Part shown: piece by piece, positions 1-64,000 of the stretch | How positions within the stretch are numbered: position 1 is the first letter of the stretch | Layout of the letters: each line of letters begins with the position of its first letter | IMG/VR virus record: IMGVR_UViG_3300032315_001715 | Span: 248,001-312,000 of that record | Origin: a virus | Length of the DNA stretch: 64,000 nucleotides | Strand: one strand, 5' to 3' | Position numbers and translations under genes: made by a program | The notes under the pieces: generated by a model | Told to the model about the DNA's origin: nothing | Databases searched by the model: none | The model's input: the letters and a program-made list of their open reading frames with translations, nothing else

Positions 1-1
1 G

Positions 2-589
2 TCACCTCCGCCTTCGAACATCAATCTATCTATTGGACAAAAGATCATATTGAATTTTACCAATCTAACAAATTTACCGCTGTACACCGCTTGCTCCCAG
101 GGTATCTATAAGGTCTATTTGGTATGCACCCAAACCAATTCTCCAAACGTTACCATTGAATGGTTCCCAAACAGCGTGTTGACACCGAGTGCTATTTCAG
201 ATGAGTTTGAGACCACCGGTATCTTGACGAATACCGCCAGTGGAGGATTTAGCACAACGCCCATTGCTCAGAACAACAAAAAGCCTGGTGCATTTTATTT
301 TGATTTAGTAAATGGACCAAATGATGCGGTATCTGACAAGGGGCCGTTCATGGCGGAATTTATCGCCAGCACATATACAGCGGCTAAGATGATTAAAGCA
401 TCGACGATTATTGCGCTTGGATCAAGCATCAATAACAGCATGTGGTTGAATGGAATCGGTACAGGTTCCGGATCGGCACGGCTTAATACCACAACAGCGT
501 GGACCAGCCTGGGAGTGATTCGGTTCGAACCGTCTGCATCGCCGAGCAGCGTCATGACCGGTACGGTTGTGATAGAACGGCTTGCGTAA
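2..589 (+). CDS. Probable virion protein, 5' end cut by window edge
   Basis: The frame is open from the first bases of the window with no stop upstream, so this is the 3' part of a gene whose start lies outside. A TTG at 50 is in frame but has no ribosome site. The visible 195 or so residues are rich in Thr, Ser, Asn and Gly with beta-type alternation and end in VVIERLA, a composition usual for tail or fibre proteins. It is followed by a late-type promoter and two more fibre-like genes, which supports a virion role. I do not recognise a named family. Confidence 0.7.
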   Translation, partial: SPPPSNINLSIGQKIILNFTNLTNLPLYTACSQGIYKVYLVCTQTNSPNVTIEWFPNSVLTPSAISDEFETTGILTNTASGGFSTTPIAQNNKKPGAFYFDLVNGPNDAVSDKGPFMAEFIASTYTAAKMIKASTIIALGSSINNSMWLNGIGTGSGSARLNTTTAWTSLGVIRFEPSASPSSVMTGTVVIERLA

Positions 590-623
590 ATGTCACAGCA
601 TCCGCACCGTTCAAACTTCATGG

Positions 624-630
624 ATAAATA
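624..630 (+). promoter_or_regulatory. T4-type late promoter core
   Basis: ATAAATA lies 27 bases before the start of the fibre-like gene at 658. It matches the T4 late consensus TATAAATA except for its first base. An AAGGG ribosome site follows about 9 bases before the ATG. Confidence 0.6.
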
Positions 631-657
631 ACTCAACATAGACAAGGGTAATTACGA

Positions 658-1812
658 ATGGCTACCAACATTTATAACTACGATGGAACGTTGCTCGCAA
701 CGGTCCCTGATGGTAGTATCGATACCACCAGCGCCAGCATAAAGTTTCCGGGCCGAGGCTATGTAAATTACGGTGCACCGGTCAACGAGGATCTTCTGTG
801 GATCTTACAAAACTTTGCGTCTGGATCGTCGCCGGCTAACCCAACAAACGGTCAGCTCTGGTATGATACATCGACAAAATTGATCAAGGTCTACGACTCA
901 ACAGCCTTAGCATGGGTGTCAGTTGGCGGCGTTGTCAGATCAAGCACGGCACCGATCACTGGTTCAAATGTCGGTGCGCTTTGGTACGATACAACCAAAA
1001 ATCAGTTACACGTTTGGTCCGGAACGGCCTGGTTGCTTCTAGGTCCACTGGGGGCTAGCGATAATTTGGATCCGTTGAATCCCACCAACCCAACCTACAG
1101 TAGGATTGATTCAGCAAGAATATCTGATGGTACGACAAATCATCCAATTTGGAGGATAACCATCGGAAATACCGTCTTCGCTATCATCAGCAAGGATGCA
1201 TCGTTCGTTCCTAATCCGTCAATATCTGGATTCGCGCAGCTTAATCCGGGTATCAATTTCAACACCAACGTAGCGGGTGTCGGTATCACCGGCGACACCG
1301 CACTGTTTAAGAACAATCAAAATAACCTACCTATATCAAACAATGTTTATGATATGGGTAGCTCGACCTATAGATTTGCTAACATGTATGCAACTCTGTT
1401 TGACGGGGTTGCTACGTCAGCAAGGTATGCTGACCTTGCGGAAAGATATGAAGCTGATCGAGTTTATCCATCCGGGACGGTTGTGTGTCTAGGCGGGGCA
1501 AAGGAGATTACTGCATCTAATCAACCGGGTGATGATTCGGTGTTTGGGGTCATTTCGACATCACCCGCACACTTGATGAATTCGGGTGCCGGGGACGATG
1601 ACACACATCCAGCCGTTGCATTAACCGGACGTGTACCATGTAAGGTCGTTGGCCAGGTTAAGAAACATCAGCGATTGATGGCTAGCTCCATGGAAGGTGT
1701 TGCATGTGCGTGGGATCCGGCGTTTGGAATCCTTGCGATAATTGGCAGAACCCTTGTCGAAAAAACGACACACGGAGTTGATTTAATAGAGATCGTTGTA
1801 GGCAAGAACTAA
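658..1812 (+). CDS. Tail fibre-like virion protein
   Basis: 384 residues. The N-terminal half has two tryptophan-rich repeats (GQLWYDTSTKLIKVYDS and GALWYDTTKNQLHVWSG, about residues 64-120) typical of phage fibre or collar modules. The C-terminal part holds RYADLAERYEAD (about residue 256), followed by a segment with VVCLGG, GVIST and ALTGRVPCKVVG. This is a domain seen at the C-terminus of many T4-like marine phage fibre proteins. It is followed after one base by another fibre-like gene, so the two are probably co-transcribed late. The exact position in the virion is unknown. Confidence 0.8.
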   Translation: MATNIYNYDGTLLATVPDGSIDTTSASIKFPGRGYVNYGAPVNEDLLWILQNFASGSSPANPTNGQLWYDTSTKLIKVYDSTALAWVSVGGVVRSSTAPITGSNVGALWYDTTKNQLHVWSGTAWLLLGPLGASDNLDPLNPTNPTYSRIDSARISDGTTNHPIWRITIGNTVFAIISKDASFVPNPSISGFAQLNPGINFNTNVAGVGITGDTALFKNNQNNLPISNNVYDMGSSTYRFANMYATLFDGVATSARYADLAERYEADRVYPSGTVVCLGGAKEITASNQPGDDSVFGVISTSPAHLMNSGAGDDDTHPAVALTGRVPCKVVGQVKKHQRLMASSMEGVACAWDPAFGILAIIGRTLVEKTTHGVDLIEIVVGKN

Positions 1813-1813
1813 C

Positions 1814-2770
1814 ATGACTTATAGCCCCGGGCAACTGATATTAGCGGACGATTTCACGGCATTTAGGGGATCGATAGCTCCGAGCTCTCCGTATCCAAGC
1901 CTAGTGAACGCTGCAAATAAGGTAGCTGCCCTGGTAGGTGTCGGATATGGTAACCGCGGTTACGGCCAGATCTCAACACCGCTAACCGGGGTTTCAGTTG
2001 GCGATGTTGTGACAGCAAACACATGGAACTCGTTGTTTTCGGCCATGGGTTTGATTAATACTCACACCGGTAGTGCGCTGACATTGCCGGCATCTGTACT
2101 GGCTGGTAATGCGATACAAGCACTGAATGGCTCATTCAGTCGGCCTGATCTCTCAACGTTGATAACTACGCTTGATTCCAATCGAGCCCTTTATGCAATC
2201 GGACAGATGGCCCTGACCTCGCAACTAAGCAGCGCTCGCACCTCATCTTGGACAACACAAGTTACGCACGAATTTACCGTGACATTTCCAACCGAGAATG
2301 ATGCACGGTATTTTTTCAATACAGGTGGGCAGATCTACGCGGCCGCAAGCAGGACCGGCGGTACCAGCAGCGCGATTAACAACGCGATGACGGTGATGCT
2401 ATCCAACATGGGGACCATCAAGGTTGGATCAAATGCAACAACATACACCGGAACCGGGGGTACCGTTTATCCGATAGGGTATTACGGATTAACCGGAAGT
2501 TATCAAACTCTGTTTGTGCATACCGGCGGTAGCTATTCGTATTCATATGGATACAGCAACATAAGCTACACTCTTAAGGCTCGGGCAGAAAACGTGCTGG
2601 GCGTAAATGGTGGTAACGGTTCTCGTATTAGATTCCAAGCGGTGTTTGCTACGGGCGTGTCTTACTCGTACACGCTGGATGGAACGCTAACTAGCTCAAT
2701 TTCCCAGCTAAAAGCCGGCGGTGTTCTAACCGTGGCATCTCCAATTTACGCAACAACCACCCCACTTTAA
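1814..2770 (+). CDS. Putative virion/fibre protein
   Basis: 318 residues, starting one base after the previous stop. The N-terminus (MTYSPGQLILADDFTAF) and the segment GDVVTANTWNSLF resemble structural proteins of T4-like phages. The C-terminal half is rich in Gly, Ser, Thr and Tyr (SYSYSYGYSN, about residue 240), as expected for an exposed beta-structured fibre. No enzymatic motif is visible. It is the last of three adjacent virion-like genes; a 47-base gap with a good AAGGAG site leads to the next gene. Confidence 0.65.
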   Translation: MTYSPGQLILADDFTAFRGSIAPSSPYPSLVNAANKVAALVGVGYGNRGYGQISTPLTGVSVGDVVTANTWNSLFSAMGLINTHTGSALTLPASVLAGNAIQALNGSFSRPDLSTLITTLDSNRALYAIGQMALTSQLSSARTSSWTTQVTHEFTVTFPTENDARYFFNTGGQIYAAASRTGGTSSAINNAMTVMLSNMGTIKVGSNATTYTGTGGTVYPIGYYGLTGSYQTLFVHTGGSYSYSYGYSNISYTLKARAENVLGVNGGNGSRIRFQAVFATGVSYSYTLDGTLTSSISQLKAGGVLTVASPIYATTTPL

Positions 2771-2817
2771 TTGCGTCATCGCACCGATTGCGATAATAAT
2801 ATGGAAGGAGATCTGTC

Positions 2818-3183
2818 ATGGACGAACGAATTCAAAAAGCACTAGAGTTTTCAAATTATCGCTTGAGCTTATTCAATCTCAAGGAAAATATCAAGCTCAA
2901 GGTTGATAGCATGCTTGGATATGCTATCAATGGAGGATTGTTTAAATCTTCTCCGGCGCTGATCAGCTTTGTAAAATTGATCATTGATTCTGGCCGATCG
3001 TCGGCGGTTTTTATTGATATCAACGGTAATCCAATTGAGATTGCGGAGTTGCAACAGTTCTATGAGAATCTCATGGATCGGTATTTCCAAGCAAACAATT
3101 ATTATCACGTTGAATACACAAAATTGAAAGCAGCTAGAAGCGTTGCGGATCAGTTCAAGGAAATATTTTCAGAGGATAGCTAA
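2818..3183 (+). CDS. Hypothetical protein before glycosyltransferase genes
   Basis: 121 residues, mostly helical, with no recognised domain. It has a strong ribosome site (AAGGAG, 8 bases before ATG), and its stop codon directly abuts the start of the next glycosyltransferase-like gene, so the two are translated from one message. Its place between fibre genes and glycosyltransferases suggests a link to fibre assembly or modification, but that is inference. Confidence 0.7.
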   Translation: MDERIQKALEFSNYRLSLFNLKENIKLKVDSMLGYAINGGLFKSSPALISFVKLIIDSGRSSAVFIDINGNPIEIAELQQFYENLMDRYFQANNYYHVEYTKLKAARSVADQFKEIFSEDS

Positions 3184-4062
3184 ATGACCCAGGGATACTT
3201 GCTCCATGCTTACAATAACATGGAAATTGACTATGGATCCATGGCATTATGCTCAGCACTTTTGATCAAGAAAAATCTAAAGATAAATCAAACGGCTATC
3301 GTAACCAGCAACGATACCCTGGATTGGCTGAATAATCAGCACAGTGGAGAGTTGATCAATTCAGCGTTTGATCACATCATCATAACCGATAAGGACTACG
3401 ATGCTGCTAGTCGTACCTTTCGAGATACTAGGTACTCCAGCAAAGTACAACCGTATTTCAATACCAATCGAGTTGATAGTTTTCAATTAAGCCCGTTTGA
3501 TGAGACGATACTAATCGACGCCGATTACTTGGTCCTGGACAATTCACTGGATTCAACATGGGGGTCGGTCGAGGAGCTGATGGTCAATAAATCGGTTCGA
3601 GATCTAAGACACACCGTTAATTCGGCCGGATTTGATGCTAGATTTAACGAAATGAGCATACCTCTTTACTGGGCCACGGTGGTTTATTTTAAAAAGACCG
3701 ACAGGGCTAAGACGATGTTTGATTTAATGAGATTTGTAAAAGAAAATTACAGCTATTACAGAAATCTCTATCAGTTTTCCCCAAGCGGATATTTTCGCAA
3801 TGACTATGCATTGAGCATCGCACTGCACATGATGAATGGGCAATTGGAAAATCAAACGGTAATTAGCTTGCCAGAACCTGACATGTTGGTTGCAACCGAG
3901 CTTGACGACATGGTTGAATTTAAGGATAATCAGGCGATCTTTCTAAGCGAGTTCGAGCAAGGACAACACCAAATGCACAAGGTAATGTCGAATGTTCATG
4001 TGATGAACAAATGGAGCATTTTGCGCATGGCATCGAGGATAATTTCTTATGCGACCAATTAA
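3184..4062 (+). CDS. GT-A-like glycosyltransferase
   Basis: 292 residues. The segment SPFDETILIDADYLVLD (about residues 101-117) carries a DxD-like acidic motif (DAD) in the usual GT8/GT-A context, where it binds the metal and nucleotide sugar. The start directly follows the previous stop and the end overlaps the next gene by 14 bases. The next gene shares the same layout (SPYDETIKVESDMLFF), so these are diverged paralogues. The acceptor is unknown; virion proteins or host surface glycans are both possible. Confidence 0.7.
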   Translation: MTQGYLLHAYNNMEIDYGSMALCSALLIKKNLKINQTAIVTSNDTLDWLNNQHSGELINSAFDHIIITDKDYDAASRTFRDTRYSSKVQPYFNTNRVDSFQLSPFDETILIDADYLVLDNSLDSTWGSVEELMVNKSVRDLRHTVNSAGFDARFNEMSIPLYWATVVYFKKTDRAKTMFDLMRFVKENYSYYRNLYQFSPSGYFRNDYALSIALHMMNGQLENQTVISLPEPDMLVATELDDMVEFKDNQAIFLSEFEQGQHQMHKVMSNVHVMNKWSILRMASRIISYATN

Positions 4063-4930
4063 TGCGAGAAAGCAGGGATTTTTTACCATTGCACAAAATA
4101 ACAGCAAGGTTGACTATGTTAGGCTTGCATACGGTCTTGCCTTAAGCCTTAAGCACAGCCAGCGAGAGGTACCCTACCTAACCGTGGCAATAACTCCTGG
4201 CACCGAGGTCGATGAGAAATATGCATGGGCGTTTGATAACATTGTGGAGATACCCTGGGGAGATCAGGCTGCTGCAAGCGAGTGGAAGCTGGAGAATGAA
4301 TGGAAATCCATATGGATGAGCCCATACGACGAAACCATTAAGGTCGAAAGCGACATGCTGTTCTTTACGGATATTAGCGAGTGGTGGTCAGCTCTTGCGA
4401 ATCAACCCAGGGATGTCGTATGGACCAATGTGGTGAAAGATTGGAAAGGTCTAAACATAACCAGCGACTACTATCGAAAGCTTTTTACCAAGGATAAGCT
4501 TCCAAACATCTATACAGGGTTGGGATATTTTCGCAAGACCGATGCAGCATATGAGGTGTTCGATCTTGCTAAGATTATAAGCTGGAACTGGGAAACGTTT
4601 TTTGATCAATTTTTCCATGCTAGCTATCGCCCAACAAATCCCAGCACCGATGTGATATTTGCCCTGGCGATGAAATTAACGGACATCGATCAAAATGATT
4701 ATACACCCCATATGGTACCTACATTCACGCACATGAAAAGCCAGTTGCAAGGTTGGAACAATCATTCGATATCCGAGGATTGGCAGCAATATCTTCGAAC
4801 GTTTTTTACACCAAATGCTGAATGCAAAATTGGTAATCATCGGCAGGTATATCCACTGCACTATCATATCAAGGAATGGTTAACTGATGACATGATACAT
4901 GTATATGAAAGGCTAGTCGGCCGTGGATAA
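4049..4930 (+). CDS. GT-A-like glycosyltransferase, paralogue
   Basis: 293 residues. SPYDETIKVESDMLFF (about residues 91-106) aligns with the DxD region of the preceding gene, but the motif here is ESD rather than DAD. Other shared features are a GLGYFRKTD segment (about residue 157) and a downstream TDVIFALAMK helix. It overlaps both neighbours. The acidic motif still permits metal binding; whether the enzyme is active cannot be judged from sequence. Confidence 0.65.
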   Translation: MRPINARKQGFFTIAQNNSKVDYVRLAYGLALSLKHSQREVPYLTVAITPGTEVDEKYAWAFDNIVEIPWGDQAAASEWKLENEWKSIWMSPYDETIKVESDMLFFTDISEWWSALANQPRDVVWTNVVKDWKGLNITSDYYRKLFTKDKLPNIYTGLGYFRKTDAAYEVFDLAKIISWNWETFFDQFFHASYRPTNPSTDVIFALAMKLTDIDQNDYTPHMVPTFTHMKSQLQGWNNHSISEDWQQYLRTFFTPNAECKIGNHRQVYPLHYHIKEWLTDDMIHVYERLVGRG

Positions 4931-5387
4931 TGCGTGGGCATGTTTCAATCCAGAGACCGGCGACCTTACCGGTATATTCTGGGAAAAACCAACTGGCATT
5001 GTTTCTGCGGAAATACCCAGATCACTAGCCGAATCCTTTATGTCCGGTGATTTACGAATGGTCGGATTTACGGTCATTGAGGACAACGGTGTATATTGTC
5101 TGCGACCGTTAAATGAGGAACCTGTATTACCTGAATTTTGGAATCTACGCGAAGCCGAGATAATTCCGGATAACGCAGAGATCGTCGTATCCAATGATAC
5201 AATTGTGGTCCGAATGGAAAATCTACCTAGCGTTGCGAATCTGTTTGCAACGCTAAAAAATGCCCCATCATGGTTGATAAAAACATGGAATCTCCGAGAA
5301 TTTGAAGTGTTAGACGGGCATGTTACCATTAACTGGCCAAATGCTGATCAACATAGCTTTTACATGAGCAACGCCAATGAAGAATAA
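4923..5387 (+). CDS. Hypothetical protein within glycosyltransferase operon
   Basis: 154 residues, starting at GTG inside the end of the previous gene and overlapping the next gene by 11 bases, so it belongs to the same translational unit. No domain is recognised; it is acidic and beta-rich, with an N-terminal Trp/Phe-rich stretch (MDNAWACFNPETGDLTGIFW). Because every flanking gene looks like a glycosyltransferase, it may be an accessory factor, but nothing in the sequence proves this. Confidence 0.6.
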   Translation: MDNAWACFNPETGDLTGIFWEKPTGIVSAEIPRSLAESFMSGDLRMVGFTVIEDNGVYCLRPLNEEPVLPEFWNLREAEIIPDNAEIVVSNDTIVVRMENLPSVANLFATLKNAPSWLIKTWNLREFEVLDGHVTINWPNADQHSFYMSNANEE

Positions 5388-6291
5388 AATATCAGATTTT
5401 GATTTTGTATTTCTCAGCTTTGATGAACCGAACGCTGAACAACTATATGCCGATTTTCTCGACATGGTTCCATGGTGCAAACGGGTACATGGTGTAAAAG
5501 GATTTGATGCTGCTCATCGAAAATGCGCCGACACCGCTGATACTGATTTCTTCATAACCGTTGATGGTGATAATCTCGTTTATCCAGAGTTCCTAGACAT
5601 GGAAATTGATATCCATGATGATCAACACGATCACGCATGGACATGGTCTGGACGTAATCATGTCAACGGCTTGGTGTACGGCAACGGCGGATTAAAGCTA
5701 TGGAGCAAGAAATTCGTCTACAACATGCAAAGCCACGAAAACGCAAACGATTCGGCTAAATCAGTTGATTTTTGTTGGGATACCAAATATCACGATCTGT
5801 TTGGATGTTACAGCACTAGCATGATCAATGCCACTCCATATCAAGCATGGCGCAGCGGATTTCGAGAAGGTGTTAAGATGTGCCTTGATCAAGGCAACCG
5901 TGTTAGACCGCACGAGTTTAATGATCGAGTTTGGTTTGGCAACATAACTCGGCTTTGCATATGGGCCAGCATAGGCCAAGACGTGGAAAACGGGATATGG
6001 GCAATATATGGAGCTAGGATGGGCTGCCATCTAGCAGTGCTAACTGACAACGACCATGGGGTTATCAGCGATTATACGGGAATGGAGCGCATATGGAACG
6101 AGGTTTCCAATAAGGATCCCTATCAAGAATGTGCAAATCTAGGCGAACAACTCAGGATCAAGCTCGGACTGGATATATCGCTATTGTCTCCGGATGACTC
6201 TAGATTTTTTAAACGAGTGTACATGAATCTACCAAGACCCGTGATTCCACCGGAAAAGATCGCGCATTTCATGGCGTACAGGTATGTATGA
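5377..6291 (+). CDS. Putative glycosyltransferase (VDGDN motif)
   Basis: 304 residues. The segment FFITVDGDNLVYPEF (about residues 58-72) has a DGD motif at the end of a predicted strand, as in GT-A nucleotide-sugar enzymes. Further blocks are KRVHGVKGFDAAHRKCA and GRNHVNGLVYGNGGLKLW. The next gene repeats the same blocks in the same order (KRVHGIKGINEAHKHCA, RNPVNGLSYGYGSVKLW), so the two arose by duplication. A donor or acceptor cannot be named. Confidence 0.65.
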   Translation: MKNKISDFDFVFLSFDEPNAEQLYADFLDMVPWCKRVHGVKGFDAAHRKCADTADTDFFITVDGDNLVYPEFLDMEIDIHDDQHDHAWTWSGRNHVNGLVYGNGGLKLWSKKFVYNMQSHENANDSAKSVDFCWDTKYHDLFGCYSTSMINATPYQAWRSGFREGVKMCLDQGNRVRPHEFNDRVWFGNITRLCIWASIGQDVENGIWAIYGARMGCHLAVLTDNDHGVISDYTGMERIWNEVSNKDPYQECANLGEQLRIKLGLDISLLSPDDSRFFKRVYMNLPRPVIPPEKIAHFMAYRYV

Positions 6292-6967
6292 TCTGTTTTT
6301 CGTAACGTATGAAGAACCGAATGCCAATTTAAATTGGGCAAAAATCAAAGACAGGTTCCCACATGCTAAGAGAGTACACGGAATCAAGGGAATCAATGAG
6401 GCACACAAACATTGTGCAACGAATTCTTTTACCAGCATGTTTTGGACGGTTGACGGCGATACCATCGTCGACGATTCCTGGGATTTCTCATATCTCCCGC
6501 CCGAATGGGATAGGACCTATCTACACTTATGGTATAGTCGCAATCCTGTTAACGGGTTAAGCTATGGATACGGATCGGTTAAGCTTTGGCCTAAGCAACA
6601 GGTATTAAAGCATGTTGGGCCTTGGTTAGACTTTACCACCAGCGTGGGTAACATCAAGATTGTGGAGCAAACCATTGCCACCACGATGTTTAACACATCC
6701 CCGTTTGAATCATGGAAAAGTGCGTTTAGGGAATGTGTGAAGTTAGATAAAAATCTCAAAAATAATCCAGCCGACGCTGAGTCATTAGCTAGATTAACCG
6801 CATGGCAATATACCGTTAGTGGTGCAGACTTTTCAAAATGGTGTAATTTTGGCGCCTTTGATGCATTATTGTGGGGTACCCAGCCTACTAGCCATCTTGC
6901 TATGATCAATGATTTTGGTTGGTTGAAGCACAAATTTTCGAGCTTATATCCTTGGTCCAGGATATAA
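6284..6967 (+). CDS. Putative glycosyltransferase, shorter paralogue
   Basis: 227 residues, overlapping the upstream paralogue by 8 bases. It keeps the acidic motif (WTVDGDTIVDDSW, about residues 50-62) and the VNGLSYGYGSVKLW block but lacks about 75 C-terminal residues of its neighbour. The last codons lie inside a terminator stem, so the gene ends the fibre and glycosyltransferase transcript. Function beyond the motif is inferred. Confidence 0.6.
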   Translation: MYDLFFVTYEEPNANLNWAKIKDRFPHAKRVHGIKGINEAHKHCATNSFTSMFWTVDGDTIVDDSWDFSYLPPEWDRTYLHLWYSRNPVNGLSYGYGSVKLWPKQQVLKHVGPWLDFTTSVGNIKIVEQTIATTMFNTSPFESWKSAFRECVKLDKNLKNNPADAESLARLTAWQYTVSGADFSKWCNFGAFDALLWGTQPTSHLAMINDFGWLKHKFSSLYPWSRI

Positions 6968-6975
6968 GCTCTTAT
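6940..6975 (+). terminator. Intrinsic terminator ending the left late operon
   Basis: Perfect 12-bp inverted repeat (6940-6951 and 6960-6971, GAGCTTATATCC arms) with an 8-base loop, followed by TTATTATTG. It overlaps the last codons of the glycosyltransferase gene. Confidence 0.7.
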
Positions 6976-7077
6976 TATTGTTTGATGTTTTATGATCAAA
7001 TACTCAACGATTTCTAGCGCCATGTCCTGATATTGAGATGGTAAATATCACAGTAAAAATTGAAGAGGTGGGCATTG

Positions 7078-7434
7078 ATGTCTAGATCTAGGACCAACCA
7101 AGATGCTTGGGATCAGATTTTTGATGATCTCATACTTGAAAATGAACCGCCGGTTCGATACATCAAGGATGCTTTGATCATCACAAAAAACGGCGCCCGT
7201 TTCAGGGTGTCTCCAGATGATTTTATCGATATTGTCGCTAGAGAAAAACATTTAGATCCCGACCAAAGTGACATACAGAGCTGCTCACTTAGCATTGATT
7301 TTGCAAGGATCAAGCGAGACGTTAACAGATGGACAAACAAGTTCATCGACGTTATCGAGGAAGAAGCGGCCAGAATGGTGGTCGAAGAAGCAGCAAAAAA
7401 GAAAACCCGACCCTCTCGAAAGAAGGTTGACTGA
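7078..7434 (+). CDS. Hypothetical conserved phage protein
   Basis: 118 residues from the ATG at 7078, chosen because GAGGTG stands 8 bases upstream; a TTG at 7060 would add six residues without a ribosome site. The middle part (EPPVRYIKDALIITKNGARFRV) is beta-rich; the C-terminus is a Lys/Arg-rich basic tail (KKKTRPSRKK) that could touch nucleic acid. No family recognised. Confidence 0.65.
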   Translation: MSRSRTNQDAWDQIFDDLILENEPPVRYIKDALIITKNGARFRVSPDDFIDIVAREKHLDPDQSDIQSCSLSIDFARIKRDVNRWTNKFIDVIEEEAARMVVEEAAKKKTRPSRKKVD

Positions 7435-7483
7435 ATCCTAGCGACACTGGCATCATTGCGAATAAGCTTTAAAGGATGCTAGC

Positions 7484-8413
7484 ATGACTCTTAGATCTCA
7501 GGTCAAACACGACCCATATTATCTCCCACTACTTGATCACGGTTTCGTGGGACTCAAGGATGTGATGGGAAACGACAATGCCATCGTCGAGGCTGCACGG
7601 ACTAGCTATGGTGATGGTACCAAGAGTGTCAATGAGGATCGAGGATTGATCCGATATCTCATGCGGCATCAGCACAGCACTCCGTTTGAAATGGTGGTAT
7701 TCAAGTTCCATCTCAAGATGCCCATTTTCGTCATGCGGCAGCATGTAAGGCATCGCATGGCTAGCATCAATGAATACAGTGGGCGCTACTCGGTGATGAC
7801 CGACGAATTCTACATTCCAGAACCTGCTCGCCTGCAGTCACAAAGCTCCATCAACAAGCAAGGCAGTGGCGATCAACTTGAAGGTGATGAGATGGAAATG
7901 GCCCACAATACCATCCAGCGCATCAGCTCTGAGAACTACATGGATTATCTCAGCCTCATCAATGAGGAAGGTGGTCGAGATTACGACATCGAAAATCGGC
8001 AAGGCCTTGCCAGAGAGCTTGCACGTATGGTGTTGCCGGTGAACAACTACACCGAACTTTATTGGAAGATCGATCTCAAGAACCTGTTCCACTACATCAA
8101 GCTGCGTGCAGACCATCATGCGCAGAAGGAAATACAGGATCTGGCCAATGCTATCGGACATTTTGTCAAGCAGCGTTGTCCAGTTGCCTGGGAAGCGTTT
8201 GAGGATTACTGGCAGCATGCTATTACGGTTAGTCGACTGGAGAAGAATCTGCTTGCTGACACCATTGAATGCAGCAACCAAATTAAACTGCCGTTTGCCG
8301 AAGCATACGACTGGTTAACTAAGCAGGCCGGAGACAAGAAAGCACTGTGGACCAAGTATGGCATGAACAAACGAGAGCTTGGCGAATTTGAAGCTACTTG
8401 GAGATTGATATGA
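7484..8413 (+). CDS. thyX: FAD-dependent thymidylate synthase ThyX
   Basis: 309 residues. It converts dUMP to dTMP using methylene-tetrahydrofolate and FAD/NADPH. The ThyX signature RHRxxSxNExSxR is fully present as RHRMASINEYSGR (residues 89-101), and HQHSTPFE (62-69) precedes it as in other family members. An AAAGGA site lies before the ATG. The stop overlaps the next start as ATGA, coupling it to the kinase gene. A phage copy supplies dTMP during replication independently of the host. Confidence 0.95.
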   Translation: MTLRSQVKHDPYYLPLLDHGFVGLKDVMGNDNAIVEAARTSYGDGTKSVNEDRGLIRYLMRHQHSTPFEMVVFKFHLKMPIFVMRQHVRHRMASINEYSGRYSVMTDEFYIPEPARLQSQSSINKQGSGDQLEGDEMEMAHNTIQRISSENYMDYLSLINEEGGRDYDIENRQGLARELARMVLPVNNYTELYWKIDLKNLFHYIKLRADHHAQKEIQDLANAIGHFVKQRCPVAWEAFEDYWQHAITVSRLEKNLLADTIECSNQIKLPFAEAYDWLTKQAGDKKALWTKYGMNKRELGEFEATWRLI

Positions 8414-8862
8414 ACAAGAAAATACTAATCATGGGCCTGCCAGGCAGTGGTAAAACCACGCTGGCACGCCACCTGGCAATGAAACTCAACGCTGTACACT
8501 TCAACGCAGACGAGGTGCGCAGCAACATCAACAAGGATCTAGGATTTTCTATAGCTGATCGCATAGAACATGCGCGCCGCATGGGCTGGCTGTGTGATCA
8601 GGTGGTTAAAGCCAACCAGTGGGCAATAGCAGACTTTGTTTGTCCCACGGCGGACACGCGAACTGCATTCGGACCGGCATATGTTATTTGGATGAATACC
8701 ATCAAGGAAGGTCGGTTCGATGATACCAACAAGTTGTTTGAACGCCCTGCGTCCGAATGGTATAATCTTGTGATATTAGATCTTGATGCTGAAAATCATG
8801 CCGAGTACATCTACAATCAGCTGCAACGTGAACTGTTGCCAAACATCTTTGAGGTAAATTGA
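8410..8862 (+). CDS. Adenylylsulfate kinase-like P-loop kinase
   Basis: 150 residues from the ATG at 8410 (GGAG 6 bases upstream; ATGA overlap with thyX). Walker A is GLPGSGKTT (about residues 9-17). The following FNADEVRSN and LGFSIADRIEHARR blocks match APS kinase (CysC), as does the late WMNTIKEGRFDDTNKLFE segment. APS kinase makes PAPS from adenylylsulfate. A sulfotransferase-like gene 2.7 kb away gives this a possible purpose. Phage members are often only annotated kinases, so substrate is not certain. Confidence 0.75.
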   Translation: MNKKILIMGLPGSGKTTLARHLAMKLNAVHFNADEVRSNINKDLGFSIADRIEHARRMGWLCDQVVKANQWAIADFVCPTADTRTAFGPAYVIWMNTIKEGRFDDTNKLFERPASEWYNLVILDLDAENHAEYIYNQLQRELLPNIFEVN

Positions 8863-8863
8863 C

Positions 8864-9220
8864 ATGCACAACTGGGACAACAAGGCACCGACATCACTCA
8901 TGTTGGGAAGATATCAGCCATTCCATGACGGTCACCTGGCCCTGTTCAAGGCCGCACTTGATCGAACCGATCAAGTGTTGATTGCTGTCAGGGATACGGC
9001 AGGAACTGACGAAAAGAATCCGTTTGATTTTGAGTTTGTCAAAGCCCGGATCGAAGAAAAACTGATCGGATATGAAGGGCGCTATGCGATCATGTTGGTG
9101 CCAAACATTACCAATATCGTGTATGGCAGGGATGTTGGATATTTGATCGAAAAAGTTGACCTTGGAGAACAGATAGAATCCATTTCGGCAACCAAAGTAA
9201 GAAAAGAAATGGGCCTTTAA
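8864..9220 (+). CDS. Cytidylyl/adenylyltransferase-family protein (NadM/CTP-transferase-like)
   Basis: 118 residues. The N-terminal GRYQPFHDGHLALFKAAL (about residues 16-33) is the nucleotidyltransferase HxGH-type motif (here HDGH), and the C-terminal ISATKVRKEM matches the second signature ISxTxxR. The fold covers NMN adenylyltransferases, and ATP sulfurylase has a related core. The substrate is therefore open: NAD metabolism, or with the adjacent APS kinase-like gene, sulfate activation. Its last codons are built from a palindrome shared with the opposite gene. Confidence 0.75.
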   Translation: MHNWDNKAPTSLMLGRYQPFHDGHLALFKAALDRTDQVLIAVRDTAGTDEKNPFDFEFVKARIEEKLIGYEGRYAIMLVPNITNIVYGRDVGYLIEKVDLGEQIESISATKVRKEMGL

Positions 9221-9235
9221 AGGCCCATTTCTTTT
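9202..9235. terminator. Perfect 34-bp palindrome, bidirectional terminator
   Basis: Two 17-base halves meet with no mismatch between 9218 and 9219; both flanks end in a T-run in their direction of transcription (CTTTT to the right, mirrored to the left). It contains the stop codons of both convergent genes. Confidence 0.85.
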
Positions 9236-9495
9236 ATGATCATCGCCGGCTTTGGTCGATCTAGGTGTTCTACGGCAGCAATAATTACGGCTGCCGCTTT
9301 TATCAATGATTCTCGCTGCTCAGCGCGATCACTTTTGGTATGCTTACGATCTGCGCTGCGAGTTAGATATTGAGCGGCGATGGCGATCCAATCATTCATT
9401 GAGTGTAGTTGATCAAATTCGCTACCAGGAAGATTAAATTGACGATCTCGTTCTCCTGATATCTCGTCAAGTATCGTTTCCCTGGTATCGGTCAT
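9217..9495 (-). CDS. Small phage protein with ERxRQ N-terminus
   Basis: 92 residues from the ATG at 9495, just after the upstream stop; a longer reading inside the upstream gene is less likely. It starts TILDEISGERDRQFNLPG and has helical segments DWIAIAAQYLTR and LIKAAAVIIAAVEHLDR. This resembles short phage proteins of the ERxRQ...H...ELAxAA type, whose function is not established. It ends at the shared palindrome, giving the same KEMGL C-terminus as the convergent gene. Confidence 0.6.
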   Translation of the reverse strand: MTDTRETILDEISGERDRQFNLPGSEFDQLHSMNDWIAIAAQYLTRSADRKHTKSDRAEQRESLIKAAAVIIAAVEHLDRPKPAMIIKEMGL

Positions 9496-9496
9496 T

Positions 9497-10264
9497 TTAA
9501 CCAGAGACCTTCTTAGCCGCTGGCTTCTTAGCTGCTGCAGGCTTTGATGAAGATGGTTTCTTTGATTCGATGATCTTTTTTGGTTTAGAATCGATGGATA
9601 AAGATACGGGATAATCATCTACAATTTCTGTTGGTTGATACGATGCTTCTAGCTTAGGTGCCTTGACCTTGGGGGCTAGATTTGGATCAATCCGATACGC
9701 CTTCAGTCGCATGTTATGCGCGTCGGCTTCCATGAGTTCAGCCTGCCGAACGAGGCTAACAGCCTGTTCCTTGGCATTGGCACTGGCTTCTCCCTGCATG
9801 TTGTTAGCATGCACATTAAATCTCTGTAGATCGGCCGCAACTGCTGCACGTGTCTCTGGATCAAGCTCGTCAAAACCAGTCGGTTCGTCGGCCGTTGTTA
9901 TGTCCATGGCCTTGAGAACTTCGACCAACGGCCAGCGAACACCGCGTCGCGGTGTCATGATTACTAGATTTACAGGAACCTTTTCGAGTCGATCGGCCGA
10001 ATGAAATTTTTGTAGAAGCGTCATGTTTGATCCGTCTGGGCACGGCCGACGTCCCAAGACGTCTGCTAGGTTCTTGCTTTGCTGCCCTTCGACGCTTTCC
10101 ACCACCTTTCGAACGGCTTCGTTGTATTGGTCTGGCAGCGCATCGGTGTCTATGACCAATGCATGATTTGGATCCCCGGGAAGCCGCATGAACACGACCA
10201 CGACATTTTTACCCGTGTTATTAAGCACGCCAACGTGCTTGACCATTCCTTGAAAATCGCTCAT
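9497..10264 (-). CDS. Conserved phage protein with basic Lys/Ala tail
   Basis: 255 residues from the ATG at 10264 (GGGAG upstream). The N-terminal domain (MVKHVGVLNNTGKNVVVVFM, FMRLPGDPNHALVIDTDALP) and the middle segment VNLVIMTPRRGVRWPLVEVL look like a folded conserved phage domain. The C-terminus is low-complexity and basic (KKPSSSKPAAAKKPAAKK), like a histone-type DNA-binding tail. I do not recognise a function. It begins 4 bases after the upstream gene stop. Confidence 0.65.
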   Translation of the reverse strand: MSDFQGMVKHVGVLNNTGKNVVVVFMRLPGDPNHALVIDTDALPDQYNEAVRKVVESVEGQQSKNLADVLGRRPCPDGSNMTLLQKFHSADRLEKVPVNLVIMTPRRGVRWPLVEVLKAMDITTADEPTGFDELDPETRAAVAADLQRFNVHANNMQGEASANAKEQAVSLVRQAELMEADAHNMRLKAYRIDPNLAPKVKAPKLEASYQPTEIVDDYPVSLSIDSKPKKIIESKKPSSSKPAAAKKPAAKKVSG

Positions 10265-10268
10265 GGTA

Positions 10269-10595
10269 TTACGCTCCCACCTTTGGTACAAATGGCGGCG
10301 ACATTGGCGCCATCGGCTGAGGTGTCATTGGCGCCATCGGCTGGGGTGCCATTGGCGCAACTGGTTCCGCTGCATCATTTGATGCGGGTGCCGGCACGGT
10401 GGTCTGTAAAAACTGAGAAACTCGATCGAATACGGATCCGATCTGTCCTAGTTCGTTGCCCTTAAACGCACCGCGCTGAGTTGCTATATCCACGATTATC
10501 AGTAGATTTTGCAAATCCTGCAGGCTCAAGTTTGGACCTGAGGCTGGTTCTGAGACTCGAATTGGTTGTTGTAATTCGGTAGATATGGTAGACAT
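10269..10595 (-). CDS. Hypothetical protein with Pro/Met repeat tail
   Basis: 108 residues from the ATG at 10595 (AGGAG upstream, itself inside a hairpin). The N-terminal part is helical (LSLQDLQNLLIIVDIATQRG); the C-terminal third is a repeat PMAPMTPQPMAPM encoded by tandem 24-base units. No known domain. It sits between an HNH gene and the basic-tailed protein in one transcript. Confidence 0.65.
   Translation of the reverse strand: MSTISTELQQPIRVSEPASGPNLSLQDLQNLLIIVDIATQRGAFKGNELGQIGSVFDRVSQFLQTTVPAPASNDAAEPVAPMAPQPMAPMTPQPMAPMSPPFVPKVGA
10290..10360. repeat. Tandem repeat of about 24 bp coding for Pro/Met units
   Basis: The unit containing CATTGGCGCCATCGGCTG recurs about two and a half times in the end of the gene at 10269-10595, producing the PQPMAPM repeats in the protein. 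Confidence 0.7.
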
Positions 10596-10598
10596 TGA

Positions 10599-10637
10599 TG
10601 ATCTCCTTGGCTCCATCAAGCATAGCCAAGGAGATCA
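10599..10637 (-). promoter_or_regulatory. Hairpin covering a ribosome binding site
   Basis: Two 14-base arms (10599-10612 and 10624-10637) are exact inverse copies around an 11-base loop. On the minus-strand mRNA the distal arm holds the AGGAG site used by the gene starting at 10595, so folding would hide it. Confidence 0.7.
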
Positions 10638-10649
10638 CCTAATGTCAAC

Positions 10650-11204
10650 CTAATTACGATCCGGACGGATTACGGTTACCAGTCGGTCGTCCCAGTTTAG
10701 ATACTGCAACCATTTCTCGCTGGGAACCCTGATCGGCATCTTCTTTGCGTTGTCCAATAGCCTATAGTAATCCGGCTTCACTGGTACCGTGCGAGGCTTC
10801 ATGGTATTCTTGTGCCCCTTGATGCTGTTGCAGACATAGCAAGCACAGACCACGTTCTCCCACTTGGTCTTACCGCCCTTGACCCGTGGTATCACGTGGT
10901 CGATTGTGAGGTCGTGGCTTCCCAACGTTTTGTCACAGTACTGGCAAGTGAAGTTGTCTCGGATCAACAGGTTGGTGCGGCTGAACCTAACACCGTGCTT
11001 CTTCTTGATGAAGGTGGACGATATGATCACAGCTGGCACTGGCATGCTGGTGCTTGGGCTGTGTACCATCCAATCCTCATAAAATTCTACCGGCTTGGCA
11101 TGCCCGAGGAACGAGATCCTGATCGCGTCCTTCCAGCTGATGCTGCTGATGGGTATGATGCTAAGAGGATTGTAATCTGCGTTTAAGACCAGGGTTGCAG
11201 GCAT
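10650..11204 (-). CDS. HNH endonuclease
   Basis: 184 residues. The N-terminus VLNADYNPLSIIP belongs to a widespread bacterial and phage HNH subfamily. The nuclease core follows: FTCQYCDK (zinc CxxC), LTIDHVIPRVKGG (the D-H pair of the HNH) and ENVVCACYVCNSIKGHK (Asn plus second CxxC), about residues 86-132. Such proteins cut DNA; roles range from packaging to homing to repair. It is preceded by a clear sigma70-type promoter and a 45-base leader. Confidence 0.9.
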   Translation of the reverse strand: MPATLVLNADYNPLSIIPISSISWKDAIRISFLGHAKPVEFYEDWMVHSPSTSMPVPAVIISSTFIKKKHGVRFSRTNLLIRDNFTCQYCDKTLGSHDLTIDHVIPRVKGGKTKWENVVCACYVCNSIKGHKNTMKPRTVPVKPDYYRLLDNAKKMPIRVPSEKWLQYLNWDDRLVTVIRPDRN

Positions 11205-11233
11205 GTTTCTTCTACCATTCTACATGTACACTA

Positions 11234-11261
11234 ACTATAGTGTCAAACACACGCATGTCAA
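11234..11261 (-). promoter_or_regulatory. Sigma70-type promoter for HNH gene
   Basis: Reading the minus strand, TTGACA (11256-11261), 16-base spacer, TATAGT (11234-11239), about 30 bases before the ATG at 11204. Confidence 0.7.
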
Positions 11262-11266
11262 CGATA

Positions 11267-11455
11267 TTAACTGAAGATATCATACCATAGCTTAATGGCC
11301 CCGCCGATGATGCTTACAAAGCTAACCCCAAAGACTGCTGTGCTTGCAATCAAGCTTTCGTAGATGTTCTCAATGCTTGATGCTAGATATCCTGCAATGC
11401 AAAATGCAAAAAATACGGCCAAAAATATGACGAGCTTTTGAAATACCCAATGCAT
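11267..11455 (-). CDS. Small membrane protein
   Basis: 62 residues with two hydrophobic segments (LVIFLAVFFAFCIAGYLA, about 8-25; STAVFGVSFVSIIGGAIKLW, about 38-57) joined by a short polar loop. No family recognised. Small inner-membrane phage proteins can act in lysis control or superinfection exclusion, but nothing here selects between these. Confidence 0.55.
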   Translation of the reverse strand: MHWVFQKLVIFLAVFFAFCIAGYLASSIENIYESLIASTAVFGVSFVSIIGGAIKLWYDIFS

Positions 11456-11521
11456 CGTGAGACCTTACTCCATATAAAAATTATTTATGTTTTTTTGATA
11501 AAATCTTATACTTGTAAAATC

Positions 11522-12298
11522 ATGAGAATTTTTGTCACAACACCGGTGGTAAAAGGTGGTAGCAGCATACTATCATGGCTCCTCGGACAACACAGCTATT
11601 TAAATCATTCTCCGCTCGTAGAAATGATTGAGCTCGGTGCCATGCTCAACGTTCTTGATCATGTGCCGAGATGGATCAGAGATCTCGGCCCCCATGGTCA
11701 AAGCGCAGGGAAGCCGGAGATATTGGACAAAATTAGGAATTTTACCGACGATTTGATCAATCCGCACGATCATCCATATGCTGCCGTTAAGTTTACAAAT
11801 TTTTCTTCCTACCAATGGCTACGACATGTGTTTCCAAACGATCGTATCGTGGTGATCGTGCGAGATCTAGCTGATTGGTATGCAAGCGTTAAGGGTTGGA
11901 ACACAACCAGGCACGGTGGATGGACCATCGGAATGGTTGATCGATTGATAACACTGTCCGCATCGAGCCTTCGAGATTTGCCAGACATAAAGATCGTGCA
12001 CCTCGAGGATCTAATACATCGTCCACACGATACCATGGCATTGGTGCATTCATATCTCGGGTTGCCGATCGAACCGATCAGCTTGATCGGACAAGAACAG
12101 ATTTTCAGCTCATATAGCAGCGATCCGACAAGTTATTCGGCACCTCCTTCTGAAGCCTTGATCTCCAGTCCAATCGGACGGAAGAATGCTCTAACCATCG
12201 AGGAACGTCTGCATGTTGATCGGATTAACAAGAATAATCGGCTGATAGCCGAGGTACTATATTCGGATTCTAGGCGATTATTTCATGCCGATCTTTGA
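11522..12298 (+). CDS. Sulfotransferase-like protein
   Basis: 258 residues from the ATG at 11522. The N-terminal MRIFVTTPVVKGGSSILSWL has the position and character of the 5'-phosphosulfate loop of PAPS-dependent sulfotransferases, and RIVVIVRDLADWYASVKGW matches the 3'-phosphate binding motif (R...S). A lone plus-strand gene in a minus-strand region, it overlaps the 3' end of the convergent methyltransferase gene by 21 bases. With the APS kinase-like gene it suggests sulfation of a surface or virion component. The ribosome site is weak. Confidence 0.7.
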   Translation: MRIFVTTPVVKGGSSILSWLLGQHSYLNHSPLVEMIELGAMLNVLDHVPRWIRDLGPHGQSAGKPEILDKIRNFTDDLINPHDHPYAAVKFTNFSSYQWLRHVFPNDRIVVIVRDLADWYASVKGWNTTRHGGWTIGMVDRLITLSASSLRDLPDIKIVHLEDLIHRPHDTMALVHSYLGLPIEPISLIGQEQIFSSYSSDPTSYSAPPSEALISSPIGRKNALTIEERLHVDRINKNNRLIAEVLYSDSRRLFHADL

Positions 12299-12841
12299 AT
12301 GCCGATGGTAGGTCTCGGCCGGATCCGTAAACTTCTTGGTTCCTAGATACAGGGTTTCTCGCATTGGAAACCTTTCGTTCATTTGTAGAAGGCTTTCGTG
12401 ATCACTTCTTGATTGCAACGCAACCAGGGAATTCATCGGAATGCGGTCAAACCACTCGATACCGTTGATATCGTTGCAACTGGTGTTTATTACCAACAGC
12501 TGATTAATGGGTTGCTGGTACATTAGATGATTGGCATCGGCAGTTACTATGCTAACACGATCACCTAGATAACCGAGCAACATCTGGCTGATGCGTGTAT
12601 GTTCTGGGTTGATGTCGTTGATGATCAATGATTCAAACGCTATGTTATAGCGCGACAGGATGAGGCCGATGTTGCCGTACCAAGCTCCTAGGACCACAAT
12701 GGCTTCAAATCCGCAGATCTGCTTCTTATCCATGGCATTGACAATTTCTTGGCATAGCCACATTTTGCTAAAAACAAGATCCTTGGTAAAAGACCCTTCA
12801 AATGTGTTCGGACTATCTTCGTTTAATGTAATACGGTTCAT
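12278..12841 (-). CDS. SAM methyltransferase-like protein
   Basis: 187 residues from the ATG at 12841. The core IVVLGAWYGNIGLILSRY followed by SLIINDINPEH is a Rossmann-type SAM-binding pattern (glycine loop, then acidic residue at the end of strand 2). There is no DPPY-type DNA methylase motif; INTSCNDI occupies the motif IV position, so the target is unclear. An ATAAATA late-type element ends 5 bases before the ATG. Confidence 0.6.
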   Translation of the reverse strand: MNRITLNEDSPNTFEGSFTKDLVFSKMWLCQEIVNAMDKKQICGFEAIVVLGAWYGNIGLILSRYNIAFESLIINDINPEHTRISQMLLGYLGDRVSIVTADANHLMYQQPINQLLVINTSCNDINGIEWFDRIPMNSLVALQSRSDHESLLQMNERFPMRETLYLGTKKFTDPAETYHRHSKIGMK

Positions 12842-12845
12842 CAAC

Positions 12846-13145
12846 CTATTTATTTGGAGATGATTTTTCGTCGTCAAACAGCTGGCTGTAGATCTTGAGC
12901 TTTTCTTTCTTTTTCATCCTGTGCAGATTGAGCTCATACGAGCTGATACCAAATCGTTCTTGCACTATATCAATCATGGCCAGCACATCACCGATCTCCA
13001 TGGCAAGGAGATCTCGGTTAGAATGGGGATTTTGGCCCCTATTGGTCGAATCCGGTCCCCAACGCTTGATCTTGGATGCTGCTTGGATGACCTCGGCACA
13101 TTCCTCTTGTAGTATGTCTAGGGCTTGCATATCCAGAGAATTCAT
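12846..13145 (-). CDS. MazG-like nucleotide pyrophosphohydrolase
   Basis: 99 residues. ILQEECAEVIQAASKIKRWG (about 11-30) gives the EExxE helix and LLAMEIGDVLAMIDIV (about 46-61) the ExxD helix of the all-alpha NTP-pyrophosphatase fold. These enzymes hydrolyse NTPs or dNTPs to monophosphates, cleaning or rebalancing the pool. It overlaps the upstream kinase gene by four bases (ATGA). Confidence 0.8.
   Translation of the reverse strand: MNSLDMQALDILQEECAEVIQAASKIKRWGPDSTNRGQNPHSNRDLLAMEIGDVLAMIDIVQERFGISSYELNLHRMKKKEKLKIYSQLFDDEKSSPNK
12847..12853 (-). promoter_or_regulatory. T4-type late promoter core
   Basis: ATAAATA on the minus strand, 5 bases before the ATG at 12841 and just at the stop codon of the upstream gene. 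Transcription from it would give a nearly leaderless message. Confidence 0.45.
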
Positions 13146-13609
13146 GCCGTAGTTACCTCATCAAAGCCCTCGTCCTTGCTTGGACGTTCCAGCTGGCTCT
13201 TCATACCAAGCACCACGTTAGCTGGGATGTTTTTTCCTGGCCGAGATGCCAACCTACGTTTGAGCTCGTCATCATCAGGAGTAGCAAAGAAAACAGCTAC
13301 CTTGCGATAGTTCTCAGGGATCTCGGCCAGCTTGCTTGCTCGGCTTTTCTTCGTTAGATTCGTTTGGTCCCAGACGATGTTAGCACCATCCTTGATGGCC
13401 TGCTTGAGCTCTCGGTTCATCTGATGCGTAGCACCTTTGATCTCCTTCTGGAAGACCTCTGAATAGGTCTTGCCCTGTTCCTGCGCCTTGCGTTCGATGA
13501 CATTATCCGTACTGATCACACGGGTGTTGGTCCAATCAAACGATTGCTTGGCAAGCCAGGTGCTTTTTCCTGCGGCAGGGATTCCGATGAGCATGTACAG
13601 CGTGGACAT
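13142..13609 (-). CDS. Polynucleotide kinase-like P-loop kinase
   Basis: 155 residues from the ATG at 13609 (AAGGAG 6 bases upstream). Walker A GIPAAGKSTW (9-18), then VISTDN and NIVWDQTNLTKKSR (about 78-91) are the marks of the T4 Pnk/PNKP 5'-kinase family, where the Asp binds the 5'-hydroxyl end and the lid Arg binds ATP. No phosphatase domain is attached; a separate T4-Pnk-type phosphatase lies at 22339-22800. With the RNA ligase downstream on the same strand, it may act in tRNA or RNA repair. Confidence 0.8.
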   Translation of the reverse strand: MSTLYMLIGIPAAGKSTWLAKQSFDWTNTRVISTDNVIERKAQEQGKTYSEVFQKEIKGATHQMNRELKQAIKDGANIVWDQTNLTKKSRASKLAEIPENYRKVAVFFATPDDDELKRRLASRPGKNIPANVVLGMKSQLERPSKDEGFDEVTTA

Positions 13610-13623
13610 GTGATTCTCCTTGA

Positions 13624-13920
13624 TCATACTTTAATATCATCAACGGCATCTGTCGAGCTATTTTTCTCGGCATCCAATTCTTCTGAGGTCTTCCATTCGG
13701 TCTCCTCGCAATACTCGCAGTGGAATGCATCGCTGCCTTCTTCGCCCCACACGAACACGCAAGGGCCGTTCATGTCCCTGGTGAGGAAGATGTGATGGAA
13801 GATCAGCTTGCTGGGATTGCCGCCGAGATCCTCCATGAGCCGTGAGAGATCCTCCATGGTTTGATCCAGGATCTCTTCCGCCTTGGCGGGATCCGTGTTG
13901 TGCCACTGTAGCTGTATCAT
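13624..13920 (-). CDS. Hypothetical acidic protein with CxxC
   Basis: 98 residues, overlapping the upstream gene stop as ATGA. It is very acidic and holds FHCEYCEETEWKTSEEL near residue 68, a single CxxC. The block FHHIFLTRDMNGPCVFVWGEEGSDAF looks beta-stranded. No family recognised. Confidence 0.65.
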   Translation of the reverse strand: MIQLQWHNTDPAKAEEILDQTMEDLSRLMEDLGGNPSKLIFHHIFLTRDMNGPCVFVWGEEGSDAFHCEYCEETEWKTSEELDAEKNSSTDAVDDIKV

Positions 13921-14246
13921 GTGCGTTTCCTGCTCCTGTTCCTGTTGGTCAGCTTCTTGATCTTCTCTCGATGCGTAAGCGTGGGATCGCTGAGTATTTC
14001 GTTGTTAATCCTCATGTTTTCTCGCATGCGATCAACACGTTCAAATGCACCGGTTTCATCTATGTGTTTTGCCCACGATCGTACTACCCACGGTTCAAAC
14101 GGAGAGCTCCAATTCGTCTCTCTGCGTTTAAACGCACGCTGATGGGCAGCACGTTGTTTTGCGGTGAGAAAATCCGGCTCCGGTTTGCCCGAACAGGTGT
14201 ATGGAGGTTTACGGCACCGCTTGGTACATTGTGCGCAGCTAGACAC
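13917..14246 (-). CDS. Hypothetical Cys/Arg-rich protein
   Basis: 109 residues. The N-terminus (CAQCTKRCRKPPYTCSGKPEPDF) has four cysteines that may bind a metal; the rest is basic and helical with an Arg/Lys tail (KKLTNRNRSRKRT). It is coupled to the following gene by ATGA. Function unknown; nucleic acid binding is plausible from charge. Confidence 0.65.
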   Translation of the reverse strand: MSSCAQCTKRCRKPPYTCSGKPEPDFLTAKQRAAHQRAFKRRETNWSSPFEPWVVRSWAKHIDETGAFERVDRMRENMRINNEILSDPTLTHREKIKKLTNRNRSRKRT

Positions 14247-14249
14247 GAT

Positions 14250-14621
14250 TCAATCCCGCTGCAATGCAGCCGGAGGGGACTGATCCCCTCGCTGTTCAGC
14301 CTCGTTCATCACCCGCAGCATCCACTTGAGCATCTCAGGGTTGGGCCAATACTCAGCATAAGGCGTTCCTTTCTTAGGCGCCTTGAACACTTGGGCATAT
14401 TCGCAAAACACTCGAACATTGTGCCCGTTTTCATCAGCATACCAGGGCTCGCCGCCATACGTGGTCTTTTTCCAGTCATCAGGATCGTCGTCTCCCAGTA
14501 TCCCGTCTAGGCGGGCTTGCAGCCGATTGATCTCGTCGATTGCCATCTGATACCGCTCTTTTTCGATCACATACGGTGCGGTGGCTTTTGCAATCTCCAG
14601 TTTGTTTGCGATATCGTTCAT
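14250..14621 (-). CDS. Hypothetical protein
   Basis: 123 residues. The N-terminal half is a predicted coiled helix (VIEKERYQMAIDEINRLQARL), the C-terminal half has aromatic-rich segments (GGEPWYADENG, YAEYWPNPEMLKWML). It is separated from both neighbours by only a few bases, in an early minus-strand operon. No family recognised. Confidence 0.65.
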   Translation of the reverse strand: MNDIANKLEIAKATAPYVIEKERYQMAIDEINRLQARLDGILGDDDPDDWKKTTYGGEPWYADENGHNVRVFCEYAQVFKAPKKGTPYAEYWPNPEMLKWMLRVMNEAEQRGDQSPPAALQRD

Positions 14622-14628
14622 GGTATCC

Positions 14629-14976
14629 TCAGCTATAGTGCGTGAACATGATCATGGTGAACGGCTTCTCCATGTAATGGGCAAACTGCGGCATCTTCTT
14701 CAGGAATTTGGCCTTGTAGCCGGCTTCCATCTCTGCAAACTTCGTGACATCAATCTCCTTGTAGACATCACCGCCTTCCATGCCCCAGCGGAAATCCCCG
14801 CTGTTATAGAGCTTGATACCAAGCACGTGATATTCGCCTGACATGTAATCAAACATATGCGAAGGAAGATCCTGCTCTCGATCATTTTCGAGATACTCTT
14901 CAAAGATCTCAAACAATTCGGCATCCCAAGGGAATCGTGCCCCGAGGAATCCGTAGATGTGTGTGGAAACGCCCAT
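14629..14976 (-). CDS. Hypothetical protein
   Basis: 115 residues, with a Phe/Tyr-rich, acidic composition. The block LYNSGDFRWGMEGGDVYKEIDV is glycine-aromatic, somewhat like the GDIRRGMQGGQDKWRIEDP block of the 393-residue protein at 17952-19133, but too short to claim homology. First gene after a 220-base gap that holds only a possible gene remnant. Confidence 0.6.
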   Translation of the reverse strand: MGVSTHIYGFLGARFPWDAELFEIFEEYLENDREQDLPSHMFDYMSGEYHVLGIKLYNSGDFRWGMEGGDVYKEIDVTKFAEMEAGYKAKFLKKMPQFAHYMEKPFTMIMFTHYS

Positions 14977-15098
14977 TTTACTCGTCCTTTTCTGTTACTA
15001 TGCGCACTACCGCGCTCATTGGATAGTGGTAATCGTTCAGCATTGGATCAACTTGAGGTCATCCTTGCACACTTAGATGCACATGTGATCATGCTTGA

Positions 15099-15224
15099 TC
15101 ATTTGTTACCATTTGTGCTCGAGGTATTGCGATACAATTCCAGGAATTCGTTGATCTTGGTCTTGTCCAAGGAGTCACCATAAGCTTGCAGCTCTGCTAG
15201 GAGCTCTGGACTGATGTATCCTGC
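15099..15224 (-). pseudogene. Possible displaced C-terminus or gene remnant
   Basis: In the frame one off from the end of the upstream gene, 41 codons run without a stop and without a start codon, reading ISPELLAELQAYGDSLDKTK and a short helical tail. The composition looks coding. It could be the original C-terminus of the upstream protein separated by a frameshift, or debris of a lost gene. The region 14977-15098 contains nothing I can identify. Confidence 0.3.
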
Positions 15225-15562
15225 CTAACAGGTGGGGGTTCCACCTGTATAGGCTTCCACAGCTTGGCGAACTTCAGCACGTTTGGTAGCTGCTCATTTT
15301 CACAGGGCACAGGCACCGCACAGCTTTTTTCGCCGTTCAGCGTCTTGTTCTCATGCCCCAAATACACACCTGGCAAGGCCGCGATCTTCTCGAATTCCTT
15401 GCGGTTTACCCTGACCACACACTTCTTGAAGCTGTTCTTGAGCCAGGCATCATAATTTTCGTCTCCTGAATGTGCTAGATGTGCGCCCAATACCGCATGT
15501 GCCACCAAGGTGGGCGTCATGTGATCGGGAAACTCATCCAGCACTGCAATATATAGTTTCAT
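15197..15562 (-). CDS. Peptidyl-tRNA hydrolase (PTH2)-like protein
   Basis: 121 residues. The start MKLYIAVLDEFPDHMTPTLV, the HAVLGAHLAH helix, the CVVRVNRKEFEKIA strand-helix and the KTLNGEKSCAVPV strand follow the order of the PTH2 fold, and short PTH2-like proteins are common in T4-like phages. Catalytic residues cannot be confirmed by eye. The C-terminus (PPVRQDTSVQSS) is unstructured, and a shifted frame stays open beyond it. It overlaps the ligase fragment gene by four bases. Confidence 0.5.
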   Translation of the reverse strand: MKLYIAVLDEFPDHMTPTLVAHAVLGAHLAHSGDENYDAWLKNSFKKCVVRVNRKEFEKIAALPGVYLGHENKTLNGEKSCAVPVPCENEQLPNVLKFAKLWKPIQVEPPPVRQDTSVQSS

Positions 15563-16164
15563 GATTCAGCTCCATTGTCTCGATAACCCCACGCGGCATC
15601 TCCCCAGAGATGCCGCGCTTCGTTGACCCGGGTCTGCGTGCCGAGGTTCTTGCGAACCGTGTCAACCACTGCTGCGTGAAAATCAAAGTCCGAAGCGTCC
15701 CAGGCTCGGAAGATCACGCTGCGCAGATTCTGCTCAAACCCAGGCGCCCACTCCATGGCAAACGCCTTGCGATCAGCACCAAACACGTTCTTGGCACCGA
15801 TATACGCCAGCTGCCAGCGTCCAGCAGTATCCTGCACGCCATGCCAGAACGCACCCTCGAAACGCTCGAGATTGCGCCGATCATCCTCGGGCAGGAATGC
15901 CTTGACATCGTCAAGCTTCTCGTCGAGGATCATCTCGATCACGCCGTTCTCGCGCAGGATCTGATCCTTGGCCTTGTGGATGGTCACGTACTCCTTGCCC
16001 TTGAGCTTGAGCATGTGGCCGTCATCAAAGCGGATGATCCAGCCTTCCTGGCCCTGGAGATCATGGGTTTCCGCCAGCAGGTGCTCCATGCTGGCGGTGG
16101 TGCCGGGATACTGACGCACTACAGGAATATTGTACCTGTTGGCAAGGGTCTTCATGGTCATCAT
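15559..16164 (-). CDS. RNA ligase (T4 Rnl1 type), C-terminal fragment
   Basis: 201 residues. GQEGWIIRFDDGHMLKLKGK (about residues 38-57) carries nucleotidyltransferase motifs IV and V, and the remainder matches the Rnl1-specific C-terminal domain. It continues the fragment at 16788-17408 exactly where T4 Rnl1 runs on after TGEYISYD. A TAG stop lies 6 bases upstream in frame, and the MMTMK start has no good ribosome site. So the polypeptide may be made inefficiently, or the two halves may be joined by an unseen mechanism. Without motif I this piece cannot act alone. Confidence 0.85.
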   Translation of the reverse strand: MMTMKTLANRYNIPVVRQYPGTTASMEHLLAETHDLQGQEGWIIRFDDGHMLKLKGKEYVTIHKAKDQILRENGVIEMILDEKLDDVKAFLPEDDRRNLERFEGAFWHGVQDTAGRWQLAYIGAKNVFGADRKAFAMEWAPGFEQNLRSVIFRAWDASDFDFHAAVVDTVRKNLGTQTRVNEARHLWGDAAWGYRDNGAES

Positions 16165-16167
16165 CTG

Positions 16168-16175
16168 CTAAATAC
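16168..16175 (+). promoter_or_regulatory. Late-type promoter before GIY-YIG gene
   Basis: CTAAATAC, 17 bases before the ATG at 16193 and just upstream of a GAGAGG ribosome site. It matches five or six of the eight bases of the T4 late consensus. Confidence 0.4.
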
Positions 16176-16192
16176 TCTTTGAGAGGTGTTGT

Positions 16193-16816
16193 ATGAACAG
16201 TTACTACGTGTACTCTATAACAGACCCATTAACCTGTCAACCGTTTTATATCGGGAAAGGTTCAAAGAAACGGGCATGGTCACATACATCCAAAGATGCT
16301 AAATCAAAACGGGTTAGGGATAAAATCTCGTCAATACGCAAGCGTGGTCAAGAACCAATAGTTGGTATTATACAGGATCAGCTTGACGAGGACGCTGCAT
16401 ACGAATTAGAGAAATCATTGATTTCTAGATATGGTAGAAAAGACTATGATCCAAACGGAATTTTAATGAACATCTGTGAAGATAGTCGTCCCCCAAAGAA
16501 AAAATTTCAAACTTTGGAAACACGACGGAAGATTTCTCTAGGAATGCAGGGAAAGAACAAAGGTAAAACTACCTGGAACAGGGGTAAGAAATTTTCTAGA
16601 GGTTGTCAGTCTAGAAGCCAAACAACTAATATTATGAAAACGAGAATACTCAATCTTATGAATAGATTGTGGAGTCATTACGAAACTATTAATGACTCCA
16701 CAATCAAGCTTTCTAGGCAACAAGGTATCATTGCAAACAATTCACCCATATCCGAGGCTGCGATAATACATTTCTTTGGCCGCGCTATCATTCGTAAGGA
16801 AGATATTCTCCAGTAA
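16193..16816 (+). CDS. GIY-YIG homing endonuclease inserted in RNA ligase gene
   Basis: 207 residues. YYVYSITDP and PFYIGKGSKKRAWSH (residues 4-31) are the GIY and YIG motifs with the following catalytic Arg; a helical DNA-binding tail with GMQGKNKGKTTW (a NUMOD3-like segment) follows. It has its own GAGAGG site 6 bases before the ATG. It lies antisense between the two halves of the RNA ligase gene, and its last 29 bases overlap the N-terminal half. Composition is AT-richer than its flanks, as expected for a mobile gene. Confidence 0.9.
   Translation: MNSYYVYSITDPLTCQPFYIGKGSKKRAWSHTSKDAKSKRVRDKISSIRKRGQEPIVGIIQDQLDEDAAYELEKSLISRYGRKDYDPNGILMNICEDSRPPKKKFQTLETRRKISLGMQGKNKGKTTWNRGKKFSRGCQSRSQTTNIMKTRILNLMNRLWSHYETINDSTIKLSRQQGIIANNSPISEAAIIHFFGRAIIRKEDILQ
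16665..16705. repeat. 16-bp inverted repeat inside the endonuclease gene
   Basis: Arms 16665-16680 and 16690-16705 are perfect inverse copies (GATTGTGGAGTCATTA) with a 9-base loop, within the C-terminal coding part of the GIY-YIG gene. It could terminate or shield transcripts of the antisense ligase message. Confidence 0.75.
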
Positions 16817-17408
16817 AGTTGTTCCTGATGGCAGTCAGGATGAGATTATCTTCTGGATAATCAATTACAATCCGTTGCTTCCTTGAGACCCATTCAAAAA
16901 TTGGGGTCAATCCATTTGATAGGCATTCACGGATGAACTGATCATAGTTCGGATGATCCACGAGCCACACCTCAGCCTGCATGCTGACATCGGTGACGCC
17001 CATCTTGGTGCCCAGGCGATATGCGTCACCGATGGGAACCGGGCGGACCATGCTGCCATCCAGCTTTTCCAGGATCACATGCGGTTGACCAAGATCAATG
17101 CGATCAATCTGGGTTTCGTCGCGCTCGTTCACGTTGAAGAACTTGTGATACGGGCGAGAGATCAACTGGCCAGACTTGTCAAAGATCAGGCCACGGCATT
17201 CACGCCGGATGGCCTTGGCACGGGTAGCCTCAGCACGCATGCGCGGCGAGCCACCAGCGGTATGGACGCCCGGAAAGGTGTCAGGACCGCTCACCAGGTA
17301 GTTCACCACAAAGCCCCATTCTCGCTCGGCAATGATGAACTCCTTGGCGTCCTTGACCACGGCTCGGACCTCATCTAGATGCTGTAGCTTGGGAAATTCG
17401 TAACGCAT
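16788..17408 (-). CDS. RNA ligase (T4 Rnl1 type), N-terminal fragment
   Basis: 206 residues. Motif I is EKLDGS with the AMP-accepting Lys at 115; the upstream ECRGLIFD and ISRPYHKFFN blocks and motif III (IFEWVSRKQRIV, about 178-189) match T4 Rnl1. The reading frame ends TGEYLPYE then TGA, exactly at the endonuclease insertion. T4 Rnl1 reseals tRNAs cut by host anticodon nucleases. Full-length enzyme would be about 407 residues (T4: 374). A sigma70-type promoter stands upstream. Confidence 0.9.
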   Translation of the reverse strand: MRYEFPKLQHLDEVRAVVKDAKEFIIAEREWGFVVNYLVSGPDTFPGVHTAGGSPRMRAEATRAKAIRRECRGLIFDKSGQLISRPYHKFFNVNERDETQIDRIDLGQPHVILEKLDGSMVRPVPIGDAYRLGTKMGVTDVSMQAEVWLVDHPNYDQFIRECLSNGLTPIFEWVSRKQRIVIDYPEDNLILTAIRNNFTGEYLPYE

Positions 17409-17432
17409 GTTGCAGCCCTCTTTTGATACTGC

Positions 17433-17460
17433 ATATTAGCATCGACCCGATACAAGTCAA
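17433..17460 (-). promoter_or_regulatory. Sigma70-type promoter for RNA ligase
   Basis: TTGACT (17455-17460), 16-base spacer, TAATAT (17433-17438), on the minus strand about 25 bases before the ATG at 17408. Confidence 0.7.
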
Positions 17461-17511
17461 TGGTATTTTACGGGTTTTCTTCCTTGTATTACAGTGGGTT
17501 ACAAAACTGCA

Positions 17512-17650
17512 TCAGTCCTGGCTGTAGTTTGGTGCGCTCTTGGTGACCTGCACATCATGTATGTGGCTTTCACGAAGTCCGGCCCCGGTGATACGCCGGT
17601 TCAAGCAGCACATCGTCAAATGCCAACGCTTCCTTGATGGTGATCTCCAT
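17512..17650 (-). pseudogene. guaB: Vestige of IMP dehydrogenase gene (guaB), internal deletion
   Basis: From the ATG at 17650 (with a preserved GAGGAG site) the frame reads [20 protein letters not shown], the N-terminus of GuaB, and then stops at 17570. One frame over, the sequence reads [17 protein letters not shown] then [11 protein letters not shown] and a stop at 17512, the C-terminus of GuaB. All the catalytic barrel is missing. Both ends share CCGGCGTAT at the joint, so a deletion between short repeats, with a frameshift, explains it. The start overlaps the upstream gene stop as TGATG. Confidence 0.85.
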
Positions 17651-17952
17651 CACGTGATCTCCTCTATGATCCATTCATCAAGCACCACCTCAAGCATTTT
17701 GTATTCTCCGATGATACCGTGATCGAGATCCTTGGCACTATTGACTAGATGGTGCGTGTAATAATGCGTTCCAATCTGCTTCAGGCTCGGCCGTCTGGTA
17801 TATGCCTTGCCGTCCTTGCTGAGATTGCTCTTGATGTATCGCGGGATCAGCTCATAAACGGAAGAATCATCCGAGAGCTTGACCCTAACGTTGCGACTGT
17901 GGCAAAAATACATACCGGAAGGTAGATGCTTGATGCGATATACCGTTGGCAT
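17650..17952 (-). CDS. Conserved phage protein (hypothetical)
   Basis: 100 residues from the ATG at 17952, which overlaps the upstream stop (TGATG). It begins MPTVYRIKHLPSGMYFCHSR, a pattern recurring in T4-like phage proteins, and is basic with Tyr/His-rich middle. Function unknown. It was the gene directly ahead of the now deleted guaB. Confidence 0.65.
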   Translation of the reverse strand: MPTVYRIKHLPSGMYFCHSRNVRVKLSDDSSVYELIPRYIKSNLSKDGKAYTRRPSLKQIGTHYYTHHLVNSAKDLDHGIIGEYKMLEVVLDEWIIEEIT

Positions 17953-19133
17953 CAGACGATACCCCAAACGGTGTTACCGGCCTTGGAGTCCAGCTCAACC
18001 CTAAGATGATGCACACTAACCACGTCTTTTACATTGATGGGTATCAACGTCCCGTCCCAATATTTTCCACCAGATGTGTAATATCTATCCCGTGTGTGCA
18101 GAGTTGCATCCAAATCATAGATCCCGGTTGCTAGTTCAGCTTCCTTAATCATCATGATGTTCTTGATTCCATCATTGCCAACATGAGGTAGGCCTATACT
18201 GCCATCTTTCAACCGTATTAGGCAAGTTTTGTCAACATAAGTGCGTTTCCACGGGTCGACATCATTGCTAGCGTTGATCAGGACAAGTCGCCAGCTCTGA
18301 TCTTTGATAGGATTTGCAACCGCTAGCAGGATATCTCGATACCCACTGTGGGATAGCACACAATCAGAATTTTGGATGGCTTCGTTGGCGATGATCTCTG
18401 CCTCAGCAACGGTAATCTCGGTACCACCAATCACTCTGCTGAGCTTAGGGCTGCCAAAAAAATGCAGCTCTCGACAAACGCCAGGAAGGTATGTCCGATC
18501 GGTTGTTGGCTTGAGTATCACATGCATCAGCTTGTTTGGACATTCAATCATGTTATCTTTTGATTTTGACGAGTCCCTGGATTTTTCCTGTAGAACATGC
18601 ATGCGGCCCAGGTACATGCCCTCGAACCCGTTTTGCAACACGATGTTATAGCCGATCTCAACATCCTTCCAGGATGCAGTGCTGGTGGCAATGCTGGTCA
18701 TTCTAACGGCTTCGATGTATTCCTCGCTTTCCACGGTGAGGAGAACGTTTTGTCCGCCCTGGCGTGCCCACACGCATTTGTCCAGGATCTCGCCCTTTTC
18801 CAGCGTGGTGTCGGCCAGCAGCATGCAGAGATTACCGCTGGAGATCTCCAGCTCAAATCCTCGCGGATCCTCGATGCGCCACTTGTCCTGTCCACCTTGC
18901 ATGCCGCGGCGGATATCGCCGCTCATCTTGAATCCTAGCATAGGCGTATTTTCAATCACTGAAGTTGGTAAGGATCCTTTTCGTGTGTTCGAGCACCAAG
19001 AATCCACGGTTGCCATGCGCTTCTGTGCGGCCTTGTCCTCGCCCCAGGGTGTGATGAATCCCAAGGGTATCTTGGATTCATTTCGAACCACCATGCCCAC
19101 GTAGTGCTTATTCGGTATGGTAACGCTTGACAT
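17952..19133 (-). CDS. Conserved T4-like phage protein of unknown function
   Basis: 393 residues. The opening (IPNKHYVGMVVRNESKIPLG, then ATVDSWC) and the block WRIEDPRGFELEISSGNLCM are typical of a long hypothetical protein found in several T4-like phages. It is mainly beta-structured with many Trp, Gly and acidic residues; no enzyme motif is visible. It is coupled to the small genes on both sides by one-base overlaps, in an early operon. Confidence 0.75.
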   Translation of the reverse strand: MSSVTIPNKHYVGMVVRNESKIPLGFITPWGEDKAAQKRMATVDSWCSNTRKGSLPTSVIENTPMLGFKMSGDIRRGMQGGQDKWRIEDPRGFELEISSGNLCMLLADTTLEKGEILDKCVWARQGGQNVLLTVESEEYIEAVRMTSIATSTASWKDVEIGYNIVLQNGFEGMYLGRMHVLQEKSRDSSKSKDNMIECPNKLMHVILKPTTDRTYLPGVCRELHFFGSPKLSRVIGGTEITVAEAEIIANEAIQNSDCVLSHSGYRDILLAVANPIKDQSWRLVLINASNDVDPWKRTYVDKTCLIRLKDGSIGLPHVGNDGIKNIMMIKEAELATGIYDLDATLHTRDRYYTSGGKYWDGTLIPINVKDVVSVHHLRVELDSKAGNTVWGIV

Positions 19134-19384
19134 TATTCGTCATCTCCGTTGTCGCCGATCATCTGCAAAAGAAAGGCGTATTGTTGATCCAACTCTTCAA
19201 TCAATTCAAGATACGGTTTGGCTGCTGCCGAGGCAGCAGCCTTCTTTGCTTGATTCATCTCGGCAAGCAGCGCTTGCTTGTCATTCCACATGACCTTGAG
19301 GCTCTCGTTGGTGGCAATGGCCCTGGCTTCGCTGCCGCCAACCGCAGCAATGTTAGCACGGATCCTGTTTACTAGATCGGTCAT
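19133..19384 (-). CDS. Small helical hypothetical protein
   Basis: 83 residues, nearly all helix, with an Ala/Lys-rich centre (MNQAKKAAASAAAKPYLEL) and an acidic C-terminus. Probably a coiled-coil or small regulatory protein; no family recognised. Its stop overlaps the next start by one base. Confidence 0.6.
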   Translation of the reverse strand: MTDLVNRIRANIAAVGGSEARAIATNESLKVMWNDKQALLAEMNQAKKAAASAAAKPYLELIEELDQQYAFLLQMIGDNGDDE

Positions 19385-19414
19385 TATGCATGATACCTAT
19401 CATACTTGGCGGTG

Positions 19415-19843
19415 TCAAAATCTATGGAACAATTCTTTCCAGGCATGGCTGACTCCGCTGAAAAGAGGTTCAGGCAATGCGTGAAAATCACGAACAAACA
19501 TGATATCACTGGCCTTGTTGGGCTCCATGATCCTCGGGGTCTGCATGGTCCGTCCGTAACAATACAGGGTGATGTAGTGCTTGCCTGGGAAGAAATCCTC
19601 GGTAAAGATCCCGTCATTATTGCACCAATCAAGGGATACTCCGAGTTCTTCAAAAACCTCGCGCCGAGCACAGTCGAACACCAGTTCTCCAAACTCTAGA
19701 TGACCGCCTGGGAAGCTCCATTCGCCGGCACCATGGCTGCCCCGCCTCTTGAGCAATACCACGCTCTGTTGGCAAAGCACCATCACGCCGACACCGATCC
19801 GGGCCTGTGGCTGTTCAATCACTGGAAAACAACTTCCGTCCAT
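19415..19843 (-). CDS. Nudix hydrolase
   Basis: 142 residues. The Nudix box GX5EX7REUXEEXGU is exact: G47, E53, then REVFEELGV (61-69). Nudix enzymes cleave nucleoside diphosphates linked to another group. The layout resembles bacterial Nudix proteins that act on dNTPs or on nucleotide sugars, and the substrate here is open. The first codons overlap the upstream gene by 25 bases. Confidence 0.9.
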   Translation of the reverse strand: MDGSCFPVIEQPQARIGVGVMVLCQQSVVLLKRRGSHGAGEWSFPGGHLEFGELVFDCARREVFEELGVSLDWCNNDGIFTEDFFPGKHYITLYCYGRTMQTPRIMEPNKASDIMFVRDFHALPEPLFSGVSHAWKELFHRF

Positions 19844-20049
19844 TGGTTGAATTCCCCATGATCGGATGGAGATAACACGATTTCTCGTCCAAGATCCTGC
19901 TTGAGATTGTACGCGATTTCATCAGCAATTTGCTCACTCTTGACCATCAGTCGATCGTTGGACCAGACGATGTCGCCGGTGTTCCATTCTGACGTGTACC
20001 AACCACTCAATGAGCTTGAAATCTTGTCCTGTGCTCGCTTGGAAAGCAT
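19819..20049 (-). CDS. Hypothetical small protein
   Basis: 76 residues. Contains TSEWNTGDIVWSNDRLMVKS (about 19-38) and a C-terminal helix-strand. No family recognised. It follows the previous stop directly and overlaps the Nudix gene, so it is part of the same operon. Confidence 0.55.
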   Translation of the reverse strand: MLSKRAQDKISSSLSGWYTSEWNTGDIVWSNDRLMVKSEQIADEIAYNLKQDLGREIVLSPSDHGEFNQWTEVVFQ

Positions 20050-20325
20050 TTAGTCCTCCTGATGCTTGTAATAGGCATCCATGATCATTTTCAATGCCTC
20101 CGGATGGTCCTCTCCCTGAACGGTTGAATCAATGTATTCTAGCTCGTCAATTTCACTGGGTTCGATGGCATTGAAGTTTTCAAACATAAACGACTCGGCT
20201 CCCATGCGTTCGACAAATGAGGTTAGCCACTTCATCATCTCAGGATCAATTTCCGGATTTTCCGGTTGATCCATGCGGATGTAGATGATCTTTGGGCGGA
20301 AATTCGAAGGATCTTCTGGTTCCAT
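20050..20325 (-). CDS. Hypothetical acidic protein
   Basis: 91 residues, strongly acidic (many Glu/Asp, for example IEPSEIDELEYIDST). It is the first gene of a run behind a promoter at 20346-20374. No family recognised; an acidic DNA-mimic role cannot be excluded but is only a guess. Confidence 0.6.
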   Translation of the reverse strand: MEPEDPSNFRPKIIYIRMDQPENPEIDPEMMKWLTSFVERMGAESFMFENFNAIEPSEIDELEYIDSTVQGEDHPEALKMIMDAYYKHQED

Positions 20326-20345
20326 GAATAGTTCTCCTATAGTTT

Positions 20346-20374
20346 ACTTTAGCACACGACAAATGATCATGCAA
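20346..20374 (-). promoter_or_regulatory. Sigma70-type promoter
   Basis: TTGCAT (20369-20374), 17-base spacer, TAAAGT (20346-20351), followed by AGGAG before the ATG at 20325. Confidence 0.55.
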
Positions 20375-20390
20375 GACCTTTGATCATCGA

Positions 20391-20861
20391 TCACGGCAAA
20401 GTGCCGTTAAGAGCGATGGCTGTCACGGCATTGAACGGACTACCGTTGATAAGCTTGGTACTCCATACCAGGTAAACCAGAACGTTTCTCTGAGAATCGA
20501 AGAATCGGGTGATCCTGGTTTCCTTGAAAAATACCGAGGTTCGTTCGGTGAATACCAGCTCACCGACCCGGCTTCGGTTGATGTTTCCTGTGATGCGTAT
20601 CGGTCCGGTAGCCCGGCATGCAATGCTAAATCGGCTTGGGTCCTCTGCCAAACCTACCATTCCTGCAAGCCCTCCGGCTTCTGCCCGGCTGAGATAGCAA
20701 CTCACTCCTTCGACCTTTGGATCGTCGAATCGCTCGACCACCACTTGATCGTTTGACCCTAGCATGCGCCAGGTGGTCGAGACCTCTCCGATCCTCTGCT
20801 GCGCCAGTGCAGGCAAGGCAATCAACGCCATGGCTGCCGCGGCTAAAATACGCTTGTTCAT
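20391..20861 (-). CDS. creA: CreA-like periplasmic protein
   Basis: 156 residues from the ATG at 20861 (GGAG 5 bases upstream). A signal peptide (MNKRILAAAAMALIALPALA) is followed by IGEVSTTWRMLGSNDQVVVE and FDDPKVEGVSCYLSRAEAGG. The later blocks GLAEDPSRFSIAC, VFFKETRITRFFDSQRNVL and NGSPFNAVTA follow. These match E. coli CreA along its whole length. CreA is an exported protein of unknown biochemical role. Its presence in a phage implies acquisition from a Gram-negative host. It overlaps the preceding small gene by four bases. Confidence 0.9.
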   Translation of the reverse strand: MNKRILAAAAMALIALPALAQQRIGEVSTTWRMLGSNDQVVVERFDDPKVEGVSCYLSRAEAGGLAGMVGLAEDPSRFSIACRATGPIRITGNINRSRVGELVFTERTSVFFKETRITRFFDSQRNVLVYLVWSTKLINGSPFNAVTAIALNGTLP

Positions 20862-21052
20862 TTCTTCTCCAATGCTTCTCGAATGTTCTTCATGGCTAGA
20901 TCCAGCCGGCGACGTGGCTCGTATGTTTTGGCGTAGACGCTGTTCCAATAATAGCTTGAATCGCACGCGGCCAATTCACCTTCCGTGGCCGTTACGGCGG
21001 AGATGGCTAAATCGAGCTCGCGCATCAGTGCATTAACCTCAGCGTTGTCCAT
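20858..21052 (-). CDS. Small helical hypothetical protein
   Basis: 64 residues from the ATG at 21052, which overlaps the upstream stop (TGATG). Helical throughout (VNALMRELDLAISAVTATEG) with one Cys. No family recognised; coupled to creA. Confidence 0.55.
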   Translation of the reverse strand: MDNAEVNALMRELDLAISAVTATEGELAACDSSYYWNSVYAKTYEPRRRLDLAMKNIREALEKK

Positions 21053-22119
21053 CACAGCACCTTGACGATTATGCAGTTTTTGTTGAGCTTGCCATTGACC
21101 TCCCAGGTCTTGCCCTTGATGCCGCCGATCAATACCTCGAGCCGCTTGAGCGTGGTTGCTCGAATCCAATGCTGTAGATCGCTTTCGGGCTTGCGTATTG
21201 TTCGTCCGGTGCTGGTAGTTTCGTCAAAGTTAACGATACGAGCACCCTGGACGCTGAGCTTTGCTCCGGGTTTGGCCATGTAAACCTCGCAGTGTCGATT
21301 CTTGGTATTGAACACAACGGCTGCATCCGCACCAACGAGATTGGTTGGGTCAACGCTGTGGATGCCGAGATCGTCGTCCTCTTCCTTGTAGGACACCTTG
21401 CTAGCAGCTTTTTCACCCTTGCGATCCATGGTAGCTACCGTGCTGGTCAACCTACGTGCTTTTGCACCCTTTGCACCGGCACGGATGCTTGCCCGGTTGT
21501 TGAGCATGAGGTTAAGAGTCTCGGAGATGGTAGCCAGAGGCTTGATCCAGTCCTTGGTCGACTCCTCTTGCCGGGCCTCTAGGTATGCATCCTTGTAGTG
21601 TTCAACCAGTTGCTTGACAATGGCGGTCTTGGACTGCGAATAGGTTTGCACGATCTTGCGCACCTCACCTGCCAGTTCTCGCCGATCAAGTTTTCCGCGC
21701 AATACCAGGGTCTTGAGGTTGTCGATGCGACTATAGCAGTTTACATATGCCTTGATTGCCCTGGTTCGAACGGTCTCCGGGAGGTATTCCCACTCCGTTG
21801 ATGCACCAGCGTCCTTGGTATATGCTCGATCAAGTACCTCGTTGACCCGGTCGATGGACGTTAACGACAGTTTAGCACCCCTATTGAGGCAATATGCGAT
21901 CTTACCCTCAACACCGATCAAGTTGTTAGGGATCAGCGCAGCAGCCTCGGCTTTGCCCACGCTGCTTGCATATGTGATCAGCTCTTCCTTCAGCTGTGAA
22001 GCATCGATGGTTTGATGTATCAAATTGAGGATTGAAGCATACTCGGCAGCAAAGCTAGACGACGCATGGTCTAGCTTTGAGATTCGGTCGTCCATGTTTA
22101 ACGGTCCTGATTCGCTCAT
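21052..22119 (-). CDS. Conserved phage protein of unknown function
   Basis: 355 residues from the ATG at 22119. The N-terminal two thirds is helical (SILNLIHQTIDASQLKEELI, VEGKIAYCLNRGAKLSLTSI); the C-terminal third is beta (GADAAVVFNTKNRHCEVYMA, KPGAKLSVQGARIVNFD). No motif of a known enzyme. The promoter -10 element ends only 6 bases before this ATG, so the mRNA would begin at or next to the start codon; no ribosome site is visible. An in-frame ATG at 22137 would sit within the promoter. Confidence 0.7.
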   Translation of the reverse strand: MSESGPLNMDDRISKLDHASSSFAAEYASILNLIHQTIDASQLKEELITYASSVGKAEAAALIPNNLIGVEGKIAYCLNRGAKLSLTSIDRVNEVLDRAYTKDAGASTEWEYLPETVRTRAIKAYVNCYSRIDNLKTLVLRGKLDRRELAGEVRKIVQTYSQSKTAIVKQLVEHYKDAYLEARQEESTKDWIKPLATISETLNLMLNNRASIRAGAKGAKARRLTSTVATMDRKGEKAASKVSYKEEDDDLGIHSVDPTNLVGADAAVVFNTKNRHCEVYMAKPGAKLSVQGARIVNFDETTSTGRTIRKPESDLQHWIRATTLKRLEVLIGGIKGKTWEVNGKLNKNCIIVKVL

Positions 22120-22125
22120 AAACAC

Positions 22126-22153
22126 AGCATAACACACCTTACGCTATGGTCAA
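22126..22153 (-). promoter_or_regulatory. Sigma70-type promoter, leaderless arrangement
   Basis: TTGACC (22148-22153), 16-base spacer, TATGCT (22126-22131); six bases later comes the ATG at 22119. Confidence 0.7.
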
Positions 22154-22159
22154 CCTAAA

Positions 22160-22312
22160 TTATCTGACGGCTGCATAACATAGCAGTGCAACAACCAACA
22201 GCGCTATCAACGGCAATCCAAAGACGGCAATCACAGAAAATGCCAGTAGCTTGAATAAGGTTCCAAATCCGATCAAAAGACCTAGAATTAAGCAAATCAG
22301 TAGAAATTTCAT
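22160..22312 (-). CDS. Small hydrophobic membrane protein
   Basis: 50 residues from the ATG at 22312 (AGGA upstream). Almost entirely hydrophobic: two helices, FLLICLILGLLIGFGTLF and a second through AVFGLPLIALLVVALLCY. Probably an inner-membrane miniprotein. No family recognised. Confidence 0.5.
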   Translation of the reverse strand: MKFLLICLILGLLIGFGTLFKLLAFSVIAVFGLPLIALLVVALLCYAAVR

Positions 22313-22338
22313 GCGTTCACAGTCCTTTATGTTGGCTA

Positions 22339-22800
22339 TCAAAAATTGCCAGGAGCTACCTGGAGAACCCTGAGACCTCTGCTCCTGAACATATCTACGA
22401 CCCGCTGTCGATCATCCACTACCATGGTGGGATCGTAACCATCCTCCTGCATCTGATCAAGGATTTCGCCCTTGACGATGTCATCAGATCGGCTGTCTCG
22501 GCTCGGACGCATGTAGAGCTTTGAATAGAGGCCTTCGATTCCGGCCACATCACGTAACCAAGTTTCGGTGACTTCTCGATCGTCCTCACTTCTACCGCTG
22601 GCGATTAGGATAGTGCAACCAGCTGCGTGGAAGGTTCGTAACATCCACACGATGTCTGCGTGTGCAGTATCATGCTTCATGCCACGATTAAAGGCCGGCC
22701 AGTTCTTGGGCTTGCTGCGTACCCAGTGGGTCCTGTGCTCGCAGTTGGCTAGCGTGCCGTCGATGTCCCAGATTGTACAGATAGGCGTATTCCACATCAT
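22339..22800 (-). CDS. Polynucleotide 3'-phosphatase (T4 Pnk phosphatase-like, HAD)
   Basis: 153 residues. WDIDGTLANCEHR (11-23) is the HAD nucleophile loop (DxDGT). KPKNWPAFNRGM, ILIASGRSEDDREVTETWL and YSKLYMRPSRDSRSDDIVK follow in the exact order of the C-terminal phosphatase domain of T4 Pnk. The final DDRQRVVDMFRSRGL carries the metal-binding acidic pair. It would remove 3'-phosphates or cyclic phosphates before ligation. The matching kinase is a separate gene at 13142-13609, so the T4 two-domain enzyme is here two genes. Confidence 0.88.
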   Translation of the reverse strand: MMWNTPICTIWDIDGTLANCEHRTHWVRSKPKNWPAFNRGMKHDTAHADIVWMLRTFHAAGCTILIASGRSEDDREVTETWLRDVAGIEGLYSKLYMRPSRDSRSDDIVKGEILDQMQEDGYDPTMVVDDRQRVVDMFRSRGLRVLQVAPGNF

Positions 22801-22942
22801 ACAACTCTCTTTCTCATTTACAGACGTTCATTGGATTTTGTGTGCAGTATATCGTCGTTCATTTGCAGTGGATTATAACACACATACAAAACTCGCAATG
22901 TCATATCTTTCAAGTTTCAATTATTTCTTGTTATGAACGGAT

Positions 22943-23197
22943 TCAATTCTTATTGCGCGGCGGAGTTGTTAATTGATAAACTTTCGCCGAGTCCTCAAGC
23001 AGATCAATTTGCCGTTGCAGCTCGGTGACATCCTCTCGGTCGGCTAATCCTTGCTCTAGCTTTTTCTTGAAATATGCAATGTCGGCATCAATATCGATCT
23101 TGCCTTCGCCTTGCTTCTCGGTGATCATCTTCTTTTCTTGTTCTATCATGTCTTTCCCTTGTTTTATCGCCTGCCAGAATTTAAAATTACCGGTCAT
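22943..23197 (-). CDS. Coiled-coil hypothetical protein
   Basis: 84 residues from the ATG at 23197 (AGGAAG upstream). Charged coiled-coil throughout (MIEQEKKMITEKQGEGKIDI, then ELQRQIDLLEDSAKVYQL). No family recognised. The 140 bases after it (22801-22942) hold a possible promoter (TATAAT on the minus strand) but no gene I can support. Confidence 0.6.
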   Translation of the reverse strand: MTGNFKFWQAIKQGKDMIEQEKKMITEKQGEGKIDIDADIAYFKKKLEQGLADREDVTELQRQIDLLEDSAKVYQLTTPPRNKN

Positions 23198-23270
23198 TTC
23201 TTCCTGCAAAACCTGATCAAATTCCCATAGACTTCCTAGATTTTTCTATCGCCGCATGACGAGCAGTAAT

Positions 23271-23300
23271 CTCGCCATCGCTCGCCATCGCTCGTCATCG
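23271..23300. repeat. Three tandem 10-bp units
   Basis: CTCGCCATCG, CTCGCCATCG, CTCGTCATCG in a 160-base stretch between genes that otherwise shows nothing recognisable. Confidence 0.8.
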
Positions 23301-23356
23301 GTTGTATAGAATGCTACGGTCTTGCATGGCAAACAAACCGGAGGCCCTAGGCCCAT

Positions 23357-23767
23357 TTAGAGGTCGCCGTCCTTGCGGTTCTCGCTGCTATGCACATTGA
23401 ACGTGCCGCCCGGATAGCGGCTTTCCAGTTTGCGGACGTTTTCCTCGATGACGGCGTTTGGATCAACTCCAATGGCCCTGCAGGCGTTTACCCAATACCA
23501 AGCGATGTCACCCAGCTCACGGAAAAGATGGAACTTGGCGTCCTCGTTCCACGGCTTACCTTGGAAAACCATCTTCTTGATGATCTCGTCAAATTCACCG
23601 GCCTCCGATGCGAGACCAATACCTGCCGTCAGCAACAGGCTGACGTTTAGCTTGGGTTCCTGTGTGCTGAGGTCTCGCAGTCGATAGATCAGCTCGTTTA
23701 TGTCGTTGCTTGGCTGGCTGGTGACCTTTTCTACGAATTGCTCGTAAAGATTTAGATCCACGGTCAT
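23357..23767 (-). CDS. MazG-like nucleotide pyrophosphohydrolase
   Basis: 136 residues from the ATG at 23767 (GAGGAG upstream). LLTAGIGLASEAGEFDEIIKK (about 43-63) and LFRELGDIAWYWVNACRAIG (about 80-99) form the EExxE-like and ExxD helices. The end (NVRKLESRYPGGTF) is typical of phage and bacterial MazG-like enzymes. It is the second such enzyme in the window and unlike the one at 12846-13145 in sequence, suggesting different nucleotide targets. Confidence 0.85.
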   Translation of the reverse strand: MTVDLNLYEQFVEKVTSQPSNDINELIYRLRDLSTQEPKLNVSLLLTAGIGLASEAGEFDEIIKKMVFQGKPWNEDAKFHLFRELGDIAWYWVNACRAIGVDPNAVIEENVRKLESRYPGGTFNVHSSENRKDGDL

Positions 23768-23796
23768 TGTTATCTCCTCAATGTGTATGTTGCCAT

Positions 23797-23825
23797 AGCA
23801 TACCAAAGGAAGGTGAAGCACGCAA
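23797..23825 (-). promoter_or_regulatory. Sigma70-type promoter for MazG-like gene
   Basis: TTGCGT (23820-23825), 17-base spacer, TATGCT (23797-23802), followed by a leader with GAGGAG. Confidence 0.55.
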
Positions 23826-23835
23826 TTTAATCATG

Positions 23836-23865
23836 ATAAACCCTGCCATGCCCGGCAGGGTTTAT
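23836..23865. terminator. Hairpin terminator
   Basis: Twelve-base perfect arms (ATAAACCCTGCC, 23836-23847 and 23854-23865) with a 6-base loop, just after the stop of the gene at 23886-24059 in transcription order and before the next promoter. Confidence 0.7.
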
Positions 23866-23885
23866 GCTTCTCGTATCTTGGTAGT

Positions 23886-24059
23886 TTACTCGGCAGTTGG
23901 CAACCGGTGATTGTTGATCCAGTACTCATACGCACTGGTTGGGTCCTTCTTGTATTCGCTGCGGAAGAACTGCATGGTTCCCGCATCGTTGATGATGCCA
24001 GCATTTTTAGCATCTCGGATCGCTATGATCCAGTTAGTGATTGTTTCGATGATTCTCAT
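23886..24059 (-). CDS. Small hypothetical protein
   Basis: 57 residues from the ATG at 24059 (AAAGG upstream). Reads MRIIETITNWIIAIRDAKNA and ends DPTSAYEYWINNHRLPTAE, a compact helical domain. No family recognised. It ends directly before a terminator. Confidence 0.55.
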   Translation of the reverse strand: MRIIETITNWIIAIRDAKNAGIINDAGTMQFFRSEYKKDPTSAYEYWINNHRLPTAE

Positions 24060-24172
24060 TGTCTTTGGCCTTTCCGTTCTAGTCTGTGTTGTGCGCTGCA
24101 ACATACTTACCACGAAACAGAGAATTGCACAAGTGCGTTAGCTACGCTGTAGCCATGCGGTTAATACATAGC

Positions 24173-24415
24173 TTATCGACCGTGTTGCAATCGAAAGAAG
24201 GTTGCGTCCTCGATCGAAGAAAACAGAATGATAGCTTCGGTGGTTTGAGAATATGAATCCTGGGTCATTGTGATGGTGTAATCCTTGTAATCGCTTGAAA
24301 GTACCATTTCGATCATGGATATCCACGCCTCTCGATCCCTGCTTGGATAGAACGATGTTTTGCTTTGCTCCGGCTGGAATACTAAACTTACCGTTCTCAA
24401 CCTTAGATCATCCAC
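24173..24415 (-). CDS. Hypothetical protein
   Basis: 80 residues from a GTG start at 24415 (AAGG upstream, 5 bases after the previous stop). Mixed alpha/beta (RTVSLVFQPEQSKTSFYPSR, AIILFSSIEDATFFRLQHGR). No family recognised. Confidence 0.5.
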   Translation of the reverse strand: MDDLRLRTVSLVFQPEQSKTSFYPSRDREAWISMIEMVLSSDYKDYTITMTQDSYSQTTEAIILFSSIEDATFFRLQHGR

Positions 24416-24420
24416 GACCC

Positions 24421-24696
24421 TTACATCTTACCTAGGAATTTCTTCGCGTATGCATCGGCATAGCTTTCAAGATTTTCTTCAAAATACTCAACCCCGCTTG
24501 GGCTGTGCAAGCTAGGCGCTTTAGCTATGGAATTAGCTATGATGTCAGGAAGCTGGCCCTCGATCATATCAAGAATGCGTTTTCTTTCGGACGGATCCAT
24601 GTCTCGGCTCCACCATGCTAGACGTTCGGCTACCATACCAGCTAATCTAACGGCTAGATCACCTAGCTGTGCATTAAAATCCCCGGGTGTTTGCAT
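24421..24696 (-). CDS. Hypothetical helical protein
   Basis: 91 residues, helical (AVRLAGMVAERLAWWSRDMD, ILDMIEGQLPDIIANSIAKA). No family recognised. The 100 bases upstream carry no promoter I can call with confidence. Confidence 0.55.
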   Translation of the reverse strand: MQTPGDFNAQLGDLAVRLAGMVAERLAWWSRDMDPSERKRILDMIEGQLPDIIANSIAKAPSLHSPSGVEYFEENLESYADAYAKKFLGKM

Positions 24697-24797
24697 GTGT
24701 CAATACCTTATTGTAATTATTGATTCATGCTAGTAAGTATTATTTTGGAGATATTTTCAATAATCAGACGCTTAAAAAGCACCCGTCCGTTCAAATC

Positions 24798-25130
24798 TCA
24801 TCCATAACGGAGCTTAAATTCCACCAACCTGGGATCGTTCTCAGGTATTGAGAATCCAAAGCTGGGACTGTTTCGCGAAATGGCTTGCCAGTTTTCACCA
24901 ACATCGATCAACAGATCCCTGTTTGGATCTAGATGATATATCTGTGCTTGGTATCCTCGAGAAGCGATGAATGAGACAAACGCGGTTAGACCTTGACGAC
25001 CGACCGAAATGTATTGCATAGCCGATGCTTGATTTTGAAAATCAAATTCCTCGGTAAAATCTCGAACCATTTCCTTGACGAACTTGTCGGCTAGACCCTT
25101 TTGGGTCCGCCGACTGAGGTTGATCCGCAT
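24798..25130 (-). CDS. Hypothetical protein
   Basis: 110 residues. Basic N-terminus (MRINLSRRTQKGLADKFVKE), a central segment GLTAFVSFIASRGYQAQIYH and a C-terminal beta portion. No family recognised. It lies behind a clear promoter at 25166-25193. Confidence 0.6.
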   Translation of the reverse strand: MRINLSRRTQKGLADKFVKEMVRDFTEEFDFQNQASAMQYISVGRQGLTAFVSFIASRGYQAQIYHLDPNRDLLIDVGENWQAISRNSPSFGFSIPENDPRLVEFKLRYG

Positions 25131-25165
25131 GTGTTATTTGTCCCTTATCATTGATTAATACACGA

Positions 25166-25193
25166 ATGATAGTAGAATATGTCGGTACGTCAA
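25166..25193 (-). promoter_or_regulatory. Sigma70-type promoter
   Basis: TTGACG (25188-25193), 16-base spacer, TATCAT (25166-25171), ahead of the gene starting at 25130. Confidence 0.7.
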
Positions 25194-25197
25194 TCGG

Positions 25198-25204
25198 ATA
25201 AATA
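25198..25204 (+). promoter_or_regulatory. Late-type promoter core pointing into a structured non-coding stretch
   Basis: ATAAATA on the plus strand, preceded by GG, 25 bases before an 11-bp inverted repeat. No gene follows on this strand, so a transcript would be non-coding and antisense to the end of the VWA gene. Confidence 0.35.
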
Positions 25205-25228
25205 CTAATGTGCGTTTGCCGCCGGAGT

Positions 25229-25298
25229 TCCCTTGGATGTTTTGTGCCATTGAACCAATCTTAGAATGATTCTAAAAACACATAATTCATCCAAGGGA
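25229..25298. other. Nested inverted repeats, possible structured RNA
   Basis: Outer arms of 11 bases (25229-25239 and 25288-25298, core CCCTTGGATG) enclose an inner perfect 7+1+7 hairpin (TTAGAATGATTCTAA, 25261-25275). There is no T-run on either side, so it does not look like a simple terminator. Confidence 0.55.
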
Positions 25299-25342
25299 TC
25301 GAAATCAGACAGGGCGCTGGAAGATCTTTATGAGGCGTGGCG

Positions 25343-26617
25343 TCAAGCGGCCCCGACTTCGTTCACACCAACGCCTGTCGAATAATAAGCAAAGGCACCA
25401 AACGGAGGTTTCACCCGGGTCTTTGCACCCTCGGTGATCACCCATAGAGTATCGCAATAGTTGCTGGGACCCCAATCACCGCAGGGGAATCCGTCGGTGA
25501 ATACCATTGCTAGCTTGGGCTCGATCTGCTCATTCTTCCAGTGATTCCAGAAGCATCCAAAGTCCGTGCCACCACCGCCGCCGAGCTTGTACTTCAACAG
25601 ATCATCCATGGTATCCTTGGTAAAGGTACGATGATTGTAAACCTGTGTATCAAAGGTCAGCACACCAATCCTAAAATCAGAATACATGCCCATGATACCA
25701 TAGACCTCGCTGAGGAAATCCTTGCCCATGGCGTCGGAAATCGAACCACTCATGTCGATGGCAATTTCCAAATCAATGGTCTCATCCTTGTCAAGGGTAG
25801 GAAGGAAGATCCCGCTATACATGTGCTTGCGATTTGGGCGCATCCAGGTAAAGTCGTCGGTGATGCAGCTCTGGATGCTCTGCTTGAGCAGATCGCGCCA
25901 GTTGACCTTGGGCTCAACTAAATCATCGATCAATCGGCGGAGACTGGCCGGCATCTTGCCGGCAGCCGCGTTGGCAGCCTGCAGGACCTTGCCCTTCATC
26001 TCTTCTCGGATTTTCTTGAGATCCTCATCAGACACCTCGATTGGGATACCGTTCTTGGCGTTCTTTCCGCCAGATCCATCCTTGCCCATCTCAAGATGCA
26101 CGTCGAGGGTGAGTTCCTTCTTGACCTTGCGCTTTTCAAGATCGTCGTAAACGGACTCTGAGCTCCAGATCTTTGGCTTGGTATATCGCTCGTCGTATAG
26201 TCCAACTCGCTGGGTCTTGGTCTTGCGACCGCTTTCGTCGTTTTCCTCAACAGCAACACGCTCCTTGGGCATCTTGCCGATCTTGTCCTGCATCAGTGTG
26301 GCATTGATCACATAGTCATTGGCCATGTTCCACCAACCGGCGTCGCGATGGCTTCGACGACCAAAGTGGTCAAATGCAACGTGCAGGACCTCATGGCAAA
26401 GCACAAACTGGATCTCGTCGACGTCGAGCTTCTTGAAGAAATCCCGATTATAGTAGATGTAACGACCATCTACCGCTGCCGTTGGACACCATCCTGCATC
26501 AGTGGCATCTACCAACGGTAGATGCATGATCAAGGTACCAAAGAACGGCTGCCCAAATAGCAACTTGATTCGAGCTTGCTTGATTTTCGTTTCAACTGGA
26601 TCTCGCTTAGAGAGCAT
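25343..26617 (-). CDS. VWA-like protein with HExxH metallopeptidase-like domain
   Basis: 424 residues. N-terminal half: VLCHEVLHVAFDHFGRR (72-88) contains HEVLH, the zinc HExxH motif, in a DUF2201-like peptidase domain. C-terminal half: DLEIAIDMSGSISDAM (about residue 285) is the MIDAS motif of a von Willebrand A domain, followed by LTFDTQVYN and GGGGGTDFG. Such proteins pair with MoxR AAA+ ATPases, and one lies directly upstream. Together they form a chaperone-like machine; in phages its target is unknown. Confidence 0.85.
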   Translation of the reverse strand: MLSKRDPVETKIKQARIKLLFGQPFFGTLIMHLPLVDATDAGWCPTAAVDGRYIYYNRDFFKKLDVDEIQFVLCHEVLHVAFDHFGRRSHRDAGWWNMANDYVINATLMQDKIGKMPKERVAVEENDESGRKTKTQRVGLYDERYTKPKIWSSESVYDDLEKRKVKKELTLDVHLEMGKDGSGGKNAKNGIPIEVSDEDLKKIREEMKGKVLQAANAAAGKMPASLRRLIDDLVEPKVNWRDLLKQSIQSCITDDFTWMRPNRKHMYSGIFLPTLDKDETIDLEIAIDMSGSISDAMGKDFLSEVYGIMGMYSDFRIGVLTFDTQVYNHRTFTKDTMDDLLKYKLGGGGGTDFGCFWNHWKNEQIEPKLAMVFTDGFPCGDWGPSNYCDTLWVITEGAKTRVKPPFGAFAYYSTGVGVNEVGAA

Positions 26618-26645
26618 GATTACTGATCCTTCATATTATTGTTAG

Positions 26646-26673
26646 ATTATACCAAACGATTTAGATACGTCAA
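26646..26673 (-). promoter_or_regulatory. Sigma70-type promoter for VWA gene
   Basis: TTGACG (26668-26673), 16-base spacer, consensus TATAAT (26646-26651); the ATG at 26617 follows a GAAGGA site. Confidence 0.8.
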
Positions 26674-26684
26674 TGCGATTGCCC

Positions 26685-26719
26685 AAAAAGGCGCTGGGAA
26701 AAAATCCCAGCGCCTTTTT
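26685..26719. terminator. Strong bidirectional terminator
   Basis: 15-base perfect arms (26685-26699 and 26705-26719; GGCGCTGGGA core) flanked by A and T runs, between the MoxR gene end and the promoter of the VWA gene. Confidence 0.9.
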
Positions 26720-26746
26720 CATCACATCAATCGCACGGTTCCCGCA

Positions 26747-27952
26747 TTAAACATTTGGGAGCAATTCCGCATACCGCTTGACAAACTCTTTCCAGTTCGT
26801 CAGTGCAGGGGCTTCGATCGGCAGCTTATAAGTACCAAGGATGGTCTTGCTACCAAAGACCGCCATCTCGTCCTCGAAGTTATCCATCACGAACCGGAAG
26901 AACGTATCGACCTGCCTCTGGAATTCATCCATGGGCTTGCGATCACCATCCTTCTGTGCTCGAAGCCCGCGCTCCGACTGGTCTTTCAGTTCGTAGCACA
27001 GTGCGGTCACCAATGCATACATGACGTCGATCTGCTTGGTGTTGAGCTTGGTAACCTTGCCAAGCAGCACGTCTCGCGCATGCGGTAGATTGGCAGCCTG
27101 GTTGCGATATGTCATGAACTTGACACCAACACCCTCACCAATGGTGCCCTTGATCATGTCACCGAGCACGTCGCTCGGAAGGGAGGTATCAATCAATCGA
27201 CCGTCCGTACCTTCCTCTTGCAGCAGCTCGCTGGCGAAGTACCAGCTACGAGGTGTTGCAAACGCATAACCTTCCATGCTGGGATTGAACTGATTGAGAT
27301 CGCCGCCCTGGAAGTTGATATAACCGACCACATCCTTGTGTACCCGATTCAACGTGGCCCATTCCAGCCAGTCATCCTTGTCAACTTCAAGGGTGAGATG
27401 AGTAAAGCGATTGGCCAACGGCATCGGCATGTTGTATGCCACACCCTTGTCCTTGACTCGGTTACCAGCTGCCACGATCACCACGTCCTTTGGCATAACA
27501 TAGTTGCCAATGCGGCGATTCAGGATGATCTGATAGGTTGCTGCCTGCACGCTGGGAGGTGCTGCGCTCATTTCATCGAAAAACACCAACGCACGGCTCA
27601 TTTCGTCCGTGGGGAGATCGCTCGGCGTGCTCCAACGAAACTGCTTATCAGTGATCGGAACGCCGTTGTCGTCGCGAACGAGATTACCATCCTTGTCGTA
27701 GACCTTGATATCTGCCAGATAGGGGATACCGCGGATGTCAGTGGGTTCCATCAGCGGCAAACGGATATCAATCAGCGGACGACCTTGTGCGCGGGCAACT
27801 TCTGCCACGATGTCGCTCTTGCCGATGCCAGGCTGGCCCCAGATGAACAGGGGACGCTTGCGAGAGATGCTGTGCTTGATAGCCAGCTTCAATCGACTTG
27901 GATTGACGGAGCTCAGCTCCAGAACCTTGTTGCGTGAACTATTAGACGCCAT
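26747..27952 (-). CDS. MoxR-type AAA+ ATPase
   Basis: 401 residues. Walker A GQPGIGKS (39-46), Walker B ALVFFDEM (121-128), sensor 1 region VVIVAAGN (about 157) and the MoxR-type PLMEPTDIRGIPY and PMPLANRFTHLTL segments. MoxR ATPases remodel or insert cofactors into partner proteins together with VWA-domain proteins. The partner gene follows directly, but a terminator and promoter between them let the two be expressed at different levels. Confidence 0.9.
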   Translation of the reverse strand: MASNSSRNKVLELSSVNPSRLKLAIKHSISRKRPLFIWGQPGIGKSDIVAEVARAQGRPLIDIRLPLMEPTDIRGIPYLADIKVYDKDGNLVRDDNGVPITDKQFRWSTPSDLPTDEMSRALVFFDEMSAAPPSVQAATYQIILNRRIGNYVMPKDVVIVAAGNRVKDKGVAYNMPMPLANRFTHLTLEVDKDDWLEWATLNRVHKDVVGYINFQGGDLNQFNPSMEGYAFATPRSWYFASELLQEEGTDGRLIDTSLPSDVLGDMIKGTIGEGVGVKFMTYRNQAANLPHARDVLLGKVTKLNTKQIDVMYALVTALCYELKDQSERGLRAQKDGDRKPMDEFQRQVDTFFRFVMDNFEDEMAVFGSKTILGTYKLPIEAPALTNWKEFVKRYAELLPNV

Positions 27953-27987
27953 GAAGCAGTTCCTTGTTTGCTTGTAAATGATGCTGT

Positions 27988-28016
27988 GTTATGCCGTGGG
28001 TTTTCTCGGACGTCAA
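27988..28016 (-). promoter_or_regulatory. Sigma70-type promoter for MoxR gene
   Basis: TTGACG (28011-28016), 17-base spacer, CATAAC (27988-27993); leader of about 30 bases with AAGGA before the ATG at 27952. Confidence 0.6.
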
Positions 28017-28020
28017 GTGT

Positions 28021-28422
28021 TTATTTTGGCGAACGGAAATCAACGAAACGATGCAGATCGCCATCGAACATCGACAGCTCAAAATATACCGATTGGTCCC
28101 ATACAAACATGGCAGTGTTGTTTACATGCCACGGACCATTGATGATGCGTCCGATGTTCATCAACACGCGTCCGTTGACCCTGGCGTTGGCCTCATGCTT
28201 GATGACGTATGTTTTGTATAGCCTCCCAAGCATGTCACGTCCAATTGCGGATAGTTGCCAACTGGTACCGGCGAAGATCTTAGATCGGTGTAGATTGATC
28301 TGCATGGATATATCGGTATCCACTGCTATGCTGCATAGATGGGAGAGCAGCTCCTGTCTCGATGACCAACCCGTTGGCAGGTCATTGAGATCATGCTTAC
28401 TTTTCAGAGATAACCGAGCCAT
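28021..28422 (-). CDS. Hypothetical protein
   Basis: 133 residues from the ATG at 28422; it overlaps the upstream gene by 26 bases in another frame. Mixed alpha/beta with segments AGTSWQLSAIGRDMLGRLYK and VFVWDQSVYFELSMFDGDLH. No family recognised. Confidence 0.55.
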   Translation of the reverse strand: MARLSLKSKHDLNDLPTGWSSRQELLSHLCSIAVDTDISMQINLHRSKIFAGTSWQLSAIGRDMLGRLYKTYVIKHEANARVNGRVLMNIGRIINGPWHVNNTAMFVWDQSVYFELSMFDGDLHRFVDFRSPK

Positions 28423-28687
28423 TTGTGAGAAGATGCACACTAAACACCGTTGTCTTGAACAAGGCATTGAGCTTTTCGGCTAGATTGTGTGCATGACCTG
28501 GATTGGAAAAGCTCACCTTGCGATACTTTGGCCCAGGATAGTCCAACAGCTTGTTCAAGCTTCGAAGGTTAATGGGCTTGCCATCCATGAACACCGCGTA
28601 GATGCCATCGGCCGCAAGGATCTGCTCACTTTTGTAAGTTTTCGGATCCGTGTGATCTAACAATACTGTTGGTTTCGGCCTGCTCAT
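28397..28687 (-). CDS. Hypothetical protein, late-type promoter
   Basis: 96 residues from the ATG at 28687 (GGAGG 6 bases upstream). Contains SEQILAADGIYAVFMDGKPI, LRSLNKLLDYPGPKYRKVSF and a terminal NALFKTTVFSVHLLTNG. It is similar in layout to small phage proteins of unknown role. A late-type promoter lies 14 bases upstream. Confidence 0.6.
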   Translation of the reverse strand: MSRPKPTVLLDHTDPKTYKSEQILAADGIYAVFMDGKPINLRSLNKLLDYPGPKYRKVSFSNPGHAHNLAEKLNALFKTTVFSVHLLTNGSVISEK

Positions 28688-28701
28688 CGTGTCCTCCATG
28701 A

Positions 28702-28708
28702 TATTTAT
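28702..28708 (-). promoter_or_regulatory. T4-type late promoter core
   Basis: ATAAATA on the minus strand, 14 bases before the ATG at 28687 and followed by the GGAGG ribosome site. Confidence 0.5.
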
Positions 28709-28722
28709 CAGGAGGGCCCGAT

Positions 28723-29094
28723 TTAGGCGGCCACGGTGTCCTCGAACATCGGAACCACGTCGTCGAAGTTGCTGGGTTCCCAGGTTTCCATGATGGTAGT
28801 CATCTTTTTGAACATGAAATACGGTATTTTCAAATCAGGCTTCCTAATTTCCAAGCTATCTGGATTCAATGACATGATCAACTCTCGATCAAGATGATCT
28901 TCCATCAAGCGATGGTATATGACGGATTTGGTCAATGCCCAGACGATGAGAACCGCGCCAATGTTATATGGTACTATGAGATCAGAAAAGCTGGTGTATC
29001 GCCGACCGTTGGATTCGAAGTGATATACACGCTCACTGAGCTTTGAAAATAGTCTAGCGTCTTCCATTTGCGGATCGATCTCAGTAGTCGTCAT
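28723..29094 (-). CDS. Hypothetical protein
   Basis: 123 residues. N-terminal RLFSKLSERVYHFESNGRRY, central IGAVLIVWALTKSVIYHRLM, C-terminal acidic tail. It overlaps the nucleotidyltransferase-like gene by 14 bases, hinting at a functional pair. No family recognised. Confidence 0.6.
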   Translation of the reverse strand: MTTTEIDPQMEDARLFSKLSERVYHFESNGRRYTSFSDLIVPYNIGAVLIVWALTKSVIYHRLMEDHLDRELIMSLNPDSLEIRKPDLKIPYFMFKKMTTIMETWEPSNFDDVVPMFEDTVAA

Positions 29095-29728
29095 TTTGCA
29101 TCAGTTCCCCAATTAACGACCCATTGCGATGTGATTCTAGTAGATTGATCATGATATCCTTGGTTGGTTCAAAGCCGTATATGGAGTATTTTACGATCCT
29201 GCTTGCACCAGGAGATCGATCCAGTTCTCGATTCGAGCGCAGGATGTTAGCATCGCAATCTCTTATGGCATCCTGCGCGGCCACAAGCGTTGTACCATCC
29301 GTTGCAAATTTACAAACGGTCATGTCAAACTTGTTAAAGATCGCATCCATCGATCCGTGCCAGGTTTTGCAAACGGCTTGTACCGTTGCTATGTTAGGAG
29401 AAACTCGGCCGATTTGTATCTGATAGGTGCGCGCATGTTCGGTTACATAGGGATTTTCCCTCTGGCTGGCTTCGAGCCTAAGCTCGTTGCTACCGTGAGG
29501 TTCAATCTTGGTTATATGATTGTTGAGTCTCAAGCATGCAGCATCAAATGAGGATTGAGTTGGGAAAAAGACGTCCACATCGTGGTATTTCCACGTCAAT
29601 CCGTACCATAATCTGCGAGCACATCCACCGGCGATCCATGGACCGTTGTTAAGATCCAATCCTCCGACTATCTGTGCGATTGCTTTAATCTCTTTATCAG
29701 CGATCGGTTTTAAAACTCTGTCTGTCAT
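29081..29728 (-). CDS. Nucleotidyltransferase-superfamily protein
   Basis: 215 residues from the ATG at 29728. PWIAGGCARRLWYG (about 30-43) is the G-G...R signature, and KYHDVDVFFPT (about 47-57) the DxD metal site, of the pol-beta/poly(A) polymerase-type nucleotidyltransferase fold. FDMTVCKFATDG adds the third acidic strand. It could add nucleotides to RNA or modify a protein or small molecule. The promoter is so close that its message should be leaderless. Confidence 0.65.
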   Translation of the reverse strand: MTDRVLKPIADKEIKAIAQIVGGLDLNNGPWIAGGCARRLWYGLTWKYHDVDVFFPTQSSFDAACLRLNNHITKIEPHGSNELRLEASQRENPYVTEHARTYQIQIGRVSPNIATVQAVCKTWHGSMDAIFNKFDMTVCKFATDGTTLVAAQDAIRDCDANILRSNRELDRSPGASRIVKYSIYGFEPTKDIMINLLESHRNGSLIGELMQNDDY

Positions 29729-29734
29729 AGCGCC

Positions 29735-29762
29735 ATGATATGACAAGCAGATTGGTCGTCAA
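29735..29762 (-). promoter_or_regulatory. Sigma70-type promoter, leaderless arrangement
   Basis: TTGACG (29757-29762), 16-base spacer, TATCAT (29735-29740), then six bases to the ATG at 29728. Confidence 0.7.
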
Positions 29763-29983
29763 GTGAAACTTCCACCGGTAACCTCCACGTCGTTGCGATC
29801 AGCCAATAGCTGATCTTGCAGGGATATTATACGTTCGTGTAGACCAACCGTGCTGGTCAACAGCAGCGCGATTGCTGTGCTGAGCTCTTCAGCTTCCAAC
29901 ATGGTTAATCGTATTTCCTTGCTGTTGTAATTCCTGGCCGTTTGATACTTTTTGATAAAGGTTTCCAATGGTGCCGTGCTCAT
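29759..29983 (-). CDS. Hypothetical helical protein
   Basis: 74 residues from the ATG at 29983 (GGAGG upstream). Helical, with SKEIRLTMLEAEELSTAIAL and a second long helix. Lies in a different frame inside the last 95 bases of the NADAR gene. The strong ribosome site supports it as real. Confidence 0.6.
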   Translation of the reverse strand: MSTAPLETFIKKYQTARNYNSKEIRLTMLEAEELSTAIALLLTSTVGLHERIISLQDQLLADRNDVEVTGGSFT

Positions 29984-30416
29984 GCATCCTCCTCAGATGT
30001 TGCCTAACTTGCATTAATATTTCACCGAGCATGTTTTCGCCCATGCCACGGCACACACCCCAATATGTGTCGCCCCAGATATTGCCTTCGACCAAGTTAG
30101 CATCGCCGGTATCTAACAATTTCTGTGCCAACCTTGGATGCGTGGAGAATTTCTTCCAAACCAATTCTGCCATGACACGGTCCCGCACATCCTCTGATAT
30201 CCAGCCGGATCTTAGCGTAACATGCTTGCCCAGCTTCTTGGCCATGCCCGGCGTTGTAGAACCACGAATGATCTCTCGCTCTTCAGGATCTAATGTTTTA
30301 GCTGCCTGGTAAGCATGCTCAACACTTGGATAAATCTGACCCTCGAAGCTAACAGCAGCCGGATGGAAATTGCTGAGGAAATGATAGATACCAGAAAATT
30401 CCTTGATCTCAGACAT
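29889..30416 (-). CDS. NADAR-family protein
   Basis: 175 residues. GIYHFLSNFHPAAVSFEGQI (9-28), YPSVEHAYQAAKT (29-41), the GRRV-like LGKHVTLRSGW and NIWGDTYWGVCRGMGENMLG match the NADAR/YbiA fold. Members have been shown to remove ADP-ribose from guanine in nucleic acid. In a phage this could undo host ADP-ribosylating defence, or act on other N-glycosidic substrates. The family normally ends near MLGEILMQVR; here about 35 extra residues overlap the next gene. Confidence 0.88.
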   Translation of the reverse strand: MSEIKEFSGIYHFLSNFHPAAVSFEGQIYPSVEHAYQAAKTLDPEEREIIRGSTTPGMAKKLGKHVTLRSGWISEDVRDRVMAELVWKKFSTHPRLAQKLLDTGDANLVEGNIWGDTYWGVCRGMGENMLGEILMQVRQHLRRMHEHGTIGNLYQKVSNGQELQQQGNTINHVGS

Positions 30417-30885
30417 TGATCGTCTTGTTCCTGGAAGAGATCTGATGCTGCATTTCCAGTTTGGTCGTAAATGGTCCGATGTATTCGTACTCGGTTAACG
30501 TAACCAATTTTGGACAAAAACTCTGTGTCCATCCGTTTGGAAATCTAAGTCCGTAGTAACCGGCTGCATATCGATTCTCGCTCTTAGAGGTTCTCGTGTA
30601 GCTTGGCACCGGGTCCTCTAGGATGTTAAACCATTCGGTGTGCTTGATCGGATAGCCTCCCACCGACCCCTGTTCTTTCTCCGGAGCAAGCTCGATTGGC
30701 TGCTCGATGGTGATTTTTCCGCCCAGGGATGTGGCTAGCGACTGCATGTCATCGTGGATTCCTGGTGAGATTGGGCCGATGACCTTGAGTTTTTCATCTA
30801 GCTGGCTAACAAGCCCAACACGGCTACCGTTTGAAATTAATATCCAGCTAGTTTCCGTCAGCGGCTTTAGGGAAAACTTCGTCAT
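30409..30885 (-). CDS. Conserved phage protein (hypothetical)
   Basis: 158 residues. Beta-rich N-terminus (SWILISNGSRVGLVSQLDEK) and a conserved-looking end (GLRFPNGWTQSFCPKLVTL). A similar arrangement occurs in other T4-like phages without a known role. Overlaps both neighbours. Confidence 0.6.
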   Translation of the reverse strand: MTKFSLKPLTETSWILISNGSRVGLVSQLDEKLKVIGPISPGIHDDMQSLATSLGGKITIEQPIELAPEKEQGSVGGYPIKHTEWFNILEDPVPSYTRTSKSENRYAAGYYGLRFPNGWTQSFCPKLVTLTEYEYIGPFTTKLEMQHQISSRNKTINV

Positions 30886-31408
30886 TTTCGATGACCTTCA
30901 TCAGTGAACGTTTCTGCCGGCTTCTCTGATCGCTTGTGTAGGTTTTTAAGAAGTTGGCTATGTTTGTGCATTTTTCATAGCTTACCGCACTAGAACCGGT
31001 GTGTCTAGTATCGTTGATTTCTATTGCGGATTCGAGGCTGTTACCGCTGAGGTTAAGCCCGATGTTGTAATCTACAAGTTCGTAGTCGAATCCGTGTTCT
31101 CGGCTCCATGACCAGACAATGTCAATCTTGCTATCAAGCCATATGGTCCACCAATTTGGTATTGGCTGTCCTGACCATCCGTATGCAACATTTGTCAAGC
31201 AAACATGCTTCATATGGCGAGCTTCGACGGATTTCCAAAAGTTAAACAACACACAAGTATCGTCATTTAACATGCGAGGACTGGGCAAAATGGTCTTTAT
31301 GTACCATTTTAGCCCTGGATGTTTACCATGTTGATAGTGGTATATCTCGGGATTGTAGCAATCCTCGATTGCGGTTAAAGCGGAATCAAGCTCTCGGTCC
31401 AGCACCAA
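30848..31408 (-). CDS. Hypothetical protein
   Basis: 186 residues, rich in Trp (GWSGQPIPNWWTIWLD) and with a basic C-terminus (RSRQKRSLMK). No family recognised. It starts directly after the RNase H stop (one-base spacing) and overlaps the following gene by 38 bases. Confidence 0.55.
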   Translation of the reverse strand: MVLDRELDSALTAIEDCYNPEIYHYQHGKHPGLKWYIKTILPSPRMLNDDTCVLFNFWKSVEARHMKHVCLTNVAYGWSGQPIPNWWTIWLDSKIDIVWSWSREHGFDYELVDYNIGLNLSGNSLESAIEINDTRHTGSSAVSYEKCTNIANFLKTYTSDQRSRQKRSLMKVIENDEVFPKAADGN

Positions 31409-32404
31409 TTATTTATCGGAAAGATCCTTGTTTAGGTTACCTGGATACGTCGTGCTGAGACATGGGCTAAATTCTCCGCTGCTTTTTTCGATCTTCACCA
31501 ACCCGTGGGTGTTGCAGAATCGCATAAGGGCCAATCCAACCTGCCTTCTAGGTTCCTTGATGATGGACTCGATTATGGATGCATCAAATTTTTCCATGAG
31601 ATCAGCCGGCTGCTGGGTTAGGTCGATCAACAGTCGATTGCGTTCGAAATCATCCTTAACTCGGTGCTCGACACCTTCGTGGTCGGTCCATTTGCTCAGC
31701 ATTAGGTTGTTCCATGCAAATCCCTTGGTTGCACGGTCGGCATACGCTTCCTGTAGCTTCTTTGTTCGAACGCCAGGGAATGCGCTCATCACGTTATCAC
31801 CGTCATCGCCGCGCAGGCATTTTTCAAACAGCAGCCAATCCGGATCCGGAACCGGTAGCTCATTACCATGCTTGTTTTTAGCAATGTGCCCGTCCTTGTC
31901 ATAGATGCCGGTATCTGTGTAAAGCAACGCAGCGATGCCATTATAGATCTTGACGTTTTTTGAAATCAGCTGCTGAAAATCACTGTCGCTGCTGATAACA
32001 ACATGTTGATCATTTGGATGTAACGCAATCCATCGTGCAACCATGTCGTCGGCCTCGGCTTCCGGATGGCGCAACACGGTGCAGTTGGTCTGCGTGCCGA
32101 TGAACTTGATGAAGTGATCCATCACTTCAAAGAAGGTATTGTCGTCCTCAACTTCTCGAGGTGTACGCTTGGCTGCCGTGACCTTGCGGTTTGCCTTGTA
32201 CGGCGCATAGACGTTTTTACGCCAGCTTCGTCCTTCGAGACAGAAAACCGTATGGCTACCATCAAACTGATTCCACACCTTCTTGATGCTGCTCATGATG
32301 ATGTGCAGCGCCAGGGCTAGCTGTTGATCGGTGTCGGGGGCCCGAACACCGTGCCGAACCCGCATGAAAAGGTTCTGACAGTCTATGACCAGGTAGGTGT
32401 GCAT
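31409..32404 (-). CDS. rnh: RNase H / 5'-3' exonuclease (T4 Rnh type)
   Basis: 331 residues. YLVIDCQNLFMRV (4-16) holds the first metal Asp; RHPEAEADDMVARWI and HVVISSDSDFQQLI (about 112-150) contain the acidic clusters, and KCLRGDDGDNVMSAFPGVRTK the helix-hairpin-helix region, of the T4 RNase H/FEN family. It removes RNA primers from lagging-strand fragments. The gene stands behind its own promoter-like sequence (TTGACG at about 32448). Confidence 0.92.
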   Translation of the reverse strand: MHTYLVIDCQNLFMRVRHGVRAPDTDQQLALALHIIMSSIKKVWNQFDGSHTVFCLEGRSWRKNVYAPYKANRKVTAAKRTPREVEDDNTFFEVMDHFIKFIGTQTNCTVLRHPEAEADDMVARWIALHPNDQHVVISSDSDFQQLISKNVKIYNGIAALLYTDTGIYDKDGHIAKNKHGNELPVPDPDWLLFEKCLRGDDGDNVMSAFPGVRTKKLQEAYADRATKGFAWNNLMLSKWTDHEGVEHRVKDDFERNRLLIDLTQQPADLMEKFDASIIESIIKEPRRQVGLALMRFCNTHGLVKIEKSSGEFSPCLSTTYPGNLNKDLSDK

Positions 32405-32479
32405 TAATCTTTGCCTTTGAATGTTCTAACTGACTTTACAGCAGGTGTCGTCAATGATCAAGTCTTTTTACGGACTTGG

Positions 32480-33070
32480 TCACTCGTCGTCGGGGTTTGG
32501 TCCACCGGACCGGCGAGCAGACGAAACAAATGACTCCTCGTTTCCATATGATTCGGTTATAACGGATTCGCATATTTCGTTCATCCATTGATTAACCACG
32601 GCTGCATCGTCACCTTCGTAACCGTTGTCACGTAGCTGCTTGAGGAAATGATCGTTGTATTCAAGCTCAAAATACGCGCGAGCCTTGCCAGCCGGGTTCC
32701 AATGTATCCTTGGCATGCTAACCCAGGGTTCGCCGACAACGTCAGCTCGTCGCCGATCATGTTGCTCTTGCGTGATCTTACCAGATTTCAAGTCCTGTTC
32801 GAGATGCTCGAGCTTTCGTTGATTATCATCAATTGGCGCTAAGTCGATTATCTTGCGAGCAAACTCTTCCAGGGTGATGCGACCATAACTGCGTAGGATC
32901 GCGAGCTTTTCTCGTTCTCGATCGATCGCATCTGGGATGCGTATTTCGGCTAGCGCAAGTTCAAGATCGATGCCGGTCAGCTCGTATTCAGCCTTGGCGA
33001 TCTCTCTAGTCGTGCCTTTGAGACCCCAGTGTCCTGGCATCCATCCAAATGGTATCAATGGTTTCTTCAT
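32480..33070 (-). CDS. Conserved phage protein (hypothetical)
   Basis: 196 residues opening MKKPLIPFGWMPGHWGLKGT followed by AKAEYELTGIDLELALAEIR. This start recurs in T4-like phage proteins with no known function. The rest is helical and charged with a QEQHDRRRADV segment. Overlaps the upstream small gene as ATGA. Confidence 0.7.
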   Translation of the reverse strand: MKKPLIPFGWMPGHWGLKGTTREIAKAEYELTGIDLELALAEIRIPDAIDREREKLAILRSYGRITLEEFARKIIDLAPIDDNQRKLEHLEQDLKSGKITQEQHDRRRADVVGEPWVSMPRIHWNPAGKARAYFELEYNDHFLKQLRDNGYEGDDAAVVNQWMNEICESVITESYGNEESFVSSARRSGGPNPDDE

Positions 33071-33249
33071 TTCTTTTCCTTATTGGTAGTTTCCAAGAGT
33101 AGCTCTGCAAACTTGTATATGAATGCATGTGGTATAACCACCTGTCTGGGCTCCCCTTGAGATTCCACAACTATTGCCGGCTCCAACGGCTCGAACAAAC
33201 TGTGTTTGATAGCCACATCAGCCAATTCTGCGATTTCTTGTTTTGTCAT
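33067..33249 (-). CDS. Small hypothetical protein
   Basis: 60 residues: two helices around a short beta stretch (EPAIVVESQGEPRQVVIPHA). No family recognised. It follows queE by 11 bases and couples to the next gene by ATGA. Confidence 0.55.
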   Translation of the reverse strand: MTKQEIAELADVAIKHSLFEPLEPAIVVESQGEPRQVVIPHAFIYKFAELLLETTNKEKK

Positions 33250-33260
33250 TATGTGTCTCC

Positions 33261-34088
33261 TTAAGGAAGTGATGCATAGATGTGCTGTTGCAACTGCAAA
33301 GTGAACCCATGTCTCATGGCCAGCAGTGCTGCATATTCATGATTGCCCTGATTGCTACTTTGATCCAAGAGACCCGGTGTCCAGAATGAAATTCTTTCAT
33401 CAACCTCGCTGCGCATCTCCAAGCTGGCGTTGTTGCCCACCTTTTCCGGCGCACGGTTGTAGATGTTCATGGGACTCACGTAAACGCTGCGTGGACCCTT
33501 TTGCCGACGGAATTCATACGCAAACTCCGGAACATCGTGATGATTGCTAGCAGCGTCTGAGCTCACCACGAACTTCAGCACGTTTGCCCGTGCAAACACG
33601 TCGGGTCGGATGTCACCATAGCGATTGGTGGTTTCGTTGGCCTTTGGACTCACCACCAGGGTGGTTTCTGCGGGCAACGGACGAAGGAAGTCGCCATTGC
33701 TTTCGATCTGTGTGCGGAAACCCTGTGCGTGCAGGAATTCTAGGAAACTGGTTAGATTCTTTTGCAGCATGGGCTCTCCGCCGGAGACCACGATCAGCAA
33801 CCGATCCATGAAGCTTTCACGCACGATCCCGTTGCTTGCCACTTCCTTGTCCACCGCACCGTGGATCTTGGCCAGCACCTGGTCAAAGGTCAACACGTCG
33901 CCGCTATCGAACCAAGTGTCGCAGAACGTGCAAGCACGATTGCACTTGCTAAAACGAACAAACACCGCCGGCTCGCCGCTGAACGGCCCCTCGCCTTGCA
34001 GGGTTGCAAATACTGACGTTACCATCAGTTCATTCTCGGCCATGTTCTTGAAAAACGTGGGCGAGACTATTTCATTTTTACCAAACAT
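33261..34088 (-). CDS. queE: 7-carboxy-7-deazaguanine synthase QueE
   Basis: 275 residues. The radical SAM cysteines are Cys49, Cys53 and Cys56 in SKCNRACTFCDTW (CxxxCxxC). LQGEGPFSGEPAVFVRFSKC and VVSGGEPMLQKNL are QueE signatures. The enzyme turns carboxytetrahydropterin into 7-carboxy-7-deazaguanine (CDG). With folE, the queD-like gene and dpdA on the same strand within 7.5 kb, the product is probably destined for phage DNA. Starts 3 bases after the previous stop behind GGAGAT. Confidence 0.93.
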   Translation of the reverse strand: MFGKNEIVSPTFFKNMAENELMVTSVFATLQGEGPFSGEPAVFVRFSKCNRACTFCDTWFDSGDVLTFDQVLAKIHGAVDKEVASNGIVRESFMDRLLIVVSGGEPMLQKNLTSFLEFLHAQGFRTQIESNGDFLRPLPAETTLVVSPKANETTNRYGDIRPDVFARANVLKFVVSSDAASNHHDVPEFAYEFRRQKGPRSVYVSPMNIYNRAPEKVGNNASLEMRSEVDERISFWTPGLLDQSSNQGNHEYAALLAMRHGFTLQLQQHIYASLP

Positions 34089-34091
34089 CTA

Positions 34092-34376
34092 TCATTCATC
34101 TCCAAACATGCTTGCTATTCCCGCTCTGGTCGACAACATCATTGCCGGACGGTCTATTAATTTCTGTCCTTCGGATTCAAACCACCGCAGCTTGTATAGC
34201 ATTGATGCTGCGGTTGTTTTTAACGCGCATGTGAGTAATTCCTCACAATAACCCCAATCCGTACCGGCATCTAACGAGTGCCGTAACCAATCTATTCTTT
34301 CGTTTATTTCATCGGGTGTTAGCTTGTGCCAATCAAGTAACAACACGTCGCTACCAAAATCATTCGAGCCTGTCAT
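34092..34376 (-). CDS. Hypothetical protein
   Basis: 94 residues from the ATG at 34376, overlapping the upstream gene by 17 bases. Contains LLDWHKLTPDEINERIDWLR and a second helical part; acidic. No family recognised. Coupled to queE. Confidence 0.55.
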   Translation of the reverse strand: MTGSNDFGSDVLLLDWHKLTPDEINERIDWLRHSLDAGTDWGYCEELLTCALKTTAASMLYKLRWFESEGQKLIDRPAMMLSTRAGIASMFGDE

Positions 34377-34719
34377 TATCACTCCTAAGTTCCATCAGAA
34401 CGGCTTTGCTGATCCTAGTTTGCAGCTCCTGGTCGAGGCGGTCAATAAACTCGTCGCTGTCCATGATTTTTGCCATCTTCAAGCACTTCTCCATTGCGCG
34501 CCGATAGATGCGCTCCGCAGCAGCATTTCCAATGGTATCAAGATCTAATATTGAGCTAAATGACCTAATTAATGCTCTAGAACCTCGGCTTGGAGGGCCA
34601 TGCCATGCGATCTCACCATCAAACGTGATCTCTAGCAGAGGCCTGCCGCCGGCTGCCTTTAGGGTAAACGCAGATGGATTGGTATGAACTGATACCGATC
34701 CTTGACTGGTCGTGGACAT
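34360..34719 (-). CDS. Hypothetical protein
   Basis: 119 residues from the ATG at 34719. The N-terminal half is beta (AGGRPLLEITFDGEIAWHGP), the C-terminal half a long helix (AAAERIYRRAMEKCLKMAKI). No family recognised. Confidence 0.55.
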   Translation of the reverse strand: MSTTSQGSVSVHTNPSAFTLKAAGGRPLLEITFDGEIAWHGPPSRGSRALIRSFSSILDLDTIGNAAAERIYRRAMEKCLKMAKIMDSDEFIDRLDQELQTRISKAVLMELRSDNDRLE

Positions 34720-34720
34720 T

Positions 34721-34969
34721 TTATTCTCCGTGATTTGAAACAATTTTCAGCATGGTATGGTATTCTTCCCAAAGCTGGGCTAAAGTAGGGTATTCATACC
34801 GAAGGCACTGTTGTTGATATGCATGCTTCCCAAGTTCTCGTAGTTGATCCAGGGAGAACCAAACATCTGGTGCAACCTGTATTTGCCTATCTTGATCATG
34901 CTTGCCAAAAGGACGGCGATAAATGGTTTTACCGCCGTCGGGACTTTCATAGATCCACTTAGTGGTCAT
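34721..34969 (-). CDS. Small conserved phage protein
   Basis: 82 residues from the ATG at 34969. Begins MTTKWIYESPDGGKTIYRRP followed by FGKHDQ, a pattern frequent in T4-like phage small proteins of unknown role. Overlaps the next gene upstream by 11 bases. Confidence 0.6.
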   Translation of the reverse strand: MTTKWIYESPDGGKTIYRRPFGKHDQDRQIQVAPDVWFSLDQLRELGKHAYQQQCLRYEYPTLAQLWEEYHTMLKIVSNHGE

Positions 34970-35129
34970 TGACCTTGCGTGCAACCACCGCATCATCTCG
35001 TATTTCCCAGGTGATTTCATCACCTTCGGTCCATCCAAGATCATTTAGCATCGTCGGATCAAAAACAAGGATGATCTCACCATCTTCTTCGGCTACCTTT
35101 GCGGTATAGGTTTTTGGTTCAATGTTCAT
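34959..35129 (-). CDS. AbrB-like small protein
   Basis: 56 residues from the ATG at 35129. The layout KTYTAKVAEEDGEIILVFDP, MLNDLGWTEGDEITWEI and VVARKV resembles the swapped-hairpin AbrB/MazE-type DNA-binding fold (phage LGWxEGD group). It may regulate transcription; not certain from so short a sequence. Confidence 0.5.
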   Translation of the reverse strand: MNIEPKTYTAKVAEEDGEIILVFDPTMLNDLGWTEGDEITWEIRDDAVVARKVNDH

Positions 35130-35629
35130 GAAAATAAATCCTCGTTCCATTCGCGATGTCCTTCGCGATACGCCATGTTTGACACGGTTTCTCGTACTTC
35201 AACGCGGAAGCACCAAAGTCGTGCAGCTTCGCCTGGACCCCATATTTCCGGTACATAAACACCATTGACATACTTATAAAGCATATCTGCCAGGCCTTCG
35301 CAGCCTAGACGAGGTAGAATCGTCAGCTTAGCCATCTTTTTTCTTTCCAGCATCTTGAACGTTTCAAGTTCCGGATCGTCGGCGGATACCAGTAGAGTAT
35401 GGTCAAATTGATCCTCAAGGATCTTCTTGAGTTCCTTGAGTCCGCCATAATCTGCTACCCAGTTTCTAACATCTAGATCATTGGTGCCAAAATAAAACTT
35501 CATCGAAAATGCATAACCGTGAATCATATTGCAATGACTGTCGGCACGCCATTGCCGATATGCACAGGGGAACGAATTGTGATATTCTTTAGTCGAAACG
35601 TATTTGTATGTGGTTGGTTCAGTTGTCAT
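35126..35629 (-). CDS. queD: QueD-like 6-carboxytetrahydropterin synthase family protein
   Basis: 167 residues from the ATG at 35629. EYHNSFPCAYRQWRADSHCN followed by MIHGYAF (about 15-41) is the active-site region of the 6-pyruvoyltetrahydropterin synthase fold; the Cys before HG and two His are present. The third zinc His of the usual HGH is a Tyr here, as in a recurring phage subfamily. DYGGLKELKKILEDQFDHTLLV gives the second conserved block. It should make carboxytetrahydropterin for QueE. Confidence 0.8.
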   Translation of the reverse strand: MTTEPTTYKYVSTKEYHNSFPCAYRQWRADSHCNMIHGYAFSMKFYFGTNDLDVRNWVADYGGLKELKKILEDQFDHTLLVSADDPELETFKMLERKKMAKLTILPRLGCEGLADMLYKYVNGVYVPEIWGPGEAARLWCFRVEVRETVSNMAYREGHREWNEDLFS

Positions 35630-35786
35630 TGTTAAGATTTCCTTGCAGATATCCAAATGTAAACAGATCTTGCATCATACTATTGGATACGATAGAAGTC
35701 CATGACTGGTCTCCATTTTGCTGGAAAACGATATTGGCCTGCTTACCAGCATCATTGACAATTGGTATCTTAATTACTCGTGTCAT
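35619..35786 (-). CDS. Small hypothetical protein
   Basis: 55 residues from the ATG at 35786 (AGGAG upstream). Reads TRVIKIPIVNDAGKQANIVF followed by polar residues; beta-rich. It precedes and overlaps queD. A late-type element lies about 85 bases upstream. No family recognised. Confidence 0.5.
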   Translation of the reverse strand: MTRVIKIPIVNDAGKQANIVFQQNGDQSWTSIVSNSMMQDLFTFGYLQGNLNNDN

Positions 35787-35869
35787 CTCTTGTCTCCTGT
35801 TGAGCGATGTTTGATGACTGTGCAGAATGTTTAAAGTGGGTTGAGACAGTCCATAGTCCACTTGGATAG

Positions 35870-35876
35870 TATTTAC
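35870..35876 (-). promoter_or_regulatory. Late-type promoter core
   Basis: GTAAATA on the minus strand, about 85 bases before the ATG at 35786, in the gap after the GIY-YIG-like gene. Confidence 0.3.
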
Positions 35877-35886
35877 GGAACCTCCG

Positions 35887-36339
35887 TCAAATGAAAATAT
35901 TCAATTCGTGTATTTTGTGAGCAGTGTTGTTTCTTATTTGATCAGCAACCATGTCAACTGTTTTGATCAACTCGTGGTCTTCGATAGCATAGCATTCTTG
36001 TTGATTCTGATTCATCGCCATCCTAGATTTACTGAGAAGATTTTTTGATATTTCCTCAGCGTCAGATGTAGCATCATTGGTATCAAGTATGATCTCAGCA
36101 TAAATTCTAAAATCTATGCCAGGTTGGTTTCGTCCCCGCATCAGCGCTGTTGCAAACTTACCTCGACCTATCTTGAGAGGTCCACGTGCTTCTTTGTTAC
36201 TTTCGTGATCGACAACATGCGCTCTTCCAAAGTAAAGAAGATATCTTTCCTTGCCAGGTTTTTCTATATCCCCGGATCGCAGCCCTTCGTTGATGATACG
36301 ATTGCTGCGATATTCTTGGTAGCCAATTCCTTTGGTCAT
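35887..36339 (-). CDS. GIY-YIG-like (T5orf172-type) protein
   Basis: 150 residues. RYLLYFGRAHVVD and the later LKIGRGKFATALMRGRNQPG followed by IDFRIYAEI have the strand, Gly and Arg pattern of the T5orf172 branch of GIY-YIG-type nucleases. It is not a typical homing enzyme (no DNA-binding repeat tail). It follows the folE C-terminal relic by a few bases. Confidence 0.6.
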   Translation of the reverse strand: MTKGIGYQEYRSNRIINEGLRSGDIEKPGKERYLLYFGRAHVVDHESNKEARGPLKIGRGKFATALMRGRNQPGIDFRIYAEIILDTNDATSDAEEISKNLLSKSRMAMNQNQQECYAIEDHELIKTVDMVADQIRNNTAHKIHELNIFI

Positions 36340-36346
36340 AGAGTCA

Positions 36347-36433
36347 TCACTTCATTCTAGCAACGATGTTGAAGAATTCTTGCTTGAGATGCGGATCTTC
36401 TCGAAACTTACCGCGCATGCCCAACGCATTCAT
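36347..36433 (-). pseudogene. Second, diverged copy of the folE C-terminus
   Basis: 28 codons from an ATG that overlaps the endonuclease stop (ATGA). MRGKFREDPHLKQEFFNIVA repeats the end of the intact FolE (MRGVFREDPSLKQEFFNIVS). It is the tail left behind, or carried along, when the GIY-YIG gene entered folE. It has an open frame and may be translated, but cannot be an enzyme. Confidence 0.85.
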
Positions 36434-37284
36434 ATTTTTCGTCCTTTTATTGTTCTTCCTCGAATATAACCAGTTGGAGTGGGTTCGTCTATTTTGCAAA
36501 GTAAATTCTTTCCAGTATCTTGATTTGTGAACCATACATGAGTTACCGGTCTACCTTTGATAAAATTAGGAGGCGGGTTTGACTTTTTAGGTATTTGCTT
36601 TTGTTCACCGGTAATCGGATTGTAAAACCATGAAGATGCACATCTATGTGGGTTTCCATGCTTCCAGCCATTTGGAATCATTTCACCGTCTTTAATCAAC
36701 CTACATTCATTAGTAAATGGATTATGCACCCACCTACGTCCCCTATTGAAATCATTGCTTAATCTTACATGCTTAGACGGATCATACTCTAAAGCATGTA
36801 TCATTTGGTGTAGTCCTAGATTTGAATCCAGCACGTGAATTCGACCTCTCAACGGAGATCCTTGGTACTTACGATTTTTATTATTCTGCGATCTTCCATA
36901 CCAAAATCCTGGTATTAACGGTTTATTACTTGCTATCATGGTATCTATAACACCATTTGTGATCCAAGAAAGTGATGGTGCATTTTCAAATACCGAATTA
37001 CATTGATTTAAAAATAACGGATTGATACGAGCATTGACCCGATTGAGAACTGAAATTTCGTATGATTTGGCATCGTCGGCAGTATTAAATATCCGTCTAA
37101 TTTTTGGTTCAAATGAATTGTGACCATATGCCTTTATCAAGGTTCGAACTAACTTTGACGATGTAAAATATCGAATCCATAGATCTTTTGAAATTGTTTC
37201 ATCGGTAAGATGTTTTGCGTATCTGCATCCAATATACCATTGTCCGGTAATCTTAAATCGAAGACTATAAACATACGCAACCAT
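36430..37284 (-). CDS. GIY-YIG homing endonuclease inserted after folE
   Basis: 284 residues from the ATG at 37284 (GAGG 6 bases upstream; a longer reading from 37320 lies inside the hairpin). YVYSLRF and QWYIGCRYAKH (about 4-25) are the GIY and YIG motifs. The C-terminal half has repeats of the form W-x-x-N...T-x-E...G-W/Y-x-x-G (WVHNPFTNECRL, WFYNPITGEQKQ, WFTNQDTGKNLL), a DNA-binding tail of phage homing enzymes. AT-rich relative to neighbours. It sits between folE and the relic of folE's tail. Confidence 0.9.
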   Translation of the reverse strand: MVAYVYSLRFKITGQWYIGCRYAKHLTDETISKDLWIRYFTSSKLVRTLIKAYGHNSFEPKIRRIFNTADDAKSYEISVLNRVNARINPLFLNQCNSVFENAPSLSWITNGVIDTMIASNKPLIPGFWYGRSQNNKNRKYQGSPLRGRIHVLDSNLGLHQMIHALEYDPSKHVRLSNDFNRGRRWVHNPFTNECRLIKDGEMIPNGWKHGNPHRCASSWFYNPITGEQKQIPKKSNPPPNFIKGRPVTHVWFTNQDTGKNLLCKIDEPTPTGYIRGRTIKGRKI

Positions 37285-37321
37285 GAGAACCTCATACCTT
37301 TTAAGGTATTTAGTTCTCATG
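37282..37321 (-). promoter_or_regulatory. Hairpin with late promoter over the endonuclease start
   Basis: Outer 9-base arms (37282-37290, 37313-37321) and inner arms (37294-37300, 37303-37309) form a hairpin that contains the GAGG site and ATG at 37284 in its distal arm. CTAAATA (late-type, 37307-37313) lies in the proximal arm. Late transcripts starting there would lack the pairing strand. Confidence 0.65.
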
Positions 37322-37335
37322 TCGCTTATCCAGTT

Positions 37336-38007
37336 TTATGGCATCTTAGACACTATGTTGAAAAATTCCTGCTTTAGGCTAGGATCTTCCCTAAACACGC
37401 CTCTCATGACAGATGTGGTCATCGCAGAATCGTGCTCCATAACACCGCGCATGGTCATGCACATGTGCTCAGCTTGTACCAATACTGCAATTCCTTCAGC
37501 TTCTGTTGCTTCCACTATTGCATCGGCAATCTGTACGGACATTTCTTCTTGGATCTGTGGCCGGGCTGAAATCCAATGTACCAAACGGTTAAACTTGCTG
37601 AGCCCGATCACGTTCTTTCCTGGAAAGACTCCGATGTAGCACTTGCCTCTGATACCCTGGAAATGGTGAGCACAGGTGCTGCGTATGCTGATCGGACCGG
37701 TAACATACACCTCATCATATTGATTGGCGTTAGGAAACGCGGTGATCTTTGGCTTTGGTAGGTAGCGGCCGGCAAATGTTTCTAGAACAAACATCTTTGC
37801 CACACGCCTTGCTGTGTCGTGGGTGTTGTGATCGTTGTCCGTGTCAATCACGAGGCTTTCGAGCACGCCCTGCATCTTTCCGGTAACCTCATCGATCAGG
37901 GCATCAAAATCAATGTCCCCAACCGCTTCGCTGATGTTGTCATTGCAGTAAAACCTGCTATCGCTTTCCTTGAGCCGATTACGGATCGTTTCGCTAGGTG
38001 TTGTCAT
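37336..38007 (-). CDS. folE: GTP cyclohydrolase I FolE
   Basis: 223 residues. HNTHDTARRVAKMFVLETFA, ISIRSTCAHHFQGIRGKCYI (about 105-124, with the zinc Cys and His), VIGLSKFNRLVHWISARPQI and AEHMCMTMRGV (second zinc Cys) are the family's active-site blocks. It converts GTP to dihydroneopterin triphosphate, the first step towards 7-deazaguanine. Its last 23 residues exist again, diverged, beyond the endonuclease gene, so this C-terminus may be a replacement. Confidence 0.95.
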   Translation of the reverse strand: MTTPSETIRNRLKESDSRFYCNDNISEAVGDIDFDALIDEVTGKMQGVLESLVIDTDNDHNTHDTARRVAKMFVLETFAGRYLPKPKITAFPNANQYDEVYVTGPISIRSTCAHHFQGIRGKCYIGVFPGKNVIGLSKFNRLVHWISARPQIQEEMSVQIADAIVEATEAEGIAVLVQAEHMCMTMRGVMEHDSAMTTSVMRGVFREDPSLKQEFFNIVSKMP

Positions 38008-38067
38008 GTTGGTATCCTTTCTATAGGGAGTATAGCTAAAAGCGTGCTGGTAAGCACAAGATCTTTC

Positions 38068-38535
38068 CTAGACGGTTCCGTTTGCACCAGGGACTCGCAT
38101 TGGCTTGCTGTTCGGATATGACGTACTAATGGATGTCATCGTTGCAATGCTTGCCCCGATTGCCCCGGTTGCCCCGGTTGCTCCGATGGTCAACGGTGTG
38201 TAACCACCTGAAGCGCCGCCACCCGTCCATGTGATGGTCGTTGGAGCTAGAGCAATGCTGGCCATTGTCATGGAGTCCGTAAGGGTATCTACCCATAAGC
38301 TCGATGATAGATCAGATACATCATTCTTTAGCTTGGCCTCCACGGGATCCATTCCGGTTTCGACCATCACCGTGATGATCTTTCGCATGCCGTCAAGTTC
38401 TTTCTGCACGGCATGTGCTTTGGCCGTTAGCTCATCCATGGAAGCACGCACGGTTTTCATTTGCCGTGAAATGTCATCCAAGTCCTGTCGTGTTTGCCGA
38501 TATTCTTTAAAGTAGTCTAAAATTGCGTCATTCAT
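38068..38535 (-). CDS. Hypothetical coiled-coil protein with Gly/Ala/Thr tail
   Basis: 155 residues from the ATG at 38535 (ATGA overlap with the upstream stop). The N-terminal 75 residues are a coiled coil (YFKEYRQTRQDLDDISRQMK). The C-terminal part is collagen-like (GATGATGAIGAS) in a Gly/Ser/Thr-rich stretch. The layout resembles a structural or fibre-like protein. Its position in the modification cluster is unexplained. Confidence 0.6.
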   Translation of the reverse strand: MNDAILDYFKEYRQTRQDLDDISRQMKTVRASMDELTAKAHAVQKELDGMRKIITVMVETGMDPVEAKLKNDVSDLSSSLWVDTLTDSMTMASIALAPTTITWTGGGASGGYTPLTIGATGATGAIGASIATMTSISTSYPNSKPMRVPGANGTV

Positions 38536-39062
38536 AGTGGCGTATCCTCCGAGTATTTTCTCCATGGTGTAAAGACTTTTCGATCCTGTAACGTATGGAG
38601 ATCGTGGCACCAAACACCGGGATTGGTAGCATTGAAATCTTTGTCGTCGATCTTCAATGTGGCATTATAGCCAAGCAATCCAATGTAGGGTATTTTTACC
38701 GAGATCTGTGGAATGAAATTGGTCTTTTCACTGTATCCACCTTCGCACACCCAATCGACGTGCTTGACATCAAAATCAAGGGTCACCATGCAACCAAGAT
38801 CAAGCACGTCGTTGATCATCTTGTCCCAGCTTGCACTTTCAAGACTGGTACCGTCATGCCAATTTCCTGGATTGAAACTTTGATTAGCACCGAGATAGAT
38901 ATGATCACATCCAGATGCTGTAACATGATCTTTGATCGAACCGATATCGTGGATACCGACAACGAATAGTGTTTTCATTGCATATGCCGGTGTATGTTCA
39001 ACCTCAATGCCGGTGAAAAATTCCACGTCATTTCTAATACCAGTATCATATTCACGCTTCAT
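38532..39062 (-). CDS. Conserved protein coupled to dpdA
   Basis: 176 residues from the ATG at 39062, inside the last codons of dpdA. Reads MKREYDTGIRNDVEFFTGIE, TLFVVGIHDIGSIKDHV, CDHIYLGANQSF and LDFDVKHVDWVCEGG: an alpha/beta protein with several conserved-looking acidic and Cys residues. I do not recognise the family. The tight overlap with dpdA suggests a role in making or placing the modified base. Confidence 0.65.
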   Translation of the reverse strand: MKREYDTGIRNDVEFFTGIEVEHTPAYAMKTLFVVGIHDIGSIKDHVTASGCDHIYLGANQSFNPGNWHDGTSLESASWDKMINDVLDLGCMVTLDFDVKHVDWVCEGGYSEKTNFIPQISVKIPYIGLLGYNATLKIDDKDFNATNPGVWCHDLHTLQDRKVFTPWRKYSEDTPL

Positions 39063-40692
39063 CAAAATCCTCCATTTCCATGCTGACGTTGTTATCGGCA
39101 TCCATCCCGGTAATATTACGCAGAAGCTTCTCATGCTTGTTGATGAGATCCATTGGACGCTCCGATGTTAGTATTTCTGGACACAAATCCTTAAACTCAA
39201 GAAGATCGGGAGTAACATGGTTATTCGCTTCTAACAGCGGTTGGTCTTGCCATCGGCAAGCATCCTGTATGGCCCGTATATGCAGCTCAACATTATGATG
39301 CATTGCGATCAAATACGAGAATCCATCCATCGAGCTGGGCCATTTAACCTGGTACTTTTCGTATTCCTTATCAAACGATCCTCCAAAATCAAATAGACCC
39401 CCGTTACCTCGATCGTGTGCGAGGTACTCCTTGTATGCGTCCGTCCATCGAAACTTGTCACCGCATCGACCTTCCGGAGTGGAGGGATACCAATCACTTT
39501 CAATTTCCTTCTTGGAGAATGGTATTTTCTTGTAATCCAAATCGTCGTATCCTCGAACACAGATATCGCCAACCGTGCAACGGCGGCCTATTTCCGTGGG
39601 CATGATCACACCCTTGCGATCATTTGCAATGACCCAATCATTGATCAGCATTTGGCTGTTCTTTAGGGACTTGTCATCCACGATTGAACCGCCCTTGAAA
39701 CGCATGTTGCGATGGCTGTTTTCATATCCATAATACATCTGACCCTTGGCTGTCATCACGAACGGCGATGCTGCATCAAAGCTCAGGGTGATGTTTGGAT
39801 TAATGAACTGCCTGATGTTTCTTTGCAGCGTGGTTAGTGCGCAACCGGCCTTGATCTTGCCATTACCTAGATAATGCAGCCAATCCCTGCCATCAAGATA
39901 TTTGCCGTCTCGCATGATGATCAACCTACGCAGATTGATGGCAAAGTTCGAAGCTTGCACGTTGGAGAATGCCCAGGTTTCAAACGGAAGGTCCTTGACC
40001 GCATCCCACCAAATGTCGCCTTCGGCTTCGTTTCTTCCCTGCAACACGTTGAGGAATTTGGTAGCACCTTCCTTGCGATGCTTGATGAAAAAATCGTAGT
40101 TTTCAAGCGACACGTTCAAACAGTCCCTGAAGGTCTTCATACCAGGATGCAGGCTTTCCCCGGTTACCGGATCGAATCCAAACTTAACCAGACCGTATGT
40201 AGGGACATCGAGCACCATGGAATAATCCGCGGTGTGTTCGAGCCACCGAAGGATTTTCATGCGCATCTTATCCTTGTCCTGCTCCCAGTCCTGATCTGTT
40301 TGCTTGCCTTTTTTGGTCCACGGCCATTTCAACACACCCGTGGCAATTTGGAATCCGCCCGAGTCTCCTAATATAACCGTGTTGGATCTATCCCTCTTTT
40401 GCACCATGCTTTCATAAATGTCACTGTCTGCTGGATCAAGATACGCATGACCAGCTGAGTAAAGTGCCGCCGGATAATACATCAGGCTGTTCTTTTGGTT
40501 TAAAAAGTCCAAATCAATGCGATCGTTATTAAGTCCGTCTGGTAACCGGTCTCGAACGGTGTATTCAGGCATGCTGACGATCTTGGCATAGATCGCACTG
40601 ATGCTTGGAAGGAATACGGCATAGTCCTTTTGTGACTCGGCTAAGTTCAACGCTTGTGGATGCAAGTCTAGTTGTTTGGAAAATAAATTCAT
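39052..40692 (-). CDS. dpdA: DNA 7-deazaguanine transglycosylase (DpdA-like, TGT family)
   Basis: 546 residues. VILGDSGGFQIATG (107-120) is the tRNA-guanine transglycosylase motif, with Asp110 contacting the base, and YSMVLDVPTYGL supplies another conserved Asp. The protein is long, as in phage DpdA proteins that insert 7-deazaguanines into DNA instead of tRNA. FolE, QueD-like and QueE of the precursor pathway are encoded within 8 kb; no QueC is seen in the window. A promoter lies upstream. Confidence 0.88.
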   Translation of the reverse strand: MNLFSKQLDLHPQALNLAESQKDYAVFLPSISAIYAKIVSMPEYTVRDRLPDGLNNDRIDLDFLNQKNSLMYYPAALYSAGHAYLDPADSDIYESMVQKRDRSNTVILGDSGGFQIATGVLKWPWTKKGKQTDQDWEQDKDKMRMKILRWLEHTADYSMVLDVPTYGLVKFGFDPVTGESLHPGMKTFRDCLNVSLENYDFFIKHRKEGATKFLNVLQGRNEAEGDIWWDAVKDLPFETWAFSNVQASNFAINLRRLIIMRDGKYLDGRDWLHYLGNGKIKAGCALTTLQRNIRQFINPNITLSFDAASPFVMTAKGQMYYGYENSHRNMRFKGGSIVDDKSLKNSQMLINDWVIANDRKGVIMPTEIGRRCTVGDICVRGYDDLDYKKIPFSKKEIESDWYPSTPEGRCGDKFRWTDAYKEYLAHDRGNGGLFDFGGSFDKEYEKYQVKWPSSMDGFSYLIAMHHNVELHIRAIQDACRWQDQPLLEANNHVTPDLLEFKDLCPEILTSERPMDLINKHEKLLRNITGMDADNNVSMEMEDFDEA

Positions 40693-40712
40693 GTTTTTCT
40701 ACCTTGTACCTA

Positions 40713-40740
40713 GTATGATCATCTAGGTGGTCTGAGTCAA
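40713..40740 (-). promoter_or_regulatory. Sigma70-type promoter for dpdA
   Basis: TTGACT (40735-40740) with CATACT or TCATAC 16-17 bases on (40712-40718), before the ATG at 40692. Confidence 0.5.
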
Positions 40741-40742
40741 TT

Positions 40743-41864
40743 TTAAGATAACAAGGCGTTCATCAACGGAGTTGCCCTGATGTATCTATCCAGCATTGCT
40801 AGCTGGCTTAACATGCTAGTTCTGATGAAATTGCTATCAGAATGCTCCATGAGGCTGCGTATCTTTCCCATGAGTTTTTCTCGATTCTGCTCGTAGCTGG
40901 CAAAATCCTTGGTCCATTCTTCTGGATATTTTAACCCGGCATCATACATCTCGGTATAGCTCAGTCGATTTGGTACCAACGGTATTGCGCCGCATATCAA
41001 ACCTTCTATCATGCTGATGCCATACGTTTCCTGCAGATTGGCAGAAAATACCATCTTGCTTTGCCCGAGCATGGTATGATATTCGTGCTTGGATAGCTCG
41101 CGTTCCTGGCATACCACCCATTCATACTCTGGCATGTGGTTAGCAAGATCCTTAAAGATATCAAGTTGCTTCTCTGGAGCAAGACGATGTGGAAACGCGA
41201 TTTGATTCTTCTTTTCCATGGCCGTGTATGGCTCTAGAACGCTCTTTAGATAATCCATCGGCCAGCCGGTGATATCGACCTTGCGATTTACGATCCAATT
41301 GGCCTTAACCTCATCGAACGTCGGAGCAAATGCTTCATTGTAGAATGGTCCCCATAGATTTTCTATGAACATGTCTAAATGAAAATTGGTTGCAAACCAA
41401 TTGGTATCATACGCTGCCATCATGGCTTTTTCGGAATGTCGAACCCAGGGTGCGTTACCGATCAGTCTACCTAGGAAATCCTGTGGATCATAACTACCAG
41501 CATGCCACATACCATGGATTTCAACCGGTATGTTCAATAGTTCGCTCATGTATCGAACCGAAATTACCGATGGATTCCACGCATCGGTAAAGAGGAATCG
41601 ATCACCTGGTTTAACGCGACCATGCTGGAATTCAGCAGCTATAGCACCTAGCTGAGAGCTCTTGTAGATGTTTGTTGCACCAAAATCAAGAAATGCACCG
41701 GGCGTTGGAACCGGTGGTACTTGCTCACCGTCAACGACGATGATATCAATTTTCTTTCCCATGACCGCGGCCTGTTTCTCGAGGGAAACAGGGATATGTT
41801 CATACCATTGCCTGGTATATCTGGTGTCAATCGGTTCAATTGGTACGATATATATTCGTGTCAT
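40743..41864 (-). CDS. GT-B glycosyltransferase (group 1-like)
   Basis: 373 residues. FPHRLAPEKQLDIFKDL (about 224-240) and FSANLQETYGISMIEGLICG, then AIPLVPNRLSYTEMY (about 274-308) are the nucleotide-sugar binding blocks of GT4-like GT-B enzymes (E-x7-E pattern). It lies directly upstream of dpdA on the same strand. It may glycosylate modified DNA, as phage GT-B enzymes do, or a surface component. Confidence 0.75.
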   Translation of the reverse strand: MTRIYIVPIEPIDTRYTRQWYEHIPVSLEKQAAVMGKKIDIIVVDGEQVPPVPTPGAFLDFGATNIYKSSQLGAIAAEFQHGRVKPGDRFLFTDAWNPSVISVRYMSELLNIPVEIHGMWHAGSYDPQDFLGRLIGNAPWVRHSEKAMMAAYDTNWFATNFHLDMFIENLWGPFYNEAFAPTFDEVKANWIVNRKVDITGWPMDYLKSVLEPYTAMEKKNQIAFPHRLAPEKQLDIFKDLANHMPEYEWVVCQERELSKHEYHTMLGQSKMVFSANLQETYGISMIEGLICGAIPLVPNRLSYTEMYDAGLKYPEEWTKDFASYEQNREKLMGKIRSLMEHSDSNFIRTSMLSQLAMLDRYIRATPLMNALLS

Positions 41865-41900
41865 TTCTTATGATACCTTTCCTACGGGCTGACTGTCAAT

Positions 41901-41908
41901 GTAAATAC
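41901..41908 (+). promoter_or_regulatory. Late-type promoter before HNH gene
   Basis: GTAAATAC on the plus strand, about 22 bases before the ATG at 41930, with GGGAGATAGG between. Confidence 0.4.
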
Positions 41909-41929
41909 ACAACGATAGGGAGATAGGCT

Positions 41930-42670
41930 ATGCCTGAATTGATTCAACCACATAATCATGTTTGTAACTGGTGTCACAGACCGGCTAATTTTTTGAGCGT
42001 TAACGCTAAGAAATATCGATGTGTTAGCAGTATAACCAAATGTCCTGGCATTTCTGCTAAGGCTGAAGCAACTCGGAAATCAAGAATGTCAATCGATGAC
42101 AGACGAGATCATATGAAGAGAATGAATCAAAAAGCTAACGAAACTATTAAGAACCTCAGTGAAGATCCACAATGGAAAGAACGTAGATCATCAAAAATTT
42201 CAGAAGCGGTTAAGCTACGCGGCGGTCACATTGGTAAAAATAATCCAATGTATGGAAAGAAACATTCATCTGGAACCATTGATAAGTTAAAGGCCGCGGC
42301 ATCATCTAGAGATCATATCGCATATGAAAAAGCCACTAACACAAAGATATCAAACGGCAACGCAATTTCAAAGGATCTAAAATCAGCATATGAGCTCTAC
42401 GAAGAAGAGGTTGACCAAATTACTAGAAATTCTTGGATCAAACATCAATCATTAATCAATCCAAATGGATATACTAGAGGTAGCGATTATGAACTAGATC
42501 ACAAATATAGTAAGCATAATGGATTTATACATGGAGTTGATCCAACGGTGATAGGACATCATGCTAACCTAGCTTTGATTGCAAAATCATCTAATCGATC
42601 AAAAAGGATAAGATGTTCTATCACCTTAGATGAACTTCACTCTCTTATCGAGAGTGCTCCCACTTCATGA
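41930..42670 (+). CDS. HNH homing endonuclease with NUMOD3 motif
   Basis: 246 residues. A four-cysteine N-terminal finger (CNWC at 12-15, then Cys31 and Cys38) is followed by GKNNPMYGKKHS (102-113), a NUMOD3 DNA-binding motif. The HNH core is YELDHKYSKHNGF with HHANLALIAKSSNRSK. It stands alone on the plus strand between minus-strand genes and overlaps the end of the QueD-like gene by 26 bases. AT-rich. A free-standing mobile gene. Confidence 0.88.
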   Translation: MPELIQPHNHVCNWCHRPANFLSVNAKKYRCVSSITKCPGISAKAEATRKSRMSIDDRRDHMKRMNQKANETIKNLSEDPQWKERRSSKISEAVKLRGGHIGKNNPMYGKKHSSGTIDKLKAAASSRDHIAYEKATNTKISNGNAISKDLKSAYELYEEEVDQITRNSWIKHQSLINPNGYTRGSDYELDHKYSKHNGFIHGVDPTVIGHHANLALIAKSSNRSKRIRCSITLDELHSLIESAPTS

Positions 42671-43037
42671 GTGCTCCGTTTTCGTCGTCTTCAGACACAT
42701 CGATCCATACGTCTCTATTTGGCCACTTAGCCGATATCTTTTCATATAGATCTTCAGCTATCATTTCGCAGCTACGATAGTCTAGTTGCAATACCTTATC
42801 AGAATACAATTTCTCGAGGTATCGTTTTGCCTGAATAAATTCCACATCTCGATCATTATGCTCGACACTGATCCATACCTTGAAATGAAACATATGACGA
42901 TGGGGATAACCAAGATAGCTGACATCATATTCGTCGCCAGTTGCCAACGCAGGATCGGTCAATGCCACTGGATACTTGTGGATGCCTTCCTTGCTAAATT
43001 TCACATACACCATACGGCTGGTAGGTTCAATAGACAT
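42645..43037 (-). CDS. 6-pyruvoyltetrahydropterin synthase/QueD-like protein
   Basis: 130 residues. YPHRHMFHFKVWISV (about 44-58) has the clustered His of the tunnel-fold zinc site, and RSCEMIAEDLYEKISAKWPN with WIDVSEDDENGA follows the C-terminal helix and Glu strand of the family. Much diverged from the other QueD-like protein at 35126-35629. The two may make different pterins, or this one may be a related tunnel-fold enzyme. Confidence 0.5.
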   Translation of the reverse strand: MSIEPTSRMVYVKFSKEGIHKYPVALTDPALATGDEYDVSYLGYPHRHMFHFKVWISVEHNDRDVEFIQAKRYLEKLYSDKVLQLDYRSCEMIAEDLYEKISAKWPNRDVWIDVSEDDENGALMKWEHSR

Positions 43038-43095
43038 CTATAATGCTCCTTATCGTGTTTAATGATGATAGAGTATCATAGCTGAGGTTATCAAC

Positions 43096-44103
43096 TTACT
43101 TGTTGGCACGCACCGAAACTAGATTTTTTTCAAAGATATCAGTGCAGGCTTTCCATGTGAAACGCCTGCTGCTTTCCTCCACCATCTTTCGATCAAGATT
43201 TAAGCACACGTTTATGGCTTCGGAAAGATCGTCAGCTATACACCCGTCCACTCCGGGTGTGATGATATCGATCGGACCTGTTACCGGATATGCTGCTACC
43301 GGGGTGCCACATGCCATGCTTTCAAGCATCACCACGCCGAATGTGTCGGATCGGCTGGGAAATACAAACACGTCTGCATTGGCATAATATCGCGCTAGGC
43401 TGGCCCCTTTTTTATAACCAGCGAATATAACATCGGGATATTTAGATTTAAGAGTTTCAAGATACGGACCATCACCTACTAGTATCTTTGTTCCCGGTGT
43501 TTTGATCGAGCAAAAGTCATCAAGTCCTTTTTCGGGACTAGCGCGGCTAACACAAAGTAGAACCGGTTTTCCAGCAAGATTTGTTTTGCGCTGATCCGTG
43601 TTAAAAGTGTTATGATCGACGCCTCGGCTCCATATCACAAGATTGTTGAATCCTTTGCTGCGTAGCTCTTGTTCCATGGTAGCAGTTGTTACTAAAACTC
43701 GATGACTGAACTTGTGGAAGACTCGCATGAAAAAATAGCCCACCCTGACTGGTATTCCGTGGTGTATCTTGAGATATTCGGGAAACTTGGTGTGATAGCT
43801 GGTATTGTGCGGTATCTTCCTGTGCCTGACCTTGCAATACCACCTTGCGGCGATACCTAGTGGCCCTTCAGTGGCTATGTGTATGAAGTCAGGATTAAAA
43901 TTCTCTATCAATCTGCCAATTTTCCAAATATCCCATGATAATCTAACCTCAGGATATCCTGGCATCGGAATGGTACGGAAAAGTCCCGGTTCTATGACCT
44001 GTACCTCATATCCGCGTTGTTGCATTTCTAATACAGTGGCCCGCAAGGTAGTGACCACCCCGTTTACGTTATCCCAGGTGTCTGTTACCACTGTTAGTTT
44101 CAT
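43096..44103 (-). CDS. GT4 glycosyltransferase
   Basis: 335 residues. Complete GT4 outline: MKLTVVTDTWDNVNGVVTTL start, YHTKFPEYLK, donor domain VLLCVSRASPEKGLDD (about 190), FVFPSRSDTFGVVMLESMAC then GTPVAAYPVTGP (about 258-290). This subgroup includes mannosyl and sugar-lipid transferases. It is coupled by four bases to the upstream LpxH-like gene, a pairing also known in bacterial genomes, so it probably acts on membrane lipids or LPS. Confidence 0.88.
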   Translation of the reverse strand: MKLTVVTDTWDNVNGVVTTLRATVLEMQQRGYEVQVIEPGLFRTIPMPGYPEVRLSWDIWKIGRLIENFNPDFIHIATEGPLGIAARWYCKVRHRKIPHNTSYHTKFPEYLKIHHGIPVRVGYFFMRVFHKFSHRVLVTTATMEQELRSKGFNNLVIWSRGVDHNTFNTDQRKTNLAGKPVLLCVSRASPEKGLDDFCSIKTPGTKILVGDGPYLETLKSKYPDVIFAGYKKGASLARYYANADVFVFPSRSDTFGVVMLESMACGTPVAAYPVTGPIDIITPGVDGCIADDLSEAINVCLNLDRKMVEESSRRFTWKACTDIFEKNLVSVRANK

Positions 44104-44867
44104 TTGTATGTTTCATAGATCTTCATTGATCCGTCCTCTTCCAACAATAATAGCTGAAATTCGCCATCATGCGTTTCGACAAGAACCGAGCATGTTTCTA
44201 CCCAATCGCCGTCGTTGGCATAAATCACGCCATTTATTGCTTTTATGGCAGGAGTATGTATGTGTCCGCATATGACACCGTGGAATCCATTGCTCTTGGC
44301 ATGTGCAGCCAAATGTTCTTCAAATTTGTAAATGAAATTAAGTGCTTGCTTGGTTCTACCTTTGACATATTTGCTGAGGCTCCAATAACCAAGACCAACT
44401 AGTTTTCTCATACGATGTATTAGACCGTTGCACATCAACAGGGCAGTATATGCACGATCACCTAGAATGCTCACCCATTTCCAATGCCGTGTTACCTGAT
44501 CGAATAGATCACCGTGTGTGACAAGCCATTTTCTACCATGTAAATCAACATGTGTGATTTGATTTGATATGGTGATATTTCCGGTCTTAAGACCATGCTT
44601 CAACCACGGACGAAGGAACTCGTCATGGTTTCCGATGATGTAGTGGATCTTTGTGCCTCTCTTGGCTTTGGTTAGAAGCCGGCGAACAACATTGCTGTGT
44701 TCTTGCGGCCAATGCCACCCCCTTGAGAGCTTCCACCCGTCGACGATATCCCCAACAAGATATAATGTATCCGAATTGTTGTTCTTGAGGAAGTTGCAAA
44801 GCTGGTCGGCTTTGCAACCTTTCGTACCAAGATGTATGTCTGATATCCAGATTGATCTATATTGCAT
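44100..44867 (-). CDS. LpxH-like metallophosphoesterase
   Basis: 255 residues from the ATG at 44867 (GGGA upstream; another ATG 9 bases earlier is possible). WISDIHLGTKG (about 6-16), LVGDIVDGW, YIIGNHDEFL, VTHGDLFD and ICGHIHTPA form the full calcineurin-like metal site in the UDP-2,3-diacylglucosamine hydrolase arrangement. The enzyme would cleave a pyrophosphate in lipid A synthesis or a related lipid. Unusual in a phage; likely taken from a host. Confidence 0.85.
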   Translation of the reverse strand: MQYRSIWISDIHLGTKGCKADQLCNFLKNNNSDTLYLVGDIVDGWKLSRGWHWPQEHSNVVRRLLTKAKRGTKIHYIIGNHDEFLRPWLKHGLKTGNITISNQITHVDLHGRKWLVTHGDLFDQVTRHWKWVSILGDRAYTALLMCNGLIHRMRKLVGLGYWSLSKYVKGRTKQALNFIYKFEEHLAAHAKSNGFHGVICGHIHTPAIKAINGVIYANDGDWVETCSVLVETHDGEFQLLLLEEDGSMKIYETYK

Positions 44868-44978
44868 TTTTCCCATCCAACAGCGGTCTTGATTATGTCA
44901 ACAACAATCATACCTATCATTGACGCAGAGAGATCGGTATATTTGCACCATTGAATGCTTATTGCAGTTTGGATGGTA

Positions 44979-45010
44979 AAAACGCCTGCCGATATAGCAG
45001 GCGTTTTTTA
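44979..45010. terminator. Bidirectional terminator after sliding clamp gene
   Basis: 12-base arms (44979-44990 and 44998-45009, core ACGCCTGC) with a 7-base loop and T-run. It separates the replication genes from the LpxH/GT4 pair. The rest of 44868-45091 holds no gene I can support. Confidence 0.85.
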
Positions 45011-45091
45011 GACTACCAAATATAACGTCTAATATACTCTCGCCCATGCGTGTTATTTAGGCTTGGGCGATGGGAATAAACCTGTGGTTAA

Positions 45092-45835
45092 TCAGCGAAC
45101 CTTGGCCGGGAAGATGTATCGATAGGTACCAACACCGGTGTTCAGCGTGATCTGGATGGCTCCTTTGGTTGAAAACGCCATTTCACAATCACAAGTATCG
45201 GCTGCCTTGAGAACTCCCAGGACCTGCTGGATCTTCCACTTGTGCTGGCTTTCAAACGTTTCAGCACGTTCGCTAGCAAACACAACACCTCCTCGCTGGG
45301 TGGCTGCATTGTCCTCGCCAATGAAGAACTTGAGATCGCCATCAACGATCTTCGGAATGAAATACTGTTCATACGCAGCGAGACCATTAGCAGCCCATGC
45401 AAACTGCTGAACATTAGCCTTGGTCGGTGTAACGACCACGTCCCACTTGGGTTCCAAGAACTTAGGCTGCTCAGGAACCAAGGTCTTGCTCATGAAACGA
45501 TAGTTGATGTAGCTTTTGCTTCGATTCTCATAGGCCAGCTCGGTTGGTATGCGTTCGGCATTCTTGGTTTCATATACCACGGTCATCACGCTTTCCTTGG
45601 CGGTAAATTCCGGGTCATTGCAAATGGTTTGCAACAGGCTGAGATTGCTCAGGCCAAACTCGCCCTCGAGATCCACCAATGGCTTACTGAATTTGCCCTT
45701 GAGGATAACTTCCTTTTCCTTTTCCATCGCCTCAACGGAAATCTCCTTTGCGGTTGCGGTAACCTTGATCTTTTCAAAAAATCCAGCCGTTGCAACGTAA
45801 GTGGTGAGATCCTTAAAGTAATCTTTTAACGCCAT
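45092..45835 (-). CDS. 45: DNA polymerase sliding clamp (T4 gp45 type)
   Basis: 247 residues from the ATG at 45835 (GGAG 8 bases upstream). Starts MALKDYFKDLTTYVATAGFF; DLEGEFGLSNLSLLQTICND and the C-terminal VGTYRYIFPAKVR fit gp45. The trimeric ring tethers the polymerase to DNA and, in T4, activates late transcription. That agrees with the late promoters found here. It overlaps the upstream small gene by 10 bases. Confidence 0.9.
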   Translation of the reverse strand: MALKDYFKDLTTYVATAGFFEKIKVTATAKEISVEAMEKEKEVILKGKFSKPLVDLEGEFGLSNLSLLQTICNDPEFTAKESVMTVVYETKNAERIPTELAYENRSKSYINYRFMSKTLVPEQPKFLEPKWDVVVTPTKANVQQFAWAANGLAAYEQYFIPKIVDGDLKFFIGEDNAATQRGGVVFASERAETFESQHKWKIQQVLGVLKAADTCDCEMAFSTKGAIQITLNTGVGTYRYIFPAKVR

Positions 45836-46038
45836 TGTATATCTCCGATCTTCTTCTGTTGTTCTTCTTGCATCTTCAGTTTCATGTTCTCTTCTACGAG
45901 CTCGTCGCTCCATCCGCAGAGATACTTGAGTATGAAGCGTTTAGACAAATATGACGGTGCTCCGTTGAGCGCGTCAACCAGGATCTTGAGCTCCTCTGGA
46001 GTATATTTCGGAGGCCTGGATACATTTTTTGCGGTCAT
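45826..46038 (-). CDS. Small hypothetical protein before sliding clamp
   Basis: 70 residues. KYTPEELKILVDALNGAPSY and LKYLCGWSDELVEENMKLK suggest a small helical domain. Coupled to the upstream gene by ATGA and to the clamp gene by overlap; could be a replication or transcription accessory, but no homology is recognised. Confidence 0.6.
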   Translation of the reverse strand: MTAKNVSRPPKYTPEELKILVDALNGAPSYLSKRFILKYLCGWSDELVEENMKLKMQEEQQKKIGDIQWR

Positions 46039-46217
46039 TTGGGTTCCTTTCTTAGGTATATCAGGTTATTCTTTAATACCCTGTAGACTATGAGTTTTCC
46101 GATATCAGCATCACGGACAAGTACGTATGACAGATCTGGATGATCCGTCATCTTGGTATTAAGTAGCGTGCCGCTAAAGCCCTGATCTACACGATAAAAC
46201 ATTACAAGGTCGGTCAT
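46035..46217 (-). CDS. Small hypothetical protein
   Basis: 60 residues from the ATG at 46217, 10 bases after the polymerase stop. Beta-rich (LVMFYRVDQGFSGTLLNTKM, KLIVYRVLKNNLIYLRKEPK). No family recognised. Confidence 0.55.
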   Translation of the reverse strand: MTDLVMFYRVDQGFSGTLLNTKMTDHPDLSYVLVRDADIGKLIVYRVLKNNLIYLRKEPK

Positions 46218-46227
46218 GTTGACTCCA

Positions 46228-47241
46228 TTAAAAACTGAATAGATCACCAAAACTGTTGGCTTCTTTGTTTGAATCTAAATCCCAGCGCAGCACGCCGAGG
46301 AGGTTTTTTACCTTCTTGTCTATCAATGCGGCTTCCATGGCCTCATCATCAAATGGTAACTGCTTGAACCATTCTGGCAAGGTAAGCTCATCGACCGGAT
46401 ATGCCACCGAAGTTAACCCGCTGGGATTTGGCCGAAGCTTGCAAACGATAACCTTAAATCCATCTTGGATTGGCATGGAGTAATGATCATTATGGATTTT
46501 TTTGAGCCTGTTCCAATTAATGGATGCAAGAACATGCCCGGGTATCATGGATTTCTTGCCTGGGTCTCCGCCCTTCCAATCAACCTTTCCCTGTAAGTCC
46601 ATCACGTTTTGATAATGGGTTATCTTGTTAGCACGTTTCGGTGAACCTTTCAACCATCCAGGCCAGCTACGGAATTCCTTACGGAATGCCAGTATCTTCT
46701 CATGAATGTCACCTTCTGTCGATCCGGTCAATACTGCCGTTAATATATCACTGAGAAAGTCTTGCACGATCTTAGGAGTATCACTGCGCTTGAGATCCAA
46801 TCCCATGGCCTTGATCTCGCCAGGCTTGCCGTTGAGATCCTTGCGCTTGCCTTCCTTGTCATAAATCAGCACCGCATAACGCTTCTTGGTGATGAATAAT
46901 CCCTTGTATGCACACAATTCTCGAGCAGCACGGATGATGGCACCGTTTTCTTCTGGACAATTGAATGCTTGGTTCATAAACTCAGGAAAGCTGTCGTTGG
47001 TCATGTCGCCGATGTTATCATACAGCTTGCTGACATTTTCCTTGGTCCACTCAAAGTCCTTGAACTCTGGCTGATCCTTCATCACTGGATATGCGCTGAA
47101 ATACCCAGAATTATGGACTAGTAATCCGTTAGCAAAAAAATATGGATGATTCGTATCCATTCCTACATCATATACATATTCGTCTTCAAATTCTCCAAGA
47201 TCCTCAACAGATGATATCTCTGTTAGGTAATGTTCCACCAT
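46228..47241 (-). CDS. 43: DNA polymerase C-terminal part with C-terminal split intein half
   Basis: 337 residues. Residues 1-44 are an intein C-half: EYVYDVGMDTNHPYFFANGL then LVHN, with the His-Asn end, followed by Ser45 as the first extein residue. The extein SGYFSAYPVM continues the polymerase catalytic motif C (YGDTDS|GYF) and then the palm and thumb (FITKKRYAVLIYD, about 116-128). Its GAGG ribosome site lies within the end of the endonuclease gene. Trans-splicing with the product of 48320-50566 should give an intact enzyme. Confidence 0.93.
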   Translation of the reverse strand: MVEHYLTEISSVEDLGEFEDEYVYDVGMDTNHPYFFANGLLVHNSGYFSAYPVMKDQPEFKDFEWTKENVSKLYDNIGDMTNDSFPEFMNQAFNCPEENGAIIRAARELCAYKGLFITKKRYAVLIYDKEGKRKDLNGKPGEIKAMGLDLKRSDTPKIVQDFLSDILTAVLTGSTEGDIHEKILAFRKEFRSWPGWLKGSPKRANKITHYQNVMDLQGKVDWKGGDPGKKSMIPGHVLASINWNRLKKIHNDHYSMPIQDGFKVIVCKLRPNPSGLTSVAYPVDELTLPEWFKQLPFDDEAMEAALIDKKVKNLLGVLRWDLDSNKEANSFGDLFSF

Positions 47242-48266
47242 TTTACAACCTCTTTTATTACAGTGTTTGCATCTTTTATAAAGTCAGTTTCCCAGATTAT
47301 TTTTAACGAAAACCCCCTGGTAGTCGCAGCTTTTATCTTAGCATAATCATATGCCCAAATATTGTTAGCTGTCATTTTGAGATGAGGATGATAAAATGAA
47401 GATTCATACATCAATGGGTTACAATGCCAATAATCGCCATTGAATTCGATAATTTTCATACGTTGGCTATCTGTTATATCATAAAAACATGGAGATTGTA
47501 ATACATCGCTCCATATACAAAACTGATTGGTCTTTACTGTATATTGAAGTGATGCACCGAGACTACTTTCTACATATTCAATAAATGCGAGTTCGGCTTT
47601 AGAAGTATATCCTCTATTGTTTCTTTTGGATAAAATCTCTAAAGCTGTTGGTTTATCTACTGAATATTTTGACATTATCCAATCTATGTTAGAAGATTTA
47701 CCTTTTTCTCGATTGTAGTCGATCCATTTTTGGTATCCATCTAGTCCATATTTCTTTTCAAAATAATCTAAACTATTAGTGTATCGTTGTTTCTCAACAT
47801 AATTTTCCCATATTTGCAAGCCAACCTGCTCTCCATGACGAGCTATACATTTTTCCTCAGTTACGGCACGAGACCGGTTGAATTCGTTAAATTCCTCAAC
47901 AGACCAACCGTATTTTTCTTTCTTGGTTTCATAAAGATTTTTGACTCTTTGTTTTTCTCGATAAGATTCCCATTTCTGTAGGCCAATTTCGTTGCCATAT
48001 CTAGCTAGATATGTTTCTTTTGTCCGTCTGGTACTGTTTTGTCGTAGAAACTCAAATCTCTTAACAAGGTCAGTTAAGTCGTATGATACGAGATGACAAA
48101 ATGTATTATAGTAGCCGTTAATCAACGACACTCCGTTTGATATCATATGATCATACAACAGATGTATTTTTTCTACCTCACATTGAGAATATGATCGTTG
48201 ATTTGTAGCCGCTCTAAACCTAGCCGAGTTTATTACATCGTTGATGTTATCAATTTTCTTTGGCAT
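47223..48266 (-). CDS. Vsr-like homing endonuclease between split intein halves
   Basis: 347 residues. N-terminal repeats of the type ARYGNEIGLQKWESYREKQR and ARHGEQVGLQIWENYVEKQR form the DNA-binding part. The C-terminal catalytic domain has KIIEFNGDYWHCNP and LKIIWETDF, the Vsr/EDxHD-type nuclease pattern known from I-Bth0305I-like enzymes. Very AT-rich compared with the flanking polymerase genes. It begins 53 bases after the N-half stop and overlaps the C-half start by 19 bases. Confidence 0.88.
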   Translation of the reverse strand: MPKKIDNINDVINSARFRAATNQRSYSQCEVEKIHLLYDHMISNGVSLINGYYNTFCHLVSYDLTDLVKRFEFLRQNSTRRTKETYLARYGNEIGLQKWESYREKQRVKNLYETKKEKYGWSVEEFNEFNRSRAVTEEKCIARHGEQVGLQIWENYVEKQRYTNSLDYFEKKYGLDGYQKWIDYNREKGKSSNIDWIMSKYSVDKPTALEILSKRNNRGYTSKAELAFIEYVESSLGASLQYTVKTNQFCIWSDVLQSPCFYDITDSQRMKIIEFNGDYWHCNPLMYESSFYHPHLKMTANNIWAYDYAKIKAATTRGFSLKIIWETDFIKDANTVIKEVVKWWNIT

Positions 48267-48288
48267 GTTGTGCGCTCCTATTATGAGT

Positions 48289-48295
48289 TATTTAT
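48289..48295 (-). promoter_or_regulatory. T4-type late promoter core before Vsr-like endonuclease
   Basis: ATAAATA on the minus strand, 22 bases before the ATG at 48266, followed by an AGGAG site. Confidence 0.55.
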
Positions 48296-48318
48296 TCACA
48301 ATAGAAGCTGTATTGTGA
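48296..48318 (-). terminator. Hairpin after the intein N-half
   Basis: 8-base arms (TCACAATA, 48296-48303 and 48311-48318) with a 7-base loop, directly after the stop codon at 48320-48322 and directly before the late promoter. It may attenuate read-through or stabilise the message end; there is no clear T-run. Confidence 0.45.
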
Positions 48319-48319
48319 C

Positions 48320-50566
48320 TCACAACGAAATTATTTTATCACCGACCGAAAGTTCCGTTGGCTTCTTGCTAACAAGCCGACCATCGTCGGTGACTACCAT
48401 GATCGAATGGTCAGCAGTGACGATCACGCTTTTGCCATCTGAGGTATTAACTCGATATTTCTTTTTAGATACCTTATGACGATATACGTAATTATACGTG
48501 GTCCAATCGGTGGTTTTCGAGGAATGATCATATCCAATTAATTTGATTTGGTCATTAACAGAATACTCTTTGTCTCCGTCATTCCAGAATAAACTACCAT
48601 TCAGAAACAGATCTTCGATGGTTCTTTTTCCGACTGAGGTTTCGATGATTGACGCAGAATCAACCGAGTCAGTGTCTCCATAGATGCAGGAAATACCAAC
48701 ATGGTTGTAATCACCGGTGATGATCTCGTTGATCTTACCCTGCATGTGCTTGACGATGCAACGTCCACTTAGCGTAACGCTTTGTGCAACTCTAGGATCA
48801 TACCATCGACTACCGGGATTACCGATAGCGCCGTAGAGGCTGTTCAGCAGGATCTTCTTGATCAGCTGTCGTTGGTCATAGAAATCCGTAAGCTTTTTAT
48901 ACTCCGCTCGCTTGTCTGGATCGGTCTCCTCGTCTGCCATCTTGGCGTATTTCTTCATTTCAGCCTGTAGCTGCTTTCTCTCAGCATACCATCTAGCCAA
49001 CAATCCGGGTATGATGCCCTTTTTATCAAGCGTAAACAGCGTGCCATTTGCTGATATGATCAGCCTCTTGCCGCTTTTAAATACCAAATCATACAGCTCA
49101 CTTGCCGAAACCGTGGATGTTGACCCGTCCTCAAAATCCACGGTTATTGGCGTGAGATCCTGGTTCATCACCTGGTTGTATTCCAATGTGCCAAACATAC
49201 CGCTCCATGCATCAGCAAAGCTTTTCTTTTCCTGCTTCATGCGCTTGTAGATCAGCTTATCGGTGTATTCTGGACGTATATGGCCGATCACTGTTTCAGG
49301 GCTCATGTTTAGGGCACGAATCGCCGACGGATACAGTGAGTTGATATCAACACCACCGATCCAGTCGTGCATGCCTTCCTTGGGATCGGCAACGTATGCG
49401 CCGGCCACACCGGTAATGCCAACGTCACTGTCGTCATTATCATCGTCGTCGCCACCGCCATACGTTTCTCGTTCAGACTCGTCTCTCTTGCGATTTGGTA
49501 CCACCATTCCTAGATCATGTGCTTCATTAACAATGGCCTGATCGATCAATGCTACGGCACCCATGGTAGTTCCTAACAACACACAATTTTCATGTGCGAG
49601 GTTGCTGCTGAGCTCAATGAATTTGTTTTTTCGGTCAATTTTAACCAGCAGCATGACATCCTGCCGATTGTATTCGATAAACTTTGCAAAATCATTGTTA
49701 TAAAGCTTATCTAAGCTACCTTCATAGTGTATTTTCTTATCACCGACCTCATATTCTCCCACGAAATCAAGCCGATAACTATGCATCTCGTGATAGGTGT
49801 TCTTGCGGTAAAGCTGTAGATAATCCATGTGTATCCGACCGACGAGATCATATGTAATGGTATCTCGCCCGTAGCTTTCGTACTCACGTCGCTTTGGAAG
49901 TTTGTTCCACAGGCACAGCTTGCGGGTTTCTTCCTTACCAAGCAGTTGAACGATTCGATTGTGTATGTAAGGGATATCAAAGCCCTCGGAGTTCCAGCCC
50001 GATAGGATGTCAGCATCCTCAATCAAGTTGAGGAATACTTCCAACATCTCCTTTTCTGTGGCACACAAAACCGTGTCGTCAAAGTTGCTAACGATTTCCT
50101 GGGCATCCTCAACGCTTAATCCTTTCGGCTTGAGCACCATGGTGAAGTTGCGATCAAACCAGTTCAAATACACGGAGATAGCCGTGATCGGTGCAAATGC
50201 ATCATCAGGGCTTGAGAAGCCGCGCTCCGGGTCAAAGTCAACCTCAATGTCGAAAAATGCAAGATGCAGATCGGGACTTGGTGCTCCCTTGTAGTTGTCA
50301 TACAAGCAGCGGAATATTGGATTGATGTCGCTCTCATGTAACTGGCTTTTTGCCAGCATGCTGGTTTCGCGCTGGAATTCCTTGAGCTTGTTGGTCTGGA
50401 ATTTATCGCAAAGCTGTCCATGTATATTGGGAATCTTCCCCCGTGGGCTGGGCCAATATGCTATGTATTTTGCCGGGTATTCACGAAACTGGCGATTCCC
50501 GTTCTTGTCCCGTTCGGCAACAAGTATCTGATTTTTTTCTCGTTCCAAGAACGCATCTACATACAT
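48320..50566 (-). CDS. 43: DNA polymerase N-terminal part with N-terminal split intein half
   Basis: 748 residues. Exonuclease: FFDIEVDFD (104-112), LSGWNSEGFDIPYI and YNRQDVMLL. Polymerase: DINSLYPSAIR (motif A), KKILLNSLYGAIG (motif B), CIYGDTD (start of motif C). At residue 634 the sequence turns into an intein: SVDSASIIETSVGKRTIEDL (Ser1 splice residue, block A) and VIVTADHSIMV (block B), ending KIISL after 115 intein residues. The matching C-half and extein are encoded at 46228-47241. Alone it lacks the second catalytic half. Confidence 0.95.
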   Translation of the reverse strand: MYVDAFLEREKNQILVAERDKNGNRQFREYPAKYIAYWPSPRGKIPNIHGQLCDKFQTNKLKEFQRETSMLAKSQLHESDINPIFRCLYDNYKGAPSPDLHLAFFDIEVDFDPERGFSSPDDAFAPITAISVYLNWFDRNFTMVLKPKGLSVEDAQEIVSNFDDTVLCATEKEMLEVFLNLIEDADILSGWNSEGFDIPYIHNRIVQLLGKEETRKLCLWNKLPKRREYESYGRDTITYDLVGRIHMDYLQLYRKNTYHEMHSYRLDFVGEYEVGDKKIHYEGSLDKLYNNDFAKFIEYNRQDVMLLVKIDRKNKFIELSSNLAHENCVLLGTTMGAVALIDQAIVNEAHDLGMVVPNRKRDESERETYGGGDDDDNDDSDVGITGVAGAYVADPKEGMHDWIGGVDINSLYPSAIRALNMSPETVIGHIRPEYTDKLIYKRMKQEKKSFADAWSGMFGTLEYNQVMNQDLTPITVDFEDGSTSTVSASELYDLVFKSGKRLIISANGTLFTLDKKGIIPGLLARWYAERKQLQAEMKKYAKMADEETDPDKRAEYKKLTDFYDQRQLIKKILLNSLYGAIGNPGSRWYDPRVAQSVTLSGRCIVKHMQGKINEIITGDYNHVGISCIYGDTDSVDSASIIETSVGKRTIEDLFLNGSLFWNDGDKEYSVNDQIKLIGYDHSSKTTDWTTYNYVYRHKVSKKKYRVNTSDGKSVIVTADHSIMVVTDDGRLVSKKPTELSVGDKIISL

Positions 50567-50641
50567 TGGATAACTCCTATAATGAGTTTAAAATACTTGT
50601 TTTGTTTGATATCATCAATAAGACCACTAAGGGTCTTCTGA

Positions 50642-51646
50642 TCAATGGTAATGGAGACCAGCTGCTATCGTTTCCTGATAGGTTCTGCTGCTGTACCATT
50701 TATATGAATCTAATATTATATCAGTATTGGTTCTTTTTGGTTTCCATCCAATTGAATCACCGATGGCAGAAATATCAGCAATGCTAATCGGAGGATCACC
50801 GGTGCGCCAATCACCATAAAAGTATGGTAGATTTTTTCCCAGCAGTGATTCCGATAGATCGACCATTTCCTGCACGCTAGTGCCAGCGCCGCTACCGAGA
50901 TTCATTGCATAGGCACCTGGATTGGAATCTAACCAATCTATGGATTGCTCAACGGCTTCGGCAAGATCCATGACATGGAGATAATCTCGAATTGCTGTGC
51001 CATCCTTTGTGTTGAAATCATTTCCAAAGATCTCAAGTTTCTTACCAAATGCTGCACTTTCCATCATTTTTGGTACCAAAAACGGTGCGTTCTGTAGGTG
51101 ACCTAGATCGTACAGATTGTGAGAACCGGAAACATTAAAAGTTCTAAAACTTATGCTGCTAATTCCATGCGCAATGTAACAATCGCGCAGTAGATATTCG
51201 ATGCTGAGCTTTGATCGGCTGTTTGATTTCAACGGTAAGAGCTGACAATTTTCATTTTTAGGAGAATCTAAATTAGCATATACATCGGCGGTGCTGAAGA
51301 ATATGAATTTATTGATACCAAATTCTGCTGCGTATTTTAACAGCTCAACCGATTTGATAACGTTGTTTTCCCAGATCGATATTGGATCAAGCAGGGATTT
51401 TGTCGGGCCTAACTCCTCCGCACAGTGTATGATGGTATCCGGTCGATAGCTGCTTATGGCCTGTAATACCACATTGCTGGTTAGATCTTCGTCGGCAAAC
51501 AAATCACAGTATTTTGTAATATGCGGTAACACCGCTGCTTTTTTGTCGATCAGCATCACGCTGTGATCGGTGGTGCTTTTTAGATGGGCAGCAATGTGGC
51601 TACCAATATAGCCACACCCTCCGGTTATGAAGATCCATTTGGTCAT
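50642..51646 (-). CDS. UDP-glucose 4-epimerase-like (SDR) protein
   Basis: 334 residues. FITGGCGYIGSHIAAHL (6-22) is the NAD-binding glycine motif; FSTADVYANLDSP, RTFNVSGSHN, TAIRDYLHVMDLAEA and MNLGSGAGTSVQEMV follow GalE order. The catalytic YxxxK reads NSRSK (SNSRSKLSIEYLL, about residue 148): the Tyr is replaced by Asn. The protein may therefore have changed activity. It could supply sugars for the many glycosyltransferases. Confidence 0.85.
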   Translation of the reverse strand: MTKWIFITGGCGYIGSHIAAHLKSTTDHSVMLIDKKAAVLPHITKYCDLFADEDLTSNVVLQAISSYRPDTIIHCAEELGPTKSLLDPISIWENNVIKSVELLKYAAEFGINKFIFFSTADVYANLDSPKNENCQLLPLKSNSRSKLSIEYLLRDCYIAHGISSISFRTFNVSGSHNLYDLGHLQNAPFLVPKMMESAAFGKKLEIFGNDFNTKDGTAIRDYLHVMDLAEAVEQSIDWLDSNPGAYAMNLGSGAGTSVQEMVDLSESLLGKNLPYFYGDWRTGDPPISIADISAIGDSIGWKPKRTNTDIILDSYKWYSSRTYQETIAAGLHYH

Positions 51647-51918
51647 AAGGTATTATACAACCCAACCGCGTTAAAAATCGTATAAGTTACCATTAAAAAC
51701 ATCGGCCACGCTGTTGCTCTCATCCATGCGCTGGTGGCTAAGAACACGCTGCCGATCATCCAAAAAATAAAGACCCAAGAAAGGTCGATCACGTTTGGCC
51801 AAAAGCTAACCAGGACCGAAGCACAGATGCTGCTTGCGGTCCCGATCAATTCAAAACAAAATAGTGTTTTATTACAGCGCCAATCGATGATCCATTGATC
51901 GATCAGGCGGTTAGCCAT
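51643..51918 (-). CDS. Small membrane protein
   Basis: 91 residues with three hydrophobic stretches (TLFCFELIGTASSICASVLV, WVFIFWMIGSVFLATSAWM, WPMFLMVTYTIFNAVGLY). Likely inner membrane. It overlaps the epimerase gene by four bases. No family recognised. Confidence 0.6.
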   Translation of the reverse strand: MANRLIDQWIIDWRCNKTLFCFELIGTASSICASVLVSFWPNVIDLSWVFIFWMIGSVFLATSAWMRATAWPMFLMVTYTIFNAVGLYNTL

Positions 51919-51919
51919 G

Positions 51920-52192
51920 TTACGCGCGTCCTGCAGCCATCAGTACCTGCTCAACTTCGTCAAGCTCCTCTCGGCTTTCCGTTAGCTTGTCCTTGTTTTG
52001 GCTGTTCTTATAGGCGATCTGAAGGGCCTTGTTAAGCACGGTCTTCTTTAGTTCCATCTCTTCGGCAATGCCTTCAATGGTTTCCTTGAGACCTTCTCTC
52101 ATCGTGGAGATATCAGTAAGTGTCTGAACCCCGTCGTCTAGCAACATCTTTAGACGGGCTTTGTCAGCAGTGGAAAGTGAACCAATTGACAT
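51920..52192 (-). CDS. dsbA: DsbA-like double-stranded DNA-binding protein
   Basis: 90 residues, almost wholly helical: LKMLLDDGVQTLTDISTMRE, EMELKKTVLNKALQIAYKN and a terminal acidic helix. Length and layout match T4 DsbA, which binds DNA near late promoters. Good ribosome context. Identification rests on shape and on similarity to T4-like marine phage DsbA proteins. Confidence 0.55.
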   Translation of the reverse strand: MSIGSLSTADKARLKMLLDDGVQTLTDISTMREGLKETIEGIAEEMELKKTVLNKALQIAYKNSQNKDKLTESREELDEVEQVLMAAGRA

Positions 52193-52256
52193 TTAACATG
52201 CTCCTTTAAGCGTTTATGCAAAACTAGCATTGTTGCTCCAGTCGAGTGCTGTCAAA

Positions 52257-53234
52257 TTATGCGTTGCCGGCGAATCCGGAAACGTGTAGACCGTTATTGG
52301 ACGGTGTCCATGAAATCAAGTCAGTGCTGGTCCATTGGGTGTACTGGGTTAGATTGCTTTTGGCAAATGCCATCCATTGTCCGCCGCCATCGTTTTCAAT
52401 GTAACCGATGCGATCAAACACATAGCCGGGATATGACCACGAGTTGAGATATAAACTATCCTGGCTGCTGTAGATCCTATCAGTGCCTGCGATAACCAGT
52501 GACCCATTTTGATAATTGATATCGGTTATCGGACCGGTGCCGTCAATGGAAACCTGATTCCACTCGGAAGAGTTCAATGTAGCTGATTTAAATATTTTGC
52601 CAGAGCTTCCCCAATACCAGTAATCAATTGTACCGATGGTTACCAGACCGACGCTGAAAATACGACCAATACCAGCCGGAATTATCACTTGGGTCCAACT
52701 GTTACCGCTATCTAGGCTATACCATGCATTTGCGGATGAACCAACGGCACCGACCGTCACCCACACGTTTGACAACACGGTGTTGGATATCGGCGCCGAT
52801 TGAAACCACCTTACTTGATACAGCTGGCTATTAACCTCTGGATTGCTCCATGCCATTGACCACGCACCGTCCGCTGCGGTTGCTAGGTGGATCTGCGACA
52901 CTTCGCTCATGGCACCGTATGGACCATACGAAGACGTGTATATGCGCTGGCCGACGGCTAACCATCGACCATTTTTATGGGAAATATCCTGTATTCCAAA
53001 TCCGTCACTGACCTCATTGGCTGAATAATTCAGCATGTCATACGAGGTTGCAACATAACCTCGTCCATTTGACACCGCAACTATGGTGCCGTTAGTTGCG
53101 ATACCGGTCGGTGCATCACCAACCTCAAACGGCGAGGAGGGGGTATCCCAGATAACCCCGTCGTCGCTTTGGCTAACGGCTGGCCAACTTCTAAACGGTT
53201 GGTATAAAACTCCGGTGATGAGCGTTTTCTTCAT
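52257..53234 (-). CDS. Beta-propeller virion-like protein
   Basis: 325 residues with repeated blades of the type IVAVSNGRGYVATSYD, WLAVGQRIYTSSY, AWYSLDSGNSWTQV and IYSSQDSLYLNSW (BNR/sialidase-like Asp-box pattern). Such propellers occur in phage fibres and surface-binding proteins. A late-type promoter element lies 7 bases before the ATG. It probably belongs to the virion although it sits apart from the main tail genes. Confidence 0.65.
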   Translation of the reverse strand: MKKTLITGVLYQPFRSWPAVSQSDDGVIWDTPSSPFEVGDAPTGIATNGTIVAVSNGRGYVATSYDMLNYSANEVSDGFGIQDISHKNGRWLAVGQRIYTSSYGPYGAMSEVSQIHLATAADGAWSMAWSNPEVNSQLYQVRWFQSAPISNTVLSNVWVTVGAVGSSANAWYSLDSGNSWTQVIIPAGIGRIFSVGLVTIGTIDYWYWGSSGKIFKSATLNSSEWNQVSIDGTGPITDINYQNGSLVIAGTDRIYSSQDSLYLNSWSYPGYVFDRIGYIENDGGGQWMAFAKSNLTQYTQWTSTDLISWTPSNNGLHVSGFAGNA

Positions 53235-53241
53235 GATGTGA

Positions 53242-53248
53242 TATTTAC
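53242..53248 (-). promoter_or_regulatory. Late-type promoter core
   Basis: GTAAATA on the minus strand, 7 bases before the ATG at 53234. Confidence 0.4.
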
Positions 53249-53257
53249 CGACGGTGC

Positions 53258-53746
53258 TCAGCTAGAACTCGTGCCAGCTAAGAGCTCCACATAATCGGTG
53301 CAATATCCATAAACGCTGATCGATCCGGCATTCTCTAACTGACCACACCATTCCGGCATCACGCATACTGACAGCGGTGTTAAAAGCTTGCCCGGATAGG
53401 TCCACAGATAGCCGGTGCTGGTTATAACAACATCATCGGTTTGATGATAAAATAAATGGCCTTCCCATTTTAGCTTTTTCAGTTGATACAACGCTTCGAT
53501 ATTTTTAGCATGAATCCATAAATGGTGTCTATCCAAGTAGTTGTTGCGATCAACCGATGCTAACCAATCAATGCTGATTTCATGTTGCTGGCCGTCGTGG
53601 CCTAAGTACCAATTTTGGTTTGAAAACCACAGATCTATCTCAACGTCGTAGCCAAGTGATCTAGCCAGTTGAATGGTTTCTGGATGATTTTCAATGCTGG
53701 GATCTGGACCGGTTATCAATCCACGATGTGCGATCAATATTGTCAT
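53258..53746 (-). CDS. Glycerophosphodiester phosphodiesterase-like protein
   Basis: 162 residues. LIAHRGLITGPDPSIENHPE (4-23) carries the HR...EN catalytic start; GYDVEIDLWF the metal ExD; WYLGHDGQ the second catalytic His. IHAKNIEAL completes the GDPD barrel pattern. It is shorter than the classic family (about 240 residues), like compact phage and bacterial variants. Substrate unknown; glycerophosphodiesters or a phosphodiester polymer are possible. Confidence 0.75.
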   Translation of the reverse strand: MTILIAHRGLITGPDPSIENHPETIQLARSLGYDVEIDLWFSNQNWYLGHDGQQHEISIDWLASVDRNNYLDRHHLWIHAKNIEALYQLKKLKWEGHLFYHQTDDVVITSTGYLWTYPGKLLTPLSVCVMPEWCGQLENAGSISVYGYCTDYVELLAGTSSS

Positions 53747-53796
53747 AGGGATTTCCTCCTTTGGAAAGATACCAAAGAATAGCTCCTATTAGGCAA

Positions 53797-54399
53797 TCAA
53801 ACAATAATTGCGTTTCCAATCTTACCTGCATGGCCGACCGGAAATGCCTTGAACGTGATGTGCGGGAATTCCTGTTTTAGTTCCAAGAATGCACGGAGAT
53901 TATCCAAATGGTCATCAAACAATCTTGCTTCGGTATAATCACTATTGATTAAAAGATCCCTGATTATGACCTGCTTGTTGGCAGCTGAGCTACCGTGGTT
54001 GAGATTACCAGCACGAAACACATGTACCTTGTCCATGTTAAGACCGTGTCTTCTAAAGGTATCAAGGAATAGATCCCTATCGTCTAGATCGCGCCTAGCT
54101 GTGACTATGACCATTCTTGATCCCGGATGCTTGCCGATGTTATCCAGGGTATTTTGGGCGGTTTTCCAAATGTTTTCTATTGGTATGCTGGTGGCATAAA
54201 ACAACCGAGCGTCATCGAATTGGCAGAAATCGAATTCCTCATCCGGTGCTAACTCATAGCTATTAAACTCAGATCCGGTCAGTTCGATGGGAGGTCCGTG
54301 TTTTTTACGAACTATAACCCTGGCTGTGGTTTTAAACAAGGTATCGTCGATATCCCATATGGTCAATGTTGATCCCTGGGACGGTAAATTTAGATCCAT
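53797..54399 (-). CDS. HAD-family phosphatase
   Basis: 200 residues. IWDIDDTLFKTTARV (14-28) is the HAD nucleophile loop (DxDDT), MVIVTARRD the second motif, and EARLFDDHLDNLRAF the acidic fourth motif. The family dephosphorylates small molecules or nucleic acid ends. It differs from the Pnk-type phosphatase at 22339-22800 and has no partner gene that tells its substrate. Confidence 0.8.
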   Translation of the reverse strand: MDLNLPSQGSTLTIWDIDDTLFKTTARVIVRKKHGPPIELTGSEFNSYELAPDEEFDFCQFDDARLFYATSIPIENIWKTAQNTLDNIGKHPGSRMVIVTARRDLDDRDLFLDTFRRHGLNMDKVHVFRAGNLNHGSSAANKQVIIRDLLINSDYTEARLFDDHLDNLRAFLELKQEFPHITFKAFPVGHAGKIGNAIIV

Positions 54400-54436
54400 A
54401 CACTATTTAATAGTGTCTATGTCTTGGTATGCAACC

Positions 54437-54985
54437 CTAGATTTCGCGGGAATTTGGATCTTCTTCTCGAACCTGCTTGCGCCCCCGGCAGTGCAAGCTC
54501 TTGTACCAAACGGCCCTCTTTTTAATGTTGTTGTTAACGTCTGGGTCATTGATTATCTGGGCTGCTCGACCGCATCCAATTTCACCACCGTATTTCCGTG
54601 CAACATAGTTTGCCAAGGTTGCAGAGCTTTGTCCAGGATATACCTTTCGGCGTTTCTTACCCGGCTCGCCCATTCTAGTGCGAGCTTCGTCAACATCGTC
54701 ATCATCATCGGTGGTCAGCGGAGTTGTTGGACCATCAACTTCTGAGGATGGCCCGACTTCCATTTTTGATAGCTCGTCGTAATAGTCGATGCGTTCGCCG
54801 AGATGATCAAGCGCAATTTCCATTGCAATCATGACGTTGCTGGTGTGTTCTAGCTCGACTATTATCCCAACAAACGTTTTATCAAACATCTCATCCAACG
54901 AGAGTCCGTACCGGTATGCCAATCCTTCGGGAGACGGGGTCTTTTGATCGAGGCTCGGTTGATCAATGAATTCTGATAACTTCAT
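54437..54985 (-). CDS. DUF5661-like conserved phage protein
   Basis: 182 residues. GIIVELEHTSNVMIAMEIAL then DHLGERIDYYDELSKME (about 40-76) resembles the DUF5661 pattern (EHT...A.EIA.DHL.E...YY..L). After an acidic linker (TTDDDDDVDEA), a basic C-terminal domain (KKRRKVYPGQSSATLANYVA) follows. Similar proteins occur in T4-like marine phages. A late-type promoter stands about 90 bases upstream, suggesting a virion or packaging role. Confidence 0.6.
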   Translation of the reverse strand: MKLSEFIDQPSLDQKTPSPEGLAYRYGLSLDEMFDKTFVGIIVELEHTSNVMIAMEIALDHLGERIDYYDELSKMEVGPSSEVDGPTTPLTTDDDDDVDEARTRMGEPGKKRRKVYPGQSSATLANYVARKYGGEIGCGRAAQIINDPDVNNNIKKRAVWYKSLHCRGRKQVREEDPNSREI

Positions 54986-55076
54986 TTTGTTCTCTCATCA
55001 GTTTAAAGGTCCCAACACCCATGCGTTGAATGTCAAAATTGGTTGGCCATTCGAGCATGTTTGCGGATCATGCTGA

Positions 55077-55083
55077 TATTTAT
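55077..55083 (-). promoter_or_regulatory. T4-type late promoter core
   Basis: ATAAATA on the minus strand, about 90 bases before the ATG at 54985. Confidence 0.5.
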
Positions 55084-55087
55084 GATA

Positions 55088-55117
55088 TTGGCACCAAAGG
55101 TTGTAGACGTTTATAAT
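55088..55117 (+). promoter_or_regulatory. Sigma70-type promoter for SpeD-like gene
   Basis: TTGGCA (55088-55093), 18-base spacer, TATAAT (55112-55117), 30 bases before the ATG at 55148, with GGAGG between. Confidence 0.6.
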
Positions 55118-55147
55118 ATGTGCTCGTGTATTTAAATTGGAGGACAA

Positions 55148-55510
55148 ATGAGCAAGTATTGGGGTTATCACCTAGTTTTAGACTGCGGCGGTTGCGATCA
55201 CCAAAAGATATCCAGCCGCGAAAACATCAAGGCGTTTACTGACGAACTGATCAAACGAATCGATATGGTAGCATACGGTGATACTATTATCGAGCATTTT
55301 GCTACGCACGACCCGGCTAAAGCCGGTTATTCGATGATGCAGCTTATAGAAACCTCTAACATTGCTGCACATTTTGTCGAACTAGACAATACCATGTATC
55401 TTGATGTGTTCAGCTGTAAACCTTACGACAATCAAACCGTCATAGACACGGTTAAGGAGTTCTTCGGAGCCCAATCGGTCCGGGTTACCTACCTAACCAG
55501 GCAGGCTTAA
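55148..55510 (+). CDS. speD: S-adenosylmethionine decarboxylase-like protein
   Basis: 120 residues. YWGYHLVLDCGGCDHQKI, then RIDMVAYGDTIIEHFA, AGYSMMQLIETSNIAAHFVE (about 60-79) and MYLDVFSCKPYD match the SpeD-like proteins of T4-like phages. The E-(S/T) self-cleavage site of the family aligns with LIETSNI. The enzyme would make decarboxylated SAM for spermidine synthesis. It is a solitary plus-strand gene with its own sigma70 promoter. Confidence 0.8.
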   Translation: MSKYWGYHLVLDCGGCDHQKISSRENIKAFTDELIKRIDMVAYGDTIIEHFATHDPAKAGYSMMQLIETSNIAAHFVELDNTMYLDVFSCKPYDNQTVIDTVKEFFGAQSVRVTYLTRQA

Positions 55511-55516
55511 CGTCTT

Positions 55517-55551
55517 CTGGATCTTCTGCCAAGAATAGGCAGAAGATCCAG
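55517..55551. terminator. Hairpin between convergent genes
   Basis: 14-base perfect arms (CTGGATCTTCTGCC; 55517-55530 and 55538-55551) with a 7-base loop, between the stops of speD-like and the convergent gene. No T-run, so termination is likely but not certain. Confidence 0.7.
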
Positions 55552-55562
55552 CCCTAGTAATA

Positions 55563-55889
55563 TTAAGCCGCTTCGAACGGCGGCGTCATCGCAACGATCG
55601 GCGGATTTTTGATGTATTCGATCTGAGACGCGATATTAGCTTGCAGTGCCGGTACATCCATTGTAGATTCCATCCACTGCTCGGTCATTTCCTCGGTAAT
55701 GTCTGCATACGGAACAAATTCGGTCGGATTCGGATCCGGCATAGAAGTTGTTCCGTAGTTCGACGCCGAAACTCCCGTGTCATCGACACCTGTATATCTC
55801 CAGTGTACCACCGATACAACATCGGTTAAACCGTCGTAGCTCGGCTTGGTATCAAATTGGCTAAAAATCCATGTATATGTTACCGTCAT
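55563..55889 (-). CDS. Conserved phage protein (hypothetical)
   Basis: 108 residues. TYTWIFSQFDTKPSYDGLTD then VVSVVHWRYTGVD begins a pattern common in T4-like phage small virion-region proteins. Beta-rich N-terminus, helical C-terminus ending PPFEAA. Function unknown. Confidence 0.65.
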   Translation of the reverse strand: MTVTYTWIFSQFDTKPSYDGLTDVVSVVHWRYTGVDDTGVSASNYGTTSMPDPNPTEFVPYADITEEMTEQWMESTMDVPALQANIASQIEYIKNPPIVAMTPPFEAA

Positions 55890-55907
55890 TAAATTAATCC
55901 TTTTGAA

Positions 55908-56372
55908 TTACGATGATGTGTTTGGAGAAAATTCTGGATCTATGCCTTGCACAGCCAATTTGGTAAATTCGAGAACCATTTCGGGAAATCGCCGCGGAGT
56001 TGTATCAACTGGCCAATCGTACGTCACTGACGTGTGGGCAATAAAATCCGGATATTCATGGGTACCGCCTTGCTCGATCATCCACTTATGTAACCTTGTG
56101 GCCTTTGGTGCATACAATTCCAGCGTTAGGGCCGGGCCAAGCTTTTTCCATCCAATGATTTTTGCCGGAACCATCAGTCTAGCGTCGTTTAATCTCGTTA
56201 GATGGATAACCGGTTTTTTACTGAACAGCACCGTGCAATGTAGCTTTCTTTCATCGATGCACGGTACACCGTTTTCAAAGCACCACTGTGATAAGTTTGT
56301 CGCGCTTGCATCACTGAGACATAACTTGGCTATTGTACCGTGCGCGTGATTTTCATATAGTTGCTGTCCCAT
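55908..56372 (-). CDS. acb1: Acb1-like anti-CBASS 2H phosphodiesterase
   Basis: 154 residues. Two 2H catalytic motifs: LHCTVLFSK (44-52, H45-x-T47) and AHTSVTYDW (112-120, H113-x-S115). The order of flanking blocks (CLSDASATNLSQWCFENG, KKLGPALTLELYAPK, WMIEQGGTHEYPDF) follows T4 gp57B/Acb1. That enzyme cleaves the cyclic nucleotide messengers of CBASS immunity and so blocks host abortive infection. It lies among virion-type genes, as does T4 57B. Activity here is inferred from motifs. Confidence 0.82.
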   Translation of the reverse strand: MGQQLYENHAHGTIAKLCLSDASATNLSQWCFENGVPCIDERKLHCTVLFSKKPVIHLTRLNDARLMVPAKIIGWKKLGPALTLELYAPKATRLHKWMIEQGGTHEYPDFIAHTSVTYDWPVDTTPRRFPEMVLEFTKLAVQGIDPEFSPNTSS

Positions 56373-56409
56373 GATCGTTATATTATGGTTGATTTTCTAA
56401 AAATGGTCA

Positions 56410-56793
56410 TTATTTTTGTTTTTGTGCCGCTTCGATTATGTCGACAAACTTTCGAACCGGACTAGCAACATCTCTCCACGGAGCTTCTTGGCTCGGTGTT
56501 GCTGTTAATGCCTTTTTGTCAACACCCATGATCTTATTAGCAAGCACCAGTGTTTCATAATCCTCTGGCACGTAGCATACCACGGTTTGATTTTCTCCCC
56601 AAGCACTTTCATCGGTCATTGGAGTATCAGTATCCTTTTCTGAATTTGCCCTAGCAGCAGCCAATGCTACGAGATGCCTATATTGGCGATATGCATCATT
56701 ATTTGGAAGATCTGTCATGATATAAGTCGGGGGCAAGGTAAATTTTAGACCGTTTCGTATCTCGTAACCTTCTAATATGTCCTTGATTTTCAT
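56410..56793 (-). CDS. T4-like phage protein, tandem paralogue 1
   Basis: 127 residues. MKIKDILEGYEIRNGLKFTL start, DLPNNDAYRQYRHLVALAAA (about 28-47) and the terminal SPVRKFVD repeat the layout of the upstream gene. The family is common in T4-like marine phages and of unknown function, probably virion-linked. It overlaps the upstream paralogue by four bases. Confidence 0.65.
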   Translation of the reverse strand: MKIKDILEGYEIRNGLKFTLPPTYIMTDLPNNDAYRQYRHLVALAAARANSEKDTDTPMTDESAWGENQTVVCYVPEDYETLVLANKIMGVDKKALTATPSQEAPWRDVASPVRKFVDIIEAAQKQK

Positions 56794-57146
56794 CGGTTGT
56801 CTCCATCTGGATCAATAAATTTTCTCACTGGGCTCACAACATTTCGATTTTTAGATTCTTTGCTCGGTTGATTGACCAAATGCTTGACATTTTTTCCCAT
56901 TTTTTTCAAAACGTTTATCGAGTGCTCGCGCTCAACGTCGGTATATGGTACCATCAATGGACCGTTATGTATCGGACCATCGGTAGGTATGTTGCTGGAT
57001 GGAAAACCAGCAACCGCCACGAGGAATCGATAGTATTCGTAATACTGATCCATGCCAGGAGATGTGATGGCGTTTGGCATCGCATCCGTTGCGGTTTTTG
57101 GAAAGTCGACCCTATGTGTGGATTCAACAAGATCTTTGATCAGCAT
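56790..57146 (-). CDS. T4-like phage protein, tandem paralogue 2
   Basis: 118 residues from the ATG at 57146. MLIKDLVESTHRVDFPKTAT, MDQYYEYYRFLVAVAGFPSS, then SPVRKFIDPDGDNR share order and end with the downstream gene. A late-type promoter 27 bases upstream supports late expression of both. Confidence 0.65.
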   Translation of the reverse strand: MLIKDLVESTHRVDFPKTATDAMPNAITSPGMDQYYEYYRFLVAVAGFPSSNIPTDGPIHNGPLMVPYTDVEREHSINVLKKMGKNVKHLVNQPSKESKNRNVVSPVRKFIDPDGDNR

Positions 57147-57172
57147 TGTCTTACGGTTTCTCCATCGTGGTG

Positions 57173-57179
57173 TATTTAT
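57173..57179 (-). promoter_or_regulatory. T4-type late promoter core (minus)
   Basis: ATAAATA on the minus strand, 26 bases before the ATG at 57146; divergent from the late promoter at 57192. Confidence 0.6.
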
Positions 57180-57191
57180 GGCCTGCACGGA

Positions 57192-57199
57192 TATAAATA
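57192..57199 (+). promoter_or_regulatory. Consensus T4 late promoter (plus)
   Basis: TATAAATA, an exact match to the T4 late consensus, ending 5 bases before the ATG at 57205. Confidence 0.7.
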
Positions 57200-57204
57200 T
57201 CAAC

Positions 57205-57741
57205 ATGAAGTACGACGACATCAACACCGATCACATCATATCCGAAGGCCGTTCAGCATACAGTACTAAGTCTGAGCTTATACATTGTCCCTACCGTCCT
57301 GACAGCCTAGCCGAAACGCTATGGATCACCGGATGGCAAGAGGGATTCTACGATGATAACTGGAGCGAAATACTTGAGGAAAGCTATGAGGACGATGAGC
57401 ATTTCTTCCTTAGGTACGGATGGATTGAGGATTCTGATGTGATTGAAGAAGCCGTTTACCAAGGTAAAACGGTGCCTTTGAGAAAAGTCATGAAGGGCAG
57501 TGTCAAGCGTCACAAGGTCTATGTTAACAGTGGCCGCAAAGATGCCCAAGGTCGAACGGTGGCTAAAAAGGTTGAATTTGGCAGTGAAAAGGGCAGCAAG
57601 CTGCGCGTCCGCAAGGGAGATGCTAAACGCCGCAAGAGTTTTGCCGCGCGTCATCATTGCGCAACCGCAAAAGATCCAAAGACCGCAAGGTACTGGAGCT
57701 GCCGAGCACCAAGTTCAAAGGTCAAGGGTGGTTATTGGTGA
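57205..57741 (+). CDS. Probable virion protein with basic C-terminal domain
   Basis: 178 residues from the ATG at 57205. The N-terminal half is acidic (WITGWQEGFYDDNWSEILEE). The C-terminal half (KRHKVYVNSGRKDAQGRTVA, then RKGDAKRRKSFAARHHC, ending YWSCRAP) is a basic domain known from T4-like marine phage structural proteins. A consensus late promoter ends 5 bases before the ATG. It is followed after three bases by the oxygenase gene. Confidence 0.7.
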   Translation: MKYDDINTDHIISEGRSAYSTKSELIHCPYRPDSLAETLWITGWQEGFYDDNWSEILEESYEDDEHFFLRYGWIEDSDVIEEAVYQGKTVPLRKVMKGSVKRHKVYVNSGRKDAQGRTVAKKVEFGSEKGSKLRVRKGDAKRRKSFAARHHCATAKDPKTARYWSCRAPSSKVKGGYW

Positions 57742-57744
57742 TCC

Positions 57745-58434
57745 ATGCCGGTGTTTGAGCAGCTTCGAAAGAAATATAGTTTCAAACCAATTAAATTACG
57801 TGGATCAACAATTAGATCGAGACCTATTAACCGTACCAGCATCCTGGAAAGATTTTTAAAGTATTGGCAAGATGCTGATCGGCACGAATGGCCGAATCAA
57901 CCCTGGTACACCGGCACAGGATTGCATTATAGCCAAAGCTGTGGTATCATACCGTATTCAAAACAGCTTTGTGGTAATAGTGATAATCGGGCCGATTATC
58001 AGGATACACTGTCCTATGATCAAGAAGTTGTACCCGGGCTGTTAGATGGATTTGGATCATTTCCGATGGTACGATGCAAGATCACGCAGCTATCCGGAAA
58101 AAGCCTGGGAGCACGGATACGAGGTCATCTCGATTGGCATCGAGATGAATCACCGTTTGAGGTTCTCAGGGTGGTAATACCCCTGTCAAGTGACCTTACC
58201 TATCAATTCCAAATGGACAATTCTGCCCCCATGTCATTGATACCGGGGCACGCATATGCGTTTGATCAAAGCCGATTTCATCGGGTATATTCAAACGATG
58301 CAAGTGATCTCGATCGAACGCATTTGATTCTAAGCTTTGTTACCTGGTTTGATCAAGTGGACGGCGAATGGAAACCAAATCCATTCTTTGAAAAAATCCA
58401 TCCACTTGAGCTATTTGATCTCGTTGACCTATAA
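57745..58434 (+). CDS. 2-oxoglutarate/Fe(II) oxygenase-like protein
   Basis: 229 residues. GHLDWHRDESPFEVLRVVIP (127-146) gives the HxD metal pair (His132, Asp134), PGHAYAFDQSRFHRVYSND the distal His179, and RTHLILSFV the 2OG-binding Arg191. The layout is that of aspartyl/asparaginyl beta-hydroxylase-like enzymes. It would hydroxylate a protein or small molecule. Co-transcribed late with the virion protein before it, so a virion component may be the target. Confidence 0.75.
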   Translation: MPVFEQLRKKYSFKPIKLRGSTIRSRPINRTSILERFLKYWQDADRHEWPNQPWYTGTGLHYSQSCGIIPYSKQLCGNSDNRADYQDTLSYDQEVVPGLLDGFGSFPMVRCKITQLSGKSLGARIRGHLDWHRDESPFEVLRVVIPLSSDLTYQFQMDNSAPMSLIPGHAYAFDQSRFHRVYSNDASDLDRTHLILSFVTWFDQVDGEWKPNPFFEKIHPLELFDLVDL

Positions 58435-59367
58435 TGATTGGCTATTGATCACGGCGCGATTAATGATCTGTTCAATTATTTTAGGTTCCATCCCTTGTGC
58501 CCTCAATCTCTTGGAAATTGCAACCCAGGCTTTTTCTCCAAGACCGATTTTCATGGTTTGATAGAGCTCCATCACATGTGACTCCTTGATCACCGACATT
58601 AACCCTTCTTCCAAGTTTCGAACCCAGGCATCTGGACTGCTGTTGTTCTTCTCAGAGAAATGATTGTGTAGATCGCTCGGAGCACAACCGTCTTCTCGGC
58701 AGATCTGCTGCATTATCTCATCAATGGCCTTGTAATCCAAGGTTGATCCGTTTTTAACCATTGTATGTAACCTATTTTCGAGCTTGGTTACGCTGTTGTC
58801 AAGCAGCGTTGATCCTTCTCCGATCTCGGTCTTTGGACCAAGCATGGTTTTCATCTCGGTTACGGCTTCGTTGAATACCTGCACGCTGTTGATCAGCTGC
58901 TTGTTAAAATGCAAAAGTTTGTCGATCGAGTCCTGCACATCGTCGGCTTGCATGCCCTTATTTTCCCTTGACATGCGTTCAATCATGTCGACATCCTTGA
59001 CAAGGCTCTCAACGCGACCAGCTTCGTTTATGATCTTGGTTGGCAGGTATCCAATGCGTTCAGCACCGGCACCGGTTCTCACCATCTGTTGGCTGAACGG
59101 CTTTGATTCGTCATAATTATACACCCGGGGTGCGGTATTATCTGCTTCTAATACATTGGTGCCCAAGGTTACGACCGAAGAAAACAACGCTTTGAGTTCA
59201 TTGAGCTTTTCTTGTAGATCTGCGCAGTTTGGCAGTATCTTGCATAGCTCTTCTAGCCCTGATAAATGCTGCTGTATCGCAGGGCCCAATCTAGATGTCA
59301 CGTCGATGTCAATCCTGGACCGATCAATCAGTGGATTTGATCGGGTAGAAATCGTGCTGAGCTTCAT
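58429..59367 (-). CDS. Hypothetical late protein
   Basis: 312 residues from the ATG at 59367. Long helices with coiled-coil character (LQEKLNELKALFSSVVTLGT, SIDKLLHFNKQLINSVQVFN). Expressed behind a late-type promoter, so perhaps a virion or assembly protein. No family recognised. Confidence 0.6.
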   Translation of the reverse strand: MKLSTISTRSNPLIDRSRIDIDVTSRLGPAIQQHLSGLEELCKILPNCADLQEKLNELKALFSSVVTLGTNVLEADNTAPRVYNYDESKPFSQQMVRTGAGAERIGYLPTKIINEAGRVESLVKDVDMIERMSRENKGMQADDVQDSIDKLLHFNKQLINSVQVFNEAVTEMKTMLGPKTEIGEGSTLLDNSVTKLENRLHTMVKNGSTLDYKAIDEIMQQICREDGCAPSDLHNHFSEKNNSSPDAWVRNLEEGLMSVIKESHVMELYQTMKIGLGEKAWVAISKRLRAQGMEPKIIEQIINRAVINSQSL

Positions 59368-59397
59368 TGAGCTACACTCCAATTAATATGTTTGCGA

Positions 59398-59404
59398 TAT
59401 TTAT
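59398..59404 (-). promoter_or_regulatory. T4-type late promoter core
   Basis: ATAAATA on the minus strand, about 30 bases before the ATG at 59367 with GGAG in the leader. Confidence 0.6.
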
Positions 59405-59601
59405 CGCCATACCATCCTGAAGAGGATTGCATCAAATTGTGACTTGAACCAAAATGCTAGATCTTCTTGCCACCAGCCCTCTGACCACTCATCGGAGCAG
59501 TTTCTCTCACACCATTCTGCCATTTGTCGATGTTCGATCCATTGGTTGTTGACCAATGGATCGTAGACTCTGCTGACCCATACCGGATTCCAGTTGCTCA
59601 T
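59401..59601 (-). CDS. Small hypothetical protein
   Basis: 66 residues from the ATG at 59601, inside the 33 bases after uvsE. Trp-rich (WWQEDLAFWFKSQFDAILFR) with a QMAEWCERNCSDEW block. The pattern resembles the protein at 61872-62174 (DMRAWCRERFGDD, FWFSNSGDRALFTLTW), so the two may be distant relatives. Function unknown. Confidence 0.5.
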   Translation of the reverse strand: MSNWNPVWVSRVYDPLVNNQWIEHRQMAEWCERNCSDEWSEGWWQEDLAFWFKSQFDAILFRMVWR

Positions 59602-59633
59602 GGTCAGCTTTGATATATCGGTGGTACGATATC

Positions 59634-60662
59634 TCAAATCTGTTCGAGCAGGGTTTTTGCTGCCATGTTCTTCCACTTAGCCTCCAGCATGATGTCCGCA
59701 TCGGGCCAGAATCCCAATGCCCATGTATTTACGGCGGTGTTCCAAGCATCATCACTATGGGCACGCAATCTAGACTTGTTGGATATCTTGTTTTCCAGCA
59801 GAGTGTTAACATCTGGCAGGGTATTGACACAGTGATTTACCAAAACATCTTCTCGGCTGAGGCTGTAATGGATCGTAGGGCGAACACCGCGCCAGCTGGC
59901 AACTACACGCTTCCATCGATCATCCTTGGGATCCATGTATTCTCCGCCGGTATGGATCAGGTGATGATGGATGTCAAGCACCAGCGCAACATCCTTTTCT
60001 AGCTCGAGGCAGTCATCGATGCCCCACTTCATTTCCTCGTTTTCGATGGTGATGAGATTGCGAGCCTCGGGAGACATGGCATGCAATGCACCACGGATAC
60101 CAAATGGTCCTTCGCGCCCGCTGATGTGGACGTTGATCTTGAATCCGTGGTCATGCCAGGAGGATCCATATCCCATCATGCGTGCCATGTCTACATGGTA
60201 TTCAAATTCCTCGATGCTGCGCATGACGATCTGCAGATCACTTGATGCTAGCACGCAGAACTGTCCAGGATGGAAACTCAACCGGATGTCATTGGCACGT
60301 GCGAATTCACCAATCTCGGCAAATTGTTTTTCATAAAATGATCGAACATCAGATTTCTTCCAAAAATATCCCCATGTGGATTCGGTGTACATCGGCAAGA
60401 GGTCTGAGGACAATCGCATCATGTGCAACCTTTTGTCCAAGGTTGCAACGCGGGCAAGAACGTTCTTCACGCTTTGCAGATTGTGCTGCATCACCTCCCA
60501 CAGGCGATCCTCGGCTACTGATACCGGTTGTCGATTGAGCCATGCTACTGTGGTACTGGAGGTGTTGAGTTCCCGTTCCGCCGCACGGATCTTCTTGTCC
60601 TTGCTTTCAGTGGTGGAATTCAGCCATTTGCAACAAAATCCAATTCTTTGATTAATCATCAT
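59634..60662 (-). CDS. uvsE: UV damage endonuclease UvsE/UvdE
   Basis: 342 residues. MMRLSSDLLPMY, RLSFHPGQFCVLAS (about 125-138), KINVHISG, NEEMKWGIDDCLELEKDVAL then VLDIHHHLIHTG (about 215-245) and RPTIHYSLSRE are the TIM-barrel metal-site blocks of UvdE. The enzyme nicks DNA 5' of UV lesions. The length is slightly above the family average. It stands behind a strong promoter that overlaps the late promoter of the divergent GIY-YIG gene. Confidence 0.93.
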   Translation of the reverse strand: MMINQRIGFCCKWLNSTTESKDKKIRAAERELNTSSTTVAWLNRQPVSVAEDRLWEVMQHNLQSVKNVLARVATLDKRLHMMRLSSDLLPMYTESTWGYFWKKSDVRSFYEKQFAEIGEFARANDIRLSFHPGQFCVLASSDLQIVMRSIEEFEYHVDMARMMGYGSSWHDHGFKINVHISGREGPFGIRGALHAMSPEARNLITIENEEMKWGIDDCLELEKDVALVLDIHHHLIHTGGEYMDPKDDRWKRVVASWRGVRPTIHYSLSREDVLVNHCVNTLPDVNTLLENKISNKSRLRAHSDDAWNTAVNTWALGFWPDADIMLEAKWKNMAAKTLLEQI

Positions 60663-60683
60663 ACACCTTTTGCAAGCAAATAC

Positions 60684-60690
60684 ATAAATA
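60684..60690 (+). promoter_or_regulatory. T4-type late promoter core before GIY-YIG gene
   Basis: ATAAATA on the plus strand, about 35 bases before the ATG at 60726. Confidence 0.55.
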
Positions 60691-60718
60691 CTTATAGCAC
60701 ACGCATTTTAAAGGTCAA
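60691..60718 (-). promoter_or_regulatory. Sigma70-type promoter for uvsE
   Basis: TTGACC (60713-60718), 16-base spacer, TATAAG (60691-60696), with the ATG at 60662. Confidence 0.75.
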
Positions 60719-60725
60719 CTAGTCA

Positions 60726-61520
60726 ATGGCAAACACAACATTACAACTCAAACGAAAATATCATATAGTCTATAAAACCGTCAATTTGATTAACAACAAG
60801 TTTTACGTTGGTGCTCATTCGACGGATAATATCAATGACGATTATTATGGATCCGGATCAAACCTTATTTTAGCCATTAAAAAGTACGGGATAGATGCAT
60901 TTTGCAAAGAAATACTACACGTTTACGATAATCCATTGGAAATGTTTGAAAAAGAAAAAGAAATTGTAAATTTAGAGTTCATATCCAGATCAGACGTTTA
61001 CAATATTGTGGAAGGCGGCTATGGCGGATTTAACAAAGGCTCTAAAGGGTTAAAGCACATGCACAACCCGTCAACTAATGAACGAATTGCTGTCCATCCG
61101 GTCGTTATCAGTAGGATGATCGAAGAAGGTTGGATTGTAGGTCGAAATATGTCATCAACTACTAATACTGTATGGATACATTTGAATGAAGATAAGAAGA
61201 TGGTCAGCCCAACTGTTGCAGAAAAGTATATCTCCAATGGATGGACAATAGGACTTCCAAAATCTCCAACGCTTGGAAAAAATTGGATATATTTCCCATT
61301 AACTAACGAATATTCTCTCTGTGAGCCTAGTGAATTACCTATAAAATTAAAACAGGGATGGATTAAGAAAAAATGGTCTCCGATTGAAAAAGGTAAATCA
61401 TGCTGGATAAACAACGGATATCAAAACAAGAGAATATTAATAGATCAATTAAATTCTTGGATGTTAAACGGATGGAGTCGAGGATCTATTCAAAATCATA
61501 AAAATAGAAGTTCGTCTTAA
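60726..61520 (+). CDS. GIY-YIG homing endonuclease (Seg-like)
   Basis: 264 residues. YHIVYKTVN and NKFYVGAHSTDN (12-34) are the GIY and YIG motifs, followed by YGSGSNLILAIKKYG as in T4 Seg enzymes. The C-terminal half has four WIH/WIY/WIN-type repeats ending in G-W (EEGWIVGRN, NGWTIGLP, KQGWIKKK, NGWSRGSI), a DNA-recognition tail. AT-rich plus-strand gene between uvsE and the gene at 61517, free-standing. The end overlaps the convergent gene by four bases. Confidence 0.9.
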   Translation: MANTTLQLKRKYHIVYKTVNLINNKFYVGAHSTDNINDDYYGSGSNLILAIKKYGIDAFCKEILHVYDNPLEMFEKEKEIVNLEFISRSDVYNIVEGGYGGFNKGSKGLKHMHNPSTNERIAVHPVVISRMIEEGWIVGRNMSSTTNTVWIHLNEDKKMVSPTVAEKYISNGWTIGLPKSPTLGKNWIYFPLTNEYSLCEPSELPIKLKQGWIKKKWSPIEKGKSCWINNGYQNKRILIDQLNSWMLNGWSRGSIQNHKNRSSS

Positions 61521-61852
61521 CCGTTGTTTGCTTTCTGATTTCTAATGAGAGTTTCAACAAGATTTGTAACCAATGCTTGGTCGCTGTCAAACTGGAACCA
61601 AAGGTGCCATGTCAACCTAGCAGGATCGTAGCTTTTCTCGATAGCAACATCGCCGCGGCATTCCTGCTCAATACAGCGCCTAATGAGGATTTTTGCCAAT
61701 CCCTGTATTGGAAAATCATATACGACGACATCGTATGGGAACAAATCGTTGGGCCATGGCTTATGTCGCTGGTCGTATCGTTGTAGATACCCTGGCAAGA
61801 TCCAGTCGTCGTCCAAATATGATAGTTGATCAAGCCTAATGAATCTTCCCAT
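61517..61852 (-). CDS. Hypothetical protein
   Basis: 111 residues. Aromatic-rich N-terminus (YLDDDWILPGYLQRYDQRHK) and alpha/beta middle. The promoter -10 lies 5 bases before the ATG, so the message is close to leaderless. No family recognised. Confidence 0.55.
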   Translation of the reverse strand: MGRFIRLDQLSYLDDDWILPGYLQRYDQRHKPWPNDLFPYDVVVYDFPIQGLAKILIRRCIEQECRGDVAIEKSYDPARLTWHLWFQFDSDQALVTNLVETLIRNQKANNG

Positions 61853-61857
61853 GTCAT

Positions 61858-61886
61858 ATCCTAGCAGGTTTTTACAACCATGTCAA
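61858..61886 (-). promoter_or_regulatory. Sigma70-type promoter, near-leaderless
   Basis: TTGACA (61881-61886), 17-base spacer, TAGGAT (61858-61863), five bases before the ATG at 61852. Confidence 0.55.
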
Positions 61887-62174
61887 TGTGAAAAGTGCGC
61901 GATCACCAGAGTTTGAGAACCAAAAAAGATACTGTCCAGAATTAAGCTCGTCGGGAAAATCACCCCAATCGCCGTCAAAATAATCAAGCCAGCCTTCCAT
62001 GGCCTCAAACAGGATGGATCCAGGACGATCATCACCAAACCTCTCCCTGCACCATGCTCGCATGTCTCCGATCTGCGTCATGCGTTCCTTGGGGATCGAC
62101 ACGCAATGTCCCAACACATATCGAATGAGATCTGGCCGGGAATACCCGGTGAAATCGTCCCGTTCGGTTTGCAT
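61872..62174 (-). CDS. Hypothetical protein coupled to YgiC-like gene
   Basis: 100 residues from the ATG at 62174, which overlaps the upstream stop (TGATG), with no ribosome site of its own. Contains RAWCRERFGDDRPGSILFEA and a Trp/Phe-rich acidic end. Possibly a distant relative of the protein at 59401-59601. Function unknown. Confidence 0.55.
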   Translation of the reverse strand: MQTERDDFTGYSRPDLIRYVLGHCVSIPKERMTQIGDMRAWCRERFGDDRPGSILFEAMEGWLDYFDGDWGDFPDELNSGQYLFWFSNSGDRALFTLTWL

Positions 62175-63322
62175 CACAGGAACCAGTGCGGTACCACGCG
62201 GCTGCGATCACGAACGATCTCCCGATCATGATCACGAACGATCATGCCGGCGGATTTGTTACCTACCACCCAGCTACCAATCACCGCATGATTACCGTCC
62301 TGCTTGAACAGGTTGGCACGCTGCTGATAGATCCTGCGGCCCTGGTAAATGCCATCGGTCTTGTCCACTACTTGCCCAGAGCTAACAATGTCAATGTTTG
62401 CGCCCTCGCGGCTCAGCAGAGGCTTGGCAACGTAATCCGTGGTCATCTCCTCGGCGGTCCACTTGGCCGGCAGGATGTTGGGGTGGTCCGGGAACATCTC
62501 ATGTAGGATTGGCAGGATGCCCTTGTTGCTAAGGATCATCTTCCAAACGGGCTCAACGATACCGCTGACGTCGTTGCGTGTATAGCTGCCGAAGTCATCG
62601 TCCGTCATCCACTCCCAGGGATAGAGCTTGAACCAATACTTGATCTGACGATCCTCTAGGTCCACGAACTTGCCATCCAGCCAGCCGATCTTGGCAAGAT
62701 CGATGAAATCCGTGTCCATGCCGGCCTGCGTGGCCAGGTCTTGTAGATACCGACAGGTTTGGCGCTCCTCCTCGTTTTCCTCGTAGCCAGCAAAGTAAAA
62801 GCGCTCACCCGGGGTCATGATGGTGCGAAGCTCACCAAATCGTTCCTGTAGCTTTTCGTGCAGGCTGTTGAACTGATCGCAGCCCTTGTGGGTGTCCTGC
62901 AACCAGAACCACTGCATCAGCGCGCTTTCAATCACCATAGTGGGCGTATCGGCGTTGTATTCCAGCATCTTGGGCAGCGACTTGCCATCGTAGGCAAAGT
63001 CAAAACGCCCATACAGGCTCGGATCCTGACGAGCCCAGCTCCACTGGATGTAATCGTGATAGAGCACGGGAATGCCCATCTTTTTCATGAGGTCGGTGTC
63101 CTTGAACACACGATCCACGGCTTCGATGCAGCGATCATGGCACTCTTCCGTGGCAGCTTCAAGCTCGTCCACTTCAGCAGCGGTGAACTCATAGGCCACG
63201 CTTTCGTCCCAATAGGTGCCATCGCCACCGTCGGCTGGCAATCCAGCCGTGTGGTAGGTAAACCCGATTTCTTCAGCCCGCTCGGTCCAATTAGCCCGAG
63301 GCTTAACCACATGTCGCTTCAT
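62174..63322 (-). CDS. ygiC: Glutathionylspermidine synthase-family (YgiC-like) ATP-grasp protein
   Basis: 382 residues from the ATG at 63322 (GGAG 7 bases upstream). PRANWTERAEEIGFTYHTAG and YWDESVAYEFTAAEVDELEA start as E. coli YgiC. RFDFAYDGKSLPKMLEYNAD and YVAKPLLSREGANIDIVSSG are the ATP-grasp ligase blocks. The family forms amide bonds, in E. coli Gsp between glutathione and spermidine; the substrate of YgiC types is unknown. It follows the YgiB-like gene by one base, the same pairing as in E. coli. Confidence 0.92.
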   Translation of the reverse strand: MKRHVVKPRANWTERAEEIGFTYHTAGLPADGGDGTYWDESVAYEFTAAEVDELEAATEECHDRCIEAVDRVFKDTDLMKKMGIPVLYHDYIQWSWARQDPSLYGRFDFAYDGKSLPKMLEYNADTPTMVIESALMQWFWLQDTHKGCDQFNSLHEKLQERFGELRTIMTPGERFYFAGYEENEEERQTCRYLQDLATQAGMDTDFIDLAKIGWLDGKFVDLEDRQIKYWFKLYPWEWMTDDDFGSYTRNDVSGIVEPVWKMILSNKGILPILHEMFPDHPNILPAKWTAEEMTTDYVAKPLLSREGANIDIVSSGQVVDKTDGIYQGRRIYQQRANLFKQDGNHAVIGSWVVGNKSAGMIVRDHDREIVRDRSRVVPHWFL

Positions 63323-63323
63323 G

Positions 63324-63941
63324 TTATGCTCCTGCTGCTCCCGAGCCTGCTCTGCCAAATCCACCACGTGCGGCTGCGCTCGGCGCTGCTACCGCTGCTC
63401 TACCTGCTGCAGGTGCGGGTGAACTGATGCCTGATCGCGCTGCACCTGAGCTCATACCGCTACCAAGGCTGCCAGAGGAGTAAGGAACGCCACCGCCGTG
63501 GAAGCTGCCGACAAACACCGCTGATCCGCCCGACCGTGTACCACCTGCTACCACCTGGCGACCGTCGCGTTCACGATCCGTGGCAGGATTTTGATATCCC
63601 TGCAGGTACACAGGCCTCGTGGTGTCTAATGCGCGGCCAACCATGAAACCGACCATGGCGGGAAGCCAAACGTCAGTTGAACCGGTGCTGACATTGTTGC
63701 AGCGCTCATGTCCGCGGTCCATGCAGGATTCCTGGCTGGAATATCGTGGACCAGTTGCGATGTGATTTCCAAGGGCTTGGGCATATCGTGTATCGCAATC
63801 AGTGCCGCCTGACGATCGACACTGTTCGATGGATTCATAAATGGCCTGTCCTTCTCGAGGGGTGTCGTCATTGCATGCCGCAAGGGCAACCGCACTGACA
63901 GTCCCAAGAAGTACCAAGGCAATCTGTCTTGAATGTTTCAT
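63324..63941 (-). CDS. ygiB: YgiB-like (DUF1190) lipoprotein
   Basis: 205 residues. Lipoprotein signal MKHSRQIALVLLGTVSAVAL then AAC, with lipobox Cys23. AIYESIEQCRSSGGTDCDTR, RYSSQESCMDRGHERC, WLPAMVGFMVGRAL and the terminal Ala/Gly-rich stretch with RGGFG match E. coli YgiB. The mature protein would be anchored in the outer or inner membrane of an infected Gram-negative cell. It has its own strong promoter and GGAG site. Confidence 0.9.
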   Translation of the reverse strand: MKHSRQIALVLLGTVSAVALAACNDDTPREGQAIYESIEQCRSSGGTDCDTRYAQALGNHIATGPRYSSQESCMDRGHERCNNVSTGSTDVWLPAMVGFMVGRALDTTRPVYLQGYQNPATDRERDGRQVVAGGTRSGGSAVFVGSFHGGGVPYSSGSLGSGMSSGAARSGISSPAPAAGRAAVAAPSAAARGGFGRAGSGAAGA

Positions 63942-63958
63942 GTTGTCTCCGTAGTGCT

Positions 63959-63986
63959 ATTATAGCAGGTTCCTGCTTTCGGTCAA
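63959..63986 (-). promoter_or_regulatory. Strong sigma70-type promoter for ygiB-ygiC
   Basis: TTGACC (63981-63986), 16-base spacer, consensus TATAAT (63959-63964), 18 bases before the ATG at 63941. Confidence 0.85.
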
Positions 63987-64000
63987 TGGTTTAATAGACC

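Follow-up and report, generated by a model that had tools for sequence, protein, structure and literature searches.

The 64,000-nucleotide stretch of DNA analysed here, called the window, covers positions 248001-312000 of a giant-phage record that is 452,799 bases long. It carries a gene for an RNA ligase of the T4 Rnl1 type that is divided into two open reading frames (ORFs), here called the N-half and the C-half, by an endonuclease gene on the opposite strand. The features of the locus, in window positions, are as follows.

17408-16788, minus strand: RNA ligase N-half, 206 aa, with motif I (K115-x-D-G) and motif III (E172), ending TGEYLPYE-stop
16788-16816: tail-to-tail overlap of 29 nt, the endonuclease end (RKEDILQ-stop) lying antisense to the ligase codons for TGEYLPY
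16156-16790: insert between the ligase halves, about 635 nt, its limits judged against intact relatives
16193-16816, plus strand, opposite to the ligase: homing-type endonuclease of the GIY-YIG family, 207 aa
16240-16212, minus strand: sigma-70-like candidate promoter, TTGACA-N17-TAGAGT, within the endonuclease coding region and 48 nt upstream of the C-half start
16165-16192: divergent spacer of 28 bp between the endonuclease start (plus strand) and the C-half start (minus strand)
16164-15559, minus strand: RNA ligase C-half, 201 aa (MMTMKTLANRY...), with motif IV (E40-G), motif V (K53-L-K55) and the C-terminal domain
15197-15562, minus strand: next gene, 121 aa, phrog_5822, function not assigned, its first 4 nt shared with the end of the C-half
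Roughly 16940-16791 and 16155-16117, minus strand: co-conversion tract, ligase codons about 157-221, limits approximate

The homology of both halves to Rnl1 is beyond chance. The N-half matches the Pfam family RNA_lig_T4_1 (E 7e-24) and, in PDB sequence matches, the structures of T4 Rnl1 (2c5u, E 8.5e-17). The C-half matches T4_Rnl1_C with an E of 3.5e-5, slightly under the curated cut-off, and T4 Rnl1 itself with an E of 3e-6. T4 Rnl1 is the best PDB sequence match for both. The phrog_562 profile is covered from position 52 to 196 by the N-half and from 212 to 363 by the C-half. Motifs I (KxDG), III, IV (EG) and V (KxK) and the Rnl1 C-terminal domain are all present, distributed over two ORFs, and the residues of these motifs that are invariant in 65 intact ligases are all kept in the split copies. 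Alignments with T4 Rnl1 place the cut at about residue 193 of the T4 protein, after motif IIIa and before motif IV.

Approximately 110 intact relatives were compared, and in these the protein runs from TGEYxxYx directly into the C-half sequence. Placed end to end, the window ORFs are only 2 residues longer than intact genes, with the extra residues at the start of the C-half, so no ligase codon is missing. As in a gene in pieces, the locus combines an endonuclease insertion, two open halves and the loss of zero residues. The insert has a GC content of 38% versus 54-58% in the ligase halves. An earlier, sequence-only reading of this DNA had described an Rnl1-type ligase split by a GIY-YIG gene on the opposite strand, and the coordinates, the strands and the Pfam, PHROG and T4 Rnl1 matches agree with it. 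It had also held that the halves are contiguous (TGEYLPYE / MMTMKTLANRY), that motifs I and III (K and E in the N-half) are separated from IV and V (E40 and K53/K55 in the C-half), and that the endonuclease overlaps the N-half, all of which is borne out. The comparison with intact homologues that it proposed finds nothing missing in the window copy and a hot spot at the site. A second record (L001/L070/L130) has the same junctions and is 100% identical over the 8.6-kb stretches compared.

A P-loop kinase gene related to polynucleotide kinase (phrog_505, phrog_2071) lies downstream of the ligase at window positions 13142-13627 on the minus strand. A similar kinase is found near the ligase in two related loci (L131 and L205). 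The proximity of kinase and ligase in all three suggests an RNA-repair cluster.

The position of the break was examined in an AlphaFold2 model of an intact relative, L005 (mean pLDDT 95), whose best structural match is T4 Rnl1. In the model the break site falls in the loop after the strand at 176-184, at the beginning of the helix at 193-203. Because this is a loop just before a helix of the nucleotidyltransferase domain, no secondary-structure element would be cut. The catalytic domain is nevertheless divided between the halves, and therefore neither could work alone and assembly would be required. A methionine occurs no more than 3 residues after the site in 47 of 109 intact relatives, compared with 9% in control windows.

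The endonuclease comprises a GIY-YIG domain (approximately residues 1-108) and a C-terminal region (109-207). It matches Pfam LEM-3_GIY-YIG (E 4e-7) and the homing endonucleases of phrog_314. Two related phage loci, L131 and L188, carry endonucleases that are 55-57% identical to it over the full length. When the three copies are aligned, Y19-G21, R27, H31, E73 and N93 are invariant, and the window endonuclease has the conserved Y, R, H, E and N of the GIY-YIG catalytic domain. High-identity full-length relatives were found only inside Rnl1 genes. The closest relatives outside Rnl1 are 49-53% identical and alignable over approximately residues 1-109, with weaker matches extending further; the two of these that were examined are free-standing genes beside other genes. 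This distribution fits a C-terminal part that would be target-specific.

Two further features of the endonuclease region were considered. A perfect inverted repeat of approximately 14 bp (TTGTGGAGTCATTA...TAATGACTCCACAA) lies within the endonuclease gene at 16663-16707; it is not present in the L131 or L188 copies, and the hairpin was rejected as an RNA element for its lack of conservation. The motif TATAAATA, of the T4-type late promoter, lies on the endonuclease strand over the C-half start codon in L131 (approximately 2248-2283) and L188 (approximately 4734-4757). A T4-type late promoter for the window endonuclease was dropped, since the window has only CTAAATA there and neither motif is enriched in it.

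To find further split genes, relatives were scanned for gaps in the ligase. L131 and L188 have the endonuclease family of the window at the identical site and in the identical orientation. The spacer of L131 resembles that of the window (CTCAAAGA-TATTTA) and that of L188 is related. Other endonucleases occupy the same site elsewhere. L010 and L205 (= L207) carry HNH-type endonucleases that are 51% identical to each other, that of L010 matching Pfam HNH (below the cut-off) plus an HTH. L051 carries a SegE-like GIY-YIG endonuclease, also with a Pfam match below the cut-off. The 3' end of the endonuclease overlaps the N-half in the window, L131, L188, L010, L205 and L051. In L196 (3501-4683) the break falls at this very point and nothing lies in it but a short gap: the N-half ends TGEYIRL-stop and is followed by 10 bases, an ATG and a C-half of 197 aa. 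This bare split is possibly the scar of an endonuclease loss. L049 (2854-5452) presents a different arrangement, in which a split intein interrupts Rnl1 at motif I (LEKLDG/SMIRP) and an antisense homing-type endonuclease (DUF7487) lies between the intein pieces. The halves are open and motif-complete in every one of these other split copies, and each insert leaves the C-half with its own start codon.

Judged by this recurrence, the position between motifs IIIa and IV is an insertion hot spot. A variable loop that tolerates insertion and often has an in-frame methionine to serve as a start would explain the repeated splitting by different endonucleases. Two apparent cases did not hold up: Synechococcus phage BUCT-ZZ01, suspected because two annotated genes lie under the match, has an intact gene, and the apparent interruption in L026 is a frame break elsewhere, not at the hot spot. 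In L051 the C-half is closely followed by a second SegE-like GIY-YIG ORF (6021-7205, minus strand, 394 aa), which is antisense as well.

The endonuclease is antisense to the ligase in 7/7 endonuclease-bearing Rnl1 loci found. This bears on a comparison made in the sequence-only reading with Aeromonas phage Aeh1, where mobE was said to be co-directional with the nrdA gene that it splits. The split-gene analogy stands; with all seven loci arranged in this way, the antisense orientation is not peculiar to the window.

The distribution of split genes on the ligase tree points to repeated splitting. Eight split cases require 7 state changes, at least 6 of them forced by well-supported branches, and on this tree the splits arose at least six times independently. 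Each of the three loci with the window's endonuclease family belongs to a different ligase clade, and the nearest other relatives of the window ligase (L005, L071 and L073) are intact. Sliding identity comparisons show that outside a short tract the window ligase resembles its own clade (L005, L071, L073 and L049). From approximately 50 codons upstream to approximately 15 codons downstream of the insert it instead resembles L131 and L188. Diagnostic sites within the tract, whose limits were drawn by eye once the profile was known, number 27 shared with the carriers only and 18 with the own clade, compared with 38 and 185 outside (Fisher p 1e-8). The tract, of approximately 60 codons, is a co-conversion footprint of homing. 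The endonuclease shows the distribution of a mobile gene, with its site occupied in distant hosts and empty in close relatives, and with co-conversion at the flanks.

An alternative is that the split dates back to an ancestor and that endonucleases later colonised the break and were exchanged there, so that the present one is not its cause. L010 has a larger tract: its ligase ends are approximately 80-87% identical to those of the window, codons 100-260 come from a lineage like that of L196 and L205, and yet the endonucleases of L010 and the window are different and sit at the same point. L196 shows that a split free of endonuclease can exist, and the same course has been suggested for gene 43 of phage 25. 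Against this, the nearest other relatives are intact, and the co-conversion tract shows that the endonuclease arrived together with its flanks. We regard an ancestral split as rather improbable.

A joining of the halves at the level of the message was also considered. Introns are a frequent home of endonucleases, and the halves would join nearly exactly in frame if they were the exons of a self-splicing intron bearing an antisense endonuclease gene. However, no match to a group I or group II intron was found with Rfam, either in the window locus at E up to 10 or in seven related loci at E up to 1. The endonuclease ORF occupies almost all of the 635-nt insert, and the strong hairpin within it is not conserved in L131 or L188. 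The unrelated inserts have just the site and the antisense layout in common, and each C-half starts with its own start codon, in several cases with a promoter and a ribosome site as well. An intron is thus highly unlikely. It is hardly conceivable that translational bypassing or protein trans-splicing yields a full-length ligase while the message stays unspliced. In T4 gene 60, 50 nt adjoining the mobA insertion are bypassed, which provides a precedent; the gap in the window is more than 600 nt, far above known cases. For trans-splicing there is the split-intein version of Rnl1 in L049, whose N-piece has an intein domain. The window halves have no Pfam intein domain and end and start at ligase residues. 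With no intein in the window copy, the halves would need non-covalent assembly.

The C-half has three candidate start codons (ATG at 16164, 16161 and 16155). The predicted ribosome duplex is -2.4 kcal/mol for the first two and -4.0 for the third, compared with a median of -3.0 at random positions, and with -6.3 for the N-half and -9.7 for the endonuclease. The spacer at 16165-16192 holds both the strong endonuclease site (GAGAGG) and the weak site of the C-half. The C-half site is likewise weak in L131 and L188, and good in L010, L205 and L049. The observation of a poor C-half ribosome site in the sequence-only reading is therefore sound, but that reading missed the candidate promoter at 16240-16212 and the good sites of other inserts.

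The candidate promoter matches the consensus at 10/12 positions. It is the sole occurrence of TTGACA-N17-TANANT in the 64 kb, where 0.08 would be expected for this pattern, which was set after the site had been seen. A TTGACA lies within the 120 nt that precede the C-half in 5/7 inserts, compared with 3/109 intact genes at the same place. In shuffling tests the C-half promoters of L205, L010 and L049 are strong (p 0.002 or less), those of the window (p 0.04) and L188 (p 0.08) are moderate, and those of L131 and L051 are no better than chance. The second piece of L049 has both a strong promoter (TTGACA-N17-TATATA) and a ribosome site. Downstream, the 4-nt overlap of the next gene's start with the C-half stop places the C-half in an operon. 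A search of 15500-17500 for terminator-like sites found none, and together with the ATGA overlap this makes read-through expression of the C-half possible. The C-half is probably expressed from its own start codon, both by the insert promoter and by operon read-through.

The main alternative is that the locus is a recent pseudogene, in which the ligase was broken lately, the C-half is translated poorly or not at all and the enzyme is vanishing, being either unneeded or backed up by a second ligase. The weak ribosome site ahead of the C-half is what would be expected. In addition, the same genome encodes a further RNA ligase, from the Rnl2 family (PF09414; record positions 370773-371294, locus L215), and loss of the split Rnl1 might therefore be tolerated as partly redundant. 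The only copies of the window split that were found are identical, which makes the divergence since the split undatable. On the other hand, both halves are open, full length and retain every motif. The end branch of the window ligase is 0.29, compared with 0.43-0.77 in the intact L005, L071 and L073, and its pattern of substitution by codon position equals that of intact pairs, although both measures span the time before and after the split together. Codon-position patterns were used in place of dN/dS, synonymous sites being mostly saturated against the available relatives. The other split copies are also open and motif-complete, including the bare split of L196, several have new promoters and ribosome sites, and the ATGA overlap keeps the window C-half in a translated operon. 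Decay of the window ligase is disfavoured, and we consider the pseudogene explanation unlikely.

These comparisons favour a gene in pieces made by homing, and it is likely that the halves are expressed separately and then reassemble, expression and assembly being inferred. In this account a mobile GIY-YIG gene invaded the conserved Rnl1 hot spot in antisense, sparing every ligase codon. The insert came by homing from another phage already carrying the endonuclease, and, as the sequence comparison shows, approximately 150 nt of ligase sequence upstream and 40 nt downstream were co-converted along with it. The N-half, with motifs I-IIIa, would still be transcribed from the old promoter. The C-half, with motifs IV-V and the C-terminal domain, would depend on its new start codon, the sigma-70-like promoter of the insert and operon read-through. 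Like the pieces of Aeh1 NrdA and of phage 25 gp43A/43B, the two ligase halves most likely come together as a single active enzyme. Assembly, intron and decay had been left as options by the sequence-only reading; assembly is now favoured on inferential grounds, the intron is unsupported by the Rfam searches, the inserts and the start codons, and decay is disfavoured.

A broader reading is offered tentatively, and may well prove wrong. The loop that leads from motif IIIa to motif IV could be a recurrent fission point at which unrelated antisense cassettes, with their divergent expression, give the C-half a promoter and a start, so that a two-subunit ligase survives and the two-gene state outlasts the loss of the endonuclease, as in L196. 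If this is true, a useful target can persist as a two-subunit ligase even after the endonuclease is gone.

To our knowledge few endonuclease-made genes in pieces have been described, mostly one case each. Here a single gene has undergone at least six splits on the tree, almost all at the same position. Several types of endonuclease are involved, one split has none, the layout is constant, and homing footprints and newly supplied promoters accompany the inserts. This amounts to a replicated natural experiment on how a selfish gene can interrupt a useful one and leave it alive. One small and easily assayed enzyme is available in intact and split form, as a split-intein version and as a bare split. 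Rnl1 is a laboratory enzyme in wide use, and the hot spot suggests a natural break point for engineering a split Rnl1. In a literature search of open-licence papers, no description of a phage Rnl1 in two pieces turned up. Endonuclease-made split genes as such are already known, from Aeh1 nrdA, T4 topoisomerase and the phage 25 DNA polymerase. What is new is the Rnl1 target, the constant antisense layout, the fact that unrelated endonucleases have reused one site, the promoters ahead of the C-half and the split without an insert.

The window ligase shares its family, motifs and predicted fold with T4 RNA ligase 1 (gp63, RnlA), which is a single polypeptide in T4. Fractured genes with split inteins, reportedly described by Dassa et al. 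in 2009, are said to have an endonuclease that interrupts the gene while both halves are kept. The Rnl1 of L049, with its antisense endonuclease within a split intein, resembles these, and the window copy differs in having no intein. A close parallel is Aeromonas phage Aeh1, in which nrdA is split by mobE and the halves form an active enzyme (PMC2988022). In both cases an endonuclease gene lies within a conserved phage enzyme gene and leaves two intact coding halves. The window differs in its target, an RNA ligase, in its GIY-YIG endonuclease and antisense orientation, and in that the activity of its halves is putative; the Rnl1 site has also been struck independently by several endonuclease families. 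The T4 topoisomerase genes 39/60 (mobA) are a further split phage enzyme linked to an endonuclease insertion, and the DNA polymerase of phage 25 and 44RR is split into 43A and 43B, the products of which co-purify and are active (PMC2988022). These are likewise split phage enzymes with endonuclease insertions, though the enzymes are other ones. L196 is, like 44RR, split without an endonuclease; 44RR has an untranslated spacer, whereas in L196 just 10 nt lie between the halves.
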